A stretch of 64,000 nt of DNA from Acinetobacter baumannii (GTDB taxonomy: Bacteria; Pseudomonadota; Gammaproteobacteria; Pseudomonadales; Moraxellaceae), in the NCBI RefSeq assembly GCF_009759685.1, contig NZ_CP046654.1, positions 2,604,001 through 2,668,000 of the forward strand. Direction: 5' to 3'. The notes below the pieces were generated by a model. It was given only the letters and a program-made list of their open reading frames with translations, made no database searches and was not told the DNA's origin. Both the position numbers and the translations under genes were made by a program. This document shows positions 1 through 64,000 of the stretch, piece by piece. Within the stretch, counting starts at the first letter, position 1. Every line of letters begins with the position of its first letter.

Positions 1-1358
1 CCACTCGATTTTGTTCCGCCAAATGGCATTTGAGCTTCGTCATGTACGGTTGCGCCGTTAATATGACAAATACCCGAATCAATCTGTTTAGCGACTTCTA
101 ATGCCTGTGAAATATTCTGGCTAAACACTGCCGAAGACAGACCAAACTCGCTGTCATTTGCCAGTGCTATGCCTTCTTCAATGCTTGAAAAACGTTGAAC
201 TGTGCATACAGGTCCAAATGATTCTTCGCGGTAAAGCAGCATGTCAGGTTTAATATTGAGCACCAGCGTCGGTTGCATAGTGGTGTCTTCAATATGAATG
301 CCTAAAGGTAAGTCAGCCCCTTTGTTTTGGGCATCTTCTAACAAATGCTGAATACGGTTTGCAGCACGTCGACTTTCTAAAACACCGAGTACATTGTCTT
401 TTGAGGTTGGATTACCTGCCTGAATAGAACGGGTTTTCTCAATCAACTTTTCAATAAACTGGTCGGCAATATTGTCTTGAACCAAAACACGTTCGGTCGA
501 CATACAAATTTGACCCTGATTAAAGAATGCTCCAAAAGCGACTGCATTTACGGCTTCATTAATGTCAGCTTCATTTAAAACCACAACAGGGGCTTTACCA
601 CCCAATTCAAGTAAAACAGGTTTTAAATATTTAGCAGCAGTCTCGGCAATAATTTTGCCGACTTTGGTTGAACCGGTAAAATTAATGCGCTTCACGGCTG
701 GATGAGAGACTAAACGCTCTACGATTTGTGGTGCATCTTCGGCGGCATGCGTAATCACATTCACCACACCTTCACCCAGACCTGCTTCATGTAACACTTC
801 ACCAATGAGACGATGTGTTGCTGGACAAGCTTCCGATGCTTTTAATACAACGGTGTTGCCACAAGCCAAAGGCATGGCAAGCGCACGTGTTGCCAAAATG
901 ACAGGCGCATTCCAAGGTGCAATTCCTACAATCACACCGCAAGGAACTCGTACACCCATCGCAAGATTGCCCGGCACATCTGACGGAATCAGACTCCCGT
1001 CAATTTGTGTGGTCATTGCTGCTGCTTCACGTAACATGTTGGCAGCAAGGTGAACGTTAAACCCATACCATGTTGCAGTTGAACCTGTTTCTTGCATTCC
1101 AGTTTGAATGAATTGCTCGGTTTTTTGGTCCATTAAATCGGCTGCTTTTAATAAGCGTAAACGACGCTCGGTAGGCGAGAGTTTCGACCATACTTTAAAA
1201 GCTTGCTGTGCCGAATCGATTGCACGATCAACATCTTCCAATGTTGCAGCAGCAGCTTTAGTTGCTACCGTTCCATCAATTGGACTAATACGCTCAAAAG
1301 TTGCCTGATTTGATGCATCAACAGATTGACCGTGAATAAGTAACTGTACATTTTGCAT
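1..1358 (-). CDS. vdh: Vanillin/hydroxybenzaldehyde dehydrogenase (ALDH family), 3' end cut by window
   Basis: NAD(P)-dependent aldehyde dehydrogenase that would oxidise vanillin or 4-hydroxybenzaldehyde to the acid. About 452 residues are visible, and the last ~30 lie beyond the left edge. ALDH motifs are clear: APWNAP near residue 147, the FTGS cofactor-binding turn near 227, the general base in LLELGGKAP near 251, and the catalytic Cys in NQGQICMSTER near 285. The ATG start follows AAGGA by about 8 nt. It lies 37 nt downstream of the CoA hydratase/lyase gene in the same direction, so the two should be co-transcribed, and this fixes the likely substrate as the aldehyde made by that lyase. 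The Acinetobacter equivalent is called hcaB. Family is certain; exact substrate is inferred. Confidence 0.88.
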   Translation of the reverse strand, partial: MQNVQLLIHGQSVDASNQATFERISPIDGTVATKAAAATLEDVDRAIDSAQQAFKVWSKLSPTERRLRLLKAADLMDQKTEQFIQTGMQETGSTATWYGFNVHLAANMLREAAAMTTQIDGSLIPSDVPGNLAMGVRVPCGVIVGIAPWNAPVILATRALAMPLACGNTVVLKASEACPATHRLIGEVLHEAGLGEGVVNVITHAAEDAPQIVERLVSHPAVKRINFTGSTKVGKIIAETAAKYLKPVLLELGGKAPVVVLNEADINEAVNAVAFGAFFNQGQICMSTERVLVQDNIADQFIEKLIEKTRSIQAGNPTSKDNVLGVLESRRAANRIQHLLEDAQNKGADLPLGIHIEDTTMQPTLVLNIKPDMLLYREESFGPVCTVQRFSSIEEGIALANDSEFGLSSAVFSQNISQALEVAKQIDSGICHINGATVHDEAQMPFGGTKSS

Positions 1359-1395
1359 GGGTTGCGTCCTTACATTGCCATTAAAGAATCAAAAG

Positions 1396-2229
1396 TTAAC
1401 CAGTACGTTTATAACTCTGTAAACCCGGTTTAATTGATTTTTCATCTAAGAATTGTTTCAAACCTTCTTGGCGACCATTCTCGGTATCTCGGTGGATACA
1501 TTGATCGAGTTTGGCATATAAGTAATCTTCGTTTTGGTCCCATGTCAGTTCACGGCAACGCTTAAAGCCATTTTTAGCAGTACGAAGAACCACAGGGTTT
1601 TTCTCAAGTAAGCAATTTGCAAGTTCAGTCACTTCTGCTTTTAATTGGGCAAGCGGTACACTTTTATTCACAAGACCCATCGTTTCAGCTTCTTTACCGC
1701 TAAAAGTTTTACCCGTCATGATGTAATACAAAGATGCACGGTGACCTACGGTATCTGCCATTGCTTTACTTACAAGGTTGCCCGGTGGGATACCCCAGTT
1801 AATTTCAGATAAACCGAAAGTTGCTTCATCTGCTGCAATTGCTAGGTCACATGCCACTAAAGGTGAGAAACCGCCTCCGAAACACCAGCCGTTAACCATA
1901 GCAATGGTTGGTTTTGAATACATACGAAGAAGTTGCCACTGCCAGCGACATGAGTCACGTCGAATACGCTCTTGGAAAATCTCTGGTTGAGTGTCGACTT
2001 CACGGAAATATTCCTTCAAATCCATACCCGCTGTCCAAGAGTCACCTGCACCGGTCAGAACCAAAACTTTGGCATTTTGATCAAGCTCTAGCGTTTCAAG
2101 CACATCAATCATTTCACGATTGAGAGTTGGGCTCATGGCATTTTTCTTTTCAGGGCGGTTTAAAGTGACCCATGCAATTCCATCTTCAACTTTAACATCT
2201 ACTGTTTCCCAGCGGTTTTCATAACTCAT
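1396..2229 (-). CDS. ech: p-Hydroxycinnamoyl-CoA (feruloyl-CoA) hydratase/lyase
   Basis: Crotonase-fold enzyme that hydrates feruloyl-, caffeoyl- or p-coumaroyl-CoA and then cleaves it to the benzaldehyde plus acetyl-CoA. The protein (277 aa) matches the Ech/HcaA family from memory almost throughout: NRPEKKNAMSPTLNREMIDV at the N-terminus, oxyanion-hole segments GAGDSWTAGMDL and NGWCFGGGFSP, and the catalytic-region motif GLSEINWGIPPGN. The start chosen is the ATG of MSYENR, because AAGGAG sits 7 nt before it; a longer frame would extend through the AT-rich control region. It heads a two-gene unit with the aldehyde dehydrogenase and is divergent from a transporter, with paired inverted repeats in the shared control region. 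Called hcaA in Acinetobacter hca clusters. Confidence 0.92.
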   Translation of the reverse strand: MSYENRWETVDVKVEDGIAWVTLNRPEKKNAMSPTLNREMIDVLETLELDQNAKVLVLTGAGDSWTAGMDLKEYFREVDTQPEIFQERIRRDSCRWQWQLLRMYSKPTIAMVNGWCFGGGFSPLVACDLAIAADEATFGLSEINWGIPPGNLVSKAMADTVGHRASLYYIMTGKTFSGKEAETMGLVNKSVPLAQLKAEVTELANCLLEKNPVVLRTAKNGFKRCRELTWDQNEDYLYAKLDQCIHRDTENGRQEGLKQFLDEKSIKPGLQSYKRTG

Positions 2230-2274
2230 CTTCATACTCCTTGAATGATTTCTTGCTGTTCTGGGATTTAATCT

Positions 2275-2416
2275 AATATCAGTTAAACTTACATTCAAGT
2301 CTTTTTTGGAAAATTTTATAAATATTTTATAATTTGTTGTATTTTAAATATTAATTATTTTAAAAATTAATTTTAAATAAAAATATGTTGATTTTTTAAT
2401 AAGTTTAACTGATATT
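2275..2416. promoter_or_regulatory. Divergent hca control region with two inverted operator copies
   Basis: A 17-bp sequence AATATCAGTTAAACTTA at 2275-2291 recurs as its exact reverse complement at 2400-2416, 108 bp apart. Each copy contains a 13-bp dyad of form TnAGTT-A-AACTnA. The pair brackets the AT-rich gap between the divergent lyase and transporter genes. The natural candidate ligand is the MarR/HcaR-type repressor encoded at 3786-4244; HcaR is known to respond to hydroxycinnamoyl-CoA thioesters. The assignment of protein to site is inference. Confidence 0.6.
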
Positions 2417-2482
2417 TTTGGTGTGTTTAAAAATAATACACAAAGGGCTAAATGGAACGACTAGTCAATAAAGGACAACACA

Positions 2483-3715
2483 ATGGAAAAAATATCAGGA
2501 CAGCCTTCAAGGGCAAAAATCACGTTGCTACTGTGCTTTGCCATAGCGATTTTTGAAGGATTTGATCTTCAATCAATGGGGGTAGCCGCTCCACGAATGC
2601 GGGCTGAGTTTATGTTAGATAATGCCCAGATGGCGTGGGCATTTAGTGCTGCAATTTTGGGAACACTCCCAGGCGCAATATTAGGTGGTCGGTTTGCCGA
2701 TATTGTCGGGCGTAAGAAAATTCTGATTTTTAGTATCTTACTTTTTGGAATTATGTCTTTGCTAACCGCCTATGCGGCCAATTTTAGTCTGTTACTGCTT
2801 ATTCGTTTTTGTACGGGTTTGGGAATGGGTGGGGCGCTACCCATGATGATTACGCTTGCCTCTGAAGCTGTGCCTGACCAGCACAAAGGCACTGCAGTTA
2901 GTGTGATGTATAGCGGCATTCCTTTTGGTGGCTTACTCACTTCCGTCGTTGCCATGTCATTGGCAGGCGATGCAGAGTGGCGTCATATTTTCTATATCGG
3001 GGGGATTGCGCCTATTTTACTAATCCCACTGATTATGCGCTTTTTACCTGAGTCAAATGATTACCTGCAACGTAAAGTTCAGGCGCAAAAAACCACACCA
3101 TTCTTTGAGGTTTTATTTGCCAAAGAGCGTCGTATGTCAACCATTCAGCTTTGGATAAGCTTTTTCTGCACGCTAGTGGTACTGTATTTCTTGTTGAACT
3201 GGTTGCCATTGCTGATGGGTGCGCAAGGCCTATCAAAACTACAGGCGAACTATGTACAGATGGGCTATAACGTTGGCGGAATTTTAGGTTCGATTCTCAT
3301 GGGCGTATTGCTTGATAAATTACGCATGAGCTTTGTGATTAAGCTAATTTATCTCGGCATTTTATTTTCGCTGTGCTGTTTAGCAATTTCTCCAACCGTT
3401 GCTTTACTTGCACTTTCGGCAGTGGGTTGTGGCTTATTCATTGTGGGTGGACAATCGGCGTTGTATGGTTTGGCGGCAATGTATTATCCAACCGAAATGC
3501 GTGGAACCGGAGTAGGTGCCGCGGTTGCAATCGGGCGTATTGGTTCTTTTGCAGGACCTTTAATGGCTGGTTTTTTACTCTCGCTTGGACAAAGCTCGAC
3601 CATCGTGATTGGTTCAAGTATTCCAGTGATCTTAATTGCAGCGATCTCTGCATTACTTCTTGTCAAAAAACCTAAACAGCCTGTACATTTAGTACAAAGC
3701 TCAGGTGCTCGCTAA
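2483..3715 (+). CDS. hcaK: MFS aromatic acid transporter (AAHS type), HcaK-like
   Basis: A 410-residue, 12-helix major facilitator transporter of the aromatic acid:H+ symporter group, predicted to import hydroxycinnamates or related aromatic acids across the inner membrane. Family signatures are GFDLQSMGVAAP in helix 1, the loop motif GGRFADIVGRKK near residue 72, and LPESNDYL after helix 6. ATG follows AAAGGA. It is divergent from the lyase/dehydrogenase unit and followed by a MarR gene, the arrangement expected for hcaK-hcaR. Substrate is inferred from position only; the vanillate transporter VanK at 7611 is a second member of the family in this window. Confidence 0.75.
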   Translation: MEKISGQPSRAKITLLLCFAIAIFEGFDLQSMGVAAPRMRAEFMLDNAQMAWAFSAAILGTLPGAILGGRFADIVGRKKILIFSILLFGIMSLLTAYAANFSLLLLIRFCTGLGMGGALPMMITLASEAVPDQHKGTAVSVMYSGIPFGGLLTSVVAMSLAGDAEWRHIFYIGGIAPILLIPLIMRFLPESNDYLQRKVQAQKTTPFFEVLFAKERRMSTIQLWISFFCTLVVLYFLLNWLPLLMGAQGLSKLQANYVQMGYNVGGILGSILMGVLLDKLRMSFVIKLIYLGILFSLCCLAISPTVALLALSAVGCGLFIVGGQSALYGLAAMYYPTEMRGTGVGAAVAIGRIGSFAGPLMAGFLLSLGQSSTIVIGSSIPVILIAAISALLLVKKPKQPVHLVQSSGAR

Positions 3716-3723
3716 GTTTTAAC

Positions 3724-3753
3724 GAAAGTATGGGGTTAGAACCTCATACTTTC
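3724..3753 (+). terminator. Hairpin after the transporter gene
   Basis: GAAAGTATGGGGTT and AACCTCATACTTTC form a stem with a 2-nt loop and G-T pairs, followed by a weak T-rich stretch. It lies between the transporter and the MarR gene, so it may partly separate their expression. Confidence 0.45.
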
Positions 3754-3785
3754 ACTACAGATTTTCTTATGATGATTGAAAGGTT

Positions 3786-4244
3786 ATGGTACGTTCGAAT
3801 TTAGTTCAAAAAAAAGTAGAAGATGAGCCTAAGTTAAGTTACATGATTGCTCGTGTTGACCGAATTATTAGTAAACATTTAACAGAACATTTAAAAGAGC
3901 TTGAAATTACCTTACCGCAATTTACCGCACTTTCTGTTTTAGCTTCAAAAAGTAATTTATCCAATGCCAAGCTTGCTGAGCGTTCTTTTATAAAGCCCCA
4001 ATCTGCCAATAAAATCTTGCAAGATTTACTGGTGAATGGCTGGATTGAGAAAAAACCGGACCCGACACATGGCCGCCGTATTTTAATTACCCTGACCGAA
4101 AGCGGGATTGAAAAATTAAACAAATGCAATGAAGTGGTTTTAAAAGTCGAAGAAAAAATGCTTGAAGGCATTGATATTAACTTGGCTTATTTAATTCGTA
4201 ATAATCTCGATATTATGGTGAATAATCTTAAAAATTTTAAATAA
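3786..4244 (+). CDS. hcaR: MarR-family transcriptional regulator, probable HcaR
   Basis: A 152-residue winged-helix repressor. The recognition region reads NLSNAKLAERSFIKPQSANKI (residues ~59-79), and the wing carries DPTHGRRILITLTESG, typical of MarR proteins. It probably represses the hydroxycinnamate genes and is relieved by hydroxycinnamoyl-CoA, as described for Acinetobacter HcaR. It lies downstream of the transporter in the same direction, 70 nt away. The ATG has AAAGG only 2 nt upstream, a tight spacing, so the precise start is slightly uncertain. The dyads at 2279 and 2400 are its most likely targets. Family is certain; identity as HcaR is inferred from context. Confidence 0.72.
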   Translation: MVRSNLVQKKVEDEPKLSYMIARVDRIISKHLTEHLKELEITLPQFTALSVLASKSNLSNAKLAERSFIKPQSANKILQDLLVNGWIEKKPDPTHGRRILITLTESGIEKLNKCNEVVLKVEEKMLEGIDINLAYLIRNNLDIMVNNLKNFK

Positions 4245-4301
4245 GTGTGTTTGTTTAGGTTGAGTTAAATTGCTAAGTACTGATTCACACAGAAAATTGA
4301 T

Positions 4302-4318
4302 TTCATTTTGCAAATGAA
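4302..4318. promoter_or_regulatory. Perfect dyad upstream of vanR
   Basis: TTCATTTTGCAAATGAA is a perfect inverted repeat (7-3-7), ending 32 nt before the GTG start of vanR. It does not resemble the GGATCC-centred VanO sites upstream of vanA/vanK. It could be an operator for autoregulation or for another factor, or chance in AT-rich DNA. Confidence 0.35.
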
Positions 4319-4350
4319 CTTGCTAGCATCGAAGTGACGTTTTTGATGAT

Positions 4351-5043
4351 GTGTGGCAACGAATGTCTTCAGGACAACAAGTTTTACTAAAACTAAGAAA
4401 AATGATTATTTCAGGGGAACTTGAAGGCGGTGCCAGAATTGCCGAGATTCCTACTGCCGAGTTACTTGGCGTTTCACGTCAGCCTGTTCGTATAGCCTTT
4501 CGGTTGCTCGAACAAGAAGGTCTCCTCATTAAAAACCCAACTCGTGGTTATACGGTTCGTGAAATTTCCGGAAAACTGGTGCATGACGCACTTGAAGTGC
4601 GCGGTGTGCTTGAAGGGTTGGCTGCGAAAACTTTGGCAGAGCAAGGCTTAAGCGAAGAGCAGAAAAAGACGTTGCAACATTGCATTCAGGAAACTGAAAA
4701 ACTCTTTAATGAAAAAGACGAGTTTGGTGATGCTGAGCTAGAACGTTATCACCATTTTAATGTCATCTTTCATGACACCATTATTGAAGGAGCGCAAAAC
4801 GTTGCGCTTATCCAAGCATTGGCTAAAAACAACCAATTGCCGATGGCTTCTGCCCAAGCCATTACCTATGACCAGAACCAAGCTTTGTCAGAATATCGCC
4901 GTTTGCACTATGCACATTTGCAGCATTGTTCGATTTTCGATGCATTGGTAAATCGTCAGGCAGGGCGTGCCGAAACATTAATGCGTGAACACAGTAGTGT
5001 GGTAATTTTAGGTGAAACGCTAAGAAATGTTCTCAGCGCTTAA
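4351..5043 (+). CDS. vanR: VanR, GntR/FCD-family repressor of vanillate genes
   Basis: GntR-family regulator (230 aa) with an N-terminal winged helix (RIAEIPTAELLGVSRQPVR, residues ~28-46) and a C-terminal FCD ligand domain (ALEVRGVLEGLAAKTLAEQG; later FNVIFHDTI and MREHSS). It resembles Caulobacter VanR from memory, notably GQQVLLKLRKMIISGE. Vanillate should release it from VanO sites. The first in-frame start after a TAG is GTG at 4351; an ATG at 4363 is equally possible, and neither has a clear ribosome binding site. It is convergent with vanB, and four VanO-like sites lie at 7141-7470. Confidence 0.85.
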   Translation: MWQRMSSGQQVLLKLRKMIISGELEGGARIAEIPTAELLGVSRQPVRIAFRLLEQEGLLIKNPTRGYTVREISGKLVHDALEVRGVLEGLAAKTLAEQGLSEEQKKTLQHCIQETEKLFNEKDEFGDAELERYHHFNVIFHDTIIEGAQNVALIQALAKNNQLPMASAQAITYDQNQALSEYRRLHYAHLQHCSIFDALVNRQAGRAETLMREHSSVVILGETLRNVLSA

Positions 5044-5048
5044 AGTGA

Positions 5049-5080
5049 AAAGTTCCTTTATTTTTGAATAAAGGAACTTT
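5049..5080. terminator. Bidirectional terminator between vanR and vanB
   Basis: AAAGTTCCTTTAT and ATAAAGGAACTTT form a perfect 13-bp stem with a 6-nt loop between the two convergent genes, so it can end both transcripts. Confidence 0.75.
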
Positions 5081-5084
5081 CGAG

Positions 5085-6029
5085 TTAAAGCTCAATTACA
5101 AGATGTTTAGTTTTTGCACGAGAACAGCAGGGCGTAAACTGGTCATTTAGTGCATGTTCCTCATCGGTCATAAATAAATCGCGATGATCAGGTATACCTT
5201 CTACCACGCGGGTAATACAGGTACCGCAAATACCTTGTTCACACGAAACAGGAATATCAAAACCATTTGCAATTAATGCCTCAGTAGCAGTCTGCTCTGG
5301 TAATACTTCAAATCGACGGCCCGTACCTTTAACTTCAATAGTAAAAGCTTCATCGTTAGATGTATCTGCTTTTTGCGCGACAAAATGCTCTTGATGTAAC
5401 TGTTCATTGTGCCAGCCAGCTTGTTCGGCTGAGCTCATGACAAACTGCATAAACCCTGTGGGTCCACATACATATAAGTGTTTATCAGATGAAGCTTGGC
5501 CCAAAACCTCTGCCATATTACATTCGGTGTCTGGTTGGTCTTGAATGTGAAAATGAACTTGGTCACCAAAGTGTTCGGTTAAGTTGCCATAGAAGGCAAT
5601 CATTTCATGACTACGGACGAAGTAGTGTAATTCAAAAGGAATATTGGCTGACTTAAGTCGATACGCCATCGACAAAATAGGGGTAATACCAATACCGCCA
5701 GCAAATAAAACCGCCTGCTTTGTCTGAGGATGAATCTCAAATAAATTACGCGGTTCACCAATTTTTAAATGATCGCCTTCACGATATTCAGTGTGGATGC
5801 AACGTGAGCCACCGCGTGAATTGGCATCATGTAAAACACCAATCACATAACGATGCTTTTCAGTACAGCAGTTTGAAAGTGAATATTGACGGGTGAGGCC
5901 GTTTTTAAGATGCACATCAATATGTGCACCTGCTTCAAAACTCGGCAGCGCTGTACCATTTGCTGCAACCAATTCAAAAGCACGAATAGTGGGGGTGAGC
6001 TGGTGAATTTTTTGAATAATAACGTCCAT
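5085..6029 (-). CDS. vanB: Vanillate O-demethylase reductase subunit VanB
   Basis: Reductase (314 aa) passing electrons from NAD(P)H through FMN and a plant-type [2Fe-2S] cluster to VanA. Domains in order: FMN-binding barrel with RQYSLSN near residue 48, an NAD-binding Rossmann part with GGIGITPILSMAY near 111 and YVCGPTGFM near 191, and a C-terminal ferredoxin domain with CEQGICGTCITRVVEG and a final Cys in PCCSR. The ATG is preceded by AAAGGAG with 8-nt spacing. It lies 12 nt downstream of vanA, so the two are translated from one message. Confidence 0.95.
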   Translation of the reverse strand: MDVIIQKIHQLTPTIRAFELVAANGTALPSFEAGAHIDVHLKNGLTRQYSLSNCCTEKHRYVIGVLHDANSRGGSRCIHTEYREGDHLKIGEPRNLFEIHPQTKQAVLFAGGIGITPILSMAYRLKSANIPFELHYFVRSHEMIAFYGNLTEHFGDQVHFHIQDQPDTECNMAEVLGQASSDKHLYVCGPTGFMQFVMSSAEQAGWHNEQLHQEHFVAQKADTSNDEAFTIEVKGTGRRFEVLPEQTATEALIANGFDIPVSCEQGICGTCITRVVEGIPDHRDLFMTDEEHALNDQFTPCCSRAKTKHLVIEL

Positions 6030-6041
6030 GTTGATGCTCCT

Positions 6042-7118
6042 TTAAATAATCCGAATATTTGGAAACTTCTGTGCGGATGTTTCAGGAGGTGTTTTATTTT
6101 CTTCGGCAAGTAGTCGCTCAATCACTTTACGAGACTGTACACCGCCTGCATCGATGTTGAGCATGAGTAATTTGCGATGTGGATTATTTAAAATATTTTG
6201 TTGCTGTTGCTCCAGCATTTCTAAATCTTCAGTAAAGATTTTGCCTTGGCCTTCACGAATTTGATCGGTGAGTTCAGCATTATCTGGCTGGAAGTTACGT
6301 GCCATTCCCCAGAAATACCAATGTGATGTTTCAGTTTCCGGTGTAATAAAATCGACCACGATTGAGGACACTTTTTTGTCTTTCGGTGCGTGATAACCGC
6401 CATGTCCAGCATGCGCTACACCGACTTCAATGTGGACATTACTTGGCGCAAAGAAGTGGCAACGTTGCCAACGGTCAACAGGTACATCATCTGCTAAATG
6501 ATTGCCGCGAAGGGCCATTTGCCAAAATGGAGGTGCGATCACATTTTCCATATAGCGTTCGGTAATGATATGGTCACCGTCAACTTTAGTTACTGGCAGG
6601 GCTTCATCAATTTCTTTTTGCCCAATACTGCTTGAGTGAACATAGGTCTCATGGGTTAAATCCATTAGGTTGTCGATCATTAGGCGATAGTCGCAATGAA
6701 TGTGAAACAAGCCTCCGCCATAGCTCCATTCCGGATGATCTGCCCATTCTAAAGTTGGCAGTTTTGCTTCATCTGCTAAAGCCTTTTCACCTGGCCATAC
6801 CCAAATAAAGCCGAACTTTTCAACAACTGCATATGCTTTGTTACAAGGGAAACCATTTACACGTTGGACTGGCATTGAAACAGTCTTTCCGTCACAACCC
6901 ATGACTAAGCCATGGTAGCCACAGACAAGGTTGCCATCTTCGACATAGCCAAGTGAGAGTGGGGCACCACGATGTGGACAAAAATCTTCAACGGCTGCAA
7001 CTTGGTTTTCTTTACCACGATAAAAAACGATTTTTTCACCACAGATGGTGCGACCTAATGGTTTATCTTGGATTTCTTCTGGACGGCAAGCTACATACCA
7101 AGCATTTTTAATAAACAT
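6042..7118 (-). CDS. vanA: Vanillate O-demethylase oxygenase subunit VanA
   Basis: Rieske non-heme iron oxygenase (358 aa) that demethylates vanillate to protocatechuate and formaldehyde. The Rieske cluster ligands are Cys47/His49 in FCPHRG and Cys66/His69 in VCGYHG. The mononuclear iron site is indicated by DNLMDLTHETYVH. The start is the ATG of MFIKNAWYV, with AAGGAG 9 nt upstream; a longer frame would run into the operator region. First gene of the vanAB unit; a perfect VanO site at 7141-7152 lies 23 nt upstream of the start codon, so VanR binding would block this promoter. Confidence 0.95.
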   Translation of the reverse strand: MFIKNAWYVACRPEEIQDKPLGRTICGEKIVFYRGKENQVAAVEDFCPHRGAPLSLGYVEDGNLVCGYHGLVMGCDGKTVSMPVQRVNGFPCNKAYAVVEKFGFIWVWPGEKALADEAKLPTLEWADHPEWSYGGGLFHIHCDYRLMIDNLMDLTHETYVHSSSIGQKEIDEALPVTKVDGDHIITERYMENVIAPPFWQMALRGNHLADDVPVDRWQRCHFFAPSNVHIEVGVAHAGHGGYHAPKDKKVSSIVVDFITPETETSHWYFWGMARNFQPDNAELTDQIREGQGKIFTEDLEMLEQQQQNILNNPHRKLLMLNIDAGGVQSRKVIERLLAEENKTPPETSAQKFPNIRII

Positions 7119-7140
7119 TTGTGACGACTCCTTATCACTT

Positions 7141-7152
7141 ATTGGATCCAAT
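7141..7152. promoter_or_regulatory. VanO operator 1 (perfect)
   Basis: ATTGGATCCAAT, identical to the VanO sequence known from Caulobacter VanR systems. It lies just upstream of vanA. Confidence 0.8.
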
Positions 7153-7283
7153 TTATAATAAATAAAAATATTGGTCAATTGATAAGCAGGATCTTTTTTT
7201 TATATTATTTTCCCACATTGTTTATATTCTTAATATTAATCCAGAATTTTTTGTTTTTTAAAGTTTTGAGTATTGAAGTTTAA

Positions 7284-7295
7284 TTTGGATCCATA
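7284..7295. promoter_or_regulatory. VanO-like operator 2
   Basis: TTTGGATCCATA, centred on GGATCC, 143 bp from operator 1. Two positions differ from the palindromic ideal. Confidence 0.6.
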
Positions 7296-7374
7296 TTGAT
7301 CAAATTAAAAGAAGGATAAGGGGGAAATCCTTTGATTTGTGCAATTGAAAATGGATAATATTCTTATGGATCCA

Positions 7375-7386
7375 TATTCTTAATTT
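7375..7386. promoter_or_regulatory. VanO-like operator 3
   Basis: TATGGATCCATA, a perfect 12-bp palindrome around GGATCC in the middle of the vanA-vanK gap. Confidence 0.6.
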
Positions 7387-7458
7387 TAAATAAATTATAA
7401 TTATATTTTTCAGTTGCTTAATTTAATGATGATTAAATTTTAAAAATATTGTTGATTT

Positions 7459-7470
7459 TTTGGATCCAAA
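7459..7470. promoter_or_regulatory. VanO-like operator 4
   Basis: TTTGGATCCAAA, a perfect palindrome, placed to control the rightward vanK-porin transcript. The whole 7119-7610 gap is otherwise AT-rich and without a gene. Confidence 0.65.
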
Positions 7471-7610
7471 TATTCAGTATAGAAAAAGAGCAGGATGCTC
7501 AAAAAACAAATATTCCTCTAGGTCATTATGGATACGGATATGCATAACCACCCAATCGCTCATATTAGCAATGTCGTGTGTATCTCTTATCCACATTGGG
7601 AGATGCACAA

Positions 7611-8957
7611 ATGGAAAGAGATGTTCTAAGTGAGATCAATCACAATAATATGAGCCGTTATCAATGGTTCATCATTTTGATCTGTATTTGTCTCAATATT
7701 ATTGATGGCTTTGATGTGATGGTAATGGCATTTACCGCTCCGTCCGTGTCAGCAGAATGGTCACTTTCAGGCGCACAAATTGGCTTATTGCTGAGTTCAG
7801 GTCTTTTTGGTATGGCTGCCGGTTCAATTTTTCTCGCACCTTTAGCCGATAAAATCGGTCGCCGTTTACTTATCTTGGTTTGTCTTGTAATTGCAGGTCT
7901 TAGCATGTTGGGCTGTGCTTTAGTGCAAAGTCACGGCATGTTGGCCGCACTTCGGTTTATTACCGGAATTGGGGTGGGCGGGATTCTTGCGAGTAGTAAT
8001 GTCTTGGCAAGTGAATATGCCAATGCACGCTGGCGCAGTCTCGCAGTGAGCTTAATGTCTACAGGTTATGGCATTGGTGCGACGCTGGGCGGAGTACTCT
8101 CACTGGCCTTGATTGAGCAGTTAGGTTGGCGTTCAATCTTTTTGGCAGGGGGCATCACAACTATAGTGATGTTGCTGATTAGTGCATGGTTATTACCTGA
8201 ATCTTTAGATTATTTGTTGGCGAAAAGACCAAAACAGGCACTAGAACGTATTAACGCAACAGTAAATCGTATGGGTTTAACTGCTTTAAAAGCCTTACCT
8301 TATTACGGTCAGAATAATCAAAAAAATACAGGTGATATTGGTAAATTATTTTCAGGGCAGCAGGGGTTCCAGACACTTTGTCTTTGGTTTGCATTCTTTT
8401 TAGTGATGTTTGGCTTTTACTTTGTCATGAGCTGGACACCAAAAATTCTGATTTCAATGGGAATGTCGCCTGAACAAGGTGTCAGTACCGGTATTTTAAT
8501 TAGTATTGGTGGTATTTTCGGAGCAGCCATTATTGGTTTACTTGCTTCACGCATGAAAATTTTCTATGCCCTAAGCTTATTTCTGGGATTAACCTCTGTC
8601 TGTGTTTTCCTATTTGTCGCCGTTTCATCTCAAGTGAGCATTGCTCTCATAGTCGGTTTATTACTTGGCACACTCATTAATGGCTGTGTGGCAGGTTTAT
8701 ATTCTATTTCTCCAACAATTTACGATGCTGAAATCCGTAGTCGAGGTGTGGGCTATGCGATTGGTTTTGGTCGGATTGGGGCAATCTTATCGCCAACGGT
8801 TGCAGGCATTTTCTTAGATAAAGGTATTGCACCCGCAACGCTGTATGCCTATTACGGTGTGGTGTTTATTTTGGCTATTTTCCTGATTTTGAGTTTGGGT
8901 AGCGCTTTTTACCGAAGTAAGAAAGAGCAAAACTTCTCACTTAAAACAGCACCTTAA
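7611..8957 (+). CDS. vanK: MFS vanillate/aromatic acid transporter VanK
   Basis: Major facilitator of the aromatic acid:H+ symporter family (448 aa, 12 predicted helices). Signatures: NIIDGFDVMVMAFTAP in helix 1, PLADKIGRRLLIL in loop 2-3, and LPESLDYLLAKRP after helix 6. The start chosen is ATG at 7611 because GGGAG precedes it by 8 nt; an upstream GTG would add 11 residues without a ribosome binding site. It is divergent from vanA across a region with four VanO sites and is followed 31 nt later by a porin gene, so an outer and an inner membrane uptake step are co-expressed. Confidence 0.85.
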   Translation: MERDVLSEINHNNMSRYQWFIILICICLNIIDGFDVMVMAFTAPSVSAEWSLSGAQIGLLLSSGLFGMAAGSIFLAPLADKIGRRLLILVCLVIAGLSMLGCALVQSHGMLAALRFITGIGVGGILASSNVLASEYANARWRSLAVSLMSTGYGIGATLGGVLSLALIEQLGWRSIFLAGGITTIVMLLISAWLLPESLDYLLAKRPKQALERINATVNRMGLTALKALPYYGQNNQKNTGDIGKLFSGQQGFQTLCLWFAFFLVMFGFYFVMSWTPKILISMGMSPEQGVSTGILISIGGIFGAAIIGLLASRMKIFYALSLFLGLTSVCVFLFVAVSSQVSIALIVGLLLGTLINGCVAGLYSISPTIYDAEIRSRGVGYAIGFGRIGAILSPTVAGIFLDKGIAPATLYAYYGVVFILAIFLILSLGSAFYRSKKEQNFSLKTAP

Positions 8958-8988
8958 TCCATTAAAAATTAAATAGTTGAGTTAAAAA

Positions 8989-10269
8989 ATGAAAAAGACA
9001 CCATTATGGGTGGGGGTATGCTTGTGCCCATTATTTAGTCAAGTTGTGCATGCCGAGTTTATTGCAGACAGTAAAGCTGAGCTGACACTGCGTAATTTTT
9101 ACTTTGACCGAGACTATAAAAAAGATCCATATCCCTATACAGCAGCCAGAGATTGGGCACAGGGTTTAATTTTTAAAGGACAGTTTGGTTATACCGAAGG
9201 GACAGTGGGGTTTGGTGTTGATGTGCTCGCAATGGCAGGTTTTAACCTGATGGGAAGCCGTGCTGATGACTATGCACGGAGTGGCTTACTCCCAGTTAAT
9301 CCTGATAACTCGCGTGATGATTATTATGGAAAAATAGGCATTACTGGGAAGGCTAAATTTAGAAAAAATGAGCTTTTTGTGGGTGATCTAGTTCCGCAGT
9401 TACCAACCATATTTTCATCGCCAGCTCGTTTGTTCCCTCAGACTTACCGTGGTATCCGCTTTGTTTCAAATGAAATTCCAAATCTTCAACTGGAAGGGTT
9501 TTATGTCGACGAAGTACGGCAGCGTGACTCCATTCGTTATACCGATGTTGGAACAGACAATATCAATCATCGATTTAACAAAGCTGCCACCACTGACTCG
9601 TTTTATACTTTAGGTGGAAGTTATCAGTTAAAAGACTACCGTTTACGTGCTTACCATGCTGAACTGAAAGACATTTACCAGCAACAATTTTTGGGTTTTA
9701 ACGGCAAACAATCTTTGAATGACCGTCTTAACTTTTTAAGTGATGTGCGGTTTTTTAATAGTGAAGAAACTGGAAGTAAAAAAATAGGAGAGGTCGATAA
9801 CCGACATATTAGTGGCTTATTTGGTTTGAACTATCAAAATCATACGGTTTCTTTGGGCTACATGCAGTCGTTTGGCTCGACTGGTCTGCCATTTTTGTCG
9901 GGAACTGAAAGTCCGGTTGTGCTTGATTTTATGAGTTCGGACTACTCAAATAAAGACGAAAAAGTCTACTCGATTCGTTATGAATATGAATTTAAAAATG
10001 CGCGGATAGGGGATGTTTCATTAAACGGACTACGTTTTATGACCCGTTATGCTAAAGGTGAAAATATTGATTTACTGCAATATGGCGATCAGCGATTTAA
10101 AGAAGATTCGCTAGAGTTTGATTTGGGTTATAAAATTCCAGAAGGCAAGTTAAAAGGCTTAGGAATGCGGGCCCGCTTTTCTCACTACCGTAATGACATG
10201 CCAACGAATATGACTTTCCACTCGGCAAATGAAACGCGTTTGAATGTCGATTACACCTTTAAATTTTAA
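8989..10269 (+). CDS. vanP: OprD-family outer membrane porin for aromatic acid uptake
   Basis: A 426-residue outer membrane barrel. The N-terminus MKKTPLWVGVCLCPLFSQ with VHA before the mature part is a signal peptide, and the protein ends in aromatic/alternating residues (VDYTFKF) ending in Phe, typical of barrel proteins. Many stretches alternate polar and hydrophobic residues. OprD features include the early DRDY and the repeated YEYEF/RARFSHY strands. It follows vanK by 31 nt and precedes a terminator, so it closes the vanKP unit. A role in vanillate entry is inferred from position; Acinetobacter porins in this place are called VanP. Confidence 0.78.
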   Translation: MKKTPLWVGVCLCPLFSQVVHAEFIADSKAELTLRNFYFDRDYKKDPYPYTAARDWAQGLIFKGQFGYTEGTVGFGVDVLAMAGFNLMGSRADDYARSGLLPVNPDNSRDDYYGKIGITGKAKFRKNELFVGDLVPQLPTIFSSPARLFPQTYRGIRFVSNEIPNLQLEGFYVDEVRQRDSIRYTDVGTDNINHRFNKAATTDSFYTLGGSYQLKDYRLRAYHAELKDIYQQQFLGFNGKQSLNDRLNFLSDVRFFNSEETGSKKIGEVDNRHISGLFGLNYQNHTVSLGYMQSFGSTGLPFLSGTESPVVLDFMSSDYSNKDEKVYSIRYEYEFKNARIGDVSLNGLRFMTRYAKGENIDLLQYGDQRFKEDSLEFDLGYKIPEGKLKGLGMRARFSHYRNDMPTNMTFHSANETRLNVDYTFKF

Positions 10270-10277
10270 ATATTAAA

Positions 10278-10320
10278 AAAGCAGGTTGAAACCTTTTATT
10301 TGAGGTTTTAACCTGCTTTT
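10278..10320. terminator. Terminator between porin and GMC oxidoreductase genes
   Basis: AAGCAGGTTGAAACCT pairs with AGGTTTTAACCTGCTT with one mismatch, with A and T tracts on either side. It serves the two convergent genes. Confidence 0.75.
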
Positions 10321-10328
10321 GGATGTGG

Positions 10329-11999
10329 TTAAGCAGATACTTTTGCTGCTTCTAAAACTTCATCATGAGTTTGAGTATAAGCTTGTTCTTCTAAAGTATG
10401 TTTAGCTGGAATATAAGACATTGCACGTTCTGCCAGAGCTGTAATGGTGAGACTTGGGTTAACACCCAAATTTGCACCTAACATTGAACCATCTACAACG
10501 TATAAGTTTTTATAGTTAAATACCCGATTTTGCCCATCTACCACACCACGCTCTGGACTTGAAGCAATTGCACAACCACCCATACAGTGAGCTGTAAAAG
10601 GTACGTTAAACAAAATTTCGGTAATGGTCGTCATGGGGTGGCCATTAAACATTTTGGCAACTTTTTCGGTAAATGCATTGGCCTGCGGAATATAAACAGG
10701 TAGCTTTTTACCTTCGCTCGATAACACCTTACCAAAAGGCCAGAACCAGTTACGTTTCAAGCGCATGTTGATTGAGGCATCGGCAGTTTGCATCACTAAG
10801 AAAATTAAGGTTTGACGTGCAAAACTGACAGGATTACTCATGCGAAGGAAAATAAATGGATGGCAAATGAGTGCCCATAACCAAAAGAAAATACGCGTCC
10901 AACCCGGTTTGCCTTTAGCCATGTAAGTACACATAAGGCCCATGGCATCTGAGCCACTTTGGTAGCGAGTCGCTTCAATGTGAGTGTCATGATCAATGTA
11001 AATACTTGAACCAATAGCAACACCTTTACTCATGTCGACATCTTTACCAAAAAAGCGAACACCTAAAATCGACTCGGCATTGGTACGAACCCGATTACCC
11101 AAATCATCAGAAATATTTGGCAGAGAACCAGACTGTTTTAAACGGAACAACATCTCTTGTGTCCCTAAAGAAGATGCCGAGAAAATCACATTACGAACTC
11201 GCCAAGTACGACGTTGTTTGTTAAACCATGAGCTTGAACATTCGGTCGTGACTTCATAACCGTCGCTGCCATCGGCTTTACCATTGAGTGGTTTAACATC
11301 AACTACTTTGGTTTCTTCATAAACCTTGGCGCCATTTTTTTCGGCAAAGTACAAATAGTTTTTATCTAATGTATTTTTTGCGTTGTGTTTACAACCCGTC
11401 ATACAACCGCCACATGCGGTACAAGTGCCACGGTCTGGACCTTCGCCGTTAAAATAAGGGTCAGGGTAGGTCTTCCCACCTTCTTCACCTTCCGGTGGAA
11501 AGAAAGTGGCAACACGAGTAGGTTTAAATGTATGGCCAACACCGACTGCTTCACCCATTTTCTTTAGCATATGGTCGGCAGGGCCGAAAATTTTATTATC
11601 AGTCACGCCAAGCATACGTTCTGCTTCAGCATAGTGCTGAGGCATTTCATTTTTCCAGTCCGCGGCATCTGCCCACGTGCCTTCATCCCAAATATGTTCA
11701 GGTGGAACCAGTAGGGTATTGGCATAGGTAATTGAACCGCCACCTACGGCATTACCGCAAATAATGGTGACATGGCGAAAAAAACGCATGTTGAAATAAC
11801 CGAAAAGTTTCATGCCCGGACGCCAAATCCAGCGACGGGTATTCCAGTTGTTTTTAGCAAAATCTTCAGCTTTCCAGCGTCGCCCCATTTCCATTACGGC
11901 AACCGAGTAGCCTTTTTCGGTTAAACGGCAAGCAGAAACACTACCACCAAAGCCTGAACCAATAATCAGGTAATCATAGTCATAATTGTTTATTGTCAT
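10329..11999 (-). CDS. GMC-family FAD oxidoreductase (cholesterol-oxidase-like)
   Basis: FAD-dependent alcohol oxidoreductase, 556 aa. N-terminal dinucleotide site GSGFGGS (residues 14-20); GMC C-terminal block with HCMGGCAIASSPERG and NLYVVDGSMLGANLGVNPSL. It contains an unusual Cys cluster, C193-x2-C196-x2-C199-x3-C203, in an otherwise standard flavoprotein. AGGAG lies 8 nt before the ATG. It is the last gene of a minus-strand group BVMO-SDR-hydrolase-GMC, with 28 nt from the hydrolase. It probably oxidises a secondary alcohol or sterol-like alcohol to the ketone used by the BVMO. Substrate unknown. Confidence 0.82.
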   Translation of the reverse strand: MTINNYDYDYLIIGSGFGGSVSACRLTEKGYSVAVMEMGRRWKAEDFAKNNWNTRRWIWRPGMKLFGYFNMRFFRHVTIICGNAVGGGSITYANTLLVPPEHIWDEGTWADAADWKNEMPQHYAEAERMLGVTDNKIFGPADHMLKKMGEAVGVGHTFKPTRVATFFPPEGEEGGKTYPDPYFNGEGPDRGTCTACGGCMTGCKHNAKNTLDKNYLYFAEKNGAKVYEETKVVDVKPLNGKADGSDGYEVTTECSSSWFNKQRRTWRVRNVIFSASSLGTQEMLFRLKQSGSLPNISDDLGNRVRTNAESILGVRFFGKDVDMSKGVAIGSSIYIDHDTHIEATRYQSGSDAMGLMCTYMAKGKPGWTRIFFWLWALICHPFIFLRMSNPVSFARQTLIFLVMQTADASINMRLKRNWFWPFGKVLSSEGKKLPVYIPQANAFTEKVAKMFNGHPMTTITEILFNVPFTAHCMGGCAIASSPERGVVDGQNRVFNYKNLYVVDGSMLGANLGVNPSLTITALAERAMSYIPAKHTLEEQAYTQTHDEVLEAAKVSA

Positions 12000-12027
12000 G
12001 ATGAAGGCTCCTGTCTAATGATATTTT

Positions 12028-12921
12028 TTATATTGACTCTGTATGTTTATCAATGAATTGCCTAATGCGCTCAAAGGAGTCATTAGATTCCTTTAGTATA
12101 CCTGCATGAAATTGAAAAACATGTCCGACTTGGTCATAAACCCTTAAGTTCGTCGGAATGCCGTATTTTTCAGTCTGTTCAGCAAGACGTTTTGCATCGT
12201 CTAATAAAATTTCTTCGGTACCGACATGGATCAGAACCGGCGGTAATCCAGTTAAGTCAGCATAGAGTGGGGAGCACGTTGGCTCGGTTGCCGATTTTTG
12301 GCCGCAATAGTTTTTTGCACACCAGGTTAACCAGCCCTCTGACAACATTGCATCTTGAGCAGCATGAGTTTTTATTGTGTTTCCTGAAAGACTTAAGTCA
12401 ACCCAAGGCGAAAGTAAAACTAACGCCGCTGGCAAAGGTAAACCTGCGTCTCGTAAGGCAATTACGGTGCTTAAGCTCAGTCCGCCGCCAGCTGAGTCCC
12501 CCGCAATCACAAGTTTTTTAGGGTCTTGTCCGTAAGCAAGTAAAGCTTTATAGACAGCAATGCTATCTTCAATAGCAGCAGGGCTTGGGTGTTCTGGGGC
12601 CAGACGATATTCAGGTAACCAGACTTGTGCTTGAGCTACATGTCCGATCTGAGCGGCAAGTTTAGCGTGACTTTTGCTACTGCCCACGACATAGCCACCA
12701 CCATGTAAATACAAAATACCGAGACCTGACTTAATGGTCTTAGGCCGAATATGAAGCGTAGGAACTTGAGCAATTATTTGCTTTTTTGTTTGATAACCAC
12801 GAGGCCCAAGCACAATAGCACTGGCTGCATCACTACAAAAACGTTGTAGCTTTAGTGGTGTTTTAGGGGATAAAGCTGGACGTAGTGTGGTACGGATGGT
12901 CCATGCAAGAAGTTGCTTCAT
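12028..12921 (-). CDS. Alpha/beta hydrolase of the HSL-type esterase family
   Basis: Esterase/lipase of 297 residues. Oxyanion motif HGGGYVVG (residues ~74-81) and nucleophile elbow GDSAGGG (near 142-148) define the hormone-sensitive-lipase group. The C-terminal acid and histidine are likely in TNLRVYDQVGH. No strong ribosome binding site is seen before the ATG. Between the SDR and GMC genes in one minus-strand group, it is well placed to hydrolyse an ester or lactone made by the neighbouring Baeyer-Villiger enzyme. Such genes are often annotated simply as lipases; the pathway role is inferred. Confidence 0.82.
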   Translation of the reverse strand: MKQLLAWTIRTTLRPALSPKTPLKLQRFCSDAASAIVLGPRGYQTKKQIIAQVPTLHIRPKTIKSGLGILYLHGGGYVVGSSKSHAKLAAQIGHVAQAQVWLPEYRLAPEHPSPAAIEDSIAVYKALLAYGQDPKKLVIAGDSAGGGLSLSTVIALRDAGLPLPAALVLLSPWVDLSLSGNTIKTHAAQDAMLSEGWLTWCAKNYCGQKSATEPTCSPLYADLTGLPPVLIHVGTEEILLDDAKRLAEQTEKYGIPTNLRVYDQVGHVFQFHAGILKESNDSFERIRQFIDKHTESI

Positions 12922-12993
12922 AATAAGGACTCATACTAAGCATGTGAGATTAGCCAGCATCTCCTAAAATTAAGAGCATGCTGACCACTATTT

Positions 12994-13848
12994 TTATTTT
13001 GCTGATTTGTTGAGTAGGCGAGTTTGCCAAGCTGTCGCGGCTGCAAAGATCTTTTGGTAGCCTTGCGGCAGAATACGCTGAATCACATCGACGGCTTTTG
13101 CATCGGCTCCAATAAGTAAACGGCGGCGGTCCTTACGAACAGCTTCCAAAATTTGCTGAGCTGCATCATCAGCAGGGGTGCGAAGTAATTTATCGAAAGC
13201 ATCTTGGCTTTTTAGCGGGTCCATTCCTAAAGACTGGACGCTATTATTCATACGTGCAGCTTTGGCAATATTGGTGCGAATACCACCCGGATGCACACAA
13301 GTCGCGCTCACACCCGCATTTTGCATATCAAGTTCTTGGCGCAAGGATTCAGTAAAACCACGAACGGCAAATTTACTTGCGTTATAAGCACTTTGGGTCG
13401 GTTGAGCTGTTAAGCCAAACATACTGGAAATATTAATAATATGCCCATCACCACTTTGCTTTAAGTAAGGTAAAAATTCTTTGGTACCATAAACTACGCC
13501 CCAAAAATTAATACCAATGAGCCATTCAAGATCTTCGTAGCTCACACCTTCAGCCGTACTACCAATTGCGACACCAGCATTATTAAAAATCAGGTTAACT
13601 TGGCCATGCTCATCTACCACTGCCTTTGCCCAAGTTGCAACCTCCTCACGTTTAGCCACATCAACTTTTTGAGTGGTGACTTTGACAGAATAGGGTGCTA
13701 ATAGCTCGACTGTTTTGGCTAACCCGGCTTCACTAATATCAGAAAGTGCCAGATGACAGCCTTGTTTGGCGAGGGCGATTGCAATTGCTTGACCAATACC
13801 TGAACCCGCACCTGTCACAGCTGCGACTTTATTTTTAAAAGACTTCAT
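12994..13848 (-). CDS. Short-chain dehydrogenase/reductase
   Basis: Classical SDR, 284 aa. Cofactor motif TGAGSGIG (residues 12-19), NNAG near 90, and active-site Ser (NISSMFG), Tyr and Lys in AYNASKF. An extended C-terminus of about 40 residues follows the core. It lies between the BVMO and the esterase (44 nt from the BVMO, 72 nt to the esterase) on the same strand. It probably interconverts an alcohol and a ketone or aldehyde in the same pathway. Substrate not deducible. Confidence 0.82.
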   Translation of the reverse strand: MKSFKNKVAAVTGAGSGIGQAIAIALAKQGCHLALSDISEAGLAKTVELLAPYSVKVTTQKVDVAKREEVATWAKAVVDEHGQVNLIFNNAGVAIGSTAEGVSYEDLEWLIGINFWGVVYGTKEFLPYLKQSGDGHIINISSMFGLTAQPTQSAYNASKFAVRGFTESLRQELDMQNAGVSATCVHPGGIRTNIAKAARMNNSVQSLGMDPLKSQDAFDKLLRTPADDAAQQILEAVRKDRRRLLIGADAKAVDVIQRILPQGYQKIFAAATAWQTRLLNKSAK

Positions 13849-13892
13849 AAAATTCTCCGTTTATTTTTCTCATTTCCTATGGCGAAGCGTAT

Positions 13893-15380
13893 TTAAGAAA
13901 TAGCCGACACCTGAGTGTAGTTTTCAATGTCAAAGCGACGAGTGCGTTGGCGATATTCAAGGGTAAAACCTGGCCAGTTATTGGTATTTTTGCCATCAGC
14001 AGTTTGATACCAACTGGTACAGCCTTGCGCCCACACCGTTTTTTTCATTTTTTCCTGAATATTTTGATTAAACTCGTGTTGAATTTCGGCACGAATGTTG
14101 GTGAACAGCAGGTTATTTTTCAAAGTAGTGCGCAGTGCATCTAAAATATAATTCACCTGACTTTCAATCATATAGACGATTGAGTTATGTCCGAGGTTGG
14201 TATTTGGTCCATACAACATAAAGAAGTTAGGGAATCCGTTTACTGTTAGACCTAAATAAGCCTCAGCACCATCTTTCCATGTGTCTTTTAATGTACGCCC
14301 ATCAAGTCCAGTAATTTGCATTGGCGCCATAAATTCAGTCGCTGTAAAACCTGTACCGTAAATAATGGCATCAACTTCACGCAGCTTTCCTTCCGTGTCT
14401 AAAATGCCATGTTCGGTAATTTCTTGAATACCTGTATCAATCACATCAACATGAGGTTGGGTCAGCGTTTCATACCAGTGGTTAGAGATTAAAATACGTT
14501 TACAACCAATTGGATAGTCCGGCATTAAACGATGGCGTAACTTCCCATCTTTAACAACTTTTCGAATGTGGCGCTGGAATATGTATTCCACCAAAGGCAT
14601 TTCATTAAGTGAAGTTGTAAAAGCAAGTAGGCGAATTTCATGATGGCCATATTGCAAGGCGCGGTCTAGACTTTGCAAGATCGGCAGTTTACGGAAAGCT
14701 TTTTTTTCTAAAGGTTGGTAAACCCGATCCGGTTTTGGAATAACATAAGGCGCTGAGCGTTGATAAACGTCTAGGTGAGCCACTTGTTTTGCAATTTCAG
14801 GTACAAACTGAATCGCGCTTGCGCCTGTGCCAATGACTGCAACACGTTTACCAGTTAAGTCATAGTCATGGTCCCAACGCGCTGAGTGAAATGCCTTACC
14901 CTTAAAGTTTTCAATGCCTTTAAGTTTTGGATAGGCTGGGCGGTTAAGTTGGCCTACAGCACCAACCAGAAATTCCGCTTCAAACTGTTCACCAGTTGTA
15001 CTTTGGATGTGCCATACACCTTGCAGTGCATCAAATTCGGCGCTGGCTATTTCAGTATTAAATTTGGTGTGCGGGCGAAGATCATATTTATCGGCACAGT
15101 GACGTAAATATTGATAAATCTCTTGAGATGTCCCGTAGCGATTTTTCCAACCAAGTTCCTGTTCAAAAGAAAAAGAATAAAGATGTGACGGCACATCACA
15201 TGCAGCGCCCGGATAAGTGTTGTCACGCCAGACACCACCTACATCGGCAGCTTTTTCAAATAGAGTAAATTGTTCAAAACCTGCTTGTTTGAGACGAATG
15301 GCAAGTCCTAGACCACCAAAGCCAGTGCCAATAATGGCGATGCGTACATTTTTATTTGAATTAGACGACGAATTAAACAT
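13893..15380 (-). CDS. Flavin-containing monooxygenase with Baeyer-Villiger signature (BVMO 1)
   Basis: Class B flavoprotein monooxygenase, 495 aa, expected to insert oxygen next to a ketone using NADPH and O2. FAD site GTGFGG (18-23), the type I Baeyer-Villiger fingerprint FKGKAFHSARW (159-169, matching FxGxxxHxxxW), and the NADPH site GTGASA (184-189). The start is the ATG of MFNSSS; a TTG start further upstream adds 15 residues and lacks support. First gene of the minus-strand group with SDR, esterase and GMC oxidoreductase, and divergent from an AraC gene. Confidence 0.85.
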   Translation of the reverse strand: MFNSSSNSNKNVRIAIIGTGFGGLGLAIRLKQAGFEQFTLFEKAADVGGVWRDNTYPGAACDVPSHLYSFSFEQELGWKNRYGTSQEIYQYLRHCADKYDLRPHTKFNTEIASAEFDALQGVWHIQSTTGEQFEAEFLVGAVGQLNRPAYPKLKGIENFKGKAFHSARWDHDYDLTGKRVAVIGTGASAIQFVPEIAKQVAHLDVYQRSAPYVIPKPDRVYQPLEKKAFRKLPILQSLDRALQYGHHEIRLLAFTTSLNEMPLVEYIFQRHIRKVVKDGKLRHRLMPDYPIGCKRILISNHWYETLTQPHVDVIDTGIQEITEHGILDTEGKLREVDAIIYGTGFTATEFMAPMQITGLDGRTLKDTWKDGAEAYLGLTVNGFPNFFMLYGPNTNLGHNSIVYMIESQVNYILDALRTTLKNNLLFTNIRAEIQHEFNQNIQEKMKKTVWAQGCTSWYQTADGKNTNNWPGFTLEYRQRTRRFDIENYTQVSAIS

Positions 15381-15516
15381 AGGCTGCTCTAAAATCCTTA
15401 AAAACAGTGAGCGAAAAAATCGCAATTTCCTGTATGCAGAATAGACGTTTATTAACTTGATTTAGAGGATGGATGAGGACAAAATATTGTGATTCGAGGA
15501 CATTCTGAGCAATACA

Positions 15517-16530
15517 GTGAAGTATGCATGGGCATTTGAACGCAGTGTACATAGTGTTCGGTTAATGGCTGATTTCGCGCTGGAATCAGGCATCTCTTAT
15601 CAGACAATTTTGCAAGGGACTGGGCTTAGCCAACAACAATTACTTGACCCTAATATGGTGGTGACAGGCCATCAGGAATTACAGTTGATTCATAACTTGG
15701 TTGAGCAATTAGGAGACAGACCGACATTAGGCTTAGAGGTGGGCACACGCTATCATTTCACCACATTTGGGCCATTAGGCATGGCTCTGATGAGTAGTGC
15801 GAGCATTCGTGAAGCACTGGATCTGGCTTTAACCTATTTTACTTTAACCTTTGCTTTTACCCGCTTTGATGTGTCGGATACACCACAAGGAATCCGTATC
15901 GAAATTGATGAGCAAGATATTCCATCTTCAGTGCGTCAATTCATTATTGAACGCGATGCCGCTGCACTCATTACGGTACAGCGAGATTTGGTACAGGATA
16001 ATTTTTGCCAATATTTGGCTTTTTCTTTCCAACCCAAAGGTGATGCCGAGCCTTATCGGAATTTATTTGGGGTCATGCCAGAATTTGGTGCAGCTAAAAG
16101 TTTTGTGATTCTTGATCCGCAAAAAGTAGATCAAAAGCTACTTATGGCGAATGAGTTGGTTCTGCACACTGCAGAAGAACAATGTCGTCAAATATTAGAA
16201 AAGCGCCAATCACAAAATAAATTTACAACCTTAGTGCAACAGCAGCTGATGAGTATGCGTGGGGAAATGCCATCTATGGATATAGTGGCTGATCGACTGC
16301 ATTTAAATATAAGAACCCTGCGCCGTCACTTGGCATCGGAAGGAATGACTTTTATCCAGATTCGTGAAGAGGTTAGACAGGTCTTAGCAGAGCAATATTT
16401 GGCATTACCAAAAGCTTCTGTTGAGCAAATTGCCGAATGGTTAGGTTATGCCGAACCTGCCAGTTTTATTCATGCTTATAAAAGATGGCATGGGAAAACA
16501 CCTCATGCCATGCGGTTAAATAGCCAATAG
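15517..16530 (+). CDS. AraC-family regulator with Arabinose_bd-type N-terminal domain
   Basis: Transcription regulator of 337 aa. The N-terminal two thirds match the ligand domain of OruR/PhbR-like AraC proteins (LGLEVGTRYHFTTFGPLGMA). The C-terminal HTH pair includes MDIVADRLHLNIRTLRRHLA and VEQIAEWLGYAEPASFIHAYKRW. It is divergent from BVMO 1 across 136 bp and is the likely activator of that operon. The annotated start is GTG at 15517. A CTG four codons upstream has a better placed GAGGA, so the true start is uncertain. Confidence 0.85.
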   Translation: MKYAWAFERSVHSVRLMADFALESGISYQTILQGTGLSQQQLLDPNMVVTGHQELQLIHNLVEQLGDRPTLGLEVGTRYHFTTFGPLGMALMSSASIREALDLALTYFTLTFAFTRFDVSDTPQGIRIEIDEQDIPSSVRQFIIERDAAALITVQRDLVQDNFCQYLAFSFQPKGDAEPYRNLFGVMPEFGAAKSFVILDPQKVDQKLLMANELVLHTAEEQCRQILEKRQSQNKFTTLVQQQLMSMRGEMPSMDIVADRLHLNIRTLRRHLASEGMTFIQIREEVRQVLAEQYLALPKASVEQIAEWLGYAEPASFIHAYKRWHGKTPHAMRLNSQ

Positions 16531-16541
16531 TCAAAGTATCT

Positions 16542-17417
16542 TTATTTCTTTAAACGCAAATGTAGCAAACGTGTTGCCGATGTATGGCGTATATTGTCGG
16601 CACGGTTATAAAAATAACGTTCAGTAATAGCTTCACCAGACAAGTCTTCGACTACTTCAAAACCCATTTTTTCAACCGCCTGATGTAAATCTGAAGGTTT
16701 AAATTGACCTAGTAAAGGTTCTTTCAGCAAATGGGTAAACTGTGCAACGCCCATACTCCCGAGTCGCTCAATACCTTTTAATTCCTGAAAATCGGTCGAA
16801 TAGTCGAGTACCACTTCGCTGCCGTTTGCAGCAAATTCAGCAATACTTTTTAAAGTTTGCAGCGTAGTTTCCGGCTTTAAATAATGAGTGGTGCCCAGCC
16901 AAGAAAAGAAAGCCGGAGCTTTTCGTATATAGCGACTTCGGGCAAGCGCCTCAGAGATAGATTCTTTCTCAAAGTTAATAGAAACAAATTCAACAGTAGA
17001 AGGGAGTTCGCCTAATTTTTTGAGTTTAGATTGTTTGGCAGTCTGAGTATCAGGATGGTCAACCTCAAAAATTTTTAAAGTTGGATAATGCTGTGATTTT
17101 CGGAGCACAAAAGAGTCTAAACCCGCTCCAACCAAAACATATTGCTCAATATTGTGTTGAACAGCTTGATTAAGTAAGTCCTCGGCATAACGTGATCGGC
17201 CGACAACCTGTCCACTCAATAAACCTAAGGTACGGTTTAAAATGGGTGAATTCATTAATTTAACAATGAGTGGTGTAGATAAAAGCTTTTTCCAACCTTT
17301 ACTGGTCATTTCAAAAGCATAGGGATCTGAAAATACAGGGTTTGTCGTATTTTTAAAGTGATTCGCACGTAAAGCAGCAGCGGCTTCGGCAGTACGACTT
17401 GATTGACCTTCTTTCAT
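16542..17417 (-). CDS. Class I SAM-dependent methyltransferase (LCM/Ppm1-like)
   Basis: A 291-residue methyltransferase of the leucine carboxyl methyltransferase-like group. The SAM site is VLVGAGLDSFVLRK (near residue 93), followed by the acidic strand FEVDHPDTQ. The N-terminal SRTAEAAAALRANHF motif is typical of these proteins in bacteria. AGG lies 6 nt before the ATG. Convergent with the AraC gene, 11 nt away, and 111 nt downstream of BVMO 2, from which it is separated by a hairpin. Substrate unknown; in related bacteria these are annotated as O-methyltransferases. Confidence 0.78.
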   Translation of the reverse strand: MKEGQSSRTAEAAAALRANHFKNTTNPVFSDPYAFEMTSKGWKKLLSTPLIVKLMNSPILNRTLGLLSGQVVGRSRYAEDLLNQAVQHNIEQYVLVGAGLDSFVLRKSQHYPTLKIFEVDHPDTQTAKQSKLKKLGELPSTVEFVSINFEKESISEALARSRYIRKAPAFFSWLGTTHYLKPETTLQTLKSIAEFAANGSEVVLDYSTDFQELKGIERLGSMGVAQFTHLLKEPLLGQFKPSDLHQAVEKMGFEVVEDLSGEAITERYFYNRADNIRHTSATRLLHLRLKK

Positions 17418-17458
17418 CTTTAACCTGTTCTTTTATTTCTTGAAGATTGAATGAAGAA

Positions 17459-17494
17459 GGCAGTGTATTTCATGAAAATCTAAAATACACTGCC
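17459..17494. terminator. Inverted repeat between BVMO 2 and the methyltransferase
   Basis: GGCAGTGTATTT and AAATACACTGCC form a 12-bp stem with a 12-nt loop. There is no strong T tract, so termination may be partial. Confidence 0.45.
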
Positions 17495-17528
17495 CATTCC
17501 TTACAACTGATTTGGTCAAATTTACAAA

Positions 17529-19067
17529 TTAATGTGTCTTTGACATTTGATATGTAACTTCATAATCCTTCAAATCTAGTTTTTTCAAACGTTGTTTAAG
17601 CTTTTTCAATGACCACGGCCATGCTGCAAAGTTGCGACCGTTAGCGTCAAGGTAATAACTCTTACAGCCACCACTATTGAATACAGTGGTTTGTAAGTGC
17701 TTTTGCACCAAGTCGTTGTGCTTTTTAATTACATCAGCCTTAACATTTAACTTGCTAATTCCTTTGTTTTTAATTTTTAACAAACCATCTACGATATAGT
17801 CGAGCTGTGCTTCTGCCAAACCAATAAATGAGTCATAAACCAGTACGTTTGGTCCCAATACTAAGAATGCATTTGGTACATTTTCAATGTTGGTTCCTAA
17901 GTAAGCTTCCGGTGAACTATTTTTCCACAAATCATTTAAACGTTGGCCTTTTTCATTAAACACACGTTTGCCGATTGGTGGGTGAGATACTTCAAAACCT
18001 GTACCCCAAATAATCACATCAACTTCATGGCGTTCGCCATTAGCTGCAATCACCGTATTGCCTTCGACTTTAACCAGGCCATGTGGAATAAGCGTGGTAT
18101 TTGGTGCTTGTAGTGCAGGGTAGTAATTGTTAGCAAACAAAATACGTTTACAGCCAATATCAAAATTAGGCGTTACGTTTTTACGTAACTCAGGGTCTGC
18201 AATTTGAAGTTTAAGTAATTGCTTGCCGAGTACATTTACTGGTTTTAGTGCAAGTGGGTTACGTAAACCAAAATTAATCGCATTGAGGGTTAGCGCTACA
18301 CTTTTACGCCAACTTGCCTGAATTGCTGGATATTTGGCAATAATTGATTTACTAAACTCACCCAAATCCGTATCCGGTTTTGGCAGTACCCAAGGAGCCG
18401 TACGTTGGAACACAAATAGCTCTTTTGCTTTAGGTTGAATTTGTGGCACAAACTGGATGGCAGATGCACCTGTACCAATTACAGCAATGCGTTTTCCAGT
18501 AAGGTCGTAGTCATGATTCCATTTCGCTGAATGGAACATTTCACCTGTAAAGGTATCCAAACCTTCAAGACGTGGAATCTGGGCTTCGGTAATTGGGCCT
18601 GTTGCAAAAATAACAGTTCGCGATAGATATTGACCAGTAGTTGTATCAAGTACCCACAAATGGCGTGATTCATCCCAAGCAGCATTGAGCAGTTCGTTGT
18701 TAAACTCAATTTTAGACGTGATATTAAACTCGTTACTTACATCTTCTAAGTAACTTAAGATTTCCGGCTGACGTGCAAATAAGTGACTCCATTTTGCACT
18801 AGGTGCAAACGAATAAGAATACAAAGCCGAAGGTACATCACAGCCACAGCCCGGATAGGTGTTTTCACGCCAAGTGCCACCTACACGTCCTGCTTTTTCA
18901 ATAATTTTATAGTTGGTATAGCCAACTTGGTCGAGACGAATCGCTGCGGCGATACCGGAAATTCCGGCACCGACAATAAAGGTATCGTAAATATGGCTAG
19001 GTGAATTGACAGCTTTTTTTGCTGATGCATTTGTTTTCATTTGAGCAGTCATATGGGTACTACCCAT
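17529..19067 (-). CDS. Flavin-containing monooxygenase with Baeyer-Villiger signature (BVMO 2)
   Basis: Class B monooxygenase, 512 aa. FAD site GAGISG (33-38), Baeyer-Villiger fingerprint FTGEMFHSAKW (173-183), NADPH site GTGASA near 198. An N-terminal polar extension of about 25 residues precedes the first strand. The start has no good ribosome binding site; an internal Met at residue 6 or 10 is possible. It begins 8 nt after the SDR gene and is the last gene of the operon hydrolase-SDR-BVMO. It is closely similar, over its whole length, to BVMO 3 at 25262, and more distantly to BVMO 1. Confidence 0.85.
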   Translation of the reverse strand: MGSTHMTAQMKTNASAKKAVNSPSHIYDTFIVGAGISGIAAAIRLDQVGYTNYKIIEKAGRVGGTWRENTYPGCGCDVPSALYSYSFAPSAKWSHLFARQPEILSYLEDVSNEFNITSKIEFNNELLNAAWDESRHLWVLDTTTGQYLSRTVIFATGPITEAQIPRLEGLDTFTGEMFHSAKWNHDYDLTGKRIAVIGTGASAIQFVPQIQPKAKELFVFQRTAPWVLPKPDTDLGEFSKSIIAKYPAIQASWRKSVALTLNAINFGLRNPLALKPVNVLGKQLLKLQIADPELRKNVTPNFDIGCKRILFANNYYPALQAPNTTLIPHGLVKVEGNTVIAANGERHEVDVIIWGTGFEVSHPPIGKRVFNEKGQRLNDLWKNSSPEAYLGTNIENVPNAFLVLGPNVLVYDSFIGLAEAQLDYIVDGLLKIKNKGISKLNVKADVIKKHNDLVQKHLQTTVFNSGGCKSYYLDANGRNFAAWPWSLKKLKQRLKKLDLKDYEVTYQMSKTH

Positions 19068-19075
19068 AAAATTTC

Positions 19076-19909
19076 TTATTTAAATAATTTGTACGATGTG
19101 CCAAGAAACTTGGTATACAAACTTGGTGATGCACGTTTCATTAGCCAGAACAATTTCGCATCGATTTGAGGGATGGTATAAAGCTCATCCTGATCAAGAC
19201 GGTTAAGTGTCAGTTTGGCTACATCATCACTTGTGGTGAGTGCGTAGTTCATGAGCGCATGGTCTGCAAGTTTTGAATAACGGCCCGGAATACGACCATT
19301 TTTAATGATATTGGTTGGCACCAAGGTCGGGCAGAGCACATTCACTTTAATGTTGAATTTACGAAGCTCAGCCGAAAGTGTTTCAGACAACGCACGAACA
19401 CCAGCTTTAGTCACGTTATAAGCGGTCATTTCTGGTGCTGCGGTATAAGACGCCGCAGAAGCTACATTAATAATTGCGCCGTAACCTAGTTTTTTGAACT
19501 TTGGCACAAATGCATGACAACCATGAATAACACCCCACAGGTTAATATTCATGACCCAGTTCCAGTCTTCTAGGCTGAGTTCGTCAAACTTACCGCCTAA
19601 ACCTACACCCGCATTATTAATGACAAGGGTGACAGGATGACTAAGTAAAATTTCAGCAGTTTCAGCTAAATGTGTGACATGTTCAGGATTACCTACGTCA
19701 CAATGCATTGCAAATGCTTTTGCACCCTGTTGTTCAAGCAGCGTTACAGTTTCTTCTGCAGCTTCTAAATTAATATCTGCGCAGACTACGCTGCCACCAC
19801 GTTTTGCCAGTTCAATTGCAAAACTTCGTCCAATTCCACTGCCTGCACCCGTCACGACGGCATAAGCTTTTTGGCTTGGTTTAACTTTCTTTTTGCCAAA
19901 TAAAATCAT
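19076..19909 (-). CDS. Short-chain dehydrogenase/reductase (copy A)
   Basis: Classical SDR, 277 aa, with TGAGSGIGRSFA near residue 20, NNAGVGLGGKF near 97, and the Ser/Tyr/Lys set in VASAASYT and AYNVTKAG. The tail PTLVPTNIIKNGRIPGRYSK is shared almost exactly with copy B at 24408. Middle gene of the minus-strand hydrolase-SDR-BVMO operon; it lies 62 nt after the hydrolase. It probably oxidises an alcohol or reduces a carbonyl compound for the monooxygenase. Substrate unknown. Confidence 0.83.
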   Translation of the reverse strand: MILFGKKKVKPSQKAYAVVTGAGSGIGRSFAIELAKRGGSVVCADINLEAAEETVTLLEQQGAKAFAMHCDVGNPEHVTHLAETAEILLSHPVTLVINNAGVGLGGKFDELSLEDWNWVMNINLWGVIHGCHAFVPKFKKLGYGAIINVASAASYTAAPEMTAYNVTKAGVRALSETLSAELRKFNIKVNVLCPTLVPTNIIKNGRIPGRYSKLADHALMNYALTTSDDVAKLTLNRLDQDELYTIPQIDAKLFWLMKRASPSLYTKFLGTSYKLFK

Positions 19910-19971
19910 GATTCATCCCGAAATAGATTTAAGGAACACCAGCCATTAAGTAATGACTGGTTGCAAGCCAG

Positions 19972-20931
19972 TTAAGACAAGCGTACAGGTGGGGTAAATT
20001 CCTTCACAAAGTAAGGTGCAATTGCGCCGCCTTCTTTGAGTAATTTGTCTTTGTAGTACTCCAGATATTCGGTCGTGTCATGGTCATTTGGATGGAAGTC
20101 AGGACGTAAGTAATCGAAAATCTGGCCAATGGTGCTACCAAATACACCATCTTTTGGACCAAAAATAAGTCCTACACCACGGCGCGCGTCTTTCCAGAAT
20201 TTTCTAGTCAACATTTCCTGTGGTTTTCTTAAAACCGGAATAAACAATGTAGTTGCTGGGATTAAACCTAAAATAGTAAAGAAAGCTAAGAAGAAGCCAG
20301 AAGCTCGTAGTGGATAGCTACCATTGAGTAATTGATATACATCATAGGCAATATCTTTATGCTCGGATTCTTCAAGCATATGCCACATCCATAAAGCACG
20401 GCTTTTGGCATCATCTGAATAGTAGAAATTCTTTTCGTGCTTCATCATGTATTCGGCAAGTACCGCAGTAAAATGCTCAATACCGGCCATCATCGATAAT
20501 TTAAGCGGTTGCGGGAATTTCAAAAACACATATTTAAAGAAGTTCTCGCCCAAGAAACGGTATAAATCGACAGGGTATTCAACATCTTTAAGCGCATCGT
20601 TATATTCATTGTGTAACTTAGAATGAATCGCCTCTTGTCCAATCAATGAAGTAACACGCTGTTTTAAAACTGGATCTTGAATAAATTCACGGTGATGACG
20701 AGCTGTTTCAATCACCAGATCTTCACCATAAGTTAGAAATACTGAAAGCGTAGCAAAAAACATCGTGGCAAATTGATTATTCATATAGAATTCAACATCA
20801 ATCTCTTTACCTTCAAATCCGATATTTAAATGACGGATTGGGATGGATTTTTTACTGGCAAAATCCGGTAACTCGATTTCACGGTAAAATTTAATTTTGT
20901 TTAGTGATTTTTTAACTGTGGTCGAGATCAT
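19972..20931 (-). CDS. Predicted metal-dependent hydrolase, PF10118-type (copy A)
   Basis: A 319-residue protein of the family annotated as 'predicted metal-dependent hydrolase' (COG3687). Conserved acidic/His motifs suggest metal binding: IETARHHREF, LIGQEAIHSKLHNEY and MLEESEHKDIAYDVY. The spacing resembles a helical di-metal site, which is my inference. A hydrophobic helix follows (FFLAFFTILGLIPATTLFI). AAGG lies 7 nt before ATG. First gene of the operon, with a strong paralogue at 23380. True activity of the family is not established. Confidence 0.75.
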   Translation of the reverse strand: MISTTVKKSLNKIKFYREIELPDFASKKSIPIRHLNIGFEGKEIDVEFYMNNQFATMFFATLSVFLTYGEDLVIETARHHREFIQDPVLKQRVTSLIGQEAIHSKLHNEYNDALKDVEYPVDLYRFLGENFFKYVFLKFPQPLKLSMMAGIEHFTAVLAEYMMKHEKNFYYSDDAKSRALWMWHMLEESEHKDIAYDVYQLLNGSYPLRASGFFLAFFTILGLIPATTLFIPVLRKPQEMLTRKFWKDARRGVGLIFGPKDGVFGSTIGQIFDYLRPDFHPNDHDTTEYLEYYKDKLLKEGGAIAPYFVKEFTPPVRLS

Positions 20932-21154
20932 AGTGACACCTTCAGATCAATCAGTGATAGTGCGGCTATGTCGAAAATCAAAAAGCTTTGATTTGCAACA
21001 GGACACTGTAAATTCCATTTTCAAAAAGCAGTTTTCTCTGCTTACTGACTACGGTGATGTTGCTCCGTTATTTGTGTGATTATTTGACTGAATAACGGGA
21101 AAAAGAGGAAAGTTCAGTAAAACGGCTCAACCTCTTTTTAGATTTTTTCATGTT

Positions 21155-21176
21155 AATCTGAGTTTATGTTCGGATT
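21155..21176. promoter_or_regulatory. Probable TetR operator, copy 1
   Basis: Imperfect dyad AATCTGA-N8-TCGGATT inside a 28-bp direct repeat (21149-21176) also found at 21416-21443 with two differences. It lies upstream of the minus-strand hydrolase operon. Confidence 0.6.
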
Positions 21177-21421
21177 CAATTCGGGTAACTTTTCAAGTTT
21201 CTAAACCTAAAGTTTCATGTTTTTATAAAATAAAAAATTAGTTTTAAAATTTATTAATATATTGATTTTTATTTAAATATTTTAATGTAATTAAAAGAAA
21301 TACTCAAACATAAAAGAACTTATAACTGTATTTCATTGTAGTTTTAAAAGAAATATTTCATGAAAGTTGACAACTATTCGGATTTTGTTTTTTTTATTAG
21401 GGTAGGGCTAAATTACATGCT

Positions 21422-21443
21422 AATCTGAGCTTATGTTCGGATT
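21422..21443. promoter_or_regulatory. Probable TetR operator, copy 2
   Basis: Same AATCTGA-N8-TCGGATT dyad, ending 14 nt before the TetR start codon, so the regulator probably controls itself as well as the divergent operon. A half-site TCGGATT also occurs at 21378. The remaining part of the 20932-21457 gap is AT-rich with no gene. Confidence 0.6.
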
Positions 21444-21457
21444 ATTTATAAGAAAAT

Positions 21458-22081
21458 ATGTCTACGCGAAAGCCCCGTCAGGCACGAGCCAAAGTCACTG
21501 TCGATACCATTATTGAAGCAGGTTTTATTGCCGTAGCATTGCATGGGCCAAGTGGTACCACCACACGTCATATTGCAGAAATTGCAGGGGTGAGTGTGGG
21601 GTCACTCTATGAGTATTTTAAAAACAAAGAAGAAATCTATGATGCGATGAATCACTACTTTGTGAGTGAAATTCTCGACATGATTAAAGAACTAACCCCC
21701 ACAATTTTAGAGTTGGAGTTAGAACCTGTCATTGAAATGATTTTTTATACGTTCAGTGATTTATTAAAGAAAAATAATGACCGTTACTTAACCGTTTTAC
21801 GTTATGCAGGTGAGTTGCAATACGATAAATATATTCCAAAAATTGAACAGGCTTTAATGGAAGTCATCATGAAGTATATGATGCATAATCCTAAATATTT
21901 AAAAATTAATAACTTACCTGTAATTACCTATATTTGTATTAATAGCGGTATTTTTAACGTAGCAAGGCATCTTATTTTACCCAACCCATTTATTAGTTTT
22001 GATGAAATGGTGCAGGGGCTAACCACTATGATTATGAGTTATATCAATACCGAAATGGCACGCTCAGAAGATCAATCATAA
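21458..22081 (+). CDS. TetR-family transcriptional regulator
   Basis: Repressor of 207 aa. N-terminal HTH: ATTTRHIAEIAGVSVGSLYEYF-type region, with the recognition helix VSVGSLYEYFKNKEE near residues 48-62. The C-terminal ligand domain is helical and not recognisable. It is divergent from the hydrolase-SDR-BVMO operon A across 526 bp, and matching 22-bp dyads lie before both, so it probably regulates operon A and itself. Convergent with the pirin gene. Confidence 0.85.
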   Translation: MSTRKPRQARAKVTVDTIIEAGFIAVALHGPSGTTTRHIAEIAGVSVGSLYEYFKNKEEIYDAMNHYFVSEILDMIKELTPTILELELEPVIEMIFYTFSDLLKKNNDRYLTVLRYAGELQYDKYIPKIEQALMEVIMKYMMHNPKYLKINNLPVITYICINSGIFNVARHLILPNPFISFDEMVQGLTTMIMSYINTEMARSEDQS

Positions 22082-22104
22082 TTTTTAGTTTTTCAAATGT
22101 GATA

Positions 22105-22140
22105 AAAAACACCTGCGTATACTTCTACGCAGGTGTTTTT
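22105..22140. terminator. Bidirectional terminator between TetR and pirin genes
   Basis: AAAAACACCTGCGTA and TACGCAGGTGTTTTT form a perfect 15-bp stem with a 6-nt loop. Confidence 0.88.
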
Positions 22141-22145
22141 ACTAT

Positions 22146-22868
22146 TTATGGCATGGTTGGAATTTCTTCCGGACGCATATCAAAAATCAGAATTTCAGCA
22201 TTGTCACCATTGGTAAATGATAACTTGCCTCCATCACGAATACGCGCAGCATCACCTGTATTAAAGGTTTTACCGTTTACATCAATACGGCCTTTTGCCA
22301 CATGTAGGTAAACATAACGACCTTCAGGAATTGCAAACTCTGCTGTTTCTTCACCATCAAAAAGACCTGAATAAATATTAATATCTTGTTTGATGGATAA
22401 AGTTTTTTCGCCACCTTTTGGTGAAATCATCAAGTGCAATTTGCCGCGTTTGTCTTCCTCGGAAATATGCAATTGTTGATAGCCCGGTGTTGTGTTCACT
22501 TCATTTGGAACTACCCAAATTTGCAAGAAGTGCACGTTTTCTTGAGCAGAGTGATTAAATTCACTATGTGCAACCCCACGGCCTGCGCTCATTAACTGAA
22601 TATCACCAGGCACAATAACCGAACCTGTACCCATTGAATCTTTATGTTCTAACGCACCTTCAAGCACATAAGAAATAATTTCCATGTTACGGTGAGGGTG
22701 GGTACCAAAGCCTTTTGATGGAGCAACCGTATCGTCATTAATTACAAGTAAATCTGAAAAACCAACTTGTTTCGGATCCCAATAATTTGCAAATGAAAAC
22801 GTGTGTTTCGACTGTAACCAGCCATGATGTGCTGCACCACGCTCATGAGATAAACGCATATCAAACAT
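22146..22868 (-). CDS. Pirin family protein
   Basis: Bicupin of the pirin family, 240 aa. The metal-binding motif is FGTHPHRNMEIISYVLEG (His residues near 57-60) with a further GVAHSEFNHS and a downstream His. Pirins include quercetin-dioxygenase-like enzymes and redox-sensing cofactors; no specific role can be read here. The ATG has AGGAG 8 nt upstream. It sits alone between the TetR gene and the second hydrolase operon, with a terminator at its 3' end. Confidence 0.88.
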   Translation of the reverse strand: MFDMRLSHERGAAHHGWLQSKHTFSFANYWDPKQVGFSDLLVINDDTVAPSKGFGTHPHRNMEIISYVLEGALEHKDSMGTGSVIVPGDIQLMSAGRGVAHSEFNHSAQENVHFLQIWVVPNEVNTTPGYQQLHISEEDKRGKLHLMISPKGGEKTLSIKQDINIYSGLFDGEETAEFAIPEGRYVYLHVAKGRIDVNGKTFNTGDAARIRDGGKLSFTNGDNAEILIFDMRPEEIPTMP

Positions 22869-23216
22869 GATTTATTCTCCTCATCCAATTTTTTTCTCTG
22901 AATGCAGTTTATCGTTTTCATTTGTGCAATAAAGCTCTAAAAACAGAAAGCTTGGTGTGATTTTTGGAACGCTCAAATATAGAACTAAAGCATGTATAGA
23001 AATAGGCAGAATATTTCGTGTGTTATCTTTTTAAGCCATGTTTTTATCATTTTAGGACAAATGTATTTTATTTAAATCATAATGAATAATAGTAGTTTAT
23101 ATAAATAATTTAAAATAATCGAAAAATATTTGAGTTGGCAAAAAGTTTCAAAATGGATTGGCTTTTTTTGTCCTTGTTCGAGTGTTATAGCAAGCGCACT
23201 ATTTAACCTGATTTGG

Positions 23217-23240
23217 TGAACTTAACAACGCTTAAGTTCA
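23217..23240. promoter_or_regulatory. Dyad upstream of hydrolase operon B
   Basis: TGAACTTAA and TTAAGTTCA form a perfect 9-bp inverted repeat with a 6-nt spacer, 139 nt before the operon B start. A shorter repeat CTAAAG/CTTTAG lies at 23312-23327. Nothing else is evident in the 22869-23379 gap. Function unknown. Confidence 0.35.
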
Positions 23241-23379
23241 TAAAACATGACAAGGCAGAGGTATTCGAGCAAATTTTTGTTCGAGAGCAGTTAAAGATTG
23301 CAAGAAATAATCTAAAGACAACTTTAGCTGTTTGATTCGACGCTGCCTTGTATTTAACAAATTTTATAGGGTGTCGAAA

Positions 23380-24342
23380 ATGGTCGCTCAAGCTATCCGA
23401 AATATTATTTCTCCTAAATCAGTTATAGCTCAGTATCAAAAGATAGATTTCTCAAATAAAGGAACTATCCCAATTCGCCATTTAAATATCGGATTTGATG
23501 GTAAAGAAATTGATATTGAGTTTTACGTCAACAACCAGTTTGCAACTTTGTTCTTTGCAACGCTTTCGGTTTTTTTGACCTATGGTGAAGATCTGGTGAT
23601 TGAAACAGCTCGTCATCACCGTGAATTTATTCAAGATCCGATTTTAAAACAGCGTGTTACATCGCTGATTGGTCAAGAAGCCATCCATTCAAAATTGCAT
23701 AATGAGTTCAATGATGCAATTAAAGAGCTGGAATATCCGGTCGATTTTTATCGTTTCTTGGGTGAGAACTTCTTTAAATATGTGTTCTTAAAATTCCCGC
23801 AGCCATTAAAGCTTTCACTCATGGCGGGTATTGAACATTTTACGGCGGTACTTGCCGAATACATGATGAAGCATGAAAAGAATTTCTATTATACCGACGA
23901 TGCCAAAAGTCGTGCCTTATGGATGTGGCATATGCTTGAAGAATCTGAGCATAAAGATATTGCTTATGACGTCTATCAGGTTTTAAACGGTAATTATCCG
24001 TTACGGGCAACGGGCTTTTTAATGGCTTTCATTACCATTTTAGGGCTTATTCCGACAGCAACTTTATTTGTACCCCTACTGCGTAAGCCAAAAGAACTGT
24101 TAACCAGAAAATTCTGGAAAGACGCGCGCCGTGGCGTCAACTTAATTTTTAGTCCAAAAGATGGCGTATTTGGTAGCACCATTGGTCAGATTTTTGATTA
24201 CTTACGTCCAGACTTCCACCCAAATGACCATGATACGTCCGAATATCTGGAGTACTACAAAGACAAATTACTCAAAGAAGGCGGCGCGATTGCACCTTAC
24301 TTTGTGAAGGAATTTACACCACCAGTTCGTGCAGTTTCATAA
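23380..24342 (+). CDS. Predicted metal-dependent hydrolase, PF10118-type (copy B)
   Basis: A 320-residue paralogue of the protein at 19972, nearly identical from IPIRHLNIGF onward, including IETARHHREF, LIGQEAIHSKLHNEF and MLEESEHKDIAYDVY. Only the first ~35 residues differ. The start is the ATG at 23380, with AGGG upstream; a longer frame to 23332 lacks a site. First gene of operon B, which has the same gene order as operon A in inverted orientation. Function of the family is not established. Confidence 0.75.
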   Translation: MVAQAIRNIISPKSVIAQYQKIDFSNKGTIPIRHLNIGFDGKEIDIEFYVNNQFATLFFATLSVFLTYGEDLVIETARHHREFIQDPILKQRVTSLIGQEAIHSKLHNEFNDAIKELEYPVDFYRFLGENFFKYVFLKFPQPLKLSLMAGIEHFTAVLAEYMMKHEKNFYYTDDAKSRALWMWHMLEESEHKDIAYDVYQVLNGNYPLRATGFLMAFITILGLIPTATLFVPLLRKPKELLTRKFWKDARRGVNLIFSPKDGVFGSTIGQIFDYLRPDFHPNDHDTSEYLEYYKDKLLKEGGAIAPYFVKEFTPPVRAVS

Positions 24343-24407
24343 GCCTATTGGTCATGGCAGTAATATGACAATTACTGCCATCTCCCTAAAGTTTTTTAGG
24401 ATTTACT

Positions 24408-25238
24408 ATGATTTTATTTGGTAAGAAAGACCAGCCGAGCCGAAACGCATATGCGGTCGTAACTGGGGCAGGCAGTGGGATTGGACGAAGCTTTGCAGTT
24501 GAACTGGCAAAACGTGGTGGCAGCGTAGTCTGCGCAGATATTAATTTAGAAGCTGCTGAAGAAACCGTAAAGTTAATTGAACAGTTGGGACAAAAAGCAT
24601 TTGCTGTACAGTGCGATGTTGGGCAAGCAGAACAAGTACAGACTTTGGCTGATCAAGCAGAGCAGTTACTTGATCATCCGGTAACTCTCATTATTAATAA
24701 TGCTGGCGTAGGGCTAGGTGGCAAATTTGATGAAATGAGCTTAGAAGACTGGAAATGGTGTATGCATGTAAACCTGTGGGGTGTTATTCATGGTTGTCAT
24801 GCATTTGTGCCAAAGTTCAAAAAACTAGGTTACGGTGCAATCATTAATGTGGCTTCTGCCGCGTCGTATACCGCAGCACCAGAAATGAGTGTCTACAATG
24901 TAACGAAAGCGGGTGTTTTGGCATTATCAGAAACCCTTTCAGCCGAGCTTCGTAAATTCAATATTAAAGTTAATGTGCTTTGCCCGACTTTGGTGCCAAC
25001 CAATATCATTAAAAATGGTCGTATTCCGGGGCGTTATTCCAAGCTTGCAGACCATGCACTCATGAACTATGCCATGACAACCAGTGATGCAGTTGCAACT
25101 TTAACATTGAATCGATTAGATCGTGGGCAGCTCTACACCACGCCACAGATCGACGCCAAATTATTCTGGCTTATGAAAAGGACATCTCCAACGCTATATG
25201 CAAAGTTCCTTGGGCTTTCGTATCAGTTATTTAAATAA
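24408..25238 (+). CDS. Short-chain dehydrogenase/reductase (copy B)
   Basis: Classical SDR, 276 aa, with TGAGSGIGRSFAVELAKRGG near residue 19, NNAGVGLGGKF near 96 and YNVTKAG for the catalytic Tyr/Lys. Closely matches copy A at 19076; the main differences lie around residues 55-85. Lies 65 nt after the hydrolase and 23 nt before BVMO 3, so it is the middle gene of operon B. Confidence 0.83.
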   Translation: MILFGKKDQPSRNAYAVVTGAGSGIGRSFAVELAKRGGSVVCADINLEAAEETVKLIEQLGQKAFAVQCDVGQAEQVQTLADQAEQLLDHPVTLIINNAGVGLGGKFDEMSLEDWKWCMHVNLWGVIHGCHAFVPKFKKLGYGAIINVASAASYTAAPEMSVYNVTKAGVLALSETLSAELRKFNIKVNVLCPTLVPTNIIKNGRIPGRYSKLADHALMNYAMTTSDAVATLTLNRLDRGQLYTTPQIDAKLFWLMKRTSPTLYAKFLGLSYQLFK

Positions 25239-25261
25239 AATTTTGTATAGGCAGAAAAATT

Positions 25262-26812
25262 ATGGTCACTAAACCTAGAACAAATACACGCACCCGTAAA
25301 ACCCAAGAAGTTGCACATATTTATGACACTTTTATTGTCGGTGCGGGTATTTCTGGTCTTGCTGCTGCAATTAAGCTAAATGAAGCAGGCCTAACTAATT
25401 TTAAAATTATTGAAAAAGCAAGCCGCGTTGGTGGTACTTGGCGTGAAAATACCTATCCGGGCTGTGGTTGTGATGTACCTTCGGCTCTGTACTCTTACTC
25501 GTTTGCTCCAAGTGCAAAATGGAGCCATTTATTTGCACGTCAGCCGGAAATTTTAAGTTATTTAGAAGATGTTAGTCGTGAGTTTGATATTGAGTCCTTA
25601 ATTGAATTCAATACCGAACTATTAAAAGCGGAATGGGACAATGTAAAAAATGTCTGGAAACTAGAGACAAGCTCTGGTTTATATATTGCTAAAACAGTTC
25701 TATTTGCTACAGGCCCAATTACCGAAGCGCAGATTCCACGCCTTAAAGGTTTAGATACCTTTACAGGTGAAATGTTCCATTCGGCGAAATGGAACCATGA
25801 CTATGACCTTACGGGAAAACGTATTGCCGTGATTGGTACTGGTGCATCTGCCATCCAGTTTGTGCCCCAAATTCAGCCTAAAGCAAAAGAACTGTTTGTA
25901 TTCCAACGTACAGCCCCTTGGGTACTGCCAAAACCGGATACGGATTTGGGGGAGTTGAGTAAATCAATTATTGCCAAATACCCAAAAATACAGGCCACTT
26001 GGCGCCAGACTGTAGCAAGCACCTTAAATGTCATCAATTTTGGTTTACGCAACCCAAAAGCTTTAAAGCCTGTCAATTTTGCTGCGAAACAACTATTAAA
26101 GTTACAAATTAAAGATCCGGTTTTACGTAAAAACGTCACACCTAACTTTGATATTGGCTGTAAACGTATTTTATTTGCCAATAACTATTATCCAGCATTA
26201 CAAGCACCGAATACCACACTTATTCCACATGGCTTAGTTAAAGTGGAAGGCAACACCGTGGTTGCAGCTAACGGTGAACGTCACGAAGTAGATGTGATTA
26301 TTTGGGGTACAGGTTTTGAAGTGTCTCATCCACCCATTGGTAAACGGGTACATAACGAAAAAGGGGAATGTCTGGCAGAACTCTGGAAAGACTCCTCACC
26401 GGAAGCTTACTTAGGAACCAATATTGAAAATGTACCGAACGCATTTCTTATGCTAGGGCCAAATGTCTTGGTTTATGACTCATTCATTGGTCTTGCTGAA
26501 GCCCAACTGCAATATATTGTAGTTGGTTTATTGCAAATGAAAGCGAAAGGTATTGCTAAACTTTCTGTAAAATCAGAAATAATTAAAAAGCATAATGAGC
26601 TTGTACAAAAGCATTTACAAACCACAGTATTCAATAGTGGTGGTTGTAAGAGTTATTACCTTGATGCAAATGGTCGTAACTTTGCAGCATGGCCATGGTC
26701 ATTGAAAAAGCTTAAACAGCGTTTACATCATTTAAATTTAGAAGAATATGAGGTCATCTATGAAGCTGATCTTGTAAAAGTAAAACCAAAAGTTGAAGAA
26801 GTTGCAGGTTAA
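25262..26812 (+). CDS. Flavin-containing monooxygenase with Baeyer-Villiger signature (BVMO 3)
   Basis: Class B monooxygenase, 516 aa, closely similar to BVMO 2. FAD site GAGISG (28-33), fingerprint FTGEMFHSAKW (167-177) and NADPH site GTGASA follow in the usual order. The N-terminal extension is Arg/Thr/Lys-rich and the C-terminal ~10 residues differ from BVMO 2. Last gene of operon B, followed by a terminator. It probably acts on ketones or aldehydes of related structure; substrate unknown. Confidence 0.85.
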   Translation: MVTKPRTNTRTRKTQEVAHIYDTFIVGAGISGLAAAIKLNEAGLTNFKIIEKASRVGGTWRENTYPGCGCDVPSALYSYSFAPSAKWSHLFARQPEILSYLEDVSREFDIESLIEFNTELLKAEWDNVKNVWKLETSSGLYIAKTVLFATGPITEAQIPRLKGLDTFTGEMFHSAKWNHDYDLTGKRIAVIGTGASAIQFVPQIQPKAKELFVFQRTAPWVLPKPDTDLGELSKSIIAKYPKIQATWRQTVASTLNVINFGLRNPKALKPVNFAAKQLLKLQIKDPVLRKNVTPNFDIGCKRILFANNYYPALQAPNTTLIPHGLVKVEGNTVVAANGERHEVDVIIWGTGFEVSHPPIGKRVHNEKGECLAELWKDSSPEAYLGTNIENVPNAFLMLGPNVLVYDSFIGLAEAQLQYIVVGLLQMKAKGIAKLSVKSEIIKKHNELVQKHLQTTVFNSGGCKSYYLDANGRNFAAWPWSLKKLKQRLHHLNLEEYEVIYEADLVKVKPKVEEVAG

Positions 26813-26821
26813 TTAATTTAT

Positions 26822-26855
26822 AAAAGCCCACTTTATTGATGAAGGTGGGCTTTTT
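26822..26855 (+). terminator. Terminator of operon B
   Basis: AAAAGCCCAC and GTGGGCTTTT form the stem, ending in five T. The following 26856-27180 is very AT-rich and holds no recognised gene. Confidence 0.82.
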
Positions 26856-27180
26856 ACTATTAAATAATGAAAGAAATATATGAAAATTCAATAAATAATA
26901 TAATGAAGTTAAAGTAAACGATAAATTTAAATATACTTCAAAATAAAAATGGGCCAAGAAGTCTATATAATTTTCATTTAAAATAATATAGCTATTTTTA
27001 AAAATGAATTTTTAAGTGAAAAGTTTTCTTTTTAATCAATTTTTTAAATTGTATATTGGAAAACATTTTTATATCAATAACTTGTGTAGTTGATAATTAT
27101 TGTAAATAAATGTGAAAGTATTCACAACCTTATTTTTTTTTGTTAAGATCATTAACATTAAAAACATAGAGATAATAATA

Positions 27181-27408
27181 ATGATCAATAAAGTATTAAT
27201 AGTGTTATGCGTGAGTATTGTATTTGTATTAGGGTATTGGGCATATTTAGATACCCAAAATAAAAGACATCAAGAGCTCATGAGGATCATTCAAGAAGCT
27301 GAAAAAAATTTGCAGACAATCGAACGTAATCCTAACCGTGTTAGTCATAGCAATTTAGCTTCATATAATTTGCAAAAATATATCAGTGATAAAAAAGTTT
27401 TTTTCTAA
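27181..27408 (+). CDS. Small single-span membrane protein, unknown function
   Basis: Short protein of 75 aa with one N-terminal hydrophobic helix (VLIVLCVSIVFVLGYWAYL, residues ~5-23) and a polar, partly helical tail. The start is set at the ATG of MINKVL; an upstream GTG frame would only add an AT-derived hydrophobic segment, and neither start has a strong ribosome binding site. It stands alone between AT-rich DNA and a strong terminator. No family recognised. Confidence 0.5.
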   Translation: MINKVLIVLCVSIVFVLGYWAYLDTQNKRHQELMRIIQEAEKNLQTIERNPNRVSHSNLASYNLQKYISDKKVFF

Positions 27409-27516
27409 GCACAGGGGTGATTGTGATTTGCTTTAAAAAGTGTGCCATTGATCATATCTTTTCATAAATTTTGATCATGTTGCTGTTGAATCTGTTAAAC
27501 TTATTGAACGTATAGT

Positions 27517-27549
27517 AAAAAAGCTGCATAGGGGTTATGCAGCTTTTTT
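27517..27549 (+). terminator. Strong intrinsic terminator
   Basis: AAAAAAGCTGCATA and TATGCAGCTTTTTT form a perfect 14-bp stem with a GGGGT loop. It ends transcription from the small membrane protein gene about 110 nt upstream. The rest of the 27409-27730 gap holds the leader of the purine permease and no visible gene. Confidence 0.85.
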
Positions 27550-27730
27550 GTGTTTCAAGAGGGGCTGTGGCTATTTTCTGTGTATGACAGCAGAAATCAA
27601 ATGAGTGGCATATTTGTTGCTTCGTCTATTTAAGATTTTTGTCTAGAGATCTGAACAGAAAAACAAGATTGCTCAGATACCTACATAGAAGTACATATTC
27701 CACAGCTCAGATTTTGCATAGAGGCTACTT

Positions 27731-29050
27731 ATGGCGGCGCCCAATTCTTCGGCAGGGTGGTTAGAGCGTTTATTTAAGTTAAGCGACAATAAAACCACGT
27801 TTCGAACAGAAGTTCTTGCTGGTGTAACTACATTTTTAACAATGTGCTACATCATCATTGTCAATCCACTTATTTTATCTGAAACCGGCATGGATCATGG
27901 CGCCGTATTCGTTGCGACCTGTTTGGCAGCAGCAATCGGTTGCTTAGTGATGGGTATTATTGCTAATTATCCAATCGCCTTGGCACCCGGTATGGGGCTT
28001 AATGCTTATTTTACCTATTCGGTTTGTATGGGCATGGGAGTGCCATGGCAGACAGCTTTAGCAGCTGTTTTTGTTTCAGGTGTGGTATTCCTTGCAATTA
28101 GTTTCTTTAAAATTCGTGAGGCGATTGTCAATGCAATCCCGATGTCGCTTAAATTTGCGATAGGTGGTGGTATTGGTTTATTCCTTGCGCTTATTGCGTT
28201 AAAAAATGCCGGAATTATTGTCGCAAACCAAGCAACGTTGGTCGGTTTGGGCGATATTAAACAACCTACTGTATTATTAGCTTTATTTGGCTTTTTACTT
28301 ATCGTAATTTTGCATCAGCTTAAAGTCCGCGGTGCGATTATTATTAGTATTTTAGTCGTTACAGCAATTGCCACAGCTTTAGGTCTAAATGAATTTAAGG
28401 GTGTGGTTGGTGAAATTCCTTCAATTGCGCCAACATTCATGCAAATGGACTTTGAAGGGTTGTTTACCGCAAGTATGGTTGGTGTCATCTTTGTATTCTT
28501 TATTGTTGACTTGTTTGACAGTACGGGTACTTTGGTTGGCGTTTCACACCGTGCGGGCCTTTTACAAGATGGTAAATTGCCACGTTTGAAAAAAGCGCTA
28601 TTTGCTGACTCTACTGCAATCGTTGCTGGTGCTGCATTAGGTACCTCATCAACTACGCCATATATTGAATCGGCTTCAGGTGTAGCAGCAGGTGGACGTA
28701 CAGGTTTAACCGCGGTAGTTGTCGCTTTCTTATTTATTTGCTGTTTATTCTTGGCACCTCTTGCTCAATCTGTGCCAGGTTTTGCAACAGCACCCGCTTT
28801 ATTGTTCATTGGTGTATTGATGATCCAAGGGATTACTCACATCGATTGGGATGATATTACAGAAGCTGTACCAGCCTTTTTAACGATTGTATTTATGCCA
28901 TTTGCTTACTCAATTGCAGATGGTATTGCAATGGGCTTTATCAGCTATGCATTAGTTAAATTATTTACGGGTAAGGCAAAAACTGTTCCATACATGGTGT
29001 GGATTATTGCTGCCCTTTGGGTATTTAAATTTATCGCCTTTGGCGGTTAA
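27731..29050 (+). CDS. Purine permease, NCS2 AzgA/GhxP-type
   Basis: Inner membrane proton symporter for adenine, guanine or hypoxanthine, 439 aa with about 12-14 hydrophobic segments. AzgA-subfamily signatures: TFLTMCYIIIVNPLILSETG near residue 36, APGMGLNAYFTYSV near 90, FDSTGTLVGVSHRAGLL near 264 and GTSSTTPYIESASGVAAGGR near 302. GAGG precedes ATG by 6 nt. Followed after 111 nt by a probable adenine deaminase, which fits a salvage pair: import adenine, then convert it to hypoxanthine. Confidence 0.88.
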   Translation: MAAPNSSAGWLERLFKLSDNKTTFRTEVLAGVTTFLTMCYIIIVNPLILSETGMDHGAVFVATCLAAAIGCLVMGIIANYPIALAPGMGLNAYFTYSVCMGMGVPWQTALAAVFVSGVVFLAISFFKIREAIVNAIPMSLKFAIGGGIGLFLALIALKNAGIIVANQATLVGLGDIKQPTVLLALFGFLLIVILHQLKVRGAIIISILVVTAIATALGLNEFKGVVGEIPSIAPTFMQMDFEGLFTASMVGVIFVFFIVDLFDSTGTLVGVSHRAGLLQDGKLPRLKKALFADSTAIVAGAALGTSSTTPYIESASGVAAGGRTGLTAVVVAFLFICCLFLAPLAQSVPGFATAPALLFIGVLMIQGITHIDWDDITEAVPAFLTIVFMPFAYSIADGIAMGFISYALVKLFTGKAKTVPYMVWIIAALWVFKFIAFGG

Positions 29051-29061
29051 GACGATTGTTT

Positions 29062-30160
<1,099 letters not shown>

Positions 30161-30162
30161 AT

Positions 30163-30192
30163 AAAAAACCGCCTGTGATAGGCGGTTTTTTT
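30163..30192. terminator. Bidirectional terminator after the deaminase
   Basis: AAAAAACCGCCT and AGGCGGTTTTTT form a perfect stem with a 5-nt loop between two convergent genes. Confidence 0.88.
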
Positions 30193-30202
30193 AACATTGA
30201 AT

Positions 30203-30760
30203 TTATTTAGGTTGTTTGGTCATACTGTTTAAAACATTGTCTTTATCTACAAAGTGATGTTTTAAAGCTGCAAGTACATGTCCAGCAATAAGTAAACCTG
30301 CAAACCATGAAATATAAATATGTAATGGCTTAACAATGGCTAATAACTCAGGGTTATCTTGCACCAGGCGTGGAATTTCAAATAAATATAAAACCGGAGC
30401 AGGGTGACCAGCACTCCAGCTAAATAAACAGCCAGTGACCGGTAAAGCGACTAAAATCACATACAGTAATAAATGTCCGATGTGAGCTAAAGTTTTCATT
30501 GTTGGTGACATCGTGTCAGGCAATTGTGGAGCAGGATGGGTGTAACGCCAAAACAGACGAATGACCACGAGGAAGATAATGGTTGTGGCGATATTCTTAT
30601 GTAGTGTAATGACATCCCCTTTAAAGCTGCCATCAACGTCATAACTTAGAAAATTTCCACTATAGAAACCAATCACCCAAGCAGTGATAAAAATGATGGC
30701 CATGACCCAATGCAGAATCTGTGCAGTACGGGTGTAGTATTGAGAGGTTGAGGCAGGCAT
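30203..30760 (-). CDS. Cytochrome b561 family protein
   Basis: Four-helix inner membrane di-heme b-type cytochrome, 185 aa. Heme-ligand histidines fit HWVMAIIF in helix 1, DVITLHKNIATTI before helix 2, HIGHLLLYVILVALP in helix 3 and PLHIYISWFAGLLIAGH in helix 4. It would transfer electrons between quinol and a periplasmic acceptor; the natural partner is not visible here. The start is the ATG of MPASTS with AAGGG upstream. Monocistronic. Confidence 0.88.
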   Translation of the reverse strand: MPASTSQYYTRTAQILHWVMAIIFITAWVIGFYSGNFLSYDVDGSFKGDVITLHKNIATTIIFLVVIRLFWRYTHPAPQLPDTMSPTMKTLAHIGHLLLYVILVALPVTGCLFSWSAGHPAPVLYLFEIPRLVQDNPELLAIVKPLHIYISWFAGLLIAGHVLAALKHHFVDKDNVLNSMTKQPK

Positions 30761-30995
30761 AAAAGACCCTTTTTTTATCATTCTAGCGCTAGATTTTATG
30801 GGAAACTGTTAAATTTGAGAAATATTGTTCCCGTAACAGAGCGTGCTATAAACAGAACGGTTCAATTTAAAAAACACGGTTAAGTTGAGCTGGAGAATAA
30901 GGGACTTAATTTGCACAAATGCATCAATTTATTTGTTTCTTCTAAGTACAAGTTTAGGCAAAATACGCGCTGCTTACGTTCGATCAAAGGAAAAA

Positions 30996-31388
30996 ATGAT
31001 GAAAAAATTGATGCTCGCTGTAGCACCAGTTGTTTTAGCTTTAACTGCATGTGCAACAACTACAGGTACCGGTACTGGCGGTGCTTCTGCACAAACGACA
31101 ACTCAACAGTTAGGCGTAGCTGCATTAAAAGTTGCTGTTAATGCGAAATGTATTACAGAAATTAATAATGTTGCTGCATGGAAGACAGCAACAAAATATA
31201 TGACTGCTGACCAGCGTGATAGCATCCAAACGAATGTTTGCGGCTGTGTAAGTGAAAAAGCACCAAATAGTGTGACTGCAGTAGAATTAGCTGCTGCTGC
31301 GCTTGACGTGAATGCACGTGCTACAATCGTAAACCAAGTGGTTTCTAAAACTGTAAATGCTTGTGTGGCAGAAGCTTTACAAAAATAA
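30996..31388 (+). CDS. Small lipoprotein, unknown function
   Basis: A 130-residue protein with a signal peptide and lipobox (VVLALTAC, modified Cys near residue 20). A Thr/Gly-rich linker follows, then a helical domain with paired Cys (AKCITEI, VCGCVSEK, NACVAEA). AAAGG stands 5 nt before the two adjacent ATG codons. Likely outer membrane or periplasmic. Found alone, followed by a terminator. I recognise no function; Acinetobacter genomes carry similar hypothetical proteins. Confidence 0.75.
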   Translation: MMKKLMLAVAPVVLALTACATTTGTGTGGASAQTTTQQLGVAALKVAVNAKCITEINNVAAWKTATKYMTADQRDSIQTNVCGCVSEKAPNSVTAVELAAAALDVNARATIVNQVVSKTVNACVAEALQK

Positions 31389-31410
31389 TTGATGTTTTAA
31401 GCATTAAAGA

Positions 31411-31440
31411 AGGCCGATTCTTATAAATCGGCCTCTTTTT
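31411..31440 (+). terminator. Terminator after the lipoprotein gene
   Basis: AGGCCGATT and AATCGGCCT with a 6-nt loop, followed by CTTTTT. Confidence 0.83.
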
Positions 31441-31453
31441 CATTGGAGTATAC

Positions 31454-32020
31454 ATGTTTGTTGCAGGCGTAGATGAGGCAGGGCGAGGCCCATTAGTGGG
31501 TTCTGTTGTTGCTGCAGCTGTTATTTTAGATCCGAATAATCCAATTTTAGGATTAAACGACTCTAAAAAATTAACTGAAAAGAAACGTGAAAAGTTGTTT
31601 ATTGAAATTCAAGAAAAAGCTTTAGCATGGTCAATAGCAGAAGCTACACATGCAGAAATTGATGAGCTGAATATCTTGCAGGCAACTTTTTTGGCTATGC
31701 AACGTGCAGTGGAAGGTCTGAAAACACAACCTCAAAAGGTAATTGTAGACGGCAATCAAATTCCAAAAGGAATTATTATTCCTTGTGAGGCGATTATAGG
31801 GGGAGATGCAAGCCATGCCGAAATTAGTGCGGCGAGTATCTTGGCTAAAGTCACGCGTGATCGTCAAATGGCAGAATTAGATCAACAATATCCATTATTT
31901 GGTTTTGCCAAGCATAAGGGGTATCCAACCAAAGCACACTTTGAAGCCATTGCTGCTCATGGCGTGATTGATCAACACCGTCGTAGTTATGCACCTGTAA
32001 AACGCGCATTAGGTCTATAA
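31454..32020 (+). CDS. rnhB: Ribonuclease HII
   Basis: Endonuclease (188 aa) that cleaves RNA in RNA-DNA hybrids and starts removal of ribonucleotides misincorporated into DNA. The catalytic block [12 protein letters not shown] has Asp7 and Glu8; the further acids lie in KVIVDGNQ and the C-terminal [21 protein letters not shown]. Length is normal for the family. GGAG is 5 nt before ATG. It is convergent with csrA, sharing a hairpin terminator. Confidence 0.95.
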
Positions 32021-32043
32021 ATTTATATATTCCCAAAAAATTT

Positions 32044-32065
32044 AAAGCGACTATAAAGTCGCTTT
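32044..32065. terminator. Bidirectional terminator between rnhB and csrA
   Basis: AAAGCGACT and AGTCGCTTT pair around a 4-nt loop. Confidence 0.7.
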
Positions 32066-32089
32066 AATTAGGGAGAGAACAACTTCATA

Positions 32090-32344
32090 CTAACGATTGA
32101 AGTTTTTCTGTGCATAATTATCATCTTCATATGAAACTTGATAATCTTGATCAAGATGTTGAAGGTGTTCATGCATTGCACGTTCATGTTGAATACGTTG
32201 ATAAATTTCTTCGCGATGAACAGAAACCTCTTTTGGTGCATTTACACCAATTCGAACTTGGTTTCCTTTGACGCCAAGCACAGTAACACTGACTTGATCC
32301 CCAATCATTAATGTTTCCCCGACACGGCGGGTCAGAATCAGCAT
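32090..32344 (-). CDS. csrA: Carbon storage regulator CsrA
   Basis: RNA-binding global regulator that binds GGA motifs in mRNA leaders. The N-terminal 55 residues are the standard domain: [36 protein letters not shown]. The protein is 84 aa, about 20 longer than the enterobacterial 61 aa form, with an acidic/polar tail ([13 protein letters not shown]); such tails are usual in Acinetobacter. It lies downstream of lysC in the same direction with a strong terminator between them, so it has its own promoter. Confidence 0.95.
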
Positions 32345-32490
32345 GTTTATCTCCTTGCTAAACGCTTAAAACTGCAATATTGGTACCCAAATAAAAAGCT
32401 CAACCTCAGTTTTCAGTCAGATTCTAACAGAAATATGAGAACAAAGTCATATTTTGATAATCACTGCCAAAAAACTTTCCGTTTAATATA

Positions 32491-32526
32491 ACAGAGCCGC
32501 TATAAAAAAAACTATAGCGGCTCTGT
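32491..32526. terminator. Terminator after lysC
   Basis: ACAGAGCCGCTATA and TATAGCGGCTCTGT form a perfect 14-bp stem with an 8-nt loop that is nearly all A on the plus strand (all T on the lysC strand). Confidence 0.8.
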
Positions 32527-32590
32527 GTTTTCTTTGATTATTGTCGGACAAGTAAACATTTTTTAATGAATTCTTGACCGTTCGGTAAAA

Positions 32591-33871
32591 TTAAGCGCGT
32601 GCGCTGCTTTCACCATGTTCACGATCTAAACCAAAAGCGGTATGTAAGCAACGAACTGCAAGCTCAAGGTATTTTTCATCAATAATGACAGAAACCTTAA
32701 TTTCAGATGTTGAAATCATAAGGATGTTAATACCTTCGTCAGCAAGGGCAGTAAACATTTTGCTTGCTACACCCGCATGCGAGCGCATACCTACACCCAC
32801 GATAGATACTTTAACGATGTCATCGCGTGTTGAAACTTCACGTGCACCAATATTTTTGGCAGTTTCATTTAAGATTTTTTCAGCTTTTGCTAAATCAACA
32901 CGGTTTACAGTAAACGTGAAATCTGTTGTGCCATCTTCTTCAACATTTTGGACTATCATATCCACTTCAATGTTGGCATCACTTACTGGTGATAAAATTT
33001 TAGAAGCAATACCCGGTTCATCAGGTACACCTAAAATTGTTAATTTTGCTTCGTCACGGTTAAAAGCGATACCTGCAATGATTGGCTGTTCCATAGTGTC
33101 TTCTGCCTCAGTAGTAATGAGTGTACCTACATTTTCTTTAAATTCGTCGTCAAATGCGCCGTCGTCATCATTATCAAAACTTGATAATACGCGTAAAGGA
33201 ACTTGATATTTTCCGGCAAATTCTACTGAGCGAATCTGTAAAACTTTAGAACCTAATGATGCCATTTCTAGCATTTCTTCAAAAGAAATACGATCGATTT
33301 TCTTCGCTTTAGGGGCAACACGAGGGTCTGTAGTATAAACTCCATCAACGTCAGTATAAATTTGGCATTCATCTGCTTTTAGGGCAGCTGCAATGGCAAC
33401 ACCAGAAGTATCTGAACCACCACGTCCTAGAGTTGTAGTATTTCCGTTGGCATCGAAGCCTTGGAAGCCTGCAACTACAATAACACGGCCTGCATCTAGG
33501 TCATTGGTCATGACATCTGTGTCAATCGACTCAATACGCGCCTTAGTAAATGCACTGTCAGTTTTAATACCGACTTGACGTCCGGTATAGGATTTAGCTT
33601 CCACACCAATCGAATTAAGTGCCATAGCTAACATGGAAATCGTCACCTGTTCACCGGTTGAAACCATTTGGTCTAACTCGCGTGGGTCAGGTGTTTCGGT
33701 AATGGCTTTAGCGAGGGCAAGTAAGCGGTTTGTTTCACCACTCATTGCAGATACGACCACAACAACCTTGTGACCCTGATCATGCCAACGCTTCACACGA
33801 CGAGCAACATTTAAAATGCGCTCGGGGGTACCCATAGAAGTACCGCCATATTTTTGAACGATTAATGCCAT
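32591..33871 (-). CDS. lysC: Aspartate kinase
   Basis: First enzyme of the lysine/threonine/methionine pathway, phosphorylating aspartate. 426 aa: kinase domain with VQKYGGTSMGTPER at the N-terminus, STGEQVTISMLAMAL near 90 and TTLGRGGSDTSGVAIAA near 147, then two ACT regulatory domains (TILGVPDEPGIASKI; KVSIVGVGMRSHAGVASKMF). AGG lies 4 nt before ATG. The upstream DNA holds a long palindrome and then the prophage, so the insertion is close to the lysC promoter. Confidence 0.95.
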   Translation of the reverse strand: MALIVQKYGGTSMGTPERILNVARRVKRWHDQGHKVVVVVSAMSGETNRLLALAKAITETPDPRELDQMVSTGEQVTISMLAMALNSIGVEAKSYTGRQVGIKTDSAFTKARIESIDTDVMTNDLDAGRVIVVAGFQGFDANGNTTTLGRGGSDTSGVAIAAALKADECQIYTDVDGVYTTDPRVAPKAKKIDRISFEEMLEMASLGSKVLQIRSVEFAGKYQVPLRVLSSFDNDDDGAFDDEFKENVGTLITTEAEDTMEQPIIAGIAFNRDEAKLTILGVPDEPGIASKILSPVSDANIEVDMIVQNVEEDGTTDFTFTVNRVDLAKAEKILNETAKNIGAREVSTRDDIVKVSIVGVGMRSHAGVASKMFTALADEGINILMISTSEIKVSVIIDEKYLELAVRCLHTAFGLDREHGESSARA

Positions 33872-33923
33872 ATCGCCTAAACCCTTATAATTAAACGGGA
33901 AAAGTATATTCTTGCTTCCTTGG

Positions 33924-33960
33924 TTTCATTATATGTACACCATTATGTACATAAATGAAA
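33924..33960. promoter_or_regulatory. Long palindrome upstream of lysC
   Basis: A 37-nt near-perfect palindrome: TTTCATT-A-TATGTAC, an 8-nt centre, then GTACATA-AATGAAA. Only one base is unpaired. It ends 53 nt before the lysC start. It could be a lysC operator or leader hairpin, or mark the prophage junction. Confidence 0.45.
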
Positions 33961-34018
33961 TTGCTGAGTTTATCTAGCAAGCCGTGATTCGGCGGACAGT
34001 ATATAGTAACGTAAATAT

Positions 34019-34069
34019 GCTAACAATCATTGATCTGGACTAATTTCATCAAGTTTGCTGATTGTTAGC
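34019..34069. repeat. 11-bp inverted repeat at the prophage left end
   Basis: GCTAACAATCA (34019-34029) and TGATTGTTAGC (34059-34069) are perfect inverted copies 29 bp apart, directly downstream of the Xis-like gene. They may be arm-type recombinase sites or a weak terminator. Confidence 0.4.
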
Positions 34070-34080
34070 TTCGGTACAAC

Positions 34081-34296
34081 TTATATAGCTTTTTTTAGTT
34101 GCTTCTTTTGCTGGCATTCTTCCTCCCACTTCATTACATCAGTAGCGAGGTATCTTTTCATTGTTCCGCCCTCAGAACTTAATGCTGGGGCTGGGAATGG
34201 AATCCCCCAAGGTGTGTTAATTTCCCACCGATTAAGTGTGCGTTTAGTAATATGAAACATCTCACACACATTGTTAGATGTCAGATATTTATCCAC
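34081..34296 (-). CDS. Excisionase-like small DNA-binding protein
   Basis: Protein of 71 aa with a MerR/AlpA-like winged helix: residues ~5-20 read LTSNNVCEMFHITKRTLNRW, followed by the Lys/Glu-rich tail. Translation starts at GTG with AGGAGG 6 nt upstream; a longer frame overlaps the previous gene and is less likely. Last gene of the leftward prophage operon, next to the host junction, where Xis genes usually lie. It could instead be a transcription factor; a partner integrase is not in view. Confidence 0.65.
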   Translation of the reverse strand: MDKYLTSNNVCEMFHITKRTLNRWEINTPWGIPFPAPALSSEGGTMKRYLATDVMKWEEECQQKKQLKKAI

Positions 34297-34297
34297 A

Positions 34298-35020
34298 TTA
34301 GCCCTCCTTACTTTCCGCTTTAGGATTTGCCCACCAAAGTACTGGGCCATCTTCTGAATCAAATGCTGCAATTAAAAAGAGTCCTTGTTCTGGCGGTTCT
34401 GGCTTCCAGTTGGGCCAAACTACTGCATCTTCCGGTATATTTGGTATTTCATCGTAATCTAATAGTTGAGTTTCAATTTCAACTCTAAGATTCATCTGAA
34501 GTTGTGCCCACTGTTCTCTTGTATAGGCTTCTGCTCCTTCTTCAATGGTGTCAAACAATTCAATATCTGGATGAAACCAATTGAAAAGGTTTTCAGGTGG
34601 TTCTATTGGCTGGATCTGATATTTAAAACCCGTCTCACTAGATCCATAAAATAGTTTTGCTTCATCAAAGCTTTTGGTTACAAGAGGGGCAGAACCTTTC
34701 TTGTAGCAAATTACTATTTCATCAAATTTAAAAACCCGTTCAGCTGTCTTCAAATCAAAGCATTGGTACATAGGTTCACTAAACCAACTTTCTACATAAA
34801 ATAGATTTTTAATATGATCTTTGCGGGAACCGTGCCATTTCTGGACTTTAATAACATCATCGAAGATTTCTAAGAAAAAGTTGTTGCCTTCCTTTTCATG
34901 CATTTTTCTATAACGTTCAACAGCTCTCTCAGCTATCTCTTTAGAAGCTGCTGGTGTTTGTCTAAAAGGGCTGTAACCTTCAGGTCGCATAGCAACCGCC
35001 CATAAAGTTGATTTACTCAT
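34298..35020 (-). CDS. Prophage protein, unknown
   Basis: A 240-aa acidic, Trp-rich protein with no transmembrane helix or recognised domain. Its N-terminal half has alternating charged and aromatic residues (MHEKEGNNFFLEIFDDVIKV), and the C-terminal part has PNWKPEPPEQGLFLIAAFDS. GGGAG precedes ATG by 7 nt. It overlaps the upstream gene by 4 nt (ATGA) and ends one base before the start codon of the Xis-like gene, so it is translationally coupled in the PL operon. Confidence 0.7.
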   Translation of the reverse strand: MSKSTLWAVAMRPEGYSPFRQTPAASKEIAERAVERYRKMHEKEGNNFFLEIFDDVIKVQKWHGSRKDHIKNLFYVESWFSEPMYQCFDLKTAERVFKFDEIVICYKKGSAPLVTKSFDEAKLFYGSSETGFKYQIQPIEPPENLFNWFHPDIELFDTIEEGAEAYTREQWAQLQMNLRVEIETQLLDYDEIPNIPEDAVVWPNWKPEPPEQGLFLIAAFDSEDGPVLWWANPKAESKEG

Positions 35021-35496
35021 CCCTCAGCTCCCGATTCGCTATTACATTTATTAAAGTGAAGTCTTAAGATTTCCGTTCCTACTTCATATTTTGTAAACTC
35101 ATCCTTTTTGTGGTGTTCTTCGGTAACAACTTCATCAACTGTATACCCAGCTGATGCGATAACAACCCCATAGCAAAGTTCATAAAATTCACCATCTTCA
35201 GCAACATGATGGCCATCTGCGACTTTATCTCTATACCAATCAAGACTAGCCTCAGCTTCTTTTTGAGCTTCGTCTAAAGAGTCGTGATATTTAAAGCCAT
35301 CGCCGTTAAAATCATGGCTAAAGTATTTTTGCGGTCGTACCGCCTGAGCTTTGGCTCTTGCTAACCATGCCGTTTCACTTGTATAAAAATCTGTTTCAAA
35401 TTCAGGACTAAGATCTCTATAAAACTTGTACGCAATTGGGTCATTATTCTTGTACCAATTTTCATGAGCCAATTTTTCTTCATCTTCATTAAACAT
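35017..35496 (-). CDS. Prophage protein, unknown
   Basis: Acidic soluble protein of 159 aa, rich in Asp, Glu, Tyr and His. Its central part (FKYHDSLDEAQKEAEASLDW) resembles short phage proteins that modulate host functions, but no family is recognised. GAGGG precedes ATG by 7 nt, and it overlaps the next gene by ATGA. Part of the leftward operon. Confidence 0.7.
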   Translation of the reverse strand: MFNEDEEKLAHENWYKNNDPIAYKFYRDLSPEFETDFYTSETAWLARAKAQAVRPQKYFSHDFNGDGFKYHDSLDEAQKEAEASLDWYRDKVADGHHVAEDGEFYELCYGVVIASAGYTVDEVVTEEHHKKDEFTKYEVGTEILRLHFNKCNSESGAEG

Positions 35497-35498
35497 CG

Positions 35499-35744
35499 CT
35501 AAGCCCTCAAATATTCTTCTTTAGTCCACTCAACAAACTCTTTATAAAGTTGTTGTGCTGGTTTATTTAAACGGTTGTTGTAGTCGATCGTTATGCGGCG
35601 CCAAGCGACTGGTACCGCATAATGCTTGGTTAGAAACATTGCTTGATCAATGCCTTGCCGGACTATTACGTAGCCCAGCAATTGCAAGTAGTACATAAAA
35701 CCAAGCATGTGTTTTTGGCTCACTTTCTTGTACTGATCTTTCAT
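35499..35744 (-). CDS. Small prophage protein, unknown
   Basis: Basic 81-aa protein with helical segments (HMLGFMYYLQLLGYVIVRQG and AQQLYKEFVEWTKEEY). It starts one base after the stop of the preceding gene and ends 2 nt before the next start. No motif recognised. Confidence 0.65.
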   Translation of the reverse strand: MKDQYKKVSQKHMLGFMYYLQLLGYVIVRQGIDQAMFLTKHYAVPVAWRRITIDYNNRLNKPAQQLYKEFVEWTKEEYLRA

Positions 35745-35745
35745 A

Positions 35746-36825
35746 TTAGAAACCGTCTCCTAATAAATAATCAGGCTCAGCCTCTTGAAGTGGCGTAGAT
35801 GTAGGGTTCTCTAATTCAAAGCGGCGTTTTTTCACATACCCCATAAGCTTTGGTTGAATTTGTGGATCTCGTGCAGCCACGTCTATTTCCAAAGCATCTA
35901 GCGTTGTAAGGTCTGGTGCAGTTTGGATTTGAACCATTAAAGAGGGTGGCTCATTAGCAGATGCCTTTTCTTTTTCTAGCTCTTCAAGACGTTTGTGAGT
36001 GGCGAGAAGGATAGGCTTCATTTGTTCGTCATCCCATGTGCGGGTATAACGATAAACCGCATTTACTTCTGCAGGTGTTTTTGACTCTTTTACACGCTGT
36101 AGAAGAGTATCTAGGGTTTGCTGATACTCATTGTTTTTTTCTTGCTCAGGTGTAGGCTGAGTTAAAAAATCTTCAGATGAAGACACATAAGGTTGTTCTG
36201 TAATAACAATCGCACTATCTAAAGCTGATCCTATATTTTCTGAAATATCTTCGGATTGCACCAATGAGTCTTCAGAAGTAGTTACATTTGTTTGCTCAGT
36301 AATAACAATTGTAGGTTGTTTAACTTCATCAACAATTTCAGAAGTCTTTTCTACAACTACTGTCTGTGCACCTTTTGATTTCTTAGCACGCTGTTTCTTT
36401 GGTTCGTCACCTAGGCGAATAACACTAAAATCGTCACTAACTTCAAAACCTAACGCTTTAGATAGTGCTTTTAATTGAAGCTTGGCGTTTTCTGCATCAC
36501 GTTGAACAAAGCCGCTATTAATAGATTCAATTAATGCGGTGGTTCTAAAATTCACGATGTAAATAGAAGGCGAATATGTAGTAATTACAAAAACATCCTG
36601 TCCTTCCTCATATTCATCAATAGTTAATGGCTTTGTGAATGTAATGCCAGCCAGCTCAATAGTTTCGATTTTGATGCAGAATTCAAAACCCGGTTTACCA
36701 AAAACAGAAGCGGGGAATTGATCTAAGTCAGAAAAGTCCAACATGTCTCCAATAGGACGACAAAGAACAGTTTTACCTTTTTGAAGAGCTGCAAATGCTT
36801 CTTGAGCAGTAATTAAATTTGTCAT
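35746..36825 (-). CDS. Prophage early protein with internal repeat, unknown
   Basis: A 359-aa protein directly downstream of the Sak4-like ATPase genes. N-terminal globular part (residues 1-150), then a disordered middle with two similar units, IVITEQTNVTTSEDSLVQ and IVITEQPYVSSSEDFLTQ, about 36 residues apart, then a helical C-terminus (LLQRVKESKTPAEVNAVYRY and RLEELEKEK). AAGGA lies 7 nt before ATG. Context suggests a recombination or single-strand DNA accessory, but that is inference only. Confidence 0.7.
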   Translation of the reverse strand: MTNLITAQEAFAALQKGKTVLCRPIGDMLDFSDLDQFPASVFGKPGFEFCIKIETIELAGITFTKPLTIDEYEEGQDVFVITTYSPSIYIVNFRTTALIESINSGFVQRDAENAKLQLKALSKALGFEVSDDFSVIRLGDEPKKQRAKKSKGAQTVVVEKTSEIVDEVKQPTIVITEQTNVTTSEDSLVQSEDISENIGSALDSAIVITEQPYVSSSEDFLTQPTPEQEKNNEYQQTLDTLLQRVKESKTPAEVNAVYRYTRTWDDEQMKPILLATHKRLEELEKEKASANEPPSLMVQIQTAPDLTTLDALEIDVAARDPQIQPKLMGYVKKRRFELENPTSTPLQEAEPDYLLGDGF

Positions 36826-36829
36826 GTTC

Positions 36830-37036
36830 TTATCCTTTTTTAACTGAAACTAATTTCCAAAAACTTAGGTGCTTACGATCAAAAAAAGCGCCTCGGCCAA
36901 GTTCTTTTACTGCTGCACGAAAGAGGGTTTCTTCATCTGAATCTTCGTCAGCCCAAACTTTTACATTGCCTTCATACTGGGCGTAAAAGCCTGGTGTACT
37001 TTGAACTCTAACTATCCATTCACAACGTTCTTTCAT
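36830..37036 (-). CDS. Small prophage protein, unknown
   Basis: A 68-aa protein, probably a compact alpha/beta fold (RCEWIVRVQSTPGFYAQYEG, then ETLFRAAVKELGR). It overlaps the 3' end of the ATPase gene by 4 nt and is followed 4 nt later by the repeat-containing gene. No family recognised. Confidence 0.65.
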   Translation of the reverse strand: MKERCEWIVRVQSTPGFYAQYEGNVKVWADEDSDEETLFRAAVKELGRGAFFDRKHLSFWKLVSVKKG

Positions 37037-38154
37037 GCTGTCATCCCCGTTTTAGCTAATGTTTCAATGTCTTGTTTAACTGCTGGTAGTTTTGCTGCTT
37101 CAATTTGGATAAGGGCATCTATGCCGAAGTGTTCACAAACTGTTTTCACGTCTAGGCCGCGTTCAGCTATGAAGTTTTGAAGTTCATCTCTTTGTTGATC
37201 TGAGATACCGTTAAATTCAGGTGGACTAATCCAAGTGCCACGTTGCTTATCAAACGTGCAATTCAATGCTTTAGCCCTCATTAACATTGCTTGACGCATG
37301 TTCTGGTAATACATGTGTTCTTTATCAAGCGATTCCGTTAATTGATTAAGGTCACCTGCATGCTCTGCTTCCTCACAGCTTTGTTTCCAGTTTTCTAGCT
37401 CTTCTTGGGCTTTAGCTGCTGCAAGTTGTGCAGGCGTTAAGGTGTTAATGTGATCTTTAGCTTGAGTAATCAGGTCAGCCAAGAAAGTAGGGTGTGCTTT
37501 AAGATCAGGTACCCATACTTCACCGGTTTCACCGCCTAAAGCACCTGAGTTTTTCGCATGATGTGTAGGCGAAGGTTTGAAATTAATAACGCGGGCATTT
37601 TTACCTTCACCAGTAGTAACAGTTGTTAGATAACCCATGACATCTGCGATACGGTAAAGCTCGTTACGGTTTTTACCACCTAGATCTGGGCGGTAAATAA
37701 TTTGATCACCGTTTTGATCTTCTGATGCGTGTGCAATGAAAACAACATCTTTACCTAAACTGATCAAAGTATTGATGTATTGCTTGAACGTTTGGTTCGC
37801 TAAACCTTGAGCCTTTAACTTTAAAGAACCATCTTTTTGACGGTTATTTGCCGTAAGTAACAGGTGGGTTTTAATGCATTCAAGCATTGCACCCACGGTA
37901 TCAATGACTACGGTTTTATATGGTGCTAAGTCCTGCGGAGTAAGGTTTGCAACATCACTCCATTGTTGAACCTGTACAACCGCACCACGACGTAATTCAC
38001 CAGTACGGTGAGCACCACGGTCAAAGTCAAAAGAAATTGCTTTTTCCGCAGTAAAGCCCATCGATGATTTACCTAAACCCGGATCAGCGTATAGGTACAC
38101 AATAATTGCTTGAACCAATAAGGTTTGATCAGCCGTAATAATAGGTAGAGCCAT
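37033..38154 (-). CDS. Sak4-like phage AAA/RecA-fold recombination ATPase
   Basis: ATPase of 373 aa. Walker A ADPGLGKSS (23-31), Walker B TVVIDT (81-86) and a downstream FIAHASED sensor region. The first ~230 residues match the phage AAA_24/Sak4 type single-strand annealing or recombination ATPases; the C-terminal ~140 residues are an added helical part. It likely acts in phage recombination together with its neighbours. AAGGA lies 8 nt before ATG. Central gene of the PL operon. Confidence 0.82.
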   Translation of the reverse strand: MALPIITADQTLLVQAIIVYLYADPGLGKSSMGFTAEKAISFDFDRGAHRTGELRRGAVVQVQQWSDVANLTPQDLAPYKTVVIDTVGAMLECIKTHLLLTANNRQKDGSLKLKAQGLANQTFKQYINTLISLGKDVVFIAHASEDQNGDQIIYRPDLGGKNRNELYRIADVMGYLTTVTTGEGKNARVINFKPSPTHHAKNSGALGGETGEVWVPDLKAHPTFLADLITQAKDHINTLTPAQLAAAKAQEELENWKQSCEEAEHAGDLNQLTESLDKEHMYYQNMRQAMLMRAKALNCTFDKQRGTWISPPEFNGISDQQRDELQNFIAERGLDVKTVCEHFGIDALIQIEAAKLPAVKQDIETLAKTGMTA

Positions 38155-38165
38155 TATTCTTATCC

Positions 38166-38489
38166 TTATCTTGAGCCTGTAAAACCGCGTTTTTGCTTAT
38201 ATGCTTTGCGGTCATAAGTAGGGATATTTGTTTCACGCAGTTTTATAGCGAGCTGCTTTCTGCGCTGAAAATCGATTTCTTGGGTGAGTTCATTCCAAAC
38301 TTTTGGATAAGAAGTTTGGAACCTGAACACATTTAAAGGCGTCTTAACTCCGTCTTTAACTTTGTAAAGAACTGAGCCATTAGCATTAGATGCGTACACT
38401 TGCCAGCCAATGCGAACTGAATACAGCCCTTTATCATCACGGCCTAAAAATGACATGTAGCCGTCAGGGTGTTTTTTGAAATTAGACAT
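38166..38489 (-). CDS. Small prophage protein, unknown
   Basis: Basic 107-aa protein beginning MSNFKKHPDGYMSF; the middle has a beta-rich part (YSVRIGWQVYASNANGSVLY) and the end is Arg/Lys-rich. The start was chosen for GGAGG 6 nt upstream, which lies in the end of the preceding gene (8-nt overlap). Possibly nucleic-acid binding because of charge; not recognised. Confidence 0.68.
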   Translation of the reverse strand: MSNFKKHPDGYMSFLGRDDKGLYSVRIGWQVYASNANGSVLYKVKDGVKTPLNVFRFQTSYPKVWNELTQEIDFQRRKQLAIKLRETNIPTYDRKAYKQKRGFTGSR

Positions 38490-38772
38490 GTTCAGCCTCC
38501 ATACATTCGCATGTACCAACAAAGGCATACGTAAGCGGGCTAGGAGCATCAACAGGTGAAACGTCCTTAATATTTAAAGGAATAATTTCTTTGCGATATT
38601 TAACTAAAACCACATCACCTTCACGGCAATTGACAATTCCTTCTCTTGAAGAAAAACGTGCAGATTTAGAAGATTGGGTTACTCTGCAAAATGAAACCTC
38701 ATCACCAGCTTTGATTTTTGAACGGTCAACAGGAATCATCTTCTTGCAAGTAGGGCAGTTATAATCTTTCAT
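38482..38772 (-). CDS. Small zinc-ribbon-like prophage protein
   Basis: A 96-aa protein starting MKDYNCPTCKKMIPVDRSK, with CPTC near residues 5-8 and a C-terminal CECMEAEH group that could supply the other metal ligands. The middle is SH3-like beta-rich sequence (EGDVVLVKYRKEIIPL). GGAGG lies 7 nt before ATG. It overlaps its neighbours by 1 and 8 nt. Function unknown. Confidence 0.68.
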   Translation of the reverse strand: MKDYNCPTCKKMIPVDRSKIKAGDEVSFCRVTQSSKSARFSSREGIVNCREGDVVLVKYRKEIIPLNIKDVSPVDAPSPLTYAFVGTCECMEAEHV

Positions 38773-39212
38773 TAGGCTGCCTCCAACCATTTATTACGGT
38801 CGATATAGCCAGCTAATAAAATATTTATGTTTTTATGGTCGTCATGATTGGTGAAATCATTCCAAGGTTTGCCGCTTAAGTCAGTTACTGACTCAATAGC
38901 AAGGTTAGTAATTTCAGCCGCTGTAAAATCAGATCCAGCTACACCATAGCTATCAGCTACACCGTCAAAATCGAAGCTCACGTTTAATTTGAAGCCGTCA
39001 ATGCGGATAACTGCTTCACCAGATTTTTCTCCAGTTTTCTTAACAGCCAGAAGTTCATATTCAGAAGCAACGACTTGCTCGCTTTCATATGAGTAATTAG
39101 AAGGGACGCTAGAATTAGCAGTTCGATATTCACAAGAACTCAAGGCTACAAGTACAGCAATTGCTGTAACTCCAGTTACCTTATGCTTGTTTGAAAAGGT
39201 TTTTACGTTCAT
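38772..39212 (-). CDS. Prophage-encoded lipoprotein, unknown
   Basis: First gene of the PL operon, 146 aa. The N-terminus is a signal peptide ending in lipobox LVALSSC, with the modified Cys near residue 27. The mature part is acidic, with beta-rich segments (EAVIRIDGFKLNVSFDFDG). Start chosen as the ATG of MNVKTF; a longer frame adds 24 unlikely residues. As a phage lipoprotein expressed from the early operon it may sit in the host envelope, for example for superinfection exclusion, which is inference. Confidence 0.68.
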   Translation of the reverse strand: MNVKTFSNKHKVTGVTAIAVLVALSSCEYRTANSSVPSNYSYESEQVVASEYELLAVKKTGEKSGEAVIRIDGFKLNVSFDFDGVADSYGVAGSDFTAAEITNLAIESVTDLSGKPWNDFTNHDDHKNINILLAGYIDRNKWLEAA

Positions 39213-39284
39213 AATTGATCTCGCAGTTTGCAAAAGCACATCAGATTTAGCGGTCGGTGTGCTTTTTTGTTGTCTACGAGACAA

Positions 39285-39346
39285 ATACTACTTTAAGTAG
39301 AAATTAAGTCAATACATAGTAGGAATTATTTCCTACTTAAAGTTGT
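39285..39346 (-). promoter_or_regulatory. PL promoter and OL operators
   Basis: On the minus strand, -35 TTGACT (39312-39307) and -10 TAGTAT (39290-39285) are 16 nt apart. Operator OL1 CTACTTTAAGTAG (39288-39300) covers the -10 region. OL2, a weaker copy at 39310-39322, overlaps the -35 box, and OL3 CTACTTAAAGTTG lies at 39334-39346. Spacing is 22 and 24 bp, about two helical turns. Confidence 0.72.
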
Positions 39347-39436
39347 ATATTATTAGTTTTAAATAATAAAAAACCCACAAAAAGTGGGTTTAAAGTAAAA
39401 AATTAATAATTGGTTTCAAAGAAAATAAGCTGAAAT

Positions 39437-40114
39437 TCAATAAATATCTCGGTACAAGCCAACCACTTTTCCAACAAGGCGGCAATCTTCGGAAAGTTTA
39501 ATAATTTTATCAGGCCAGTCTGGGTTCAATGGTTCCAAGAATTTACTTGTTCCTTCGCCCTCAATGATAAGCTTTTTAAAAGTCGCCTCTGAATCGCCAG
39601 CGCAAGCTACAATTACAAGATCATCTGTTTTAAGATCAAATGTTTGAATGTCTGGATTCACATATATTCTATCACCCGGTAGAAAGGTTGGAGCCATAGA
39701 ATATCCTACTACTTTTAAAGCATATCCATTTTTCCCGCATCTTCTATTTGGCGGTAAATATTCTTCAATTTCCGTATCTTTCAAAACTGTCTCAATCGGT
39801 GTAAATGAACCAGCCGCAACCCAAGAGATTACTGGAACCCTGCGTCCTTCGAAACCAACTTTATCTGATAAATCAATATTATTGTCTAACTTAGTGCCAT
39901 GGTCTAAGTAACTAATTTCCACTCCAAAAATATCAGCCAATGTTTGTAGCTTTTCAATTCTTGGTTTAGCAGAACCGAGTGTATATCTACGAGCCATCTC
40001 ATAAGAAACACCAATAGCATTTTTTAACTCATTGATAGTTTTAATTGGAGAGTCTTTTGCCTTCATCAATGCGTTGAGTCGGTCCGCAAAGTCTTTGTAT
40101 TTAGCGTCTTCCAT
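39437..40114 (-). CDS. CI-type phage repressor (LexA-like, S24 peptidase)
   Basis: Lysogeny repressor of 225 aa. N-terminal HTH in INELKNAIGVSYEMARRYTL (28-47); C-terminal LexA/CI self-cleavage domain with cleavage Ala101-Gly102 (WVAAGSF), catalytic Ser139 in GYSMAPTF and Lys near 180 in ATFKKL. DNA damage through RecA should therefore induce the phage. The start is the ATG of MEDAKY, because a longer frame would run through the operators. It would bind CTACTTTAAGTAG-type sites at OL and OR. Confidence 0.9.
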   Translation of the reverse strand: MEDAKYKDFADRLNALMKAKDSPIKTINELKNAIGVSYEMARRYTLGSAKPRIEKLQTLADIFGVEISYLDHGTKLDNNIDLSDKVGFEGRRVPVISWVAAGSFTPIETVLKDTEIEEYLPPNRRCGKNGYALKVVGYSMAPTFLPGDRIYVNPDIQTFDLKTDDLVIVACAGDSEATFKKLIIEGEGTSKFLEPLNPDWPDKIIKLSEDCRLVGKVVGLYRDIY

Positions 40115-40131
40115 CAAAATAGGCTTCTTTT

Positions 40132-40213
40132 CTACTGTGGGTAGAATTTTACTATCAATTTTTAGTTGCACCAATTCTATTTTTGGTAGTATATTTCTTT
40201 CTACTTTAAGTAG
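40132..40213. promoter_or_regulatory. OR operators with PRM and PR promoters
   Basis: Three 13-bp operators: CTACTGTGGGTAG (40132-40144), CTATTTTTGGTAG (40177-40189) and CTACTTTAAGTAG (40201-40213), the last identical to OL1. PRM for cI: TTGGTG (40174-40169) and TAAAAT (40151-40146), 17 nt apart. PR for cro: TTGCAC (40166-40171) and TATATT (40190-40195), 18 nt apart. Site calls are by eye. Confidence 0.7.
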
Positions 40214-40230
40214 GTTTTTTGGTGTCATTT

Positions 40231-40479
40231 ATGACTACTCCACATGAAGCATTTAATAACGCTGTGACTTTTGCAGGGAGCATCTCAGCTTTAGCTCGAA
40301 AAATAGGGGTTACACCTTGGGCTGCTAGCAAATGGAATCCTGAGAAAATTCCAGAAGATCGCTGTTTGAAAATTGAGGAAATTACTCAGGGTCAAGTTAA
40401 GGCAGAACAATTACGACCAGATATTAACTGGGAATATGTTCGCAAGAACCTTAAGAAGCAAAACCAATCCGTGAGCTAA
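40231..40479 (+). CDS. Cro-like regulator (YdaS-type)
   Basis: Short DNA-binding protein, 82 aa, divergent from CI. The HTH SISALARKIGVTPWAASKW (17-35) and following PEKIPEDRCLKIEEITQGQV match YdaS/Cro proteins that read the same operators to shut off CI. It starts at ATG 40231 with no good ribosome binding site; a TTG at 40219 is less likely. Its promoter PR lies under OR. Confidence 0.8.
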   Translation: MTTPHEAFNNAVTFAGSISALARKIGVTPWAASKWNPEKIPEDRCLKIEEITQGQVKAEQLRPDINWEYVRKNLKKQNQSVS

Positions 40480-40533
40480 TTCTCACAAATTAGCAAACGT
40501 GCGTATACGTGAAATTTAAAGAGGGATTCACAT

Positions 40534-41034
40534 ATGAGTGAAATCAACTTAAGCCCAGAGGCTAAAACAGCAATTTACAAGATGATTCACCAGTCACAAG
40601 GAGTTACGCCGCAAGAAATTGCAAACGTACTTGGTGACTCTTACAAGAGCGTACTTAATTACGCAAACCCAAATATGGAAAGCCATTTACCAAGTATTAA
40701 GAAGCTTGAGGCAATGATTCAGTTTACACGCAACCCAGCTTTAGTTAAGGCATGGGCACACATGCTTGGTTATGTTCTAGTGCCAGCTAATCAAGTGGAT
40801 GAGAAAGGCCATGAAGTCAGCATTGTTGAAACCTTGCTACATATAAATATTAACAATGGCCAAACCAATCAACAGGTCCACAAAGTTTTAGAGGATGGAG
40901 TTGTTACACCTGCGGAATTAGCAGATACAGAAGAAATCTTAGAAGAAATGGAAAACCACATTCGCCAACTTCGAGAGGCGCTTAAGTCGGAAGCTGCAAC
41001 TTATATTTCTAAGGTAAAGAAAGAAAAAGCCTGA
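40534..41034 (+). CDS. CII-like phage regulatory protein
   Basis: A 166-aa protein with an N-terminal HTH (QGVTPQEIANVLGDSYKSVLNY, split here as residues 17-30 and on) and a C-terminal acidic coiled segment (EILEEMENHIRQLREALKSE). The pattern fits the phage regulatory CII (CP76/YmfL) family. It follows Cro, as CII does in lambdoid phages, so it likely controls the choice of lysogeny. A short hairpin follows its stop codon. Confidence 0.72.
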   Translation: MSEINLSPEAKTAIYKMIHQSQGVTPQEIANVLGDSYKSVLNYANPNMESHLPSIKKLEAMIQFTRNPALVKAWAHMLGYVLVPANQVDEKGHEVSIVETLLHININNGQTNQQVHKVLEDGVVTPAELADTEEILEEMENHIRQLREALKSEAATYISKVKKEKA

Positions 41035-41052
41035 TCTGGTCCATCAGGCTTA
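41028..41052 (+). terminator. Hairpin after the CII-like gene
   Basis: AGCCTGAT and ATCAGGCT with a 7-nt loop. There is no T run, so termination is probably weak. Confidence 0.45.
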
Positions 41053-41084
41053 GTTAATTCAATTACTGGCTAGAGGAATCGAAT

Positions 41085-41372
41085 ATGCAAACTAATCTAT
41101 CAAATCAAGAGCAAATAATCCAGAGCTGGTTTGAACCGGCTCTCCACACACTTAAAGCATTAATCAAAAAGTGTGAAGAGAACCTAGAGCAAGTTAAAGC
41201 TGACACTAAAAATGCGGCTGTTAAGCGCGATGACTTCAAGGACGTTTTAGTTCGTCAGCATCGTATTACATATAACCATGCTGAGGAAATTATCAAAAGC
41301 CTTGGTCGTGCTGGGCGTATTCGTTTCTTGGGTAGTACTTACATTCAGTTAAATGTTCAGGAGACCAAATGA
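41085..41372 (+). CDS. Small early prophage protein, unknown
   Basis: A 95-aa protein, mostly helical (HTLKALIKKCEENLEQVKAD). The C-terminal RQHRITYNHAEEIIKSLGRA resembles a winged-helix end. It overlaps the methyltransferase start by 4 nt (ATGA), so translation is coupled. Not assigned to a family. Confidence 0.65.
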   Translation: MQTNLSNQEQIIQSWFEPALHTLKALIKKCEENLEQVKADTKNAAVKRDDFKDVLVRQHRITYNHAEEIIKSLGRAGRIRFLGSTYIQLNVQETK

Positions 41373-42283
41373 ATGAGTTGGCTCTTTTCGCAGGCGCTGG
41401 TGGCGGAGTACTCGCATCTTATCTCTTGGGATGGCGAACAGTGTGCGCAGTTGAACGTGATGCCTACGCCGCACAAGTTTTGGCGCAACGACAGAATGAT
41501 GGAATTCTCGAAGCTTTCCCAATTTGGTCTGACATTACAACTTTTGACGGAAAACCATGGCAAGGAATTGTTGACGTTATATCTGGCGGCTTTCCGTGCC
41601 AAGACATCTCATCCGCGGGGAAAGGTGCTGGAATCGAAGGTGAACGTTCTGGGCTTTGGTCAGAAATGGCACGAATTATTGGTGAAGTACGACCTAGATA
41701 CGTGTTCGTGGAAAACTCACCAATGCTTGTTTCCAGAGGACTTACACGAGTCATCAGTGACCTTGCCCAAATGGGGTATGACGCGCAATGGGCACGTTTT
41801 TCAGCATCTAACTTTGGAGCGCCCCATATCCGTGACCGAATCTGGATTGTGGGCCACGCCACAAGCAAGGGATTTTCGAAGTGGTCAACCCCAACGATGG
41901 GACAATCCGGATCGATCGAGAAACCTAAACGATCAAGTTGCGAAATTCCCAACTCCCAAAGCATCGGATGGGAACAAGCGTGGGAAGGTGAGCAATCATC
42001 CAAGGAACGGCTTAGCCGGTGTTGTGGAGAATCTTCCAACTCCGACTGCTTCAATGAGCAAAGGCTCATCACCAGCGACTCTGACCAGGAAAGATGGCAA
42101 GAGCAGGATAAACGATCGGCTCGATCATCATGTAATGAACTCACATGGTGGGAAGTTGAACCCGAATTGGGTCGAGTGGCTGATGGGGTGGCCAATCGGG
42201 TGGACCGACTTAAAGCCATTGGAAATGGACAAGTTTCAATCGTGGCTAAATGCGCATTCGAATATTTAGGTGGTGCAAAATGA
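41369..42283 (+). CDS. Phage DNA (cytosine-5) methyltransferase
   Basis: C5 methyltransferase of 304 aa that would protect phage DNA from host restriction. Motif I LFAGAGGG (6-13); motif IV GGFPCQDIS with catalytic Cys77; motif VI ENSP (115-118); motif VIII APHIRDRIWIVG (151-162); motif X RLKAIGNGQV near the end. The region 163-260, where target recognition is expected, is short and Ser/Glu-rich. AGGAG lies 5 nt before ATG. Its whole length is overlapped by another open frame (next entry). Confidence 0.88.
   Translation: MNELALFAGAGGGVLASYLLGWRTVCAVERDAYAAQVLAQRQNDGILEAFPIWSDITTFDGKPWQGIVDVISGGFPCQDISSAGKGAGIEGERSGLWSEMARIIGEVRPRYVFVENSPMLVSRGLTRVISDLAQMGYDAQWARFSASNFGAPHIRDRIWIVGHATSKGFSKWSTPTMGQSGSIEKPKRSSCEIPNSQSIGWEQAWEGEQSSKERLSRCCGESSNSDCFNEQRLITSDSDQERWQEQDKRSARSSCNELTWWEVEPELGRVADGVANRVDRLKAIGNGQVSIVAKCAFEYLGGAK
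41373..42269 (+). CDS. Overlapping +1-frame ORF within the methyltransferase gene, phage-like protein
   Basis: A 298-aa frame starting 4 nt after the methyltransferase start. Its second half does not look like a shadow: it has PTP/TPxASD-type repeats (LWATPQARDFRSG, FPTPKASDGNKRG, LPTPTASMSKGSS) and the ending LNPNWVEWLMGWPIGWTDL. Such a repeat series with that ending is, from memory, typical of phage methyltransferase-associated proteins. The ribosome binding site of the methyltransferase could serve both starts. Either a true overprinted gene or a conserved accidental frame; expression not known. Confidence 0.4.
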   Translation: MSWLFSQALVAEYSHLISWDGEQCAQLNVMPTPHKFWRNDRMMEFSKLSQFGLTLQLLTENHGKELLTLYLAAFRAKTSHPRGKVLESKVNVLGFGQKWHELLVKYDLDTCSWKTHQCLFPEDLHESSVTLPKWGMTRNGHVFQHLTLERPISVTESGLWATPQARDFRSGQPQRWDNPDRSRNLNDQVAKFPTPKASDGNKRGKVSNHPRNGLAGVVENLPTPTASMSKGSSPATLTRKDGKSRINDRLDHHVMNSHGGKLNPNWVEWLMGWPIGWTDLKPLEMDKFQSWLNAHSNI

Positions 42284-43230
42284 ATTATTACCAACACCAT
42301 ATTGGTGACTTTAACAATGCGACTCGCCACCTCAGTTTAATTGAGCGTGCGATTTACCGCGACTTATTAGACATGTATTACGACACAGAGAAGGCGATTG
42401 ATGCATCAAGCATTGATCGTCTAGCACGTCGTTTGCAATGTACTACCGAAGAGCAAAAAGAAGCTCTCAAATATGTACTTGATGAGTTTTTCATTCTTGA
42501 AGAAGGTGTTTATCGCAATAATCGTTGTGAACGAGAAATTGCTGAATATCACGGGAAAAAGAAACAAGCGAGTGAGGCTGGTAAAGCGTCTGCTGCAAAA
42601 CGTGCAGCGAAAAAGAAAGGCTCGTCCAACAGTGATTCATCAAAAGATGATCAAGCGTCTAACGAAAATTCAACGGTCGTTGAAAATCCGTTAAACGAAG
42701 AACAAACGGATGTGCAACCAACCAATAACCATAAACCATTAACCATAAACCAAGAACCAATTATTGATAGTAGTAGTAATGCGCGTGAAGAAAATTCGCA
42801 ATTTACACCAATCCAATTTGCTCAGTATCAGATCGATGATCACAAGCGTTACTCAATGCGTGAATTCATTTCTGAATACAGCGAGTTTCAATACGATTTC
42901 ATCTCACTTGCTCAACAAAGATTTGTTTCTGTACCTGAAATCGACTTGAGAACCATGATTCAAAATTTCGGTGACTGGTACTTTGCAAACGAATCAAGCT
43001 CGTTGAATACACCAAGCATCTGGTTGGTTAAGTGGTTCTCTTGGGTTCAAAACAACGAGAAACAAGTTGCTGCTAACCGCAAGAAGCAAGAGCAAATCAC
43101 TTCAACCGGTCAAAAACCACAAGAGTCGGGTTACTTCGCTAATCTTTTTGAAGAACAGAGCGAATCTCAAATCGTGGATGTAACCCCAGCAAAAAAGTTT
43201 CCAATGATTGAGGAGGTAGGTCATGCATGA
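42280..43230 (+). CDS. Phage replication protein with YdaU/DUF1376 N-terminus
   Basis: A 316-aa protein that probably acts as the origin-recognition (lambda O-like) factor. N-terminal DUF1376 motif YYQHHIGDFNNATRHLSLIE and RAIYRDLLDMYYDTE (residues ~3-38). A low-complexity linker follows (KKKGSSNSDSSKD; then TNNHKPLTINQEP from the repeat DNA at 42726), and a C-terminal helical domain. The start is the ATG overlapping the methyltransferase stop; it overlaps the P-like gene by 8 nt at its end. Confidence 0.78.
   Translation: MNYYQHHIGDFNNATRHLSLIERAIYRDLLDMYYDTEKAIDASSIDRLARRLQCTTEEQKEALKYVLDEFFILEEGVYRNNRCEREIAEYHGKKKQASEAGKASAAKRAAKKKGSSNSDSSKDDQASNENSTVVENPLNEEQTDVQPTNNHKPLTINQEPIIDSSSNAREENSQFTPIQFAQYQIDDHKRYSMREFISEYSEFQYDFISLAQQRFVSVPEIDLRTMIQNFGDWYFANESSSLNTPSIWLVKWFSWVQNNEKQVAANRKKQEQITSTGQKPQESGYFANLFEEQSESQIVDVTPAKKFPMIEEVGHA
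42726..42753 (+). repeat. Tandem 14-nt repeats, candidate replication origin iterons
   Basis: TAACCATAAACCA occurs twice in a row (42726-42738 and 42740-42752), with related AACCAA units before and after it. They lie inside the replication gene, as ori iterons do in lambda O. Confidence 0.45.
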
Positions 43231-43972
43231 GATTACCTTGAACGAAGTGCGTCAATTAATCGCTTCTCTTCGCACTGTTTACGCTGCTCAGTTCAATAAG
43301 CAATTTCCAGCAACAGGCGAAAGTGCAATTCCTCTGTCAGTGGTTGAGCAAATCGCACTTAAAACGCTGGTTGGCGTTCAACAAAACCAATTTAACAACG
43401 CACTTGCTCGTTTACTTACAGCAGGTGGACGCTTTATGCCGTCATTTGCCGAGTTTCGCACCTGGTGTATCGGTGAAAGTTGGATGTCTCCAGAAGAAGC
43501 TTGGTCTCGCGCATGTAAGTTTACAACTGACCGTTCCGTGGTTATTACCCAAATCACTAAGTACGCCTTAGACGAGGTTATGTATTTGATCGAAGCCGGC
43601 CAAATGCGAGCAGCTCAAGATAATTTCTTCGGGACCTACAACGTGATGGTTGCTAAAGCTCAGTTAAAAGGCCGTCAGCAAGAGTTTTACACTCCACCGC
43701 TACAACTAGAACACAAAGAACCTAAACACATTCCTGTGAGCAATGACGAGGCTCAAAAGCATCTCCAATCATTGATGGAACGATTAAAAATCAATGGTCG
43801 TAAACCTGCACCAGTACAAAAACTTCAGGCAAAAGAAAAAGAGCCTGAGCTTGCAAAGGAATTAGGTCCAGATCCTTTCGATAATCCGCAGGAATACGCA
43901 GAGATGTGCCGCCGTGAAGGTATGCCTATTCCAAGAAATATTCTGCAGTTAATTGAAGGGGCGAATGCATGA
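43223..43972 (+). CDS. Lambda P-like replication protein
   Basis: A 249-aa protein located after the DUF1376 gene, in the place of the helicase loader P. The segment PSFAEFRTWCIGESWMSPEE (72-91) resembles the lambda P family. The tail is basic and Pro/Lys-rich (NGRKPAPVQKLQAKEKEPE). AGGAGG lies 6 nt before ATG. It overlaps the next gene by 4 nt. Helicase loader role is inferred. Confidence 0.72.
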   Translation: MHEITLNEVRQLIASLRTVYAAQFNKQFPATGESAIPLSVVEQIALKTLVGVQQNQFNNALARLLTAGGRFMPSFAEFRTWCIGESWMSPEEAWSRACKFTTDRSVVITQITKYALDEVMYLIEAGQMRAAQDNFFGTYNVMVAKAQLKGRQQEFYTPPLQLEHKEPKHIPVSNDEAQKHLQSLMERLKINGRKPAPVQKLQAKEKEPELAKELGPDPFDNPQEYAEMCRREGMPIPRNILQLIEGANA

Positions 43973-44322
43973 AAGCATCTAAATTGATTAGAGATAAAGG
44001 ACTGCAATACGCGAAGGAAATCGTAGATTCAGCACCTTCTAACGCAACTGAATGGAATGAAGGTTTCGAGTTCCAATGTGGTCAAAGTGTAGAGATTAGC
44101 AAGGCTGATCGAGAAAAGTATTTTGTAGACATTTCCGAACTCAAGCGCCTGCTGGAATCGATTGATCAAATTAATGCGTTTGATGGCGGTATTAAAGAAG
44201 CTAAAGAGATTCTAAGCCGCATCAATAAAAATGGCAGCAAGTACGCGACATTATTTGAAAGACCTGCATTAGAGCAAGCCATCCGCGACCACGAATCAAT
44301 ATACGGAGGCGGTCATGTTTAA
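43969..44322 (+). CDS. Prophage early protein, unknown
   Basis: A 117-aa protein with helical segments (LIRDKGLQYAKEIVDSAP and ISELKRLLESIDQ). The overlap ATGA with the P-like gene and 8-nt overlap with the next gene show tight translation coupling. Similar small proteins follow P in other Acinetobacter phages; function unknown. Confidence 0.65.
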   Translation: MKASKLIRDKGLQYAKEIVDSAPSNATEWNEGFEFQCGQSVEISKADREKYFVDISELKRLLESIDQINAFDGGIKEAKEILSRINKNGSKYATLFERPALEQAIRDHESIYGGGHV

Positions 44323-44773
44323 CAGTGATGAATGTGGGATTTGGTCTATTTGGGAAAACGGGAAGTGGCATGGAGATTTTAAATTTCCAGATGGTGTTAT
44401 GACTAAGTTGCCAGAGGAAAAGGAGCCAGCCATGAGTGAGTTTAAAGTCGGGGATCGTGTTCTTAGACACTTCAATAAAAAAGTTTACTTCGTGAATCAC
44501 CGAGTTGGAGATGAAGAATATTTAATTTCCTATGAGAAGGATACGCCAGTATCAAAATGCCAGATTTGTGAGCATTTTAGCAATTTGAAGTTAGTTCATG
44601 AACCAGATTTAGGCGACAACCCCCACACAGAAAACCGCATTGGTCGCATTGATAAACCATCGGATTCGAGGGAATTAGAAAACCTAGACAAACTAGAAAA
44701 CCACATTTCGCCGAATTGCAAAGTAACTGAAGTTCACATTAACGAAGCTTACAAGCTTAATCGATTGGGGTGA
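44315..44773 (+). CDS. Prophage early protein, unknown
   Basis: A 152-aa protein. N-terminal part WSIWENGKWHGDFKF; a central beta-rich part with FKVGDRVLRHFNKKVYF and a CQIC pair. GGAGG lies 5 nt before ATG. No family recognised. Confidence 0.62.
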   Translation: MFNSDECGIWSIWENGKWHGDFKFPDGVMTKLPEEKEPAMSEFKVGDRVLRHFNKKVYFVNHRVGDEEYLISYEKDTPVSKCQICEHFSNLKLVHEPDLGDNPHTENRIGRIDKPSDSRELENLDKLENHISPNCKVTEVHINEAYKLNRLG

Positions 44774-44776
44774 AGA

Positions 44777-45115
44777 ATGGATAAGTGTAGAGAAGAGTTT
44801 GAGAAGCAAAAGTACTGGATTGGGCTATTTAGAGACGCGGTTGATTTTGATGAGGAGCTTGGTCGATATGTTTTAAACGGTCAAAGAAAGCTTTACGCAT
44901 TTCACCTCGATTCATTTAACGAGAAATGGGCAATTTGGCAAAAAGCATGGCAGCACCAGCAAGCGAAAGTGGAGGAGCTGCAAAAGCGGGTGGATCAACA
45001 AGGACTAATCATTGCAAAAGCTATGTCTATTGCATCAGACCTTCAAAAGAGCTGGTCAATGTTTGAGATTGGCAAGAAGTTAGAGCAAGCGCTCAATGGT
45101 GGTGAGCCTAAATGA
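44777..45115 (+). CDS. Prophage early protein with coiled coil, unknown
   Basis: A 112-aa protein that starts 3 nt after the previous stop. The middle, WAIWQKAWQHQQAKVEELQK, and RVDQQGLIIAKAMSI form a long helix, likely a coiled coil. It overlaps the nuclease gene by 4 nt. Function unknown. Confidence 0.62.
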   Translation: MDKCREEFEKQKYWIGLFRDAVDFDEELGRYVLNGQRKLYAFHLDSFNEKWAIWQKAWQHQQAKVEELQKRVDQQGLIIAKAMSIASDLQKSWSMFEIGKKLEQALNGGEPK

Positions 45116-45516
45116 CATCAATGAGCCTTGCTGATTACCGCCTTACATGCCCGAAAGTTCAAAAGAAAAAGGGTCGAAACAAGTTTAATGCTTCGAAAAT
45201 TAAATTGGATGGAATGACTTTTGACAGTACTAAAGAATACAAACGGTATATCGAGCTAAAGGCTCTACAACAACGAGGTGAAATTAAAGAATTGCAGCAT
45301 CACACAAAATTTGAATTGGCACCGAAGACAAAATTAGAAGGGGAGAAACGAGCTAAACCAGCACTTAGATATTTTGCCGATTTCACTTATTTCACGACAG
45401 CAGGTGAATACGTTGTTGAAGATGTGAAGTCTATAGCTACACGCAAGCTACCGAGTTACCGAAATAAAAAACACCTGATGAAAACAGTTCACAATATTGA
45501 TGTGAGGGAAGTTTAA
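45112..45516 (+). CDS. DUF1064 PD-(D/E)XK phage nuclease
   Basis: A 134-aa protein of the DUF1064 family, thought to be a Holliday junction or replication-associated nuclease. Motifs: KFNASKIKLDGMTFDSTKEY at the start; RYFADFTYF (catalytic Asp) and YVVEDVKS (E-x-K) around residues 83-103; HLMKTVHNID near the end. The initiation ATG overlaps the previous stop. It belongs to the rightward early operon just before Q. Confidence 0.8.
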   Translation: MTSMSLADYRLTCPKVQKKKGRNKFNASKIKLDGMTFDSTKEYKRYIELKALQQRGEIKELQHHTKFELAPKTKLEGEKRAKPALRYFADFTYFTTAGEYVVEDVKSIATRKLPSYRNKKHLMKTVHNIDVREV

Positions 45517-45518
45517 AC

Positions 45519-45932
45519 ATGAATGCAAAAGTTAATAACAAGACAATGGACTGGTCTAAACGTTCTGCTCATCAATGGTTGGAACAATATGGTCTATGGG
45601 TAAGATCAACAAAATCTAAAGTTTCTGCTAATCCTCTAGCATGTTTAATTGACCAAAATGACACAACTAGAATTAGATCAAGTAAGGTCTCTATGCCATG
45701 CGAAATTGAAGATTATGAGGCAGTTGAAGTAAGCAAACTCTTGGCTAAAATGCATAACGATAATAGGGAATTTCTACAAGAAAGAGCTTGGTTTTTAATA
45801 CTTTATTATGAAAATAATTGGTCGTATTTAACAATTGCCAATGTACATAGATGTAGTAAAGCAAAAGTACGTGCTGAGATTGATAAAGGTTTGGCTTATT
45901 TGGATGGTAAAATAGAGGTATTGCAATCTTGA
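45519..45932 (+). CDS. Q-type antitermination protein
   Basis: A 137-aa protein of the phage antitermination Q family (PF06530-like). RSAHQWLEQYGLWVRS near the N-terminus and a C-terminal HTH (NWSYLTIANVHRCSKAKVRAE-type region, residues ~104-123) followed by GLAYLDGK are characteristic. It should load on RNA polymerase at the late promoter, whose -35 box overlaps the last codons of this gene, and let it pass the two terminators beyond. Confidence 0.82.
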   Translation: MNAKVNNKTMDWSKRSAHQWLEQYGLWVRSTKSKVSANPLACLIDQNDTTRIRSSKVSMPCEIEDYEAVEVSKLLAKMHNDNREFLQERAWFLILYYENNWSYLTIANVHRCSKAKVRAEIDKGLAYLDGKIEVLQS

Positions 45933-45957
45933 CAGTGCAGCACACTTGGTTTAGATT
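45929..45957 (+). promoter_or_regulatory. Late promoter pR'
   Basis: TTGACA (45929-45934) and TAGATT (45952-45957) are 17 nt apart, overlapping the stop codon of Q. It faces the late genes and is followed within 50-100 nt by two terminators. Confidence 0.65.
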
Positions 45958-46002
45958 TGTGATATGGTGGGACGAAGTTATAAGCGTTGCACCAAAATGT
46001 TT

Positions 46003-46080
46003 TAAAAGCTCGCCAAATGGTGGGCTTTTTTATTGCCTAATATATTTCAGGAAAAACCCAAAATATCAATTTTGGGCTTT
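46003..46080 (+). terminator. Tandem terminators tR' downstream of the late promoter
   Basis: First hairpin AAGCTCGCCA / TGGTGGGCTT with G-T pairs, then TTTTT (46014-46030). Second hairpin CCCAAAAT / ATTTTGGG (46056-46075) with A and T flanks. A pair directly after a late promoter fits Q-dependent antitermination. Confidence 0.7.
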
Positions 46081-46095
46081 AAAGTGAGTATAAAA

Positions 46096-46269
46096 ATGAG
46101 TGAATTAAAAAAAGATATACCAGAGATTACTGGTGAAATGATTTCAGATGTACATCGAATTTTACAATATGGAGCCAGCTTATCCTGTGGAATTGTTAGT
46201 GATCAGAATCGTGACTCAATTTATTTAGACGTGGAATATATTGACCACAAACTAGTTCTATCTGATTAA
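46096..46269 (+). CDS. Small late prophage protein, unknown
   Basis: A 57-aa protein starting MSELKKDIPEITGEMISDVH. The start is the ATG after the second terminator; a longer frame from TTG would begin inside the terminator region. Its last 74 nt overlap the 3' end of the convergent gene at 46196, so one of the two calls may be wrong. No family recognised. Confidence 0.45.
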   Translation: MSELKKDIPEITGEMISDVHRILQYGASLSCGIVSDQNRDSIYLDVEYIDHKLVLSD

Positions 46270-46870
46270 TCTCAGTCGTTAATTTTTTGATTTTATCCAG
46301 TTGGTCATTCGTAGCTTTGGACATGTTAGGAGAGAAGTCAAAAGGCTTACCTGTTATTTTGGATCTTTGGGCTTCGCAACGATGTCCTAAGTCATAAAAT
46401 ATTTGATTTAATTCGCGAAGTATTTCAATTTTCTTATCCTGCAGGTTGTTGAAATCTATTAGTTCCTGAGAGTTAGAAAGTAATTTAACTTTATTTAGAA
46501 TATTAGGTTGTACATCTAATGTGAGCAGACTACTACTTGGATCAGGAAGGAAAATAGAATGTGTTTCACTCATGCTTGGATAGTTTTGTGTAATATCTAT
46601 TAATTGATTGTTAGGCGAAATCCAAACTGCATGGTGCATAGCTTCAAGCATGAGTCCTTTCCATTCTGAAAAAATCCAACCATATACAACACCACCTCCT
46701 TGATTTTGTACTAACCATTCAACATTCCAATAGCAATTGCCTATCGGGAGTAAATCAATACTGTGGGGTGTGGTAATTAGATCCCCAGAGTTAATGCTCT
46801 TAGCAAAAGATATAAGTTCTGGGTTATGTATTGAAGGTGTGGTGTAGTTTGGAAAACTGCTATTATTCAT
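46196..46870 (-). CDS. Accessory (moron-like) protein with possible Cys-His-Asp site
   Basis: A 224-aa protein on the strand opposite to the late genes. The segment IDLLPIGNCYWNVEWLVQ, then YGWIFSEWKGLMLEAMHHAV and WISPNNQLIDIT place Cys, His and Asp in the order of a papain-like or transglutaminase-like triad (inference). The C-terminal part is a long helix/coiled segment. The start is the ATG of MNNSSF with AGAGA upstream. It probably has its own promoter in the 46871-47184 gap and is expressed in the lysogen. Function unknown. Confidence 0.65.
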   Translation of the reverse strand: MNNSSFPNYTTPSIHNPELISFAKSINSGDLITTPHSIDLLPIGNCYWNVEWLVQNQGGGVVYGWIFSEWKGLMLEAMHHAVWISPNNQLIDITQNYPSMSETHSIFLPDPSSSLLTLDVQPNILNKVKLLSNSQELIDFNNLQDKKIEILRELNQIFYDLGHRCEAQRSKITGKPFDFSPNMSKATNDQLDKIKKLTTEINQIELVCGQYIPRLNKLSHDSDH

Positions 46871-47007
46871 ATTTATCTCTTTGATATTTAGAAAGTACAT
46901 AGTTATCAGAAAACAGATCTTTGTAAAGAACACAAACCAATAATTTCAATCCACACTCGCGGTAGCACAATTCGAGTTAATTAGCCGGACGTATTACGGC
47001 GCAAATG

Positions 47008-47043
47008 GCCCCGCTAAATATCGATTATTGGCGGGGCTTTTTC
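47008..47043 (+). terminator. Orphan intrinsic terminator
   Basis: GCCCCGC and GCGGGGC (47008-47014, 47031-47037) followed by TTTTT. No plus-strand gene lies between 46270 and here, so it either ends late transcripts that have passed tR' or belongs to a short RNA. The rest of the 46871-47184 gap is AT-rich with no gene. Confidence 0.75.
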
Positions 47044-47184
47044 TTTTATTAATTTGATGATTTAGTTCCCGATAGTAAATAATTTACTATTGAGAACTAA
47101 GTATTTGAAAAATAAAATATATTTGATGATTGGCCTATAAATTAGTATAATAAATAAACATTAATTAATTTAATTGGTGAAAAT

Positions 47185-47463
47185 ATGCCATTCGAAAGAA
47201 AGACAGGTTATAAATTGAAGTTTATCAATGAAAATGACTTTGAAATTATCTGCCTAGACTGTAACGACACCAATAGTGTGAGACAACAACTTAAAGATGC
47301 TGGATTTGTTAGAGATATTAATTCAGTAGATGAAAAGGATGAATACCATCTTCAAAAGATTATTGGAGTAACAAGTAGCAAGGAAGACTTGATTGCATTG
47401 CTAGATAATTGGTTTGATTTGTTAAACAGTATGGAGGTTACAGCCTACAAAGATTCTGATTAA
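47185..47463 (+). CDS. Small late prophage protein, unknown
   Basis: Acidic protein, 92 aa, with alpha/beta character (KLKFINENDFEIICLDC; EDLIALLDNWFDLLNSM). GGTGA lies 5 nt before ATG. It is bounded by terminators on both sides, so it is a self-contained unit in the late region. No family recognised. Confidence 0.58.
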   Translation: MPFERKTGYKLKFINENDFEIICLDCNDTNSVRQQLKDAGFVRDINSVDEKDEYHLQKIIGVTSSKEDLIALLDNWFDLLNSMEVTAYKDSD

Positions 47464-47477
47464 AAGTGATAGTAATA

Positions 47478-47502
47478 AAAACCACTTTTGCAGTGGTTTT
47501 TT
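47478..47502 (+). terminator. Terminator after the small gene at 47185
   Basis: AAAACCACT and AGTGGTTTT with TTTTT following. Confidence 0.8.
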
Positions 47503-47514
47503 TATGGGTGAAAT

Positions 47515-47982
47515 ATGGATGATAAAGAATACTTCTGGCTTACACGGAAAAAAGAACCTAAAACAAAACCTAAAAGCAGACCATTGCCTAAAGCTACCCA
47601 AAAGTACTTAGAAGCTGAAGAAGAATTTACTCAAGCTTTGGATAATCTGGGAATTAAATACGAAAAGAAATTCCAGTTTAAATCCACAAAGCATTGGCGG
47701 TTTGATTTTCATTTAATTGAACATCGCATATTAGTTGAAATTGCTGGTGGACCTTGGTCGGGTGGACGCAAGGGTAAGCTGTCTACAAAGGCGTGGAGTA
47801 TGGACCGTTATGATGTTGCTGAAGAAATGAGATATACAGTAGTTCGCATAGAGACGGCTTCTAGATGTCGCATTGATGAGTCTGGACCTTTGCAGTTACG
47901 TACTGAATACGCTAGTCAGTGGCTTAAAAATTTAAAGAGGCAAATATTCAATGGATCAGATCAGACCATTTCCTCCAACTGA
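47515..47982 (+). CDS. PD-(D/E)XK-type endonuclease (VSR/DUF559-like)
   Basis: A 155-aa protein. The core motif is WRFDFHL...RILVEIAGG (residues ~62-80), with the D and E-x-K/G pattern of VSR/DUF559-type nucleases. The N-terminal 35 residues are very Lys/Pro-rich. It overlaps the metallopeptidase gene by 32 nt and stands just before the terminase, where HNH nucleases are often found in such phages; a packaging-related role is therefore possible. Confidence 0.72.
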   Translation: MDDKEYFWLTRKKEPKTKPKSRPLPKATQKYLEAEEEFTQALDNLGIKYEKKFQFKSTKHWRFDFHLIEHRILVEIAGGPWSGGRKGKLSTKAWSMDRYDVAEEMRYTVVRIETASRCRIDESGPLQLRTEYASQWLKNLKRQIFNGSDQTISSN

Positions 47983-48592
47983 TTTTATGGATCAGGCAGA
48001 AGAAGAGGAAGCACTCCGTTTAATACCTGCCCCTGATTTAAAAAACTGGGTAGTTGCTAATTTTCTTACGCTTGGTGGACCTTTACATAATCCAGATCAT
48101 GACCATATTGCTGAGATGCTTCATGACAATGAGGGATTTTTGGCTTTTGCATGGGCTTCTACTGCTTATGCGAGAGCTAAGCGTATGGTGCTCGGCCAAT
48201 GTGAAAAGGTTATGTTTCAACAGGGCGGCTGGAAAAAAGCCCGACAAGAGCAGCAAATGCGTGATTGGTTCGGACTTGTTCCAGTTTACTTAATCACAAT
48301 CGATGCAAGCTTTTGTGAAAAGGCTAACGATAGCGAGTTTTGTGCATTGCTTGAACATGAGCTTTATCACATCGGTGTAGAGAGAGACTCGGACGGTGAG
48401 ATTATTTACAGTGATCATACTGGCCTACCTAAGCACTATTTAGCTGGTCACGATGTGGAAGAGTTCATCGGTGTTGTTAAACGCTGGGGTGCAAATGAAA
48501 ACGTTAAGCGGCTTATTGAAGTCGCTAAAAACCCGCCGTTTGTTTCTGATTTAGATATTTCTAAATGCTGTGGAAACTGCGTAATTACCTGA
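47951..48592 (+). CDS. Putative phage metallopeptidase
   Basis: A 213-aa zincin-like protein. The zinc motif is HELYH (136-140) in LLEHELYHIGVERD, followed by a further His in GHDVEEFIGVVKRWG. It matches the 'putative phage metallopeptidase' family seen near terminases in siphoviruses. Substrate unknown. A short hairpin follows its stop codon. Confidence 0.8.
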   Translation: MDQIRPFPPTDFMDQAEEEEALRLIPAPDLKNWVVANFLTLGGPLHNPDHDHIAEMLHDNEGFLAFAWASTAYARAKRMVLGQCEKVMFQQGGWKKARQEQQMRDWFGLVPVYLITIDASFCEKANDSEFCALLEHELYHIGVERDSDGEIIYSDHTGLPKHYLAGHDVEEFIGVVKRWGANENVKRLIEVAKNPPFVSDLDISKCCGNCVIT

Positions 48593-48612
48593 GCCTTGAG
48601 GCTCTTTTTTTT
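48591..48612 (+). terminator. Short terminator after the metallopeptidase
   Basis: GAGCC and GGCTC with a 4-nt loop, followed by eight T. Confidence 0.7.
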
Positions 48613-48650
48613 GGCTATTTAGGTTGACGTAGGTTGACAGGATTGAGGAT

Positions 48651-49127
48651 ATGGCGGCTCTAAAAAAGGAGGTAAAACTCTTTATAGTTCGCTCACTTGC
48701 CGTATTTAATACACCCACAGAAACTGCTGAGCTCGTCAACCAAGAATACGGGGTAAAAGTTACTAAACAGCAGTGTGAGAAATACGACCCAACTAAACGG
48801 GCAGGTGAGAACCTAAGCGAAGAGTTAAGAAAAGATTTTGAAAAGACTCGCGAAATGTTTTTGGGTAAGCCTGAGGCAATCCCAATTGCAAACTTAGCGG
48901 TGCGTTTACAGCGATATGAAAGCCAATATCAAAAGCATAGTAGAAACCGTGTAGCAGCTCTAAGCATTCTTAAACAAGCTGCTGAGGACATGGGCGGCAA
49001 GTACACGAATAAGACTGAAATTACAGGCGCTGGCGGCGGTCCATTACAAAGCGAAAACATTACCTATGTGACTGCTACCGATGAGCAGGTAAGGCAGGCG
49101 ATAGATGAACTCGAGAACGAATATTGA
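48651..49127 (+). CDS. Terminase small subunit (DUF2280 type)
   Basis: A 158-aa protein that would recognise phage DNA for packaging. The N-terminal HTH-like part, AVFNTPTETAELVNQEYGVK (18-37) and VTKQQCEKYDPTK, fits the DUF2280 family, and a C-terminal segment binds the large subunit. GAGG lies close before ATG. The last 23 nt overlap terL. Confidence 0.8.
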   Translation: MAALKKEVKLFIVRSLAVFNTPTETAELVNQEYGVKVTKQQCEKYDPTKRAGENLSEELRKDFEKTREMFLGKPEAIPIANLAVRLQRYESQYQKHSRNRVAALSILKQAAEDMGGKYTNKTEITGAGGGPLQSENITYVTATDEQVRQAIDELENEY

Positions 49128-50631
49128 TCCTGTTAAAGCCAAAGCTAAACGGATTAAATGTGAGAAAGAACATTTATTTTTCACGCGTGCTTTTTTCTTG
49201 CCTCGAATGGGCTTTAAGTTTTCGGTCAATTGGCATCATGAATATATCGCTGACAAGATTGACGAGGTAATTGCTGGAAAGGTTAAAAACCTAGTTATTA
49301 ACGTTCCACCCGGAAGCGGTAAGACTGAACTACTCACAAATCTTATTGCCCGTGGCATAGCGCGTAATGCTCGTTCCCGTTTTTTATATTTGTCTTTCTC
49401 GCAATCACTTGTAGAGGATGTATCGGCAACAGCAAGAAACATTGTTAAGTCGGAAGACTTTCAGAGTTTATGGCCAGTAAAGATTTCTACCAGTACGGAT
49501 GCTAAGTCGAGCTGGAAAACTACCGTTGATGGTTACGATGCTGGTCATGTTTATTCTGCTTCGATGGGTGGGCAGGTCACTGGTCGCCGTGCCGGTACAT
49601 TAGCTAGTGAGGGCTTTACTGGTGCGATTATTCTGGATGACCCATTAAAGCCGGAAGATGCATTTAGCCAGACAGCTAGACGTAAAGCTAATCGTAAGAT
49701 CTTAAACACGGTCAACTCGCGTAAAGCTAAATCTGACACGCCAATTATTCTGATCATGCAGCGTTTGCACGTTGAAGATCCGACTAACTTTGTGTTGACG
49801 GGTAATGTACCTGGTGAGTGGGAGCAGATCAGTATTCCCGCGCTTATCGATGATGAATACATCAGTAAGTTACCAGAGCACATACAGCGCAAAATTCCAC
49901 GTGATGTTGAGCGTGATGAAAAAGGCAGACAAAGCTACTGGCCATTAAAAGAGTCTTTACTTTCATTGCTGCAGCTGGAGAAAGGCGGGGAAGATAAAGA
50001 CGGCGCCACAGTGTCACGCTATACATTTGCAAGCCAATATATGCAGAACCCTAAAAAGCTGGGTGGTGATCTTGTTAAAGCTGAATGGTTCCCACGTTAC
50101 CTAGACTTACCTGTTCTTAAATGGCGTGCGATTTGGGCAGATACGGCGCAAAAGACAAAAGAGCATAACGACTTCTCTGTGTTCCTATGTGCTGGACTTG
50201 GCTATGACAATAACCTGTACATCATTGATGTGAAGCGTGGCAAATGGGAAGCACCAGAACTTTTAAAAGAAGCGAAGTCATTTATCAACAAACACAAGGA
50301 TAGCAACACAAAGATTGGCAAGCTTCGTTATATGGCCGTAGAAGATAAAGCGAGTGGTACCGGATTAATTCAGTCCATTTCTAAACAGACCACATTACCA
50401 ATACGTGCGATTCAGCGAAGTACTGACAAGCTATCAAGGACTATGGATGTCATTCTTTATGTTGAAGAGCGCCGTGTCTGGCTACCAGTTAATGCACCGT
50501 GGCTTTTGAACTACATTGAAGAAATTGAAGGCCTTACTGCTGATTGGTCACATGACCATGACGACCAGTGGGACCCGACCATTGATGCGATTAATGATTC
50601 ATTAGCCAAAAAGCCAACTGTATTTGATTAG
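49105..50631 (+). CDS. Terminase large subunit
   Basis: DNA-packaging motor, 508 aa. ATPase: Walker A NVPPGSGKTE (66-75), Walker B AIILDDP (174-180), and a coupling motif in IILIMQRLHVEDP. C-terminal nuclease begins WRAIWADTAQKTKEH with the catalytic Asp, and later YMAVEDKASGTG and DQWDPTIDAINDS. Full length for the family. Overlaps the small subunit gene. Confidence 0.92.
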   Translation: MNSRTNIDPVKAKAKRIKCEKEHLFFTRAFFLPRMGFKFSVNWHHEYIADKIDEVIAGKVKNLVINVPPGSGKTELLTNLIARGIARNARSRFLYLSFSQSLVEDVSATARNIVKSEDFQSLWPVKISTSTDAKSSWKTTVDGYDAGHVYSASMGGQVTGRRAGTLASEGFTGAIILDDPLKPEDAFSQTARRKANRKILNTVNSRKAKSDTPIILIMQRLHVEDPTNFVLTGNVPGEWEQISIPALIDDEYISKLPEHIQRKIPRDVERDEKGRQSYWPLKESLLSLLQLEKGGEDKDGATVSRYTFASQYMQNPKKLGGDLVKAEWFPRYLDLPVLKWRAIWADTAQKTKEHNDFSVFLCAGLGYDNNLYIIDVKRGKWEAPELLKEAKSFINKHKDSNTKIGKLRYMAVEDKASGTGLIQSISKQTTLPIRAIQRSTDKLSRTMDVILYVEERRVWLPVNAPWLLNYIEEIEGLTADWSHDHDDQWDPTIDAINDSLAKKPTVFD

Positions 50632-50639
50632 AGGAAATT

Positions 50640-51974
50640 ATGGCTGAAACTAAAAAGCCCGATGCAATTGGCGATGCAGGGGCATATACAAACTTTGTCT
50701 CAAATATTGGTACCGAACGTGACAAAGCCTCACACGGTTCTTTCGTTAAGAAAGTAATTCCTGATGAACAATTAGAAGCTGTGTATCAACATTGGTTAGC
50801 TAAGCGAATCGTCAACCGCCCGGCAAGTGACATGCTCCGAGCTGGATGGTTTTTTGAAGGGATTCAAGATAACGATTTATTGAAGCTTAAAGAGGCATGT
50901 AAGGCATTTAACTTAGATGGGGTGCTCTTATCTAGTTTGGTCCTTTCTCGCTTATATGGCGTTTGTTATGTGCTTCTAGGGACTGTAGACGGCGGCAACC
51001 TAGATCAACCGTTCGATTTAAACAAGTTAGGCGTTGGTCGTTTAGAGTTTTTCACTGTGCTTAAGAAAAAGTACATTGAAGCTGATACCAGTAAATACTT
51101 ATCGCCTAAGGAGGCAGGTGGACTTTTAAAGCAGCCTGAATTTTATAAGTTAAAGCTGGACGGGAAATCAACGCAAAAGATCCACCATACACGCTTATAT
51201 AAGTTTGGCCATGCCGATGTGGTTAATGAAGAACCTGTAAGTGTTTTGCAGGAAGTTTATGAAGATCTGCTTGATCATGCCGCCGTTAAGAAAGCCTCAG
51301 CTAGTCTCGTGCATGAATCAAAAATTGACGTGATTAGAACACCTAACTTGGTCGATAAGATCAAAGAGGACATGAAATCCGTAGCAGAACGCTTTCTTAG
51401 TGTCGGATTGCTTAAGGGCTTGAATGGCATGATCGTCTTGGATAAAGAGGAGGAGTATGACTCTAAATCTTATAGCTTTGGCGGTCTGCCTGACCTTATG
51501 CGTGAATTCTCTATCCAAGCTGCTGGTGCTGCCGATATGCCATATACGATTTTATTCGGGCAATCACCTGCAGGCATGAACGCAACTGGTGAGCACGACA
51601 CACGGAACTATTATGACAGTATCGCAACTAAGCAAACATGGTCCTTAAAGCCATTCATGATGAAGCTTTTAAGAGTGATTGTTCAAACTACGTTTGGTCG
51701 TCAGATTCCAAGCTTAGACGTTGTATTTAACCCGTTATGGCAATTAGACGCTAAGGTGCGTTCTGAGGTTGAGAAAGCTAACGCTGAACGGGATTCCAAG
51801 TATTTAGAAATGGGCATCATTACCGAGCCACAGATAGCAAAACAGCTTGTTATTGACGGTGTTTATTCAGTGATCGATGAAGCTCATATCAAAGAGCTTG
51901 AGACAATGGTGAAGCTTAATGACAACGATAATTCAGATCCTGAAACCACACCTCCAGCAGGCGAAGAAACGTAA
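50640..51974 (+). CDS. Portal protein (DUF1073 type)
   Basis: A 444-aa portal, the dodecamer through which DNA enters the head. Recognised from position after terL and from family-like segments: AYTNFVSNIGTERDKASHG, RIVNRPASDMLRAGWFFEG and ADMPYTILFGQSPAGMNATG. Part of the family is labelled Acb1-like in Pfam; that label refers to an anti-CBASS domain, but this full-length protein reads as a portal. GAGGA lies 4 nt before ATG. Confidence 0.85.
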   Translation: MAETKKPDAIGDAGAYTNFVSNIGTERDKASHGSFVKKVIPDEQLEAVYQHWLAKRIVNRPASDMLRAGWFFEGIQDNDLLKLKEACKAFNLDGVLLSSLVLSRLYGVCYVLLGTVDGGNLDQPFDLNKLGVGRLEFFTVLKKKYIEADTSKYLSPKEAGGLLKQPEFYKLKLDGKSTQKIHHTRLYKFGHADVVNEEPVSVLQEVYEDLLDHAAVKKASASLVHESKIDVIRTPNLVDKIKEDMKSVAERFLSVGLLKGLNGMIVLDKEEEYDSKSYSFGGLPDLMREFSIQAAGAADMPYTILFGQSPAGMNATGEHDTRNYYDSIATKQTWSLKPFMMKLLRVIVQTTFGRQIPSLDVVFNPLWQLDAKVRSEVEKANAERDSKYLEMGIITEPQIAKQLVIDGVYSVIDEAHIKELETMVKLNDNDNSDPETTPPAGEET

Positions 51975-52731
51975 GAAAGGGCGTAGAGCATCTAAGCCGA
52001 GAGCCGTGCACGTAAATCGCCGTGTAGAGCTATATTACACACGGCAATTACTGGCTATCTCAAAATATTGTCAGGAACAAACTAAGGATTTAGTTATTCC
52101 TACAGTAGGCCAGAACATCGGAGATGCATGGTTCTCTGACATGATGGCGGCGTTTAGGGAAAAGCTCACAAAGTATGTTGTTGAGGTTTCCCGTCCGTTG
52201 GCCACAAAGGTTGTGACTGACACCCAAAAGGAAGTGGACAAGCAAATTGCAGAGCACACCAAAACAATTATTGGTGTGGATCTTACGCCGTTTTATCGAG
52301 CTGCTGATATCCAAGACGAGGTAGATCTAAACATTACGGCAAATGTCAGTTTGATTAAGTCTATTCCGCAGCAATATGCCGATAAGCTTGAGGTATTAAT
52401 CACCAATGCTTTGCAGACTGGACAAACTAATGAAGAGTTGGCCAAAGCTATTAAGCAATTAGGATTATCTACTGATTATCGTGCACGTCTTATTGCTAGT
52501 GATCAGATGGGCAAGATTAACGGCCAAATTAACCAAGCCCGACAGCTTTCAATGGGTGTTGAGACATACACATGGCAAACGGCGAAAGATGAGCGTGTAA
52601 GGCCAGATCATCAACATAAGCAGGGCAAGACATTTAGATGGGATTCACCGCCAGAAGGGGGACATCCGGGCCAGCCTATCCGTTGTCGTTGTACAGCGTT
52701 GCCTAACTATGAGGATATTTTAATTGACTAA
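51919..52731 (+). CDS. Head morphogenesis protein (Mu gpF-like)
   Basis: Minor head protein, 270 aa. The C-terminus has the Mu F-like signature: TAKDERVRPDHQHKQGKTF and PGQPIRCRCTALP, with Cys/His residues that probably bind metal. The N-terminus is basic, overlapping the portal gene by 56 nt in another frame. The 3' end overlaps the opposite-strand gene at 52703 by 29 nt. Confidence 0.85.
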   Translation: MTTIIQILKPHLQQAKKRKKGRRASKPRAVHVNRRVELYYTRQLLAISKYCQEQTKDLVIPTVGQNIGDAWFSDMMAAFREKLTKYVVEVSRPLATKVVTDTQKEVDKQIAEHTKTIIGVDLTPFYRAADIQDEVDLNITANVSLIKSIPQQYADKLEVLITNALQTGQTNEELAKAIKQLGLSTDYRARLIASDQMGKINGQINQARQLSMGVETYTWQTAKDERVRPDHQHKQGKTFRWDSPPEGGHPGQPIRCRCTALPNYEDILID

Positions 52732-53254
52732 AGATATCGTTTTTTTGCTTTAGTTCTTCTATTCTTCTTAAATATCCATTGTGGGCATAATAAATTCTTC
52801 CTTTAGAAGTTGTTAAATGTTTTAGGTATCGCTCCAATTCCTCTAAAGAAGGATTTTGTTTTTCATCACTTAACCCTGTAATTAGTTCATTAATAACTTG
52901 CTCGGGTGTTGTTAATAGATCTAATTGTTTTTTAAAGTATTCGTGATAGTTGTAGTCGAAGCCATCCAGTTTATCTTCGAGAGTTAAATTTTGAGCTTGT
53001 AGCATTTTCGAAAATTCAGATTTAAGAGCGTTATTCTTGTGTTTAATCTCATAAATTAAATCCTTACATTCATAAGCGGCACTTAGTATTGAAAGTTTTA
53101 ACTCAAAAAGTCTTTGATCCTGAGAGAGCTTAATTTGTTTTTTCGCATATAAAGCTGCAATAACTGCAAAAATTAAACCTATCACAGCAAGAAGTGTTTG
53201 TAATTGGCCTGAATTAGCTCCGATTAATGCCCATAAATAATTAAGATGATTCAT
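52703..53254 (-). CDS. Membrane-anchored accessory (moron-like) protein
   Basis: A 183-aa protein, reversed within the head gene cluster. N-terminal transmembrane helix (LLAVIGLIFAVIAALYAKK, residues ~20-38), then a helical cytoplasmic part. It likely has its own promoter in the AT-rich DNA to its right. The 3' end overlaps the gpF-like gene. Phage genes of this kind often alter the host; no specific function is seen. Start is the ATG of MNHLNY; a TTG four codons earlier is possible. Confidence 0.65.
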   Translation of the reverse strand: MNHLNYLWALIGANSGQLQTLLAVIGLIFAVIAALYAKKQIKLSQDQRLFELKLSILSAAYECKDLIYEIKHKNNALKSEFSKMLQAQNLTLEDKLDGFDYNYHEYFKKQLDLLTTPEQVINELITGLSDEKQNPSLEELERYLKHLTTSKGRIYYAHNGYLRRIEELKQKNDIFSQLKYPHS

Positions 53255-53305
53255 TTTATTAACCAAATTGTTTTTACCGTAGTTTAATTCTTACTCTTTT
53301 AAAGA

Positions 53306-53329
53306 ACCACCTAAACAGGTGGTTTTTAT
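53306..53329 (+). terminator. Terminator before the gene at 53343
   Basis: ACCACCT and AGGTGGT with an AAAC loop, followed by a T-rich run. Confidence 0.78.
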
Positions 53330-53342
53330 TTGGATGAAATTT

Positions 53343-53642
53343 ATGAAACGTAAAAAGTTTAGTAAAAAACGGTTTTATCGCCGTTTACAAGCACAGAAAT
53401 TTGCTAAAGGCGGGTTTGTAACTGGTGGCGACTTCACTCCACTGTGGTTAATGTCTTGCTGTGACGGGTTTCCTAACTTGGCTAAGGCGGCGGGTAAGGC
53501 TGCTGAAAAGTTTCAAGAGGTGGTGGAAAGTTTAAAAGGATTGCAGCCGCCGAATATCAAACCCATTAAAACTAATATTTTTATTGATGGTGTAGATTTC
53601 GGTTCTGCTAAAGACTTTTCTGTTACCTATTCAAGAACGTAA
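53343..53642 (+). CDS. Small basic prophage protein, unknown
   Basis: A 99-aa protein with a very basic N-terminus (MKRKKFSKKRFYRRLQAQKF), likely nucleic-acid or capsid binding. GGA lies about 9 nt before the chosen ATG; another ATG at 53334 is possible. It stands between two terminators, inside the head genes, with no family recognised. Confidence 0.6.
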   Translation: MKRKKFSKKRFYRRLQAQKFAKGGFVTGGDFTPLWLMSCCDGFPNLAKAAGKAAEKFQEVVESLKGLQPPNIKPIKTNIFIDGVDFGSAKDFSVTYSRT

Positions 53643-53660
53643 TTTTGAAAATTAATAAAG

Positions 53661-53681
53661 CCACCTTCGGGTGGTTTTTTT
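53661..53681 (+). terminator. Terminator after the gene at 53343
   Basis: CCACC-TTCG-GGTGG with a T run, a very stable UUCG-type loop. Confidence 0.82.
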
Positions 53682-53694
53682 GTGAGAAAAACTT

Positions 53695-53892
53695 ATGTCA
53701 GAAAAGATACGCCGTGACGTCAAAGTTGATTTTGTAAAGGGGACTAATTTACTTCAGTTGGTAGATGTTGAGACCGGCATCCCATTTAGTCGCCAGCAAA
53801 GAACTACCGTTGAGTCTTATGAAGATAAGGGACTTCGGTATACGAAAATTACAGTCGAGTTCTTAATACCTCAGAAGGTACCTAATGACTAA
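53695..53892 (+). CDS. Small late prophage protein, unknown
   Basis: A 65-aa protein (starts MSEKIRRDVKVDFVKG). It overlaps the protease/scaffold start by 8 nt, so it is translated with it. Short beta-rich sequence (YTKITVEFLIP). Not recognised. Confidence 0.6.
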   Translation: MSEKIRRDVKVDFVKGTNLLQLVDVETGIPFSRQQRTTVESYEDKGLRYTKITVEFLIPQKVPND

Positions 53893-55087
53893 GCACATTT
53901 ACCAACTCAAAATTGGTGACTTTGCGCCAAGCGAATCGACACGCTCATTTACCAAAGAGGGGTATCTGAAATGCGTCAATGTTCGCTTAGCTAAAGCGCC
54001 TCAAGTACGTCAGTACTATGCGTATGAGTTTCCATCACTGGAAGGTTATACCGCTGATCAAGTCATTAATGTCTACACGCCTGCAGAAGAGCTTTTCAAG
54101 CCTGAGGCTATTCAAAGCTTCAATGGTGTAGACGCTACAGACTATCACCCGCCTAAGAATGAAATTAACGCATCTAACTGGAAGGATTATCACATTGGCT
54201 ATTGTGAGAACGTTCGACAGGAAGGCGATTATCTGGTGGGTGATTTGCTCATTAAAGACAAGATCAGCATTGATTTGATCCAAAGCAACGAACGGCTAGA
54301 AATGTCGCTTGGCTATGGAGCCTTATTAATCGTTGAGCAGGGTACTGCGCCAGATGGCACGCCGTATCAAGCCAGATTTATCAATTTTATTGGCAATCAC
54401 GTAGCACTCGTTAAATATGGCCGTTGTGGTGGTGATTGCCGCATCGGTGACAAACAGCAAACTCCACCAAAGGGGAATAAATCAATGGAAGTAATTGTAA
54501 ACGGTATCCGTTTTAACATCGGCGATAACACGCCTCTGGCCGATGCATTAAAGCAGCAACAAGAGCAGCTTGAAAACATGAAGGCTGCAAAACTTAAAGT
54601 GGGTGATAAGCAATTTTCAATCGGTGATGAGCTTGGAGCAATTCAAGCAGTCGTAGATCAGTTACATGCTGAAAAAACAGCTCTGGAGCAAAAAGTAGGT
54701 GATCTGGAAAAGAACCAGATGACTCCTGAAAAGCTTGAGCAAGCTGCGGCTGAACGTGCTGCTGTGATTGCCGATGCTAAGGCATTAGTACCAACAGTTA
54801 AAACTGAAGGCTGTACATGTGAGCAAATCAAGCGTGATGTTATTGCTGCTAAAGCGGGTGATGCATTAGTAACAGCTTTGATGGGTAACGTGTCGGTAGG
54901 CGATGCAAAGCCTGAGCAGATCGATACAACTTTCCGTGCCCTCTGTGCTGTGAAGGGTACTCAACCTTCTAACCCTGTAGGTGATGCACTTCACCAGCAA
55001 CAAAGTGTTAAAGCTGGCGATGGTGACCCAGCAGGCGGTGGGGATGAAAAGACCTACAGTAAAGAAAACGCATACAAAACAATCTAA
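53885..55087 (+). CDS. Prohead protease/scaffold (DUF2213)
   Basis: A 400-aa protein. The N-terminal ~190 residues match DUF2213, proposed capsid maturation proteases: YHPPKNEIN, LEMSLGYGA (Ser) and IGNHVALVKYGRCG (His). The C-terminal part is a scaffold-like coiled coil (LEQKVGDLEKNQMTPEKLEQ) with repeated KVGDKQF/ISIGDE units. Located immediately before the capsid genes, as usual. Catalysis is inferred from family and position. Confidence 0.8.
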   Translation: MTKHIYQLKIGDFAPSESTRSFTKEGYLKCVNVRLAKAPQVRQYYAYEFPSLEGYTADQVINVYTPAEELFKPEAIQSFNGVDATDYHPPKNEINASNWKDYHIGYCENVRQEGDYLVGDLLIKDKISIDLIQSNERLEMSLGYGALLIVEQGTAPDGTPYQARFINFIGNHVALVKYGRCGGDCRIGDKQQTPPKGNKSMEVIVNGIRFNIGDNTPLADALKQQQEQLENMKAAKLKVGDKQFSIGDELGAIQAVVDQLHAEKTALEQKVGDLEKNQMTPEKLEQAAAERAAVIADAKALVPTVKTEGCTCEQIKRDVIAAKAGDALVTALMGNVSVGDAKPEQIDTTFRALCAVKGTQPSNPVGDALHQQQSVKAGDGDPAGGGDEKTYSKENAYKTI

Positions 55088-55100
55088 GGGGAAGTAAATC

Positions 55101-55571
55101 ATGGTTAAGCAATACGATGCTGTACCCGGTATGAAGTTTCACCTCATCGGACCAGAGGATATTTTATCCCTGCCTATGGCTGGTACCGGTTTGGTGAACG
55201 ATGGTGACGTGGTTGTACGTAGTACAGACGGAAAAACATTTTCTGCAGTAACCGGCGCAACTAATACCAAGTTTGGAATTATCGTACGTCACGGCGTAGG
55301 TAAGACAGGCAAAACGGCAGATGGCAAAGAAGCCTATAAGGCTACTGATGTAGCACCGGTTATGACGATAGGCTCGATTTACGTGAAGGTCACCGCACCA
55401 GTCACCGATATCAACGCAAAGGTTTATGTCAAAACAGCTAACGGCACCACAGCAGCGCCGTTAGGTTCTTTATCCCCAACAGCAACAGACGGTACAGAGT
55501 TACCGAACGCATCTTGGGAAACAATTTCAAATGAGCAGGGCTTAGCTGCTGTTCGCTTACGTGGGGCATAA
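55101..55571 (+). CDS. Capsid decoration/cement protein (DUF2190-like)
   Basis: A 156-aa beta-rich protein with a repetitive Thr/Val/Gly composition (VYVKTANGTTAAPLGSLSP). Position between the scaffold and the major capsid gene fits head decoration or cement proteins of this type. GGGGAAG precedes ATG. Family assignment is by pattern and context. Confidence 0.7.
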   Translation: MVKQYDAVPGMKFHLIGPEDILSLPMAGTGLVNDGDVVVRSTDGKTFSAVTGATNTKFGIIVRHGVGKTGKTADGKEAYKATDVAPVMTIGSIYVKVTAPVTDINAKVYVKTANGTTAAPLGSLSPTATDGTELPNASWETISNEQGLAAVRLRGA

Positions 55572-55576
55572 TAATT

Positions 55577-56551
55577 ATGAGTAAATTGGCAGCAATGAAG
55601 CTACGTCTAACACCAGTAGCTCAAATGGTTCAGGCAAATATTGGGGATGCATTTAATATTGATGCATTAGCTCAGTTATTCGTTAAATTGGAAGAATTTA
55701 ACGAAATGGGTCCTCAGCTTCAGCAAGTGATGGATTACGCTAAATACATTCCTGTTAAACCTGTCAATGCCGTATATGGAGGAGGAGAGATCCTAAGCCG
55801 TAAGAAGGGTGTGGGTATGGGTAAAGATCATTCAGGAACTGGTAATGATATTCCCGTGGCTGAAGTTGAATATGATACTGTTCAATTGCCAGTGAAGGTC
55901 GGCACGATCAGTTATATGTATTCAGTGTTTGAGTTACAAGCAGCCCAAAAATTAAATTTAGCACTTGAAGCAGATAAAGTAGAGGCCGCTCGTCTAGCTG
56001 CAGAAAAACACTTAAGTAACATTGCTTGGTATGGCAATGCTCTTACCGGAGTTAAAGGCTTCTTAAATCAGACGGGTGTAACCATAGTTACAGCCCAACA
56101 TAACTGGGCCACCGCAACCATTGAAGAAGTACTAAGTGACTTCAATGCAAGCTTGGCAGATGCTGAAGATCTTGTTGATGGGGATGTGTCCGTACAGCCA
56201 GATACTTATTTGATGGCATCAAATCAATACTTACACCTTTCTACTCGTGTAGTTGCTGATTCTGGCGGAAAGACATTCTTAAAATTCATTGAAGAAAATA
56301 ACATCTTCGCATCACAAGGTAAGCCGTTAACCATTCGTGGTTTAGGTCGTTCAAATGGTAAAGGTACGGCAGGTGCTGACCGTTCTATTATTTACCGCCG
56401 TGACCCGTCATGCATCCAAATGAAATGTGATGACGTCACTTTCTTGGCAGCTCAACCAGTTGGTGTGGATATTAAAGTGCCTGGTCACTACAAATATCAG
56501 GGCGTATGGTTGAAGCGTGTTGATTCTCTCCGTTACTTGGATCACGTGTAA
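55577..56551 (+). CDS. Major capsid protein (DUF2184)
   Basis: A 324-aa protein of the DUF2184 family, which forms the icosahedral shell. Segments: ISYMYSVFELQAAQKLNLAL (near 115), HLSNIAWYGNALTGVKGFLN (near 143) and IYRRDPSCIQMKCDDVTFLA near 275. It starts 5 nt after the cement gene. Order protease, cement, capsid supports the call. Confidence 0.87.
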   Translation: MSKLAAMKLRLTPVAQMVQANIGDAFNIDALAQLFVKLEEFNEMGPQLQQVMDYAKYIPVKPVNAVYGGGEILSRKKGVGMGKDHSGTGNDIPVAEVEYDTVQLPVKVGTISYMYSVFELQAAQKLNLALEADKVEAARLAAEKHLSNIAWYGNALTGVKGFLNQTGVTIVTAQHNWATATIEEVLSDFNASLADAEDLVDGDVSVQPDTYLMASNQYLHLSTRVVADSGGKTFLKFIEENNIFASQGKPLTIRGLGRSNGKGTAGADRSIIYRRDPSCIQMKCDDVTFLAAQPVGVDIKVPGHYKYQGVWLKRVDSLRYLDHV

Positions 56552-56564
56552 GGATTAAAACAGT

Positions 56565-56948
56565 ATGAAATATTCTTATATTTATAGCGGCTTACAGGCC
56601 GCTTTTGTTTTTTCTGGTATTGCTGTTTTACCTACAGGTTCCCCAACTCTTGTGGATGAAGAAGCACACAAGAAGCTCAGTAAAAATAAGTTTGCTAAAC
56701 ATCTTATTGATATCGGTGAACTTGAAGTTCAGGAAATCCCAGATGATGAGCCAAAAACTACGGGTAAAACAGGTGGTCGTGGTGGTAAAGGCGGTAAACA
56801 AAACGATTCAGCAGGTGATGCGGCAAAAACTGCAGAAGAAGCTGCTTTGGCCGCCGTGAAAGCTGAATTAACAGCGCTTGAAGTAACGTTCAGTGATGAT
56901 GAAACACTTGAGCAGTTACAAGCTAAGTTAGCTCAGGCTAAAGAATAA
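56565..56948 (+). CDS. Head-tail junction region protein with Gly-rich linker
   Basis: A 127-aa protein: hydrophobic N-terminus (GLQAAFVFSGIAVLPTG), Lys/Gly-rich middle (GKTGGRGGKGGKQNDSAGD) and a C-terminal helical part (AELTALEVTFSDDETLEQLQ) reminiscent of a HeH/LEM DNA-binding fold. In the place where capsid fibre or junction proteins are found. Function unknown. Confidence 0.62.
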   Translation: MKYSYIYSGLQAAFVFSGIAVLPTGSPTLVDEEAHKKLSKNKFAKHLIDIGELEVQEIPDDEPKTTGKTGGRGGKGGKQNDSAGDAAKTAEEAALAAVKAELTALEVTFSDDETLEQLQAKLAQAKE

Positions 56949-56957
56949 GGTGAGTCT

Positions 56958-57341
56958 ATGGACGTACAAACGTTTCGTGAAAAGTTCTCGACTGATTCGA
57001 GTTTAATGTCTTTGCCAGATGCAAAAATTCAGGATGCTTTAGAAGAAGCGGATCTGATTGTTTCTCAAATTGAGTTCGGGGCATTAAAGGAACGTGCTGT
57101 AGGTCTATATGCAGCACATATCCTTAAAGTAGGTATCTCAAGCGGCAATGGTGCTGCTTTTGGTACTGCCTCAAGTATGACAATTGCGGGCCAAAGTGTG
57201 AGTTATTCACGATCATCGAAAGAAGCTTTCTATGATCTCAGCATGTATGGCCAGCGCTATCTTGCGTTAAAAAATTCCATTCCAATCGATGATGAAGGCA
57301 CAAACCCTAATCGTTTAGGCGTTGGTGCCTTTGTTGTATAG
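56958..57341 (+). CDS. Head-tail adaptor (DUF4054)
   Basis: A 127-aa protein of the DUF4054 kind (FREKFSTDSSLMSLPDAKIQ; KEAFYDLSMYGQRYLALKNS), which sits between portal and tail. Gene order and length fit. GGTGAG precedes ATG. Confidence 0.77.
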   Translation: MDVQTFREKFSTDSSLMSLPDAKIQDALEEADLIVSQIEFGALKERAVGLYAAHILKVGISSGNGAAFGTASSMTIAGQSVSYSRSSKEAFYDLSMYGQRYLALKNSIPIDDEGTNPNRLGVGAFVV

Positions 57342-57350
57342 GAGAATCCC

Positions 57351-57542
57351 ATGCCTTTTAAATATCAGGCACCAGAAGGTTATAAGCCAACAAAACTCGT
57401 TATTGCCGGGCAAAACCTAGATATCAAAAACGGCGTTTTAGAATCTGATAGTGACATTATCCATATTTTAAAGCCCTTAGGTTTTGAGCGTTACGTTGAA
57501 GTTGTTGAGCCAAAGAAATCGACAGCCTCTGCTAAAGAGTAA
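57351..57542 (+). CDS. Small head-tail region protein, unknown
   Basis: A 63-aa beta-rich protein (MPFKYQAPEGYKPTKLVIAG). GGAG precedes ATG by 6 nt. Lies among the junction genes; small proteins here are often undescribed. No family recognised. Confidence 0.62.
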   Translation: MPFKYQAPEGYKPTKLVIAGQNLDIKNGVLESDSDIIHILKPLGFERYVEVVEPKKSTASAKE

Positions 57543-57549
57543 TTAAGCT

Positions 57550-58032
57550 ATGAGCGATTATCGTGTTGATGCTCAGGTCAATTTTGATGAGATGAATAAT
57601 CGCGTTAGGTTTGAAATAAGACGCACGATTAACGCTCTTACTTTGCGCTTACAGCGGATTGTTCAGGAAGACATGTTAAGTGGCCAACGACTTAAAGTTC
57701 AGTCAGGCCGCTTGCGTGGATCCGTTTCATCAAAGGTGGATGAGGATAAGGATTCCATTGAGGGAACCGTGGGAGCTGGCGGTGCTTTGGTGCCTTATGC
57801 ACCTGCACATGAGTTTGGTCTAAATGGTGCTTTGGGTGTTAAAGCACACCTAAGGACAATTAAACAGGCGTTTGGCCGACCTATTTCACCTGTTCAGGTC
57901 AATATTAAGGCCCATTCTAGGAATGTTCGGTTTAGAGAATTGCGGTTCATGCGTGATTCACTGGATATCGTGGCCAAGATTGTGCCGAAAAATATTGATG
58001 CAGCAATTGAGCGAGGTATAGCAGGTGGATAG
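57550..58032 (+). CDS. HK97 gp10-like tail component
   Basis: A 160-aa protein with the gp10-like features: an N-terminal helix, SGRLRGSVSSKVDED near residue 51 and PYAPAHEFGLNG near 83. It likely stabilises the head-tail connector. It overlaps the next gene by 8 nt. Confidence 0.75.
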   Translation: MSDYRVDAQVNFDEMNNRVRFEIRRTINALTLRLQRIVQEDMLSGQRLKVQSGRLRGSVSSKVDEDKDSIEGTVGAGGALVPYAPAHEFGLNGALGVKAHLRTIKQAFGRPISPVQVNIKAHSRNVRFRELRFMRDSLDIVAKIVPKNIDAAIERGIAGG

Positions 58033-58468
58033 CGAAGCAATCTATCAGGCGTTGTTTGAAAGGTTAAGCACAAGGGTAGAAGGATTGATTACGGTAAGTC
58101 GCCGTTTACGTCACTTTAACCATGTAACACCAGAACAGCGCCCAGCCATGTTTATTACACAAGGCAATCAGCAAGAAGTCCCGGTACATGGTTTAGATTC
58201 AAAAGTTGAACTAGCTGCTGAGGTTTATCTCTATATTCATGAATCGGACACTACAAAGCCACCATCATCGCAGATGAATATATTCATCGATCGTGTACGT
58301 GAAGCTATTCAGCCAGACCATCCGGATTTCAGTGAATATCAAACCTTAGGTGGTTTGGTCGAGCATTGCTGGATCGAGGGCACAATCGAAGTATATGAAG
58401 CTGTAGAAAACATGCTGGATGATCAGGCGATTGCCATTATTCCTATCCGGATCCTCACAACCAATTAA
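58025..58468 (+). CDS. Tail terminator/completion protein
   Basis: A 147-aa protein beginning at GTG. EAIYQALFERLSTRVEGL at the start, then beta strands, and VYLYIHESDTTKP; typical size and position for gpU-like tail terminators before the tube gene. Family assignment by position, so moderate confidence. Confidence 0.68.
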   Translation: MDSEAIYQALFERLSTRVEGLITVSRRLRHFNHVTPEQRPAMFITQGNQQEVPVHGLDSKVELAAEVYLYIHESDTTKPPSSQMNIFIDRVREAIQPDHPDFSEYQTLGGLVEHCWIEGTIEVYEAVENMLDDQAIAIIPIRILTTN

Positions 58469-58486
58469 CAAAACATTCATTTTATG

Positions 58487-58507
58487 ACCGCCTCGATGGC
58501 GGTTTTG
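58487..58507 (+). terminator. Terminator before the tail tube gene
   Basis: ACCGCC and GGCGGT with a 5-nt loop and TTTTG following; no long T run. Confidence 0.65.
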
Positions 58508-58530
58508 TCATTTTAGAGAGGTCAAAATAA

Positions 58531-59298
58531 ATGGCTCAATATTTATTTGGTGCCGGCAAGATCTTTGCTACACCGATTCAAGATGTATACGGGCAACCGA
58601 TTAGTAATCCCACACCAGTTGAAGTGGGGGTAATGCAATCCGTTGGTGTAGATATTAGCTATGACTTAAAAGAACTTTTCGGTCGTGGACAGTTCGCCGT
58701 AGATGCTGCACGCGGTAAAGGTACCATTAAATGTAAAGCTTCTTTCGGGCGTATTAACGGTACCTTGTTAAATTCCATCTTCTTCGGTGGAGTTGTTGCT
58801 GAAGGTGGAATTGAAACAGTTTCCCAAACCATTAATGGTGAAGTGATTCCGGCTGGTGGTACTGTTACACCGGTTGTTCCTAATAGCGGTACGTACGTAA
58901 AGGATCTAGGCGTAACAGATGCTAAGGCAATCCCACTTAAACGTGTAGCTTCAGCGCCAGCAACAGGGCAATACAGTGTAGATGCGGCAACCGGTGCTTA
59001 TACATTTGCTGCTGCAGATGCAGGTAAAACGGTATTTATTAACTTCCGTTATTCAGCAATGGTGGCGGGTGCTAAGTCAATCACTGTATCTAACCTAGAT
59101 ATGGGTTATACGCCAGAGTTTGCCGTTGACCTTCAACGTGACTACAAAGGTAAGTTCATGCACATGAATTTCTTCCGTTGTACCAGTAACAAACTTGGAT
59201 TCAGTTCAAAACAGGACGATTACGATATTCCTGAGTTTGAATTCCAGCCTATGGCTGACGATCTTAACCGTGTTTTCAAAATCGATTTATCGGAGTAA
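58531..59298 (+). CDS. Major tail tube protein
   Basis: A 255-aa protein. The first half (QYLFGAGKIFATPIQDVYGQ; RGQFAVDAARGKGTIKCKAS) and the last third (FEFQPMADDLNRVFKIDLSE) match siphovirus tube proteins. The middle part (about residues 90-170) is an Ig-like, Val/Thr/Gly-rich insertion. A GAGAGG site precedes ATG. The gene lies just before the chaperones. Confidence 0.75.
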   Translation: MAQYLFGAGKIFATPIQDVYGQPISNPTPVEVGVMQSVGVDISYDLKELFGRGQFAVDAARGKGTIKCKASFGRINGTLLNSIFFGGVVAEGGIETVSQTINGEVIPAGGTVTPVVPNSGTYVKDLGVTDAKAIPLKRVASAPATGQYSVDAATGAYTFAAADAGKTVFINFRYSAMVAGAKSITVSNLDMGYTPEFAVDLQRDYKGKFMHMNFFRCTSNKLGFSSKQDDYDIPEFEFQPMADDLNRVFKIDLSE

Positions 59299-59304
59299 TG
59301 CCAA

Positions 59305-59619
59305 ATGCAATTTAAGCAAGTTGATAACCCACGTGGTAATAGTAAAGAAATTGCTGGTCAGACTTGGATTTTTGCTCCAGCACCATTGGGTACGATTGAG
59401 CGTTTCCAAGAACAATTAAGCTCAAACAATGTTCCAGCATCTGTAATTGTGGACATGGCTCATGTTTGTTTAAAACGGAATTACCCGGATATTACCCGTG
59501 AATATGTTTCTGATGAGCTCTTAGATATGGGTAACATGGAAGAAGTTTTAGCCCTAGTAACTAAAACATCCGGTTTGGAATATACAGGTAAACCCGCAGG
59601 TGAAAGCTCGGGGGAATAA
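59305..59619 (+). CDS. Tail assembly chaperone G
   Basis: A 104-aa protein. It forms the short chaperone alone; about a fraction of ribosomes should shift at GGGGGAA (59610-59616) near its end and add the T part (next entry). The C-terminal region is disordered (YTGKPAGESSGE). Order tube, G, T, tape measure is lambda-like. Confidence 0.75.
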   Translation: MQFKQVDNPRGNSKEIAGQTWIFAPAPLGTIERFQEQLSSNNVPASVIVDMAHVCLKRNYPDITREYVSDELLDMGNMEEVLALVTKTSGLEYTGKPAGESSGE

Positions 59620-59882
59620 ACTGGGAGGAGCTGTACACGCATTTAGTGTTAACGATGGGTAAAGATTACGACTATGTACGTAATGAAATGGACCTGCCTA
59701 GATTAAGAGCATTAAGTGCGTATCAGCAAAGTAATCCTCCCGCGCATATTGGGATACAACGGCTTTGCCGTATTTTGGAAGCATTTATGGGAATTGATGA
59801 AACTCCGCAAGCTATCACCGTTTCAGATGATGACGAGGACGATATGCTGGAAGTTTTGTCGAATTTTCCACAGGGTGGTTGA
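59604..59882 (+). CDS. Tail assembly chaperone T part, made by -1 frameshift
   Basis: Open only after TGA at 59601-59603 in the -1 frame relative to G, with no credible start codon at the 5' end. The frame reads on from the G run as GGINWEELYTHLVLTMGKDY. The GTG at 59646 would cut off NWEELYTHL. The fused G-T protein (59305-59882, slip near 59610) would carry both parts, as in lambda gpG-T. An AGGTGA just upstream (59598-59603) may stimulate slipping. Confidence 0.7.
   Translation, partial: KLGGINWEELYTHLVLTMGKDYDYVRNEMDLPRLRALSAYQQSNPPAHIGIQRLCRILEAFMGIDETPQAITVSDDDEDDMLEVLSNFPQGG
59610..59616 (+). other. Probable -1 slippery site
   Basis: GGGGGAA, in G-frame phase G-GGG-GAA. Peptidyl-tRNA on GGG can re-pair one base back on GGG. 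It is at the only place where the two frames can be joined. Confidence 0.65.
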
Positions 59883-59952
59883 GGCTGCCCTGTTTGCATT
59901 ATTTGTAAGCGTTGGTTAAAGTTTGTTGATTAAACTTTATAAGGATAAATCA

Positions 59953-60453
59953 ATGGCTTTAACAAATTGTAAAGAGTGTGGGGCACAAGTTAGTACTCAA
60001 GCTAAAAATTGTCCAAGTTGTGGAGCAAAAGTTAAAAAACGCTCCTTATTAAAATGGATCTTTCTAGGATTTGTTATTCTATTTATTATTGGTATTATTG
60101 CTGGTGGTGGAGAGGGATCTTCTTCATCAAGTAGCACTAGAGAATTGTCACCTAAAGAAGATGCATTAAAAAATACTGTACTTGATTATGATTGGTCAAA
60201 AGGTGGTTTTGATAGTGTCATGTTGGTTGATTTTAAAATCAAAAATAATAGTAAATATGATATTAAAGATATCACTGTAGAGTGTGAGCACTATTCTAAT
60301 AGTAAAACAAAGATCGACAGCAATAGCCGAGTAATTTATGAGATTGTTAAAGCTGGTGAAACTAAAACAGTCAAACAATTTAATATGGGATTTATACATT
60401 CTCAAGCTGCATCGTCAGGTTGTGGAATAACTGACTTAGTTGTAATTCAATAA
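59953..60453 (+). CDS. Zinc-ribbon membrane protein (accessory, moron-like)
   Basis: A 166-aa protein between the tail chaperones and the tape measure. N-terminal zinc ribbon with CKEC and CPSC (residues ~6-9 and 20-23), one transmembrane helix (WIFLGFVILFIIGIIAG, ~33-49), a Ser-rich linker and an external beta domain with LVDFKIKNNSKYDIKD, FxLD-like. AAGGA lies 7 nt before ATG. It is followed by two terminators, so it is an insert in the tail operon. Function unknown. Confidence 0.72.
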   Translation: MALTNCKECGAQVSTQAKNCPSCGAKVKKRSLLKWIFLGFVILFIIGIIAGGGEGSSSSSSTRELSPKEDALKNTVLDYDWSKGGFDSVMLVDFKIKNNSKYDIKDITVECEHYSNSKTKIDSNSRVIYEIVKAGETKTVKQFNMGFIHSQAASSGCGITDLVVIQ

Positions 60454-60470
60454 ATATTCTTTAGAAAATA

Positions 60471-60531
60471 ACCCCGTTCACACGGGGTTTTTTATTTTTC
60501 AAATTTACCTTGCATCGGCAAGGTTTTTTTA
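60471..60531 (+). terminator. Two tandem terminators before the tape measure gene
   Basis: ACCCCGT-TCAC-ACGGGGT with TTTTT (60471-60493), then ACCTTGC-ATCG-GCAAGGT with TTTTTTT (60507-60530). Confidence 0.82.
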
Positions 60532-60547
60532 TGCCTATGAGGTGTGT

Positions 60548-63500
60548 ATGGCAAATAATAACCGTGTCGAAGTGCATGTTGGTGCTAAAACTTCCGAGTT
60601 AAAGGAAGGTATGCAAGATGCAGAAAAAATAGTTTCAGATTCCGCCAAGAAGATTGAAAGTACTGGGCATAACATTGATTTTAAACTTGATCTTTCTAAT
60701 CTACGGTCAGAGCTAAATGGCTTTGCCTCAAATCTTTCAGATAAGTTCAAGACGGTAGGCAATGATATTAAGAGCTCGCTGACTAATGGTCTATCTTTGG
60801 TCCGAGGTGGTTTTTTTCTTGGTATTGGCCAAGAGATTGCTAGAAGTGCAGCGGAAGCGGTTGCAGCAATTCCTGATCTTGTATCTGCAGTGGGTAAGGC
60901 TTCAAAAGAGTTAGAAATTCAAGCCCGATTAGCAAACTCGAATACTTTGGAATTTCAAGAATGGGCATTTGCTGCCAAAAAAGTAAACGTGGAGCAGGAC
61001 AAGCTATCGGACATCATGAAAGATGTAAACGATAAGTTTGGTGACTTCATGCAAACTGGTGGTGGTGAAATGGCCGATTTCTTTGAGAAAATCGCGCCAA
61101 AAGTCGGTGTCACTGCCCAACAATTTAAAGGTTTATCTGGTCCGCAAATCCTAGAAAAGTACTACCAGACTTTGCAAAAAGCTAATGTGTCACAGGCTGA
61201 AATGACTTTCTATATGGAAGCCATTGCGAACGATGCAACATTATTAGCACCATTATTGGATAACAACAGTCAAAAATTAAAAGAGTACGCTAAACAGGCT
61301 CATGATTTAGGCGTAATCATGAGTGAAGATGCCATAGCTGCTACCAAAGAATTTAATACGTCCCTTGAGACTGTCCAAACAACACTTCAAGGTGTATTAA
61401 CCCGTATTGCAGCACAAGCAGCTCCATCCCTTACTGAATTAGCTAATCAATTTTTAACTTTTGCGGTTGATTCCAAGGATGCCATTGATGATTCAATTAA
61501 ATCGATTATTGGCATTTTTGAAAGCTTGTTTAGCATTCTAAGTGAGCAGTTCACAACGATTGGAGCAATCTGGAGTGACTTGACTGGAAGCATTGGAGAC
61601 GATGCGAATAAACAGATTGGCTTTATGGATGCTATATCTGTAGTACTACGAGCATTAGGTGTTGTAGTTACCGGCTTTCAGGTAGGCGTTCAATCTGCTT
61701 TTGCAATCATTCGTGCCGTTGTTGTTACGGTCTGCCAAGCATTAATCATTGCATTTAATGGCCTTATGGCTGGCTTTGATATGGTACGAAGTACTATTCA
61801 GTATGGTTTGGATGTACTACAAGTTAAGTTTCAAACATTTGGTAGCGTTGTAAATAATATCCTCCATTTTAACTTCTCAGGCGCAAAAGCTGCATGGGAG
61901 GGTGGTTTATCTCAGCTTGGTAGTATTACTGATCGATACACTAATCAAATGAAGGGCCGCATGGCTGAGCTGAAAAACTCTTGGAATGCAGGAGCCACTA
62001 CAGCAGCAAATTCACTTGTCACAGCAGGTAAGCGAATTCTTGAGGTTACAACAGCGGGTAATCAGAAGATTACAAACTATGTATTTAAGGACCCGACAAA
62101 ACCAATTGAGCCGCCTAAACCTCCTAAGCTTGGTTTAGGTACTGCACCGCCGAATCCTAAGTTGGGTATTGGTACTGGTGAAAAAGACGACAAAGGTGGG
62201 TCTAAGTCATCAGCTAAATCTAAAGCCGAGCAGGAAGCTAAAGAGCGTCAGCGCCAAGCTGAACAGGCTGCTAAAGCACTTGCGGATATTCGGTATAAAT
62301 ATGCATCCGAAGAAAAGAAAGTCGCTTTAGATCTGCAAAAGGCATTAGATGAGATTGAAAAATCCAAGATGACTGCAGATGAAAAAGCTGCTGCGAAAGT
62401 CAAAGCCGAAAAGGATGCATCCGACAAGATCATTGCTATTCGTTTAAAAGAGTTTGAGGAATACAAAAAAGCTCGTGAAGAACAGATAGACAATTATCAA
62501 CAGCAAGCACAACGCCTATATGAAATTGAAGCGGCACGAATTCAGGCTGAGTTTGATGCCAAGAAAATTTCAAATGTTCGTAAAGTTCAGTTGGAAAAAC
62601 AGCTAGAAGATCAGTTGCGCGAAATTAAGCGACAAGGTCTTTTAGAGCGTTTGGCTTTGGAAAATGAACAGACAAACATTACGGGTAAGCAAGGTAATCA
62701 AAACCAAATCACAAACAATATTTCTGATTTAGAGACGGATCAGAAAGTTGCTGACACTAAGTCTATGGGCTTAATCAGTGATGCGGAAATGAAAGACTTT
62801 GAAGCTAAGTTTGGTGGCTTTACTTCTCGACTTTCTAACCTTTGGGATCAGGGCATTCAGTCTCTTATGAATGGTACCCTCACTTGGAGTAACGCAACTA
62901 AAGCAGTGCTTGCTGACATGGGAGCATTTGCCTTGCAAACAGCTACTAAAGAGTTGCAAGGATGGCTAAGAATCCAAGCCATTAAGTTGGCTCGTAAACT
63001 TGGCTTTGTGGGTGCTGAAACAGCAGCAGAAGCTTCTGGCCAAGCTGCTCAAACAGGGGCAACCATTGCAGGTGAAGCAACACGTACCAGCGTTACTGCA
63101 GCAGGTGGTTTGGCACGTTTAGGCTTAAAAGCAGCTGAAGCGATCAAAGGAATCATGATGTCGGCATGGGAAGCCATGGCCGGAGCTTTTAAAGCCATGG
63201 TTGCAATTCCATATGTTGGTCCAATTTTAGCCGTTGGTGCTGGTGCAGCTGCTTTTGGTTTGGTTGCTGGTCTTGCGGGCAAGATTAAATCTGCTCGAGG
63301 CGGTTACGACATTCCATCCGGTGTAAATCCTGTTACTCAACTGCATGAAGATGAAATGGTATTACCTTCGCAACATGCAAATACCATCCGTGAAATGGGT
63401 AAAGCCTTACGTAACGGTGCAAGTTTCGGAGCAGCTGCAGTTGCTGAAGGTGGAGGTGCGGGAGTAACCATTAATATTAGTGCTATTGATGCCAAGAGTA

Positions 63501-63586
63501 TTCAACGGCTCTTGAAGAGCAATGGCCGTGCAGTTGCTAGTGGTTTGCAAAGTTATGCCCGTGGATTTGGTAAAAACGGTAAATAA
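60548..63586 (+). CDS. Tail tape measure protein
   Basis: A 1012-aa protein that sets tail length. Helical N-terminus (AKTSELKEGMQDAEKIVSDS), hydrophobic segments near 370-420 (SAFAIIRAVVVTVCQALIIA), a long coiled coil around 560-690 (AEQEAKERQRQAEQAAKALA), and a membrane-prone C-terminus (VAIPYVGPILAVGAGAAAFG) followed by LHEDEMVLPSQHANTIREMG, which is typical of tape measure ends. The start is the ATG at 60548 with GAGG; a GTG 6 nt earlier is less likely. Size suggests a tail of roughly 150 nm. Confidence 0.85.
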   Translation: MANNNRVEVHVGAKTSELKEGMQDAEKIVSDSAKKIESTGHNIDFKLDLSNLRSELNGFASNLSDKFKTVGNDIKSSLTNGLSLVRGGFFLGIGQEIARSAAEAVAAIPDLVSAVGKASKELEIQARLANSNTLEFQEWAFAAKKVNVEQDKLSDIMKDVNDKFGDFMQTGGGEMADFFEKIAPKVGVTAQQFKGLSGPQILEKYYQTLQKANVSQAEMTFYMEAIANDATLLAPLLDNNSQKLKEYAKQAHDLGVIMSEDAIAATKEFNTSLETVQTTLQGVLTRIAAQAAPSLTELANQFLTFAVDSKDAIDDSIKSIIGIFESLFSILSEQFTTIGAIWSDLTGSIGDDANKQIGFMDAISVVLRALGVVVTGFQVGVQSAFAIIRAVVVTVCQALIIAFNGLMAGFDMVRSTIQYGLDVLQVKFQTFGSVVNNILHFNFSGAKAAWEGGLSQLGSITDRYTNQMKGRMAELKNSWNAGATTAANSLVTAGKRILEVTTAGNQKITNYVFKDPTKPIEPPKPPKLGLGTAPPNPKLGIGTGEKDDKGGSKSSAKSKAEQEAKERQRQAEQAAKALADIRYKYASEEKKVALDLQKALDEIEKSKMTADEKAAAKVKAEKDASDKIIAIRLKEFEEYKKAREEQIDNYQQQAQRLYEIEAARIQAEFDAKKISNVRKVQLEKQLEDQLREIKRQGLLERLALENEQTNITGKQGNQNQITNNISDLETDQKVADTKSMGLISDAEMKDFEAKFGGFTSRLSNLWDQGIQSLMNGTLTWSNATKAVLADMGAFALQTATKELQGWLRIQAIKLARKLGFVGAETAAEASGQAAQTGATIAGEATRTSVTAAGGLARLGLKAAEAIKGIMMSAWEAMAGAFKAMVAIPYVGPILAVGAGAAAFGLVAGLAGKIKSARGGYDIPSGVNPVTQLHEDEMVLPSQHANTIREMGKALRNGASFGAAAVAEGGGAGVTINISAIDAKSIQRLLKSNGRAVASGLQSYARGFGKNGK

Positions 63587-63596
63587 GGAGGTGTAA

Positions 63597-64000
63597 GTGT
63601 CAAACGTATTATTTCCAGAATTACCCGGTCTTGAATGGGATACATCTATTACTCCCATGTTTAACACCAAAATCATGACCTCCATTAATGGCCGGGAGCT
63701 TCGAGCAAGCTTTCAGGCCTCACCTAAATATGAAATCTCGTTGTCTTACGCATTCTTGCGCGAAAATAAGGGGAGAAAGGAATTGCAGCAACTTCAAGGA
63801 TTTTATTTAGAGCGCCGTGGGGCATTTGATTCATTTCTTTATAAGATGCCTGATGACAATGAGTTTAGTTGCACATTTATTGGTGATGGAACTACTACAA
63901 CTTTCCAGCTATACAAGGATATGTACACAAGCCAATTGCCTCTAGGTAATACAGAGGAGCAGATTGTAGGTGAAGTAGATCCCAACATGTGGAATCAAAC
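63597..64000 (+). CDS. DUF2460 tail tip protein, 3' end cut by window
   Basis: Starts at GTG with AGGAGG 5 nt upstream; the first residues are M(V)SNVLFPELPGLEWDTSI and about 134 residues are visible. TPMFNTKIMTS, SYAFLRENKGRKELQQLQGF and LERRGAFDSFLYKMPDD are the DUF2460 motifs. Proteins of this family follow the tape measure gene in siphoviruses and form part of the tail tip. The rest lies beyond the right edge. Confidence 0.8.
   Translation, partial: MSNVLFPELPGLEWDTSITPMFNTKIMTSINGRELRASFQASPKYEISLSYAFLRENKGRKELQQLQGFYLERRGAFDSFLYKMPDDNEFSCTFIGDGTTTTFQLYKDMYTSQLPLGNTEEQIVGEVDPNMWNQ

Follow-up and report, generated by a model that had tools for sequence, protein, structure and literature searches.

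Two overlapping reading frames at one Acinetobacter baumannii locus and a probable two-chain C5-cytosine DNA methyltransferase

A 915-base gene of Acinetobacter baumannii is very probably a dual-coding locus for one two-chain (heteromeric) C5-cytosine DNA methyltransferase. The alpha chain, read from frame 1, would bind AdoMet and carry out catalysis (motifs I - VIII), run on through about 90 unconstrained residues and then supply motif X; the beta chain, read from frame 2 with its ATG 4 nt downstream, would provide target recognition (LPTP-type repeats) and motif IX. Ribosomes making alpha would have to cross the DNA that encodes recognition, out of frame with it, before reaching motif X, which would account for both frames being open to the end. 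The two chains would be translated separately, in the window (the whole stretch of 64,000 nucleotides that was analysed) probably from one common Shine-Dalgarno site. From sequence comparisons we infer that both chains are made and bind each other, and that the assembled enzyme methylates DNA, either that of the phage or that of the host.

If this reading is true, many phage C5-methyltransferases would be annotated without their specificity subunit, and expressing or assigning such enzymes from alpha alone should fail. In addition, the two frames overlap on the same strand over a long stretch, about 98% of the larger gene, and constraint can be seen to shift between the frames along it; its nested, split and one-chain relatives are material on how overlapping genes arise and separate.

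Layout of the locus and comparison with known systems

The original prediction, made from the letters alone, had two plus-strand frames with starts 4 nt apart, both open for about 900 nt, and these were found as described (Table 1); the two start codons form the string ATGAATG, with that of beta second. The AGGAG upstream is spaced 5 nt from the alpha ATG and 9 nt from the beta ATG. C5 motifs I, IV, VI, VIII and X, also predicted, were located in frame 1 on strings that we take to be these motifs. Frame 1 matched PF00145 (E 3.5e-36) over residues 4-176 only and phrog_363 (E 1.8e-71) over residues 1-301. It has the C5-methyltransferase catalytic half (I - VIII, PF00145) and motif X in the same chain, and does not have the ordinary one-chain form with recognition and motif IX in the catalytic chain. 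Frame 2 matched phrog_1008, a family named DNA methyltransferase (E 6.2e-29, residues 64-280), and nothing in Pfam or NCBIfam at E <= 1. The three TPxA(S/R)D-type repeats predicted for frame 2 are present as TPxA repeats (ATPQARD, PTPKASD and PTPTASM), the third being without the D. The strings ELGRVADGVANRVDRL (42164-42211, frame 1) and NWVEWLMGWPIGWTDL (42165-42212, frame 2) do come from the same bases, one nt apart.

Table 1. Features of the dual-coding locus, in window coordinates
Feature	Position	Strand	Remarks
Frame 1, alpha CDS	41369..42283	+	304 aa; predicted C5-cytosine DNA methyltransferase chain, motifs I-VIII and X
Frame 2, beta CDS, +1 frame	41373..42269	+	298 aa; predicted target recognition plus motif IX
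AGGAG, likely Shine-Dalgarno common to both starts	41359..41363	+	putative function
Alpha motif I, FAGAGGG	41387..41407	+	residue 7; string located in sequence
Alpha motif IV, GGFPCQDIS, catalytic Cys	41585..41611	+	residue 73
Alpha motif VI, ENSPML	41711..41728	+	residue 115
Alpha motif VIII, IRDRIWIV	41828..41851	+	residue 154
Alpha motif X, LKAIGNGQV	42209..42235	+	residue 281
Alpha linker, residues 171-258, frame-1 constraint not detectable	41879..42142	+	regional rates
Beta N-terminal part, residues 1-156, over alpha catalytic motifs	41373..41840	+	selection weakest at 61-110
Beta putative target-recognition region with three TPxA repeats	41841..42146	+	profile and alignment
Beta LNPNWVEWLMGWPIGWTDL, putative motif IX	42156..42212	+	placed by position before motif X in one-chain relatives

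An upstream ORF (41085-41372) shares 4 nt with frame 1, and the downstream DUF1376 gene would overlap by 4 nt too if its start is 42280, where the phrog_4118 match begins. Acinetobacter phage ABMM1 has a gene 95.7% identical to this one, annotated in frame 1 only, and matches of this kind suggest that the locus belongs to an Acinetobacter prophage; the genome carrying it is 3.99 Mb long.

The closest known enzyme is M.EcoHK31I (YGGCCR), compared here through its published description; M.EaeI is its isoschizomer. The small gene of M.EcoHK31I lies inside the large one in another frame and encodes 176 aa to the 309 of the large chain, whereas beta, at 298 aa, spans nearly all of the 304-aa alpha. 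The window's system also differs in appearing phage-borne. According to PMC3404938, M.EcoHK31I is a two-polypeptide C5-methyltransferase with motifs I - VIII and X in the large chain and IX in the small one, and its recognition domain is predicted in the large subunit. Relative to that enzyme, the present locus is alike in having I - VIII and X in alpha and a second chain nested at +1, motif IX being placed here by position only, and is unlike it in that substitution rates (frame-1 dNN/dSN 0.95) put recognition in the small chain instead of the large one. The same source describes M.AquI (CYCGRG) as a C5-methyltransferase split in two chains, with IX and X in the small chain and the recognition region divided (PMC3404938); in the window, by contrast, motif X is in alpha. 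A split relative (L119) and the Firecracker gp6/gp5 pair look AquI-like.

According to the original prediction, some actinophage methylases have such repeats and an EWLMG-like motif in their main frame, and this was confirmed for the one-chain enzymes of mycobacteriophages Akhila (gp60), Fancypants (gp73) and prophi91-1 (gp16) and of Gordonia phage Derg (gp4). These have the same order of I - VIII, LPTP-repeat region, EWMMGWP-like segment and X but, unlike the nested locus, all in one frame. An out-of-frame ORF in a phage methylase gene is also known from the ShiLan-domain HNH endonuclease, described as a mobile homing endonuclease insertion (PMC11855218); in the window, by contrast, the second frame extends over almost all of the gene and most likely encodes the part with which the methyltransferase itself recognises its target. 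A nested +1 partner, as in the window, is annotated in Paenibacillus phage Diva ('g49 internal gene') and Escherichia phage K1ind2 (ORF29/ORF28, 'Mte8-like'), though not as a second subunit, and in both the beta start is further inside alpha and the N-terminus is a different one. A literature search gave, among the matches listed, no description of the nested phage family as a two-chain enzyme. What appears new compared with M.EcoHK31I is the near-complete overlap, the evidence for recognition in beta, the wide phage distribution and the existence of nested, split and one-chain relatives.

Open frames, selection and the start of beta

When frame 1 of the window gene was reshuffled synonymously (20,000 times), a fraction of 0.00045 had as few frame-2 stops (mean 5.7), and when frame-2 codons were reshuffled, frame 1 was never open (mean 16 stops, minimum 4). 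In a first set of loci obtained by frame-2 search, 80 viral (best 80 of 600 matches) and 80 from genomes, taken together with the window, frame 2 lay at +1 of the frame-1 match in 159 of 161 loci and held 2 stops, both in L146; frame 1 held 25, in 8 loci, and the third frame 2,472. The 8 loci with frame-1 stops inside the frame-2 region are L119, L132, L148 and L150, where beta carries motif X, and L091, L103, L111 and L123, whose stops have no such account.

Because this first set was picked by frame 2, a second was picked by frame 1. It consisted of the best 80 of 575 confirmed frame-1 matches, which are the nearest relatives; of the four patterns used to pick it, one falls on bases that encode the EWLMG segment as well. 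Nesting, with the motif-IX segment of frame 2 at +1, was seen in 78 of these best 80 of 575; the exceptions are L257, whose contig ends early, and L261, which has a frame-shifting indel. Over 79 loci of the best 80 of 575 (56 of the 79 absent from L001-L080), frame 2 contained 0 stops in 22,990 codons, as against 392.7 expected under synonymous reshuffling of frame 1, while frame 1 contained 2 stops and the third frame 1,418. Stops in frame 2 are not frequent among homologues, and frame 2 is confirmed to be more than a chance shadow.

The selection analysis began from 111 loci, the window's among them, in which the starts are 4 nt apart; a dual-coding length of at least 600 bases was reached by 108, and filtering to <97% identity left 95. 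Substitutions were classed by simple site-by-site counts in the style of overlapping-gene dN/dS, with no likelihood model and with few SS sites. For 30 independent pairs of >75% identity, dNN/dNS and dSN/dSS were 0.352 (0.299-0.406) and 0.294 (0.247-0.354) in frame 2, 0.405 and 0.338 in frame 1, and 1.56 and 0.93 in the third frame. These counts show that purifying selection acts on both frames; selection in frame 1 only, the outcome named beforehand as telling against the original prediction, was not what was seen (frame-2 dNN/dNS 0.35). Protein identity was higher in frame 2 than in frame 1 in 16 of 41 pairs, all with >80% nucleotide identity, and frame 1 was the more conserved in 18 of 18 pairs below 80%.

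Regional rates were taken from 541 non-independent pairs, with the bootstrap over loci and positions given as frame-1 residues. At residues 171-258, frame-1 dNN/dSN was 0.95 (0.89-1.03) versus a frame-2 dNN/dNS of 0.42 (0.36-0.50), and at residues 259-298 constraint was seen in both (0.43 in frame 1, 0.25 in frame 2). Frame-2 dNN/dNS was 0.40 (0.34-0.49) at residues 1-60, 0.60 (0.51-0.71) at 61-110, the weakest stretch, and 0.44 (0.40-0.49) at 111-165. Constraint swaps frames along the gene: over the recognition region of frame 2, frame 1 behaves as if neutral. This swap would be explained most simply if alpha and beta were halves of a single enzyme, the variable stretch of alpha drifting freely because beta does the recognition.

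A matched control was provided by the +1 frame of 35 neighbouring-gene pairs (40 came from the first 230 tried, and 5 whose reference frame looked unconstrained were dropped). It gave dNN/dNS of 0.76 (0.67-0.85) and dSN/dSS of 0.80 (0.64-1.03), with 14.5 stops per 900 nt over all 40 pairs. Residues 61-110 of beta are marginally more constrained than this control (0.60 vs 0.76), with overlapping dSN/dSS intervals. A smaller control from three genes beside the window gene (1, 4 and 1 pairs), which at 6 pairs is too small for much weight, had +1 dNN/dNS of 3.02, 0.47 and 0.53 and dSN/dSS of 0.20, 0.84 and 1.32. As dNN/dNS alone is indecisive for the first 110 residues of beta, the case there leans more on dSN/dSS, starts and stops.

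For 121 loci, the window's included, the alignment begins at residue 1 of both frames. Frame 2 opens with ATG in 117 of them and with GTG in the other 4; at the aligned first codon of frame 1 there are 62 ATG, 29 GTG and 9 TTG, and the other 21 loci have none of the usual start codons. Upstream of the beta start there is a Shine-Dalgarno-like site in 92 of the 98 loci that have an alpha start and, at 6-11 nt, in 14 of the 16 that lack one, some of the loci in these counts looking like one sequence taken twice (e.g., L005/L082 and L112/L114). In 15 of the 16 there is an in-frame alpha start further upstream. The original prediction had offered long overprinting or an expression switch. Overprinting stands, on stops and on selection in both frames, and the switch was dropped since beta keeps its own ATG, usually with a Shine-Dalgarno-like site, also in loci that have lost the alpha start codon at that place. 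That frame 2 most likely supplies the recognition and motif-IX part of the enzyme goes beyond the original prediction.

The beginning of beta is encoded 5' of alpha motif I in L034, L056, L105, L120, L123 and L132, where frame 1 is not methyltransferase-like. Beta N-termini of these six loci read MTWLFSKAL, MSWIISHAL, MTWYFSRAM and similar, sharing W3 and S6; the beta start of L034 is GTG, and the L105 ORF has an earlier methionine than the one counted here. Because the six encode this signature upstream of motif I, it is kept without the help of alpha. In distant nested pairs (Paenibacillus phage Bloom, Lacticaseibacillus phage R9.1, Escherichia phages K1ind2 and ESSI2) the beta N-terminus differs, and in Bloom, R9.1 and K1ind2 the beta start is further inside alpha.

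The content of frame 2 and alternative readings of the locus

Protein searches with frame 2 recovered both phage relatives and one-chain methyltransferases. Annotated phage relatives, as had been expected, include Bloom gp57, Diva gp50, K1ind2 ORF28 and a phPA-G gene. In the one-chain protein P0124, profile positions 100-288 matched right after motif VIII (domain E 9e-20), and several other one-chain proteins found by the frame-2 profile have the repeats and the EWLMG segment between motifs VIII and X. The profile also matched Akhila gp60 at positions 151-277 (E 5e-8) and Derg gp4 at 153-277 (E 7e-5), in each case through an EWMMG-like segment, prophi91-1 gp16 at 150-259 (E 7e-5, the last part weak at E 0.17), and Fancypants gp73 weakly, over the EWMMG segment only (E 0.018). 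With hhalign, frame 2 aligned to one-chain enzymes over the repeats only (probability 96.3%, E 2e-9), and phrog_1008 covers window frame 2, residues 295-482 of Akhila gp60, Firecracker gp5, Bloom gp57 and K1ind2 ORF28. These alignments show beta, from about residue 150, to be akin to the recognition region of one-chain phage methyltransferases.

The EWLMGWPxGW segment sits where ordinary enzymes have motif IX, and by this position and the motif consensus we take it to be that motif, as which it would act in the enzyme. In searches against solved structures, the frame-2 profile gave no meaningful match (best E 0.91) and the one-chain profile had its best stretches in the catalytic half, neither being significant over the EWLMG segment.

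The long N-terminal part of beta is absent from the four one-chain actinophage enzymes examined, and the +1 frame of four one-chain actinophage genes contains 6 to 14 stops. An echo of alpha motifs V - VIII in frame -1 of one-chain recognition regions was found in 0 of 5 genes above 50 synonymous shuffles each. In the one-chain L158, P0127 and P0134, the stretch between motif VIII and the repeats resembles by eye the beta KYDLDTCSWKT...LPKWGMTRNG module, without alpha overlap; that of L158 matches the frame-2 profile weakly (E 0.0017). The resemblance suggests un-nesting by duplication. One possible, tentatively held history makes the nested form the product of a frame swap, in which the one-chain recognition-IX segment would have been put into +1 by two compensating frame changes, leaving alpha with a neutral transit stretch; the N-terminal ~150 residues of beta, now conserved, would have arisen de novo by overprinting the catalytic motifs, and a partial look-alike would have un-nested in L158-like enzymes. 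If true, the beta N-terminal part would be a domain that originated in the shadow of a catalytic one, and a widespread example of this.

Programmed ribosomal frameshifting, by which translation would start in frame 1, slip to frame 2 after motif VIII and yield a one-chain product with no initiation in frame 2, is an improbable alternative to separate translation. A single +1 slip after motif VIII would link I - VIII to recognition, IX and X in the split loci listed below, and the database protein P0002 can be regarded as a natural fusion of frame 1 and frame 2. In the window, however, separate translation is favoured because one slip would lose motif X, and two opposite slips would be required; furthermore, the beta ATG is conserved and accompanied by its Shine-Dalgarno-like site with or without an alpha start (92/98 and 14/16), and beta is under selection ahead of the supposed slip site, at least at residues 1-60 and 111-165.

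It is more improbable still that frame 2 encodes a separate protein with a function of its own (e.g., a partner or inhibitor of something else) and is related to the recognition region by history only. The N-terminal part without counterpart in the four one-chain actinophage enzymes would fit such a protein, as would the fact that annotated copies are often called hypothetical, but beta is present in every frame-1-selected locus with full data (best 80 of 575), alpha is without a constrained recognition region of its own, and phrog_1008 matches both frame 2 and the C-terminal half of a methyltransferase made as one chain. That frame 2 is a chance shadow, open only through conservation of frame 1, has next to no probability. 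Shadows at +1 do show some conservation (dNN/dNS 0.76 in the matched control, 0.47 and 0.53 in two small controls), yet there were 0 frame-2 stops versus 393 expected (79 loci of the best 80 of 575), the frame-2 selection ratios are under those of the larger control, frame-2 identity exceeds that of frame 1 in 16/41 pairs, and over residues 171-258 it is frame 2 that is conserved, frame 1 being unconstrained. The chance shadow was rejected on selection in both frames and on the stop counts.

Relatives and distribution

Nesting at +1 was found in 78 of 80 frame-2-selected viral loci (best 80 of 600), 65 of 80 frame-2-selected genome loci, 73 of 80 loci obtained from a one-chain query and 9 of 13 phage records. 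When the locus sets, which share loci, were pooled, 243 of 265 distinct alpha cores were nested. The split form, in which a second ORF carries both the IX segment and X, occurs in L119, L132, L148, L150, L159 (+2), L181, L183, L190, L192 (which may be the same contig as L148) and L211, and L158 is one-chain within the surveyed loci. The remaining loci comprise 4 without a recognised alpha start in the stretch, odd or frame-shifted ones, and the phage records L164, L165, L168 and L172, in which the profiles failed. By eye, Firecracker gp6/gp5 is a split pair with a 209-base overlap and ESSI2 gp29 is nested.

With the window's genome counted, the locus occurs in 9 of 175 genomes of its genus and in at least 12 of 369 genomes of its class, at most 6 candidates having been scored per genome. 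Frame-2 matches with E <= 0.001 number at least 7,661 among 8,000 candidate database proteins scored, and may include one-chain relatives. For nested phage records with annotation viewed, both frames are annotated in 3 of 10 and one frame in 7 of 10.

Several individual sequences were also observed. P0002 (375 aa) has frame 1 for its first ~58 residues and frame 2 for the rest, with the precomputed domain DUF1376, and may be a natural or sequencing frameshift allele of the locus. In L026/L261, L113, L155, L294 and L307 an indel swaps the frames, and a single ORF passes from alpha to beta sequence or from beta to alpha; these could be assembly errors or decayed copies. Some one-chain relatives (P0121, P0122, P0126, P0128, P0141 and others) have a PF13403 domain, presumably of Hint/intein type, in the methyltransferase. 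The window's genome has a second, partial C5-methyltransferase match (L335, around G000:C1:3491132-3491491), next to which one ORF appears by eye to be Vsr-type endonuclease-like and one McrB-type ATPase-like. Finally, in three genomes of the window's genus (G093, G097, G104) the frame-2 profile matches in two adjacent pieces, skipping profile positions ~219-254, part of the repeat region, and repeat gain or loss in copies of this kind could alter target specificity.
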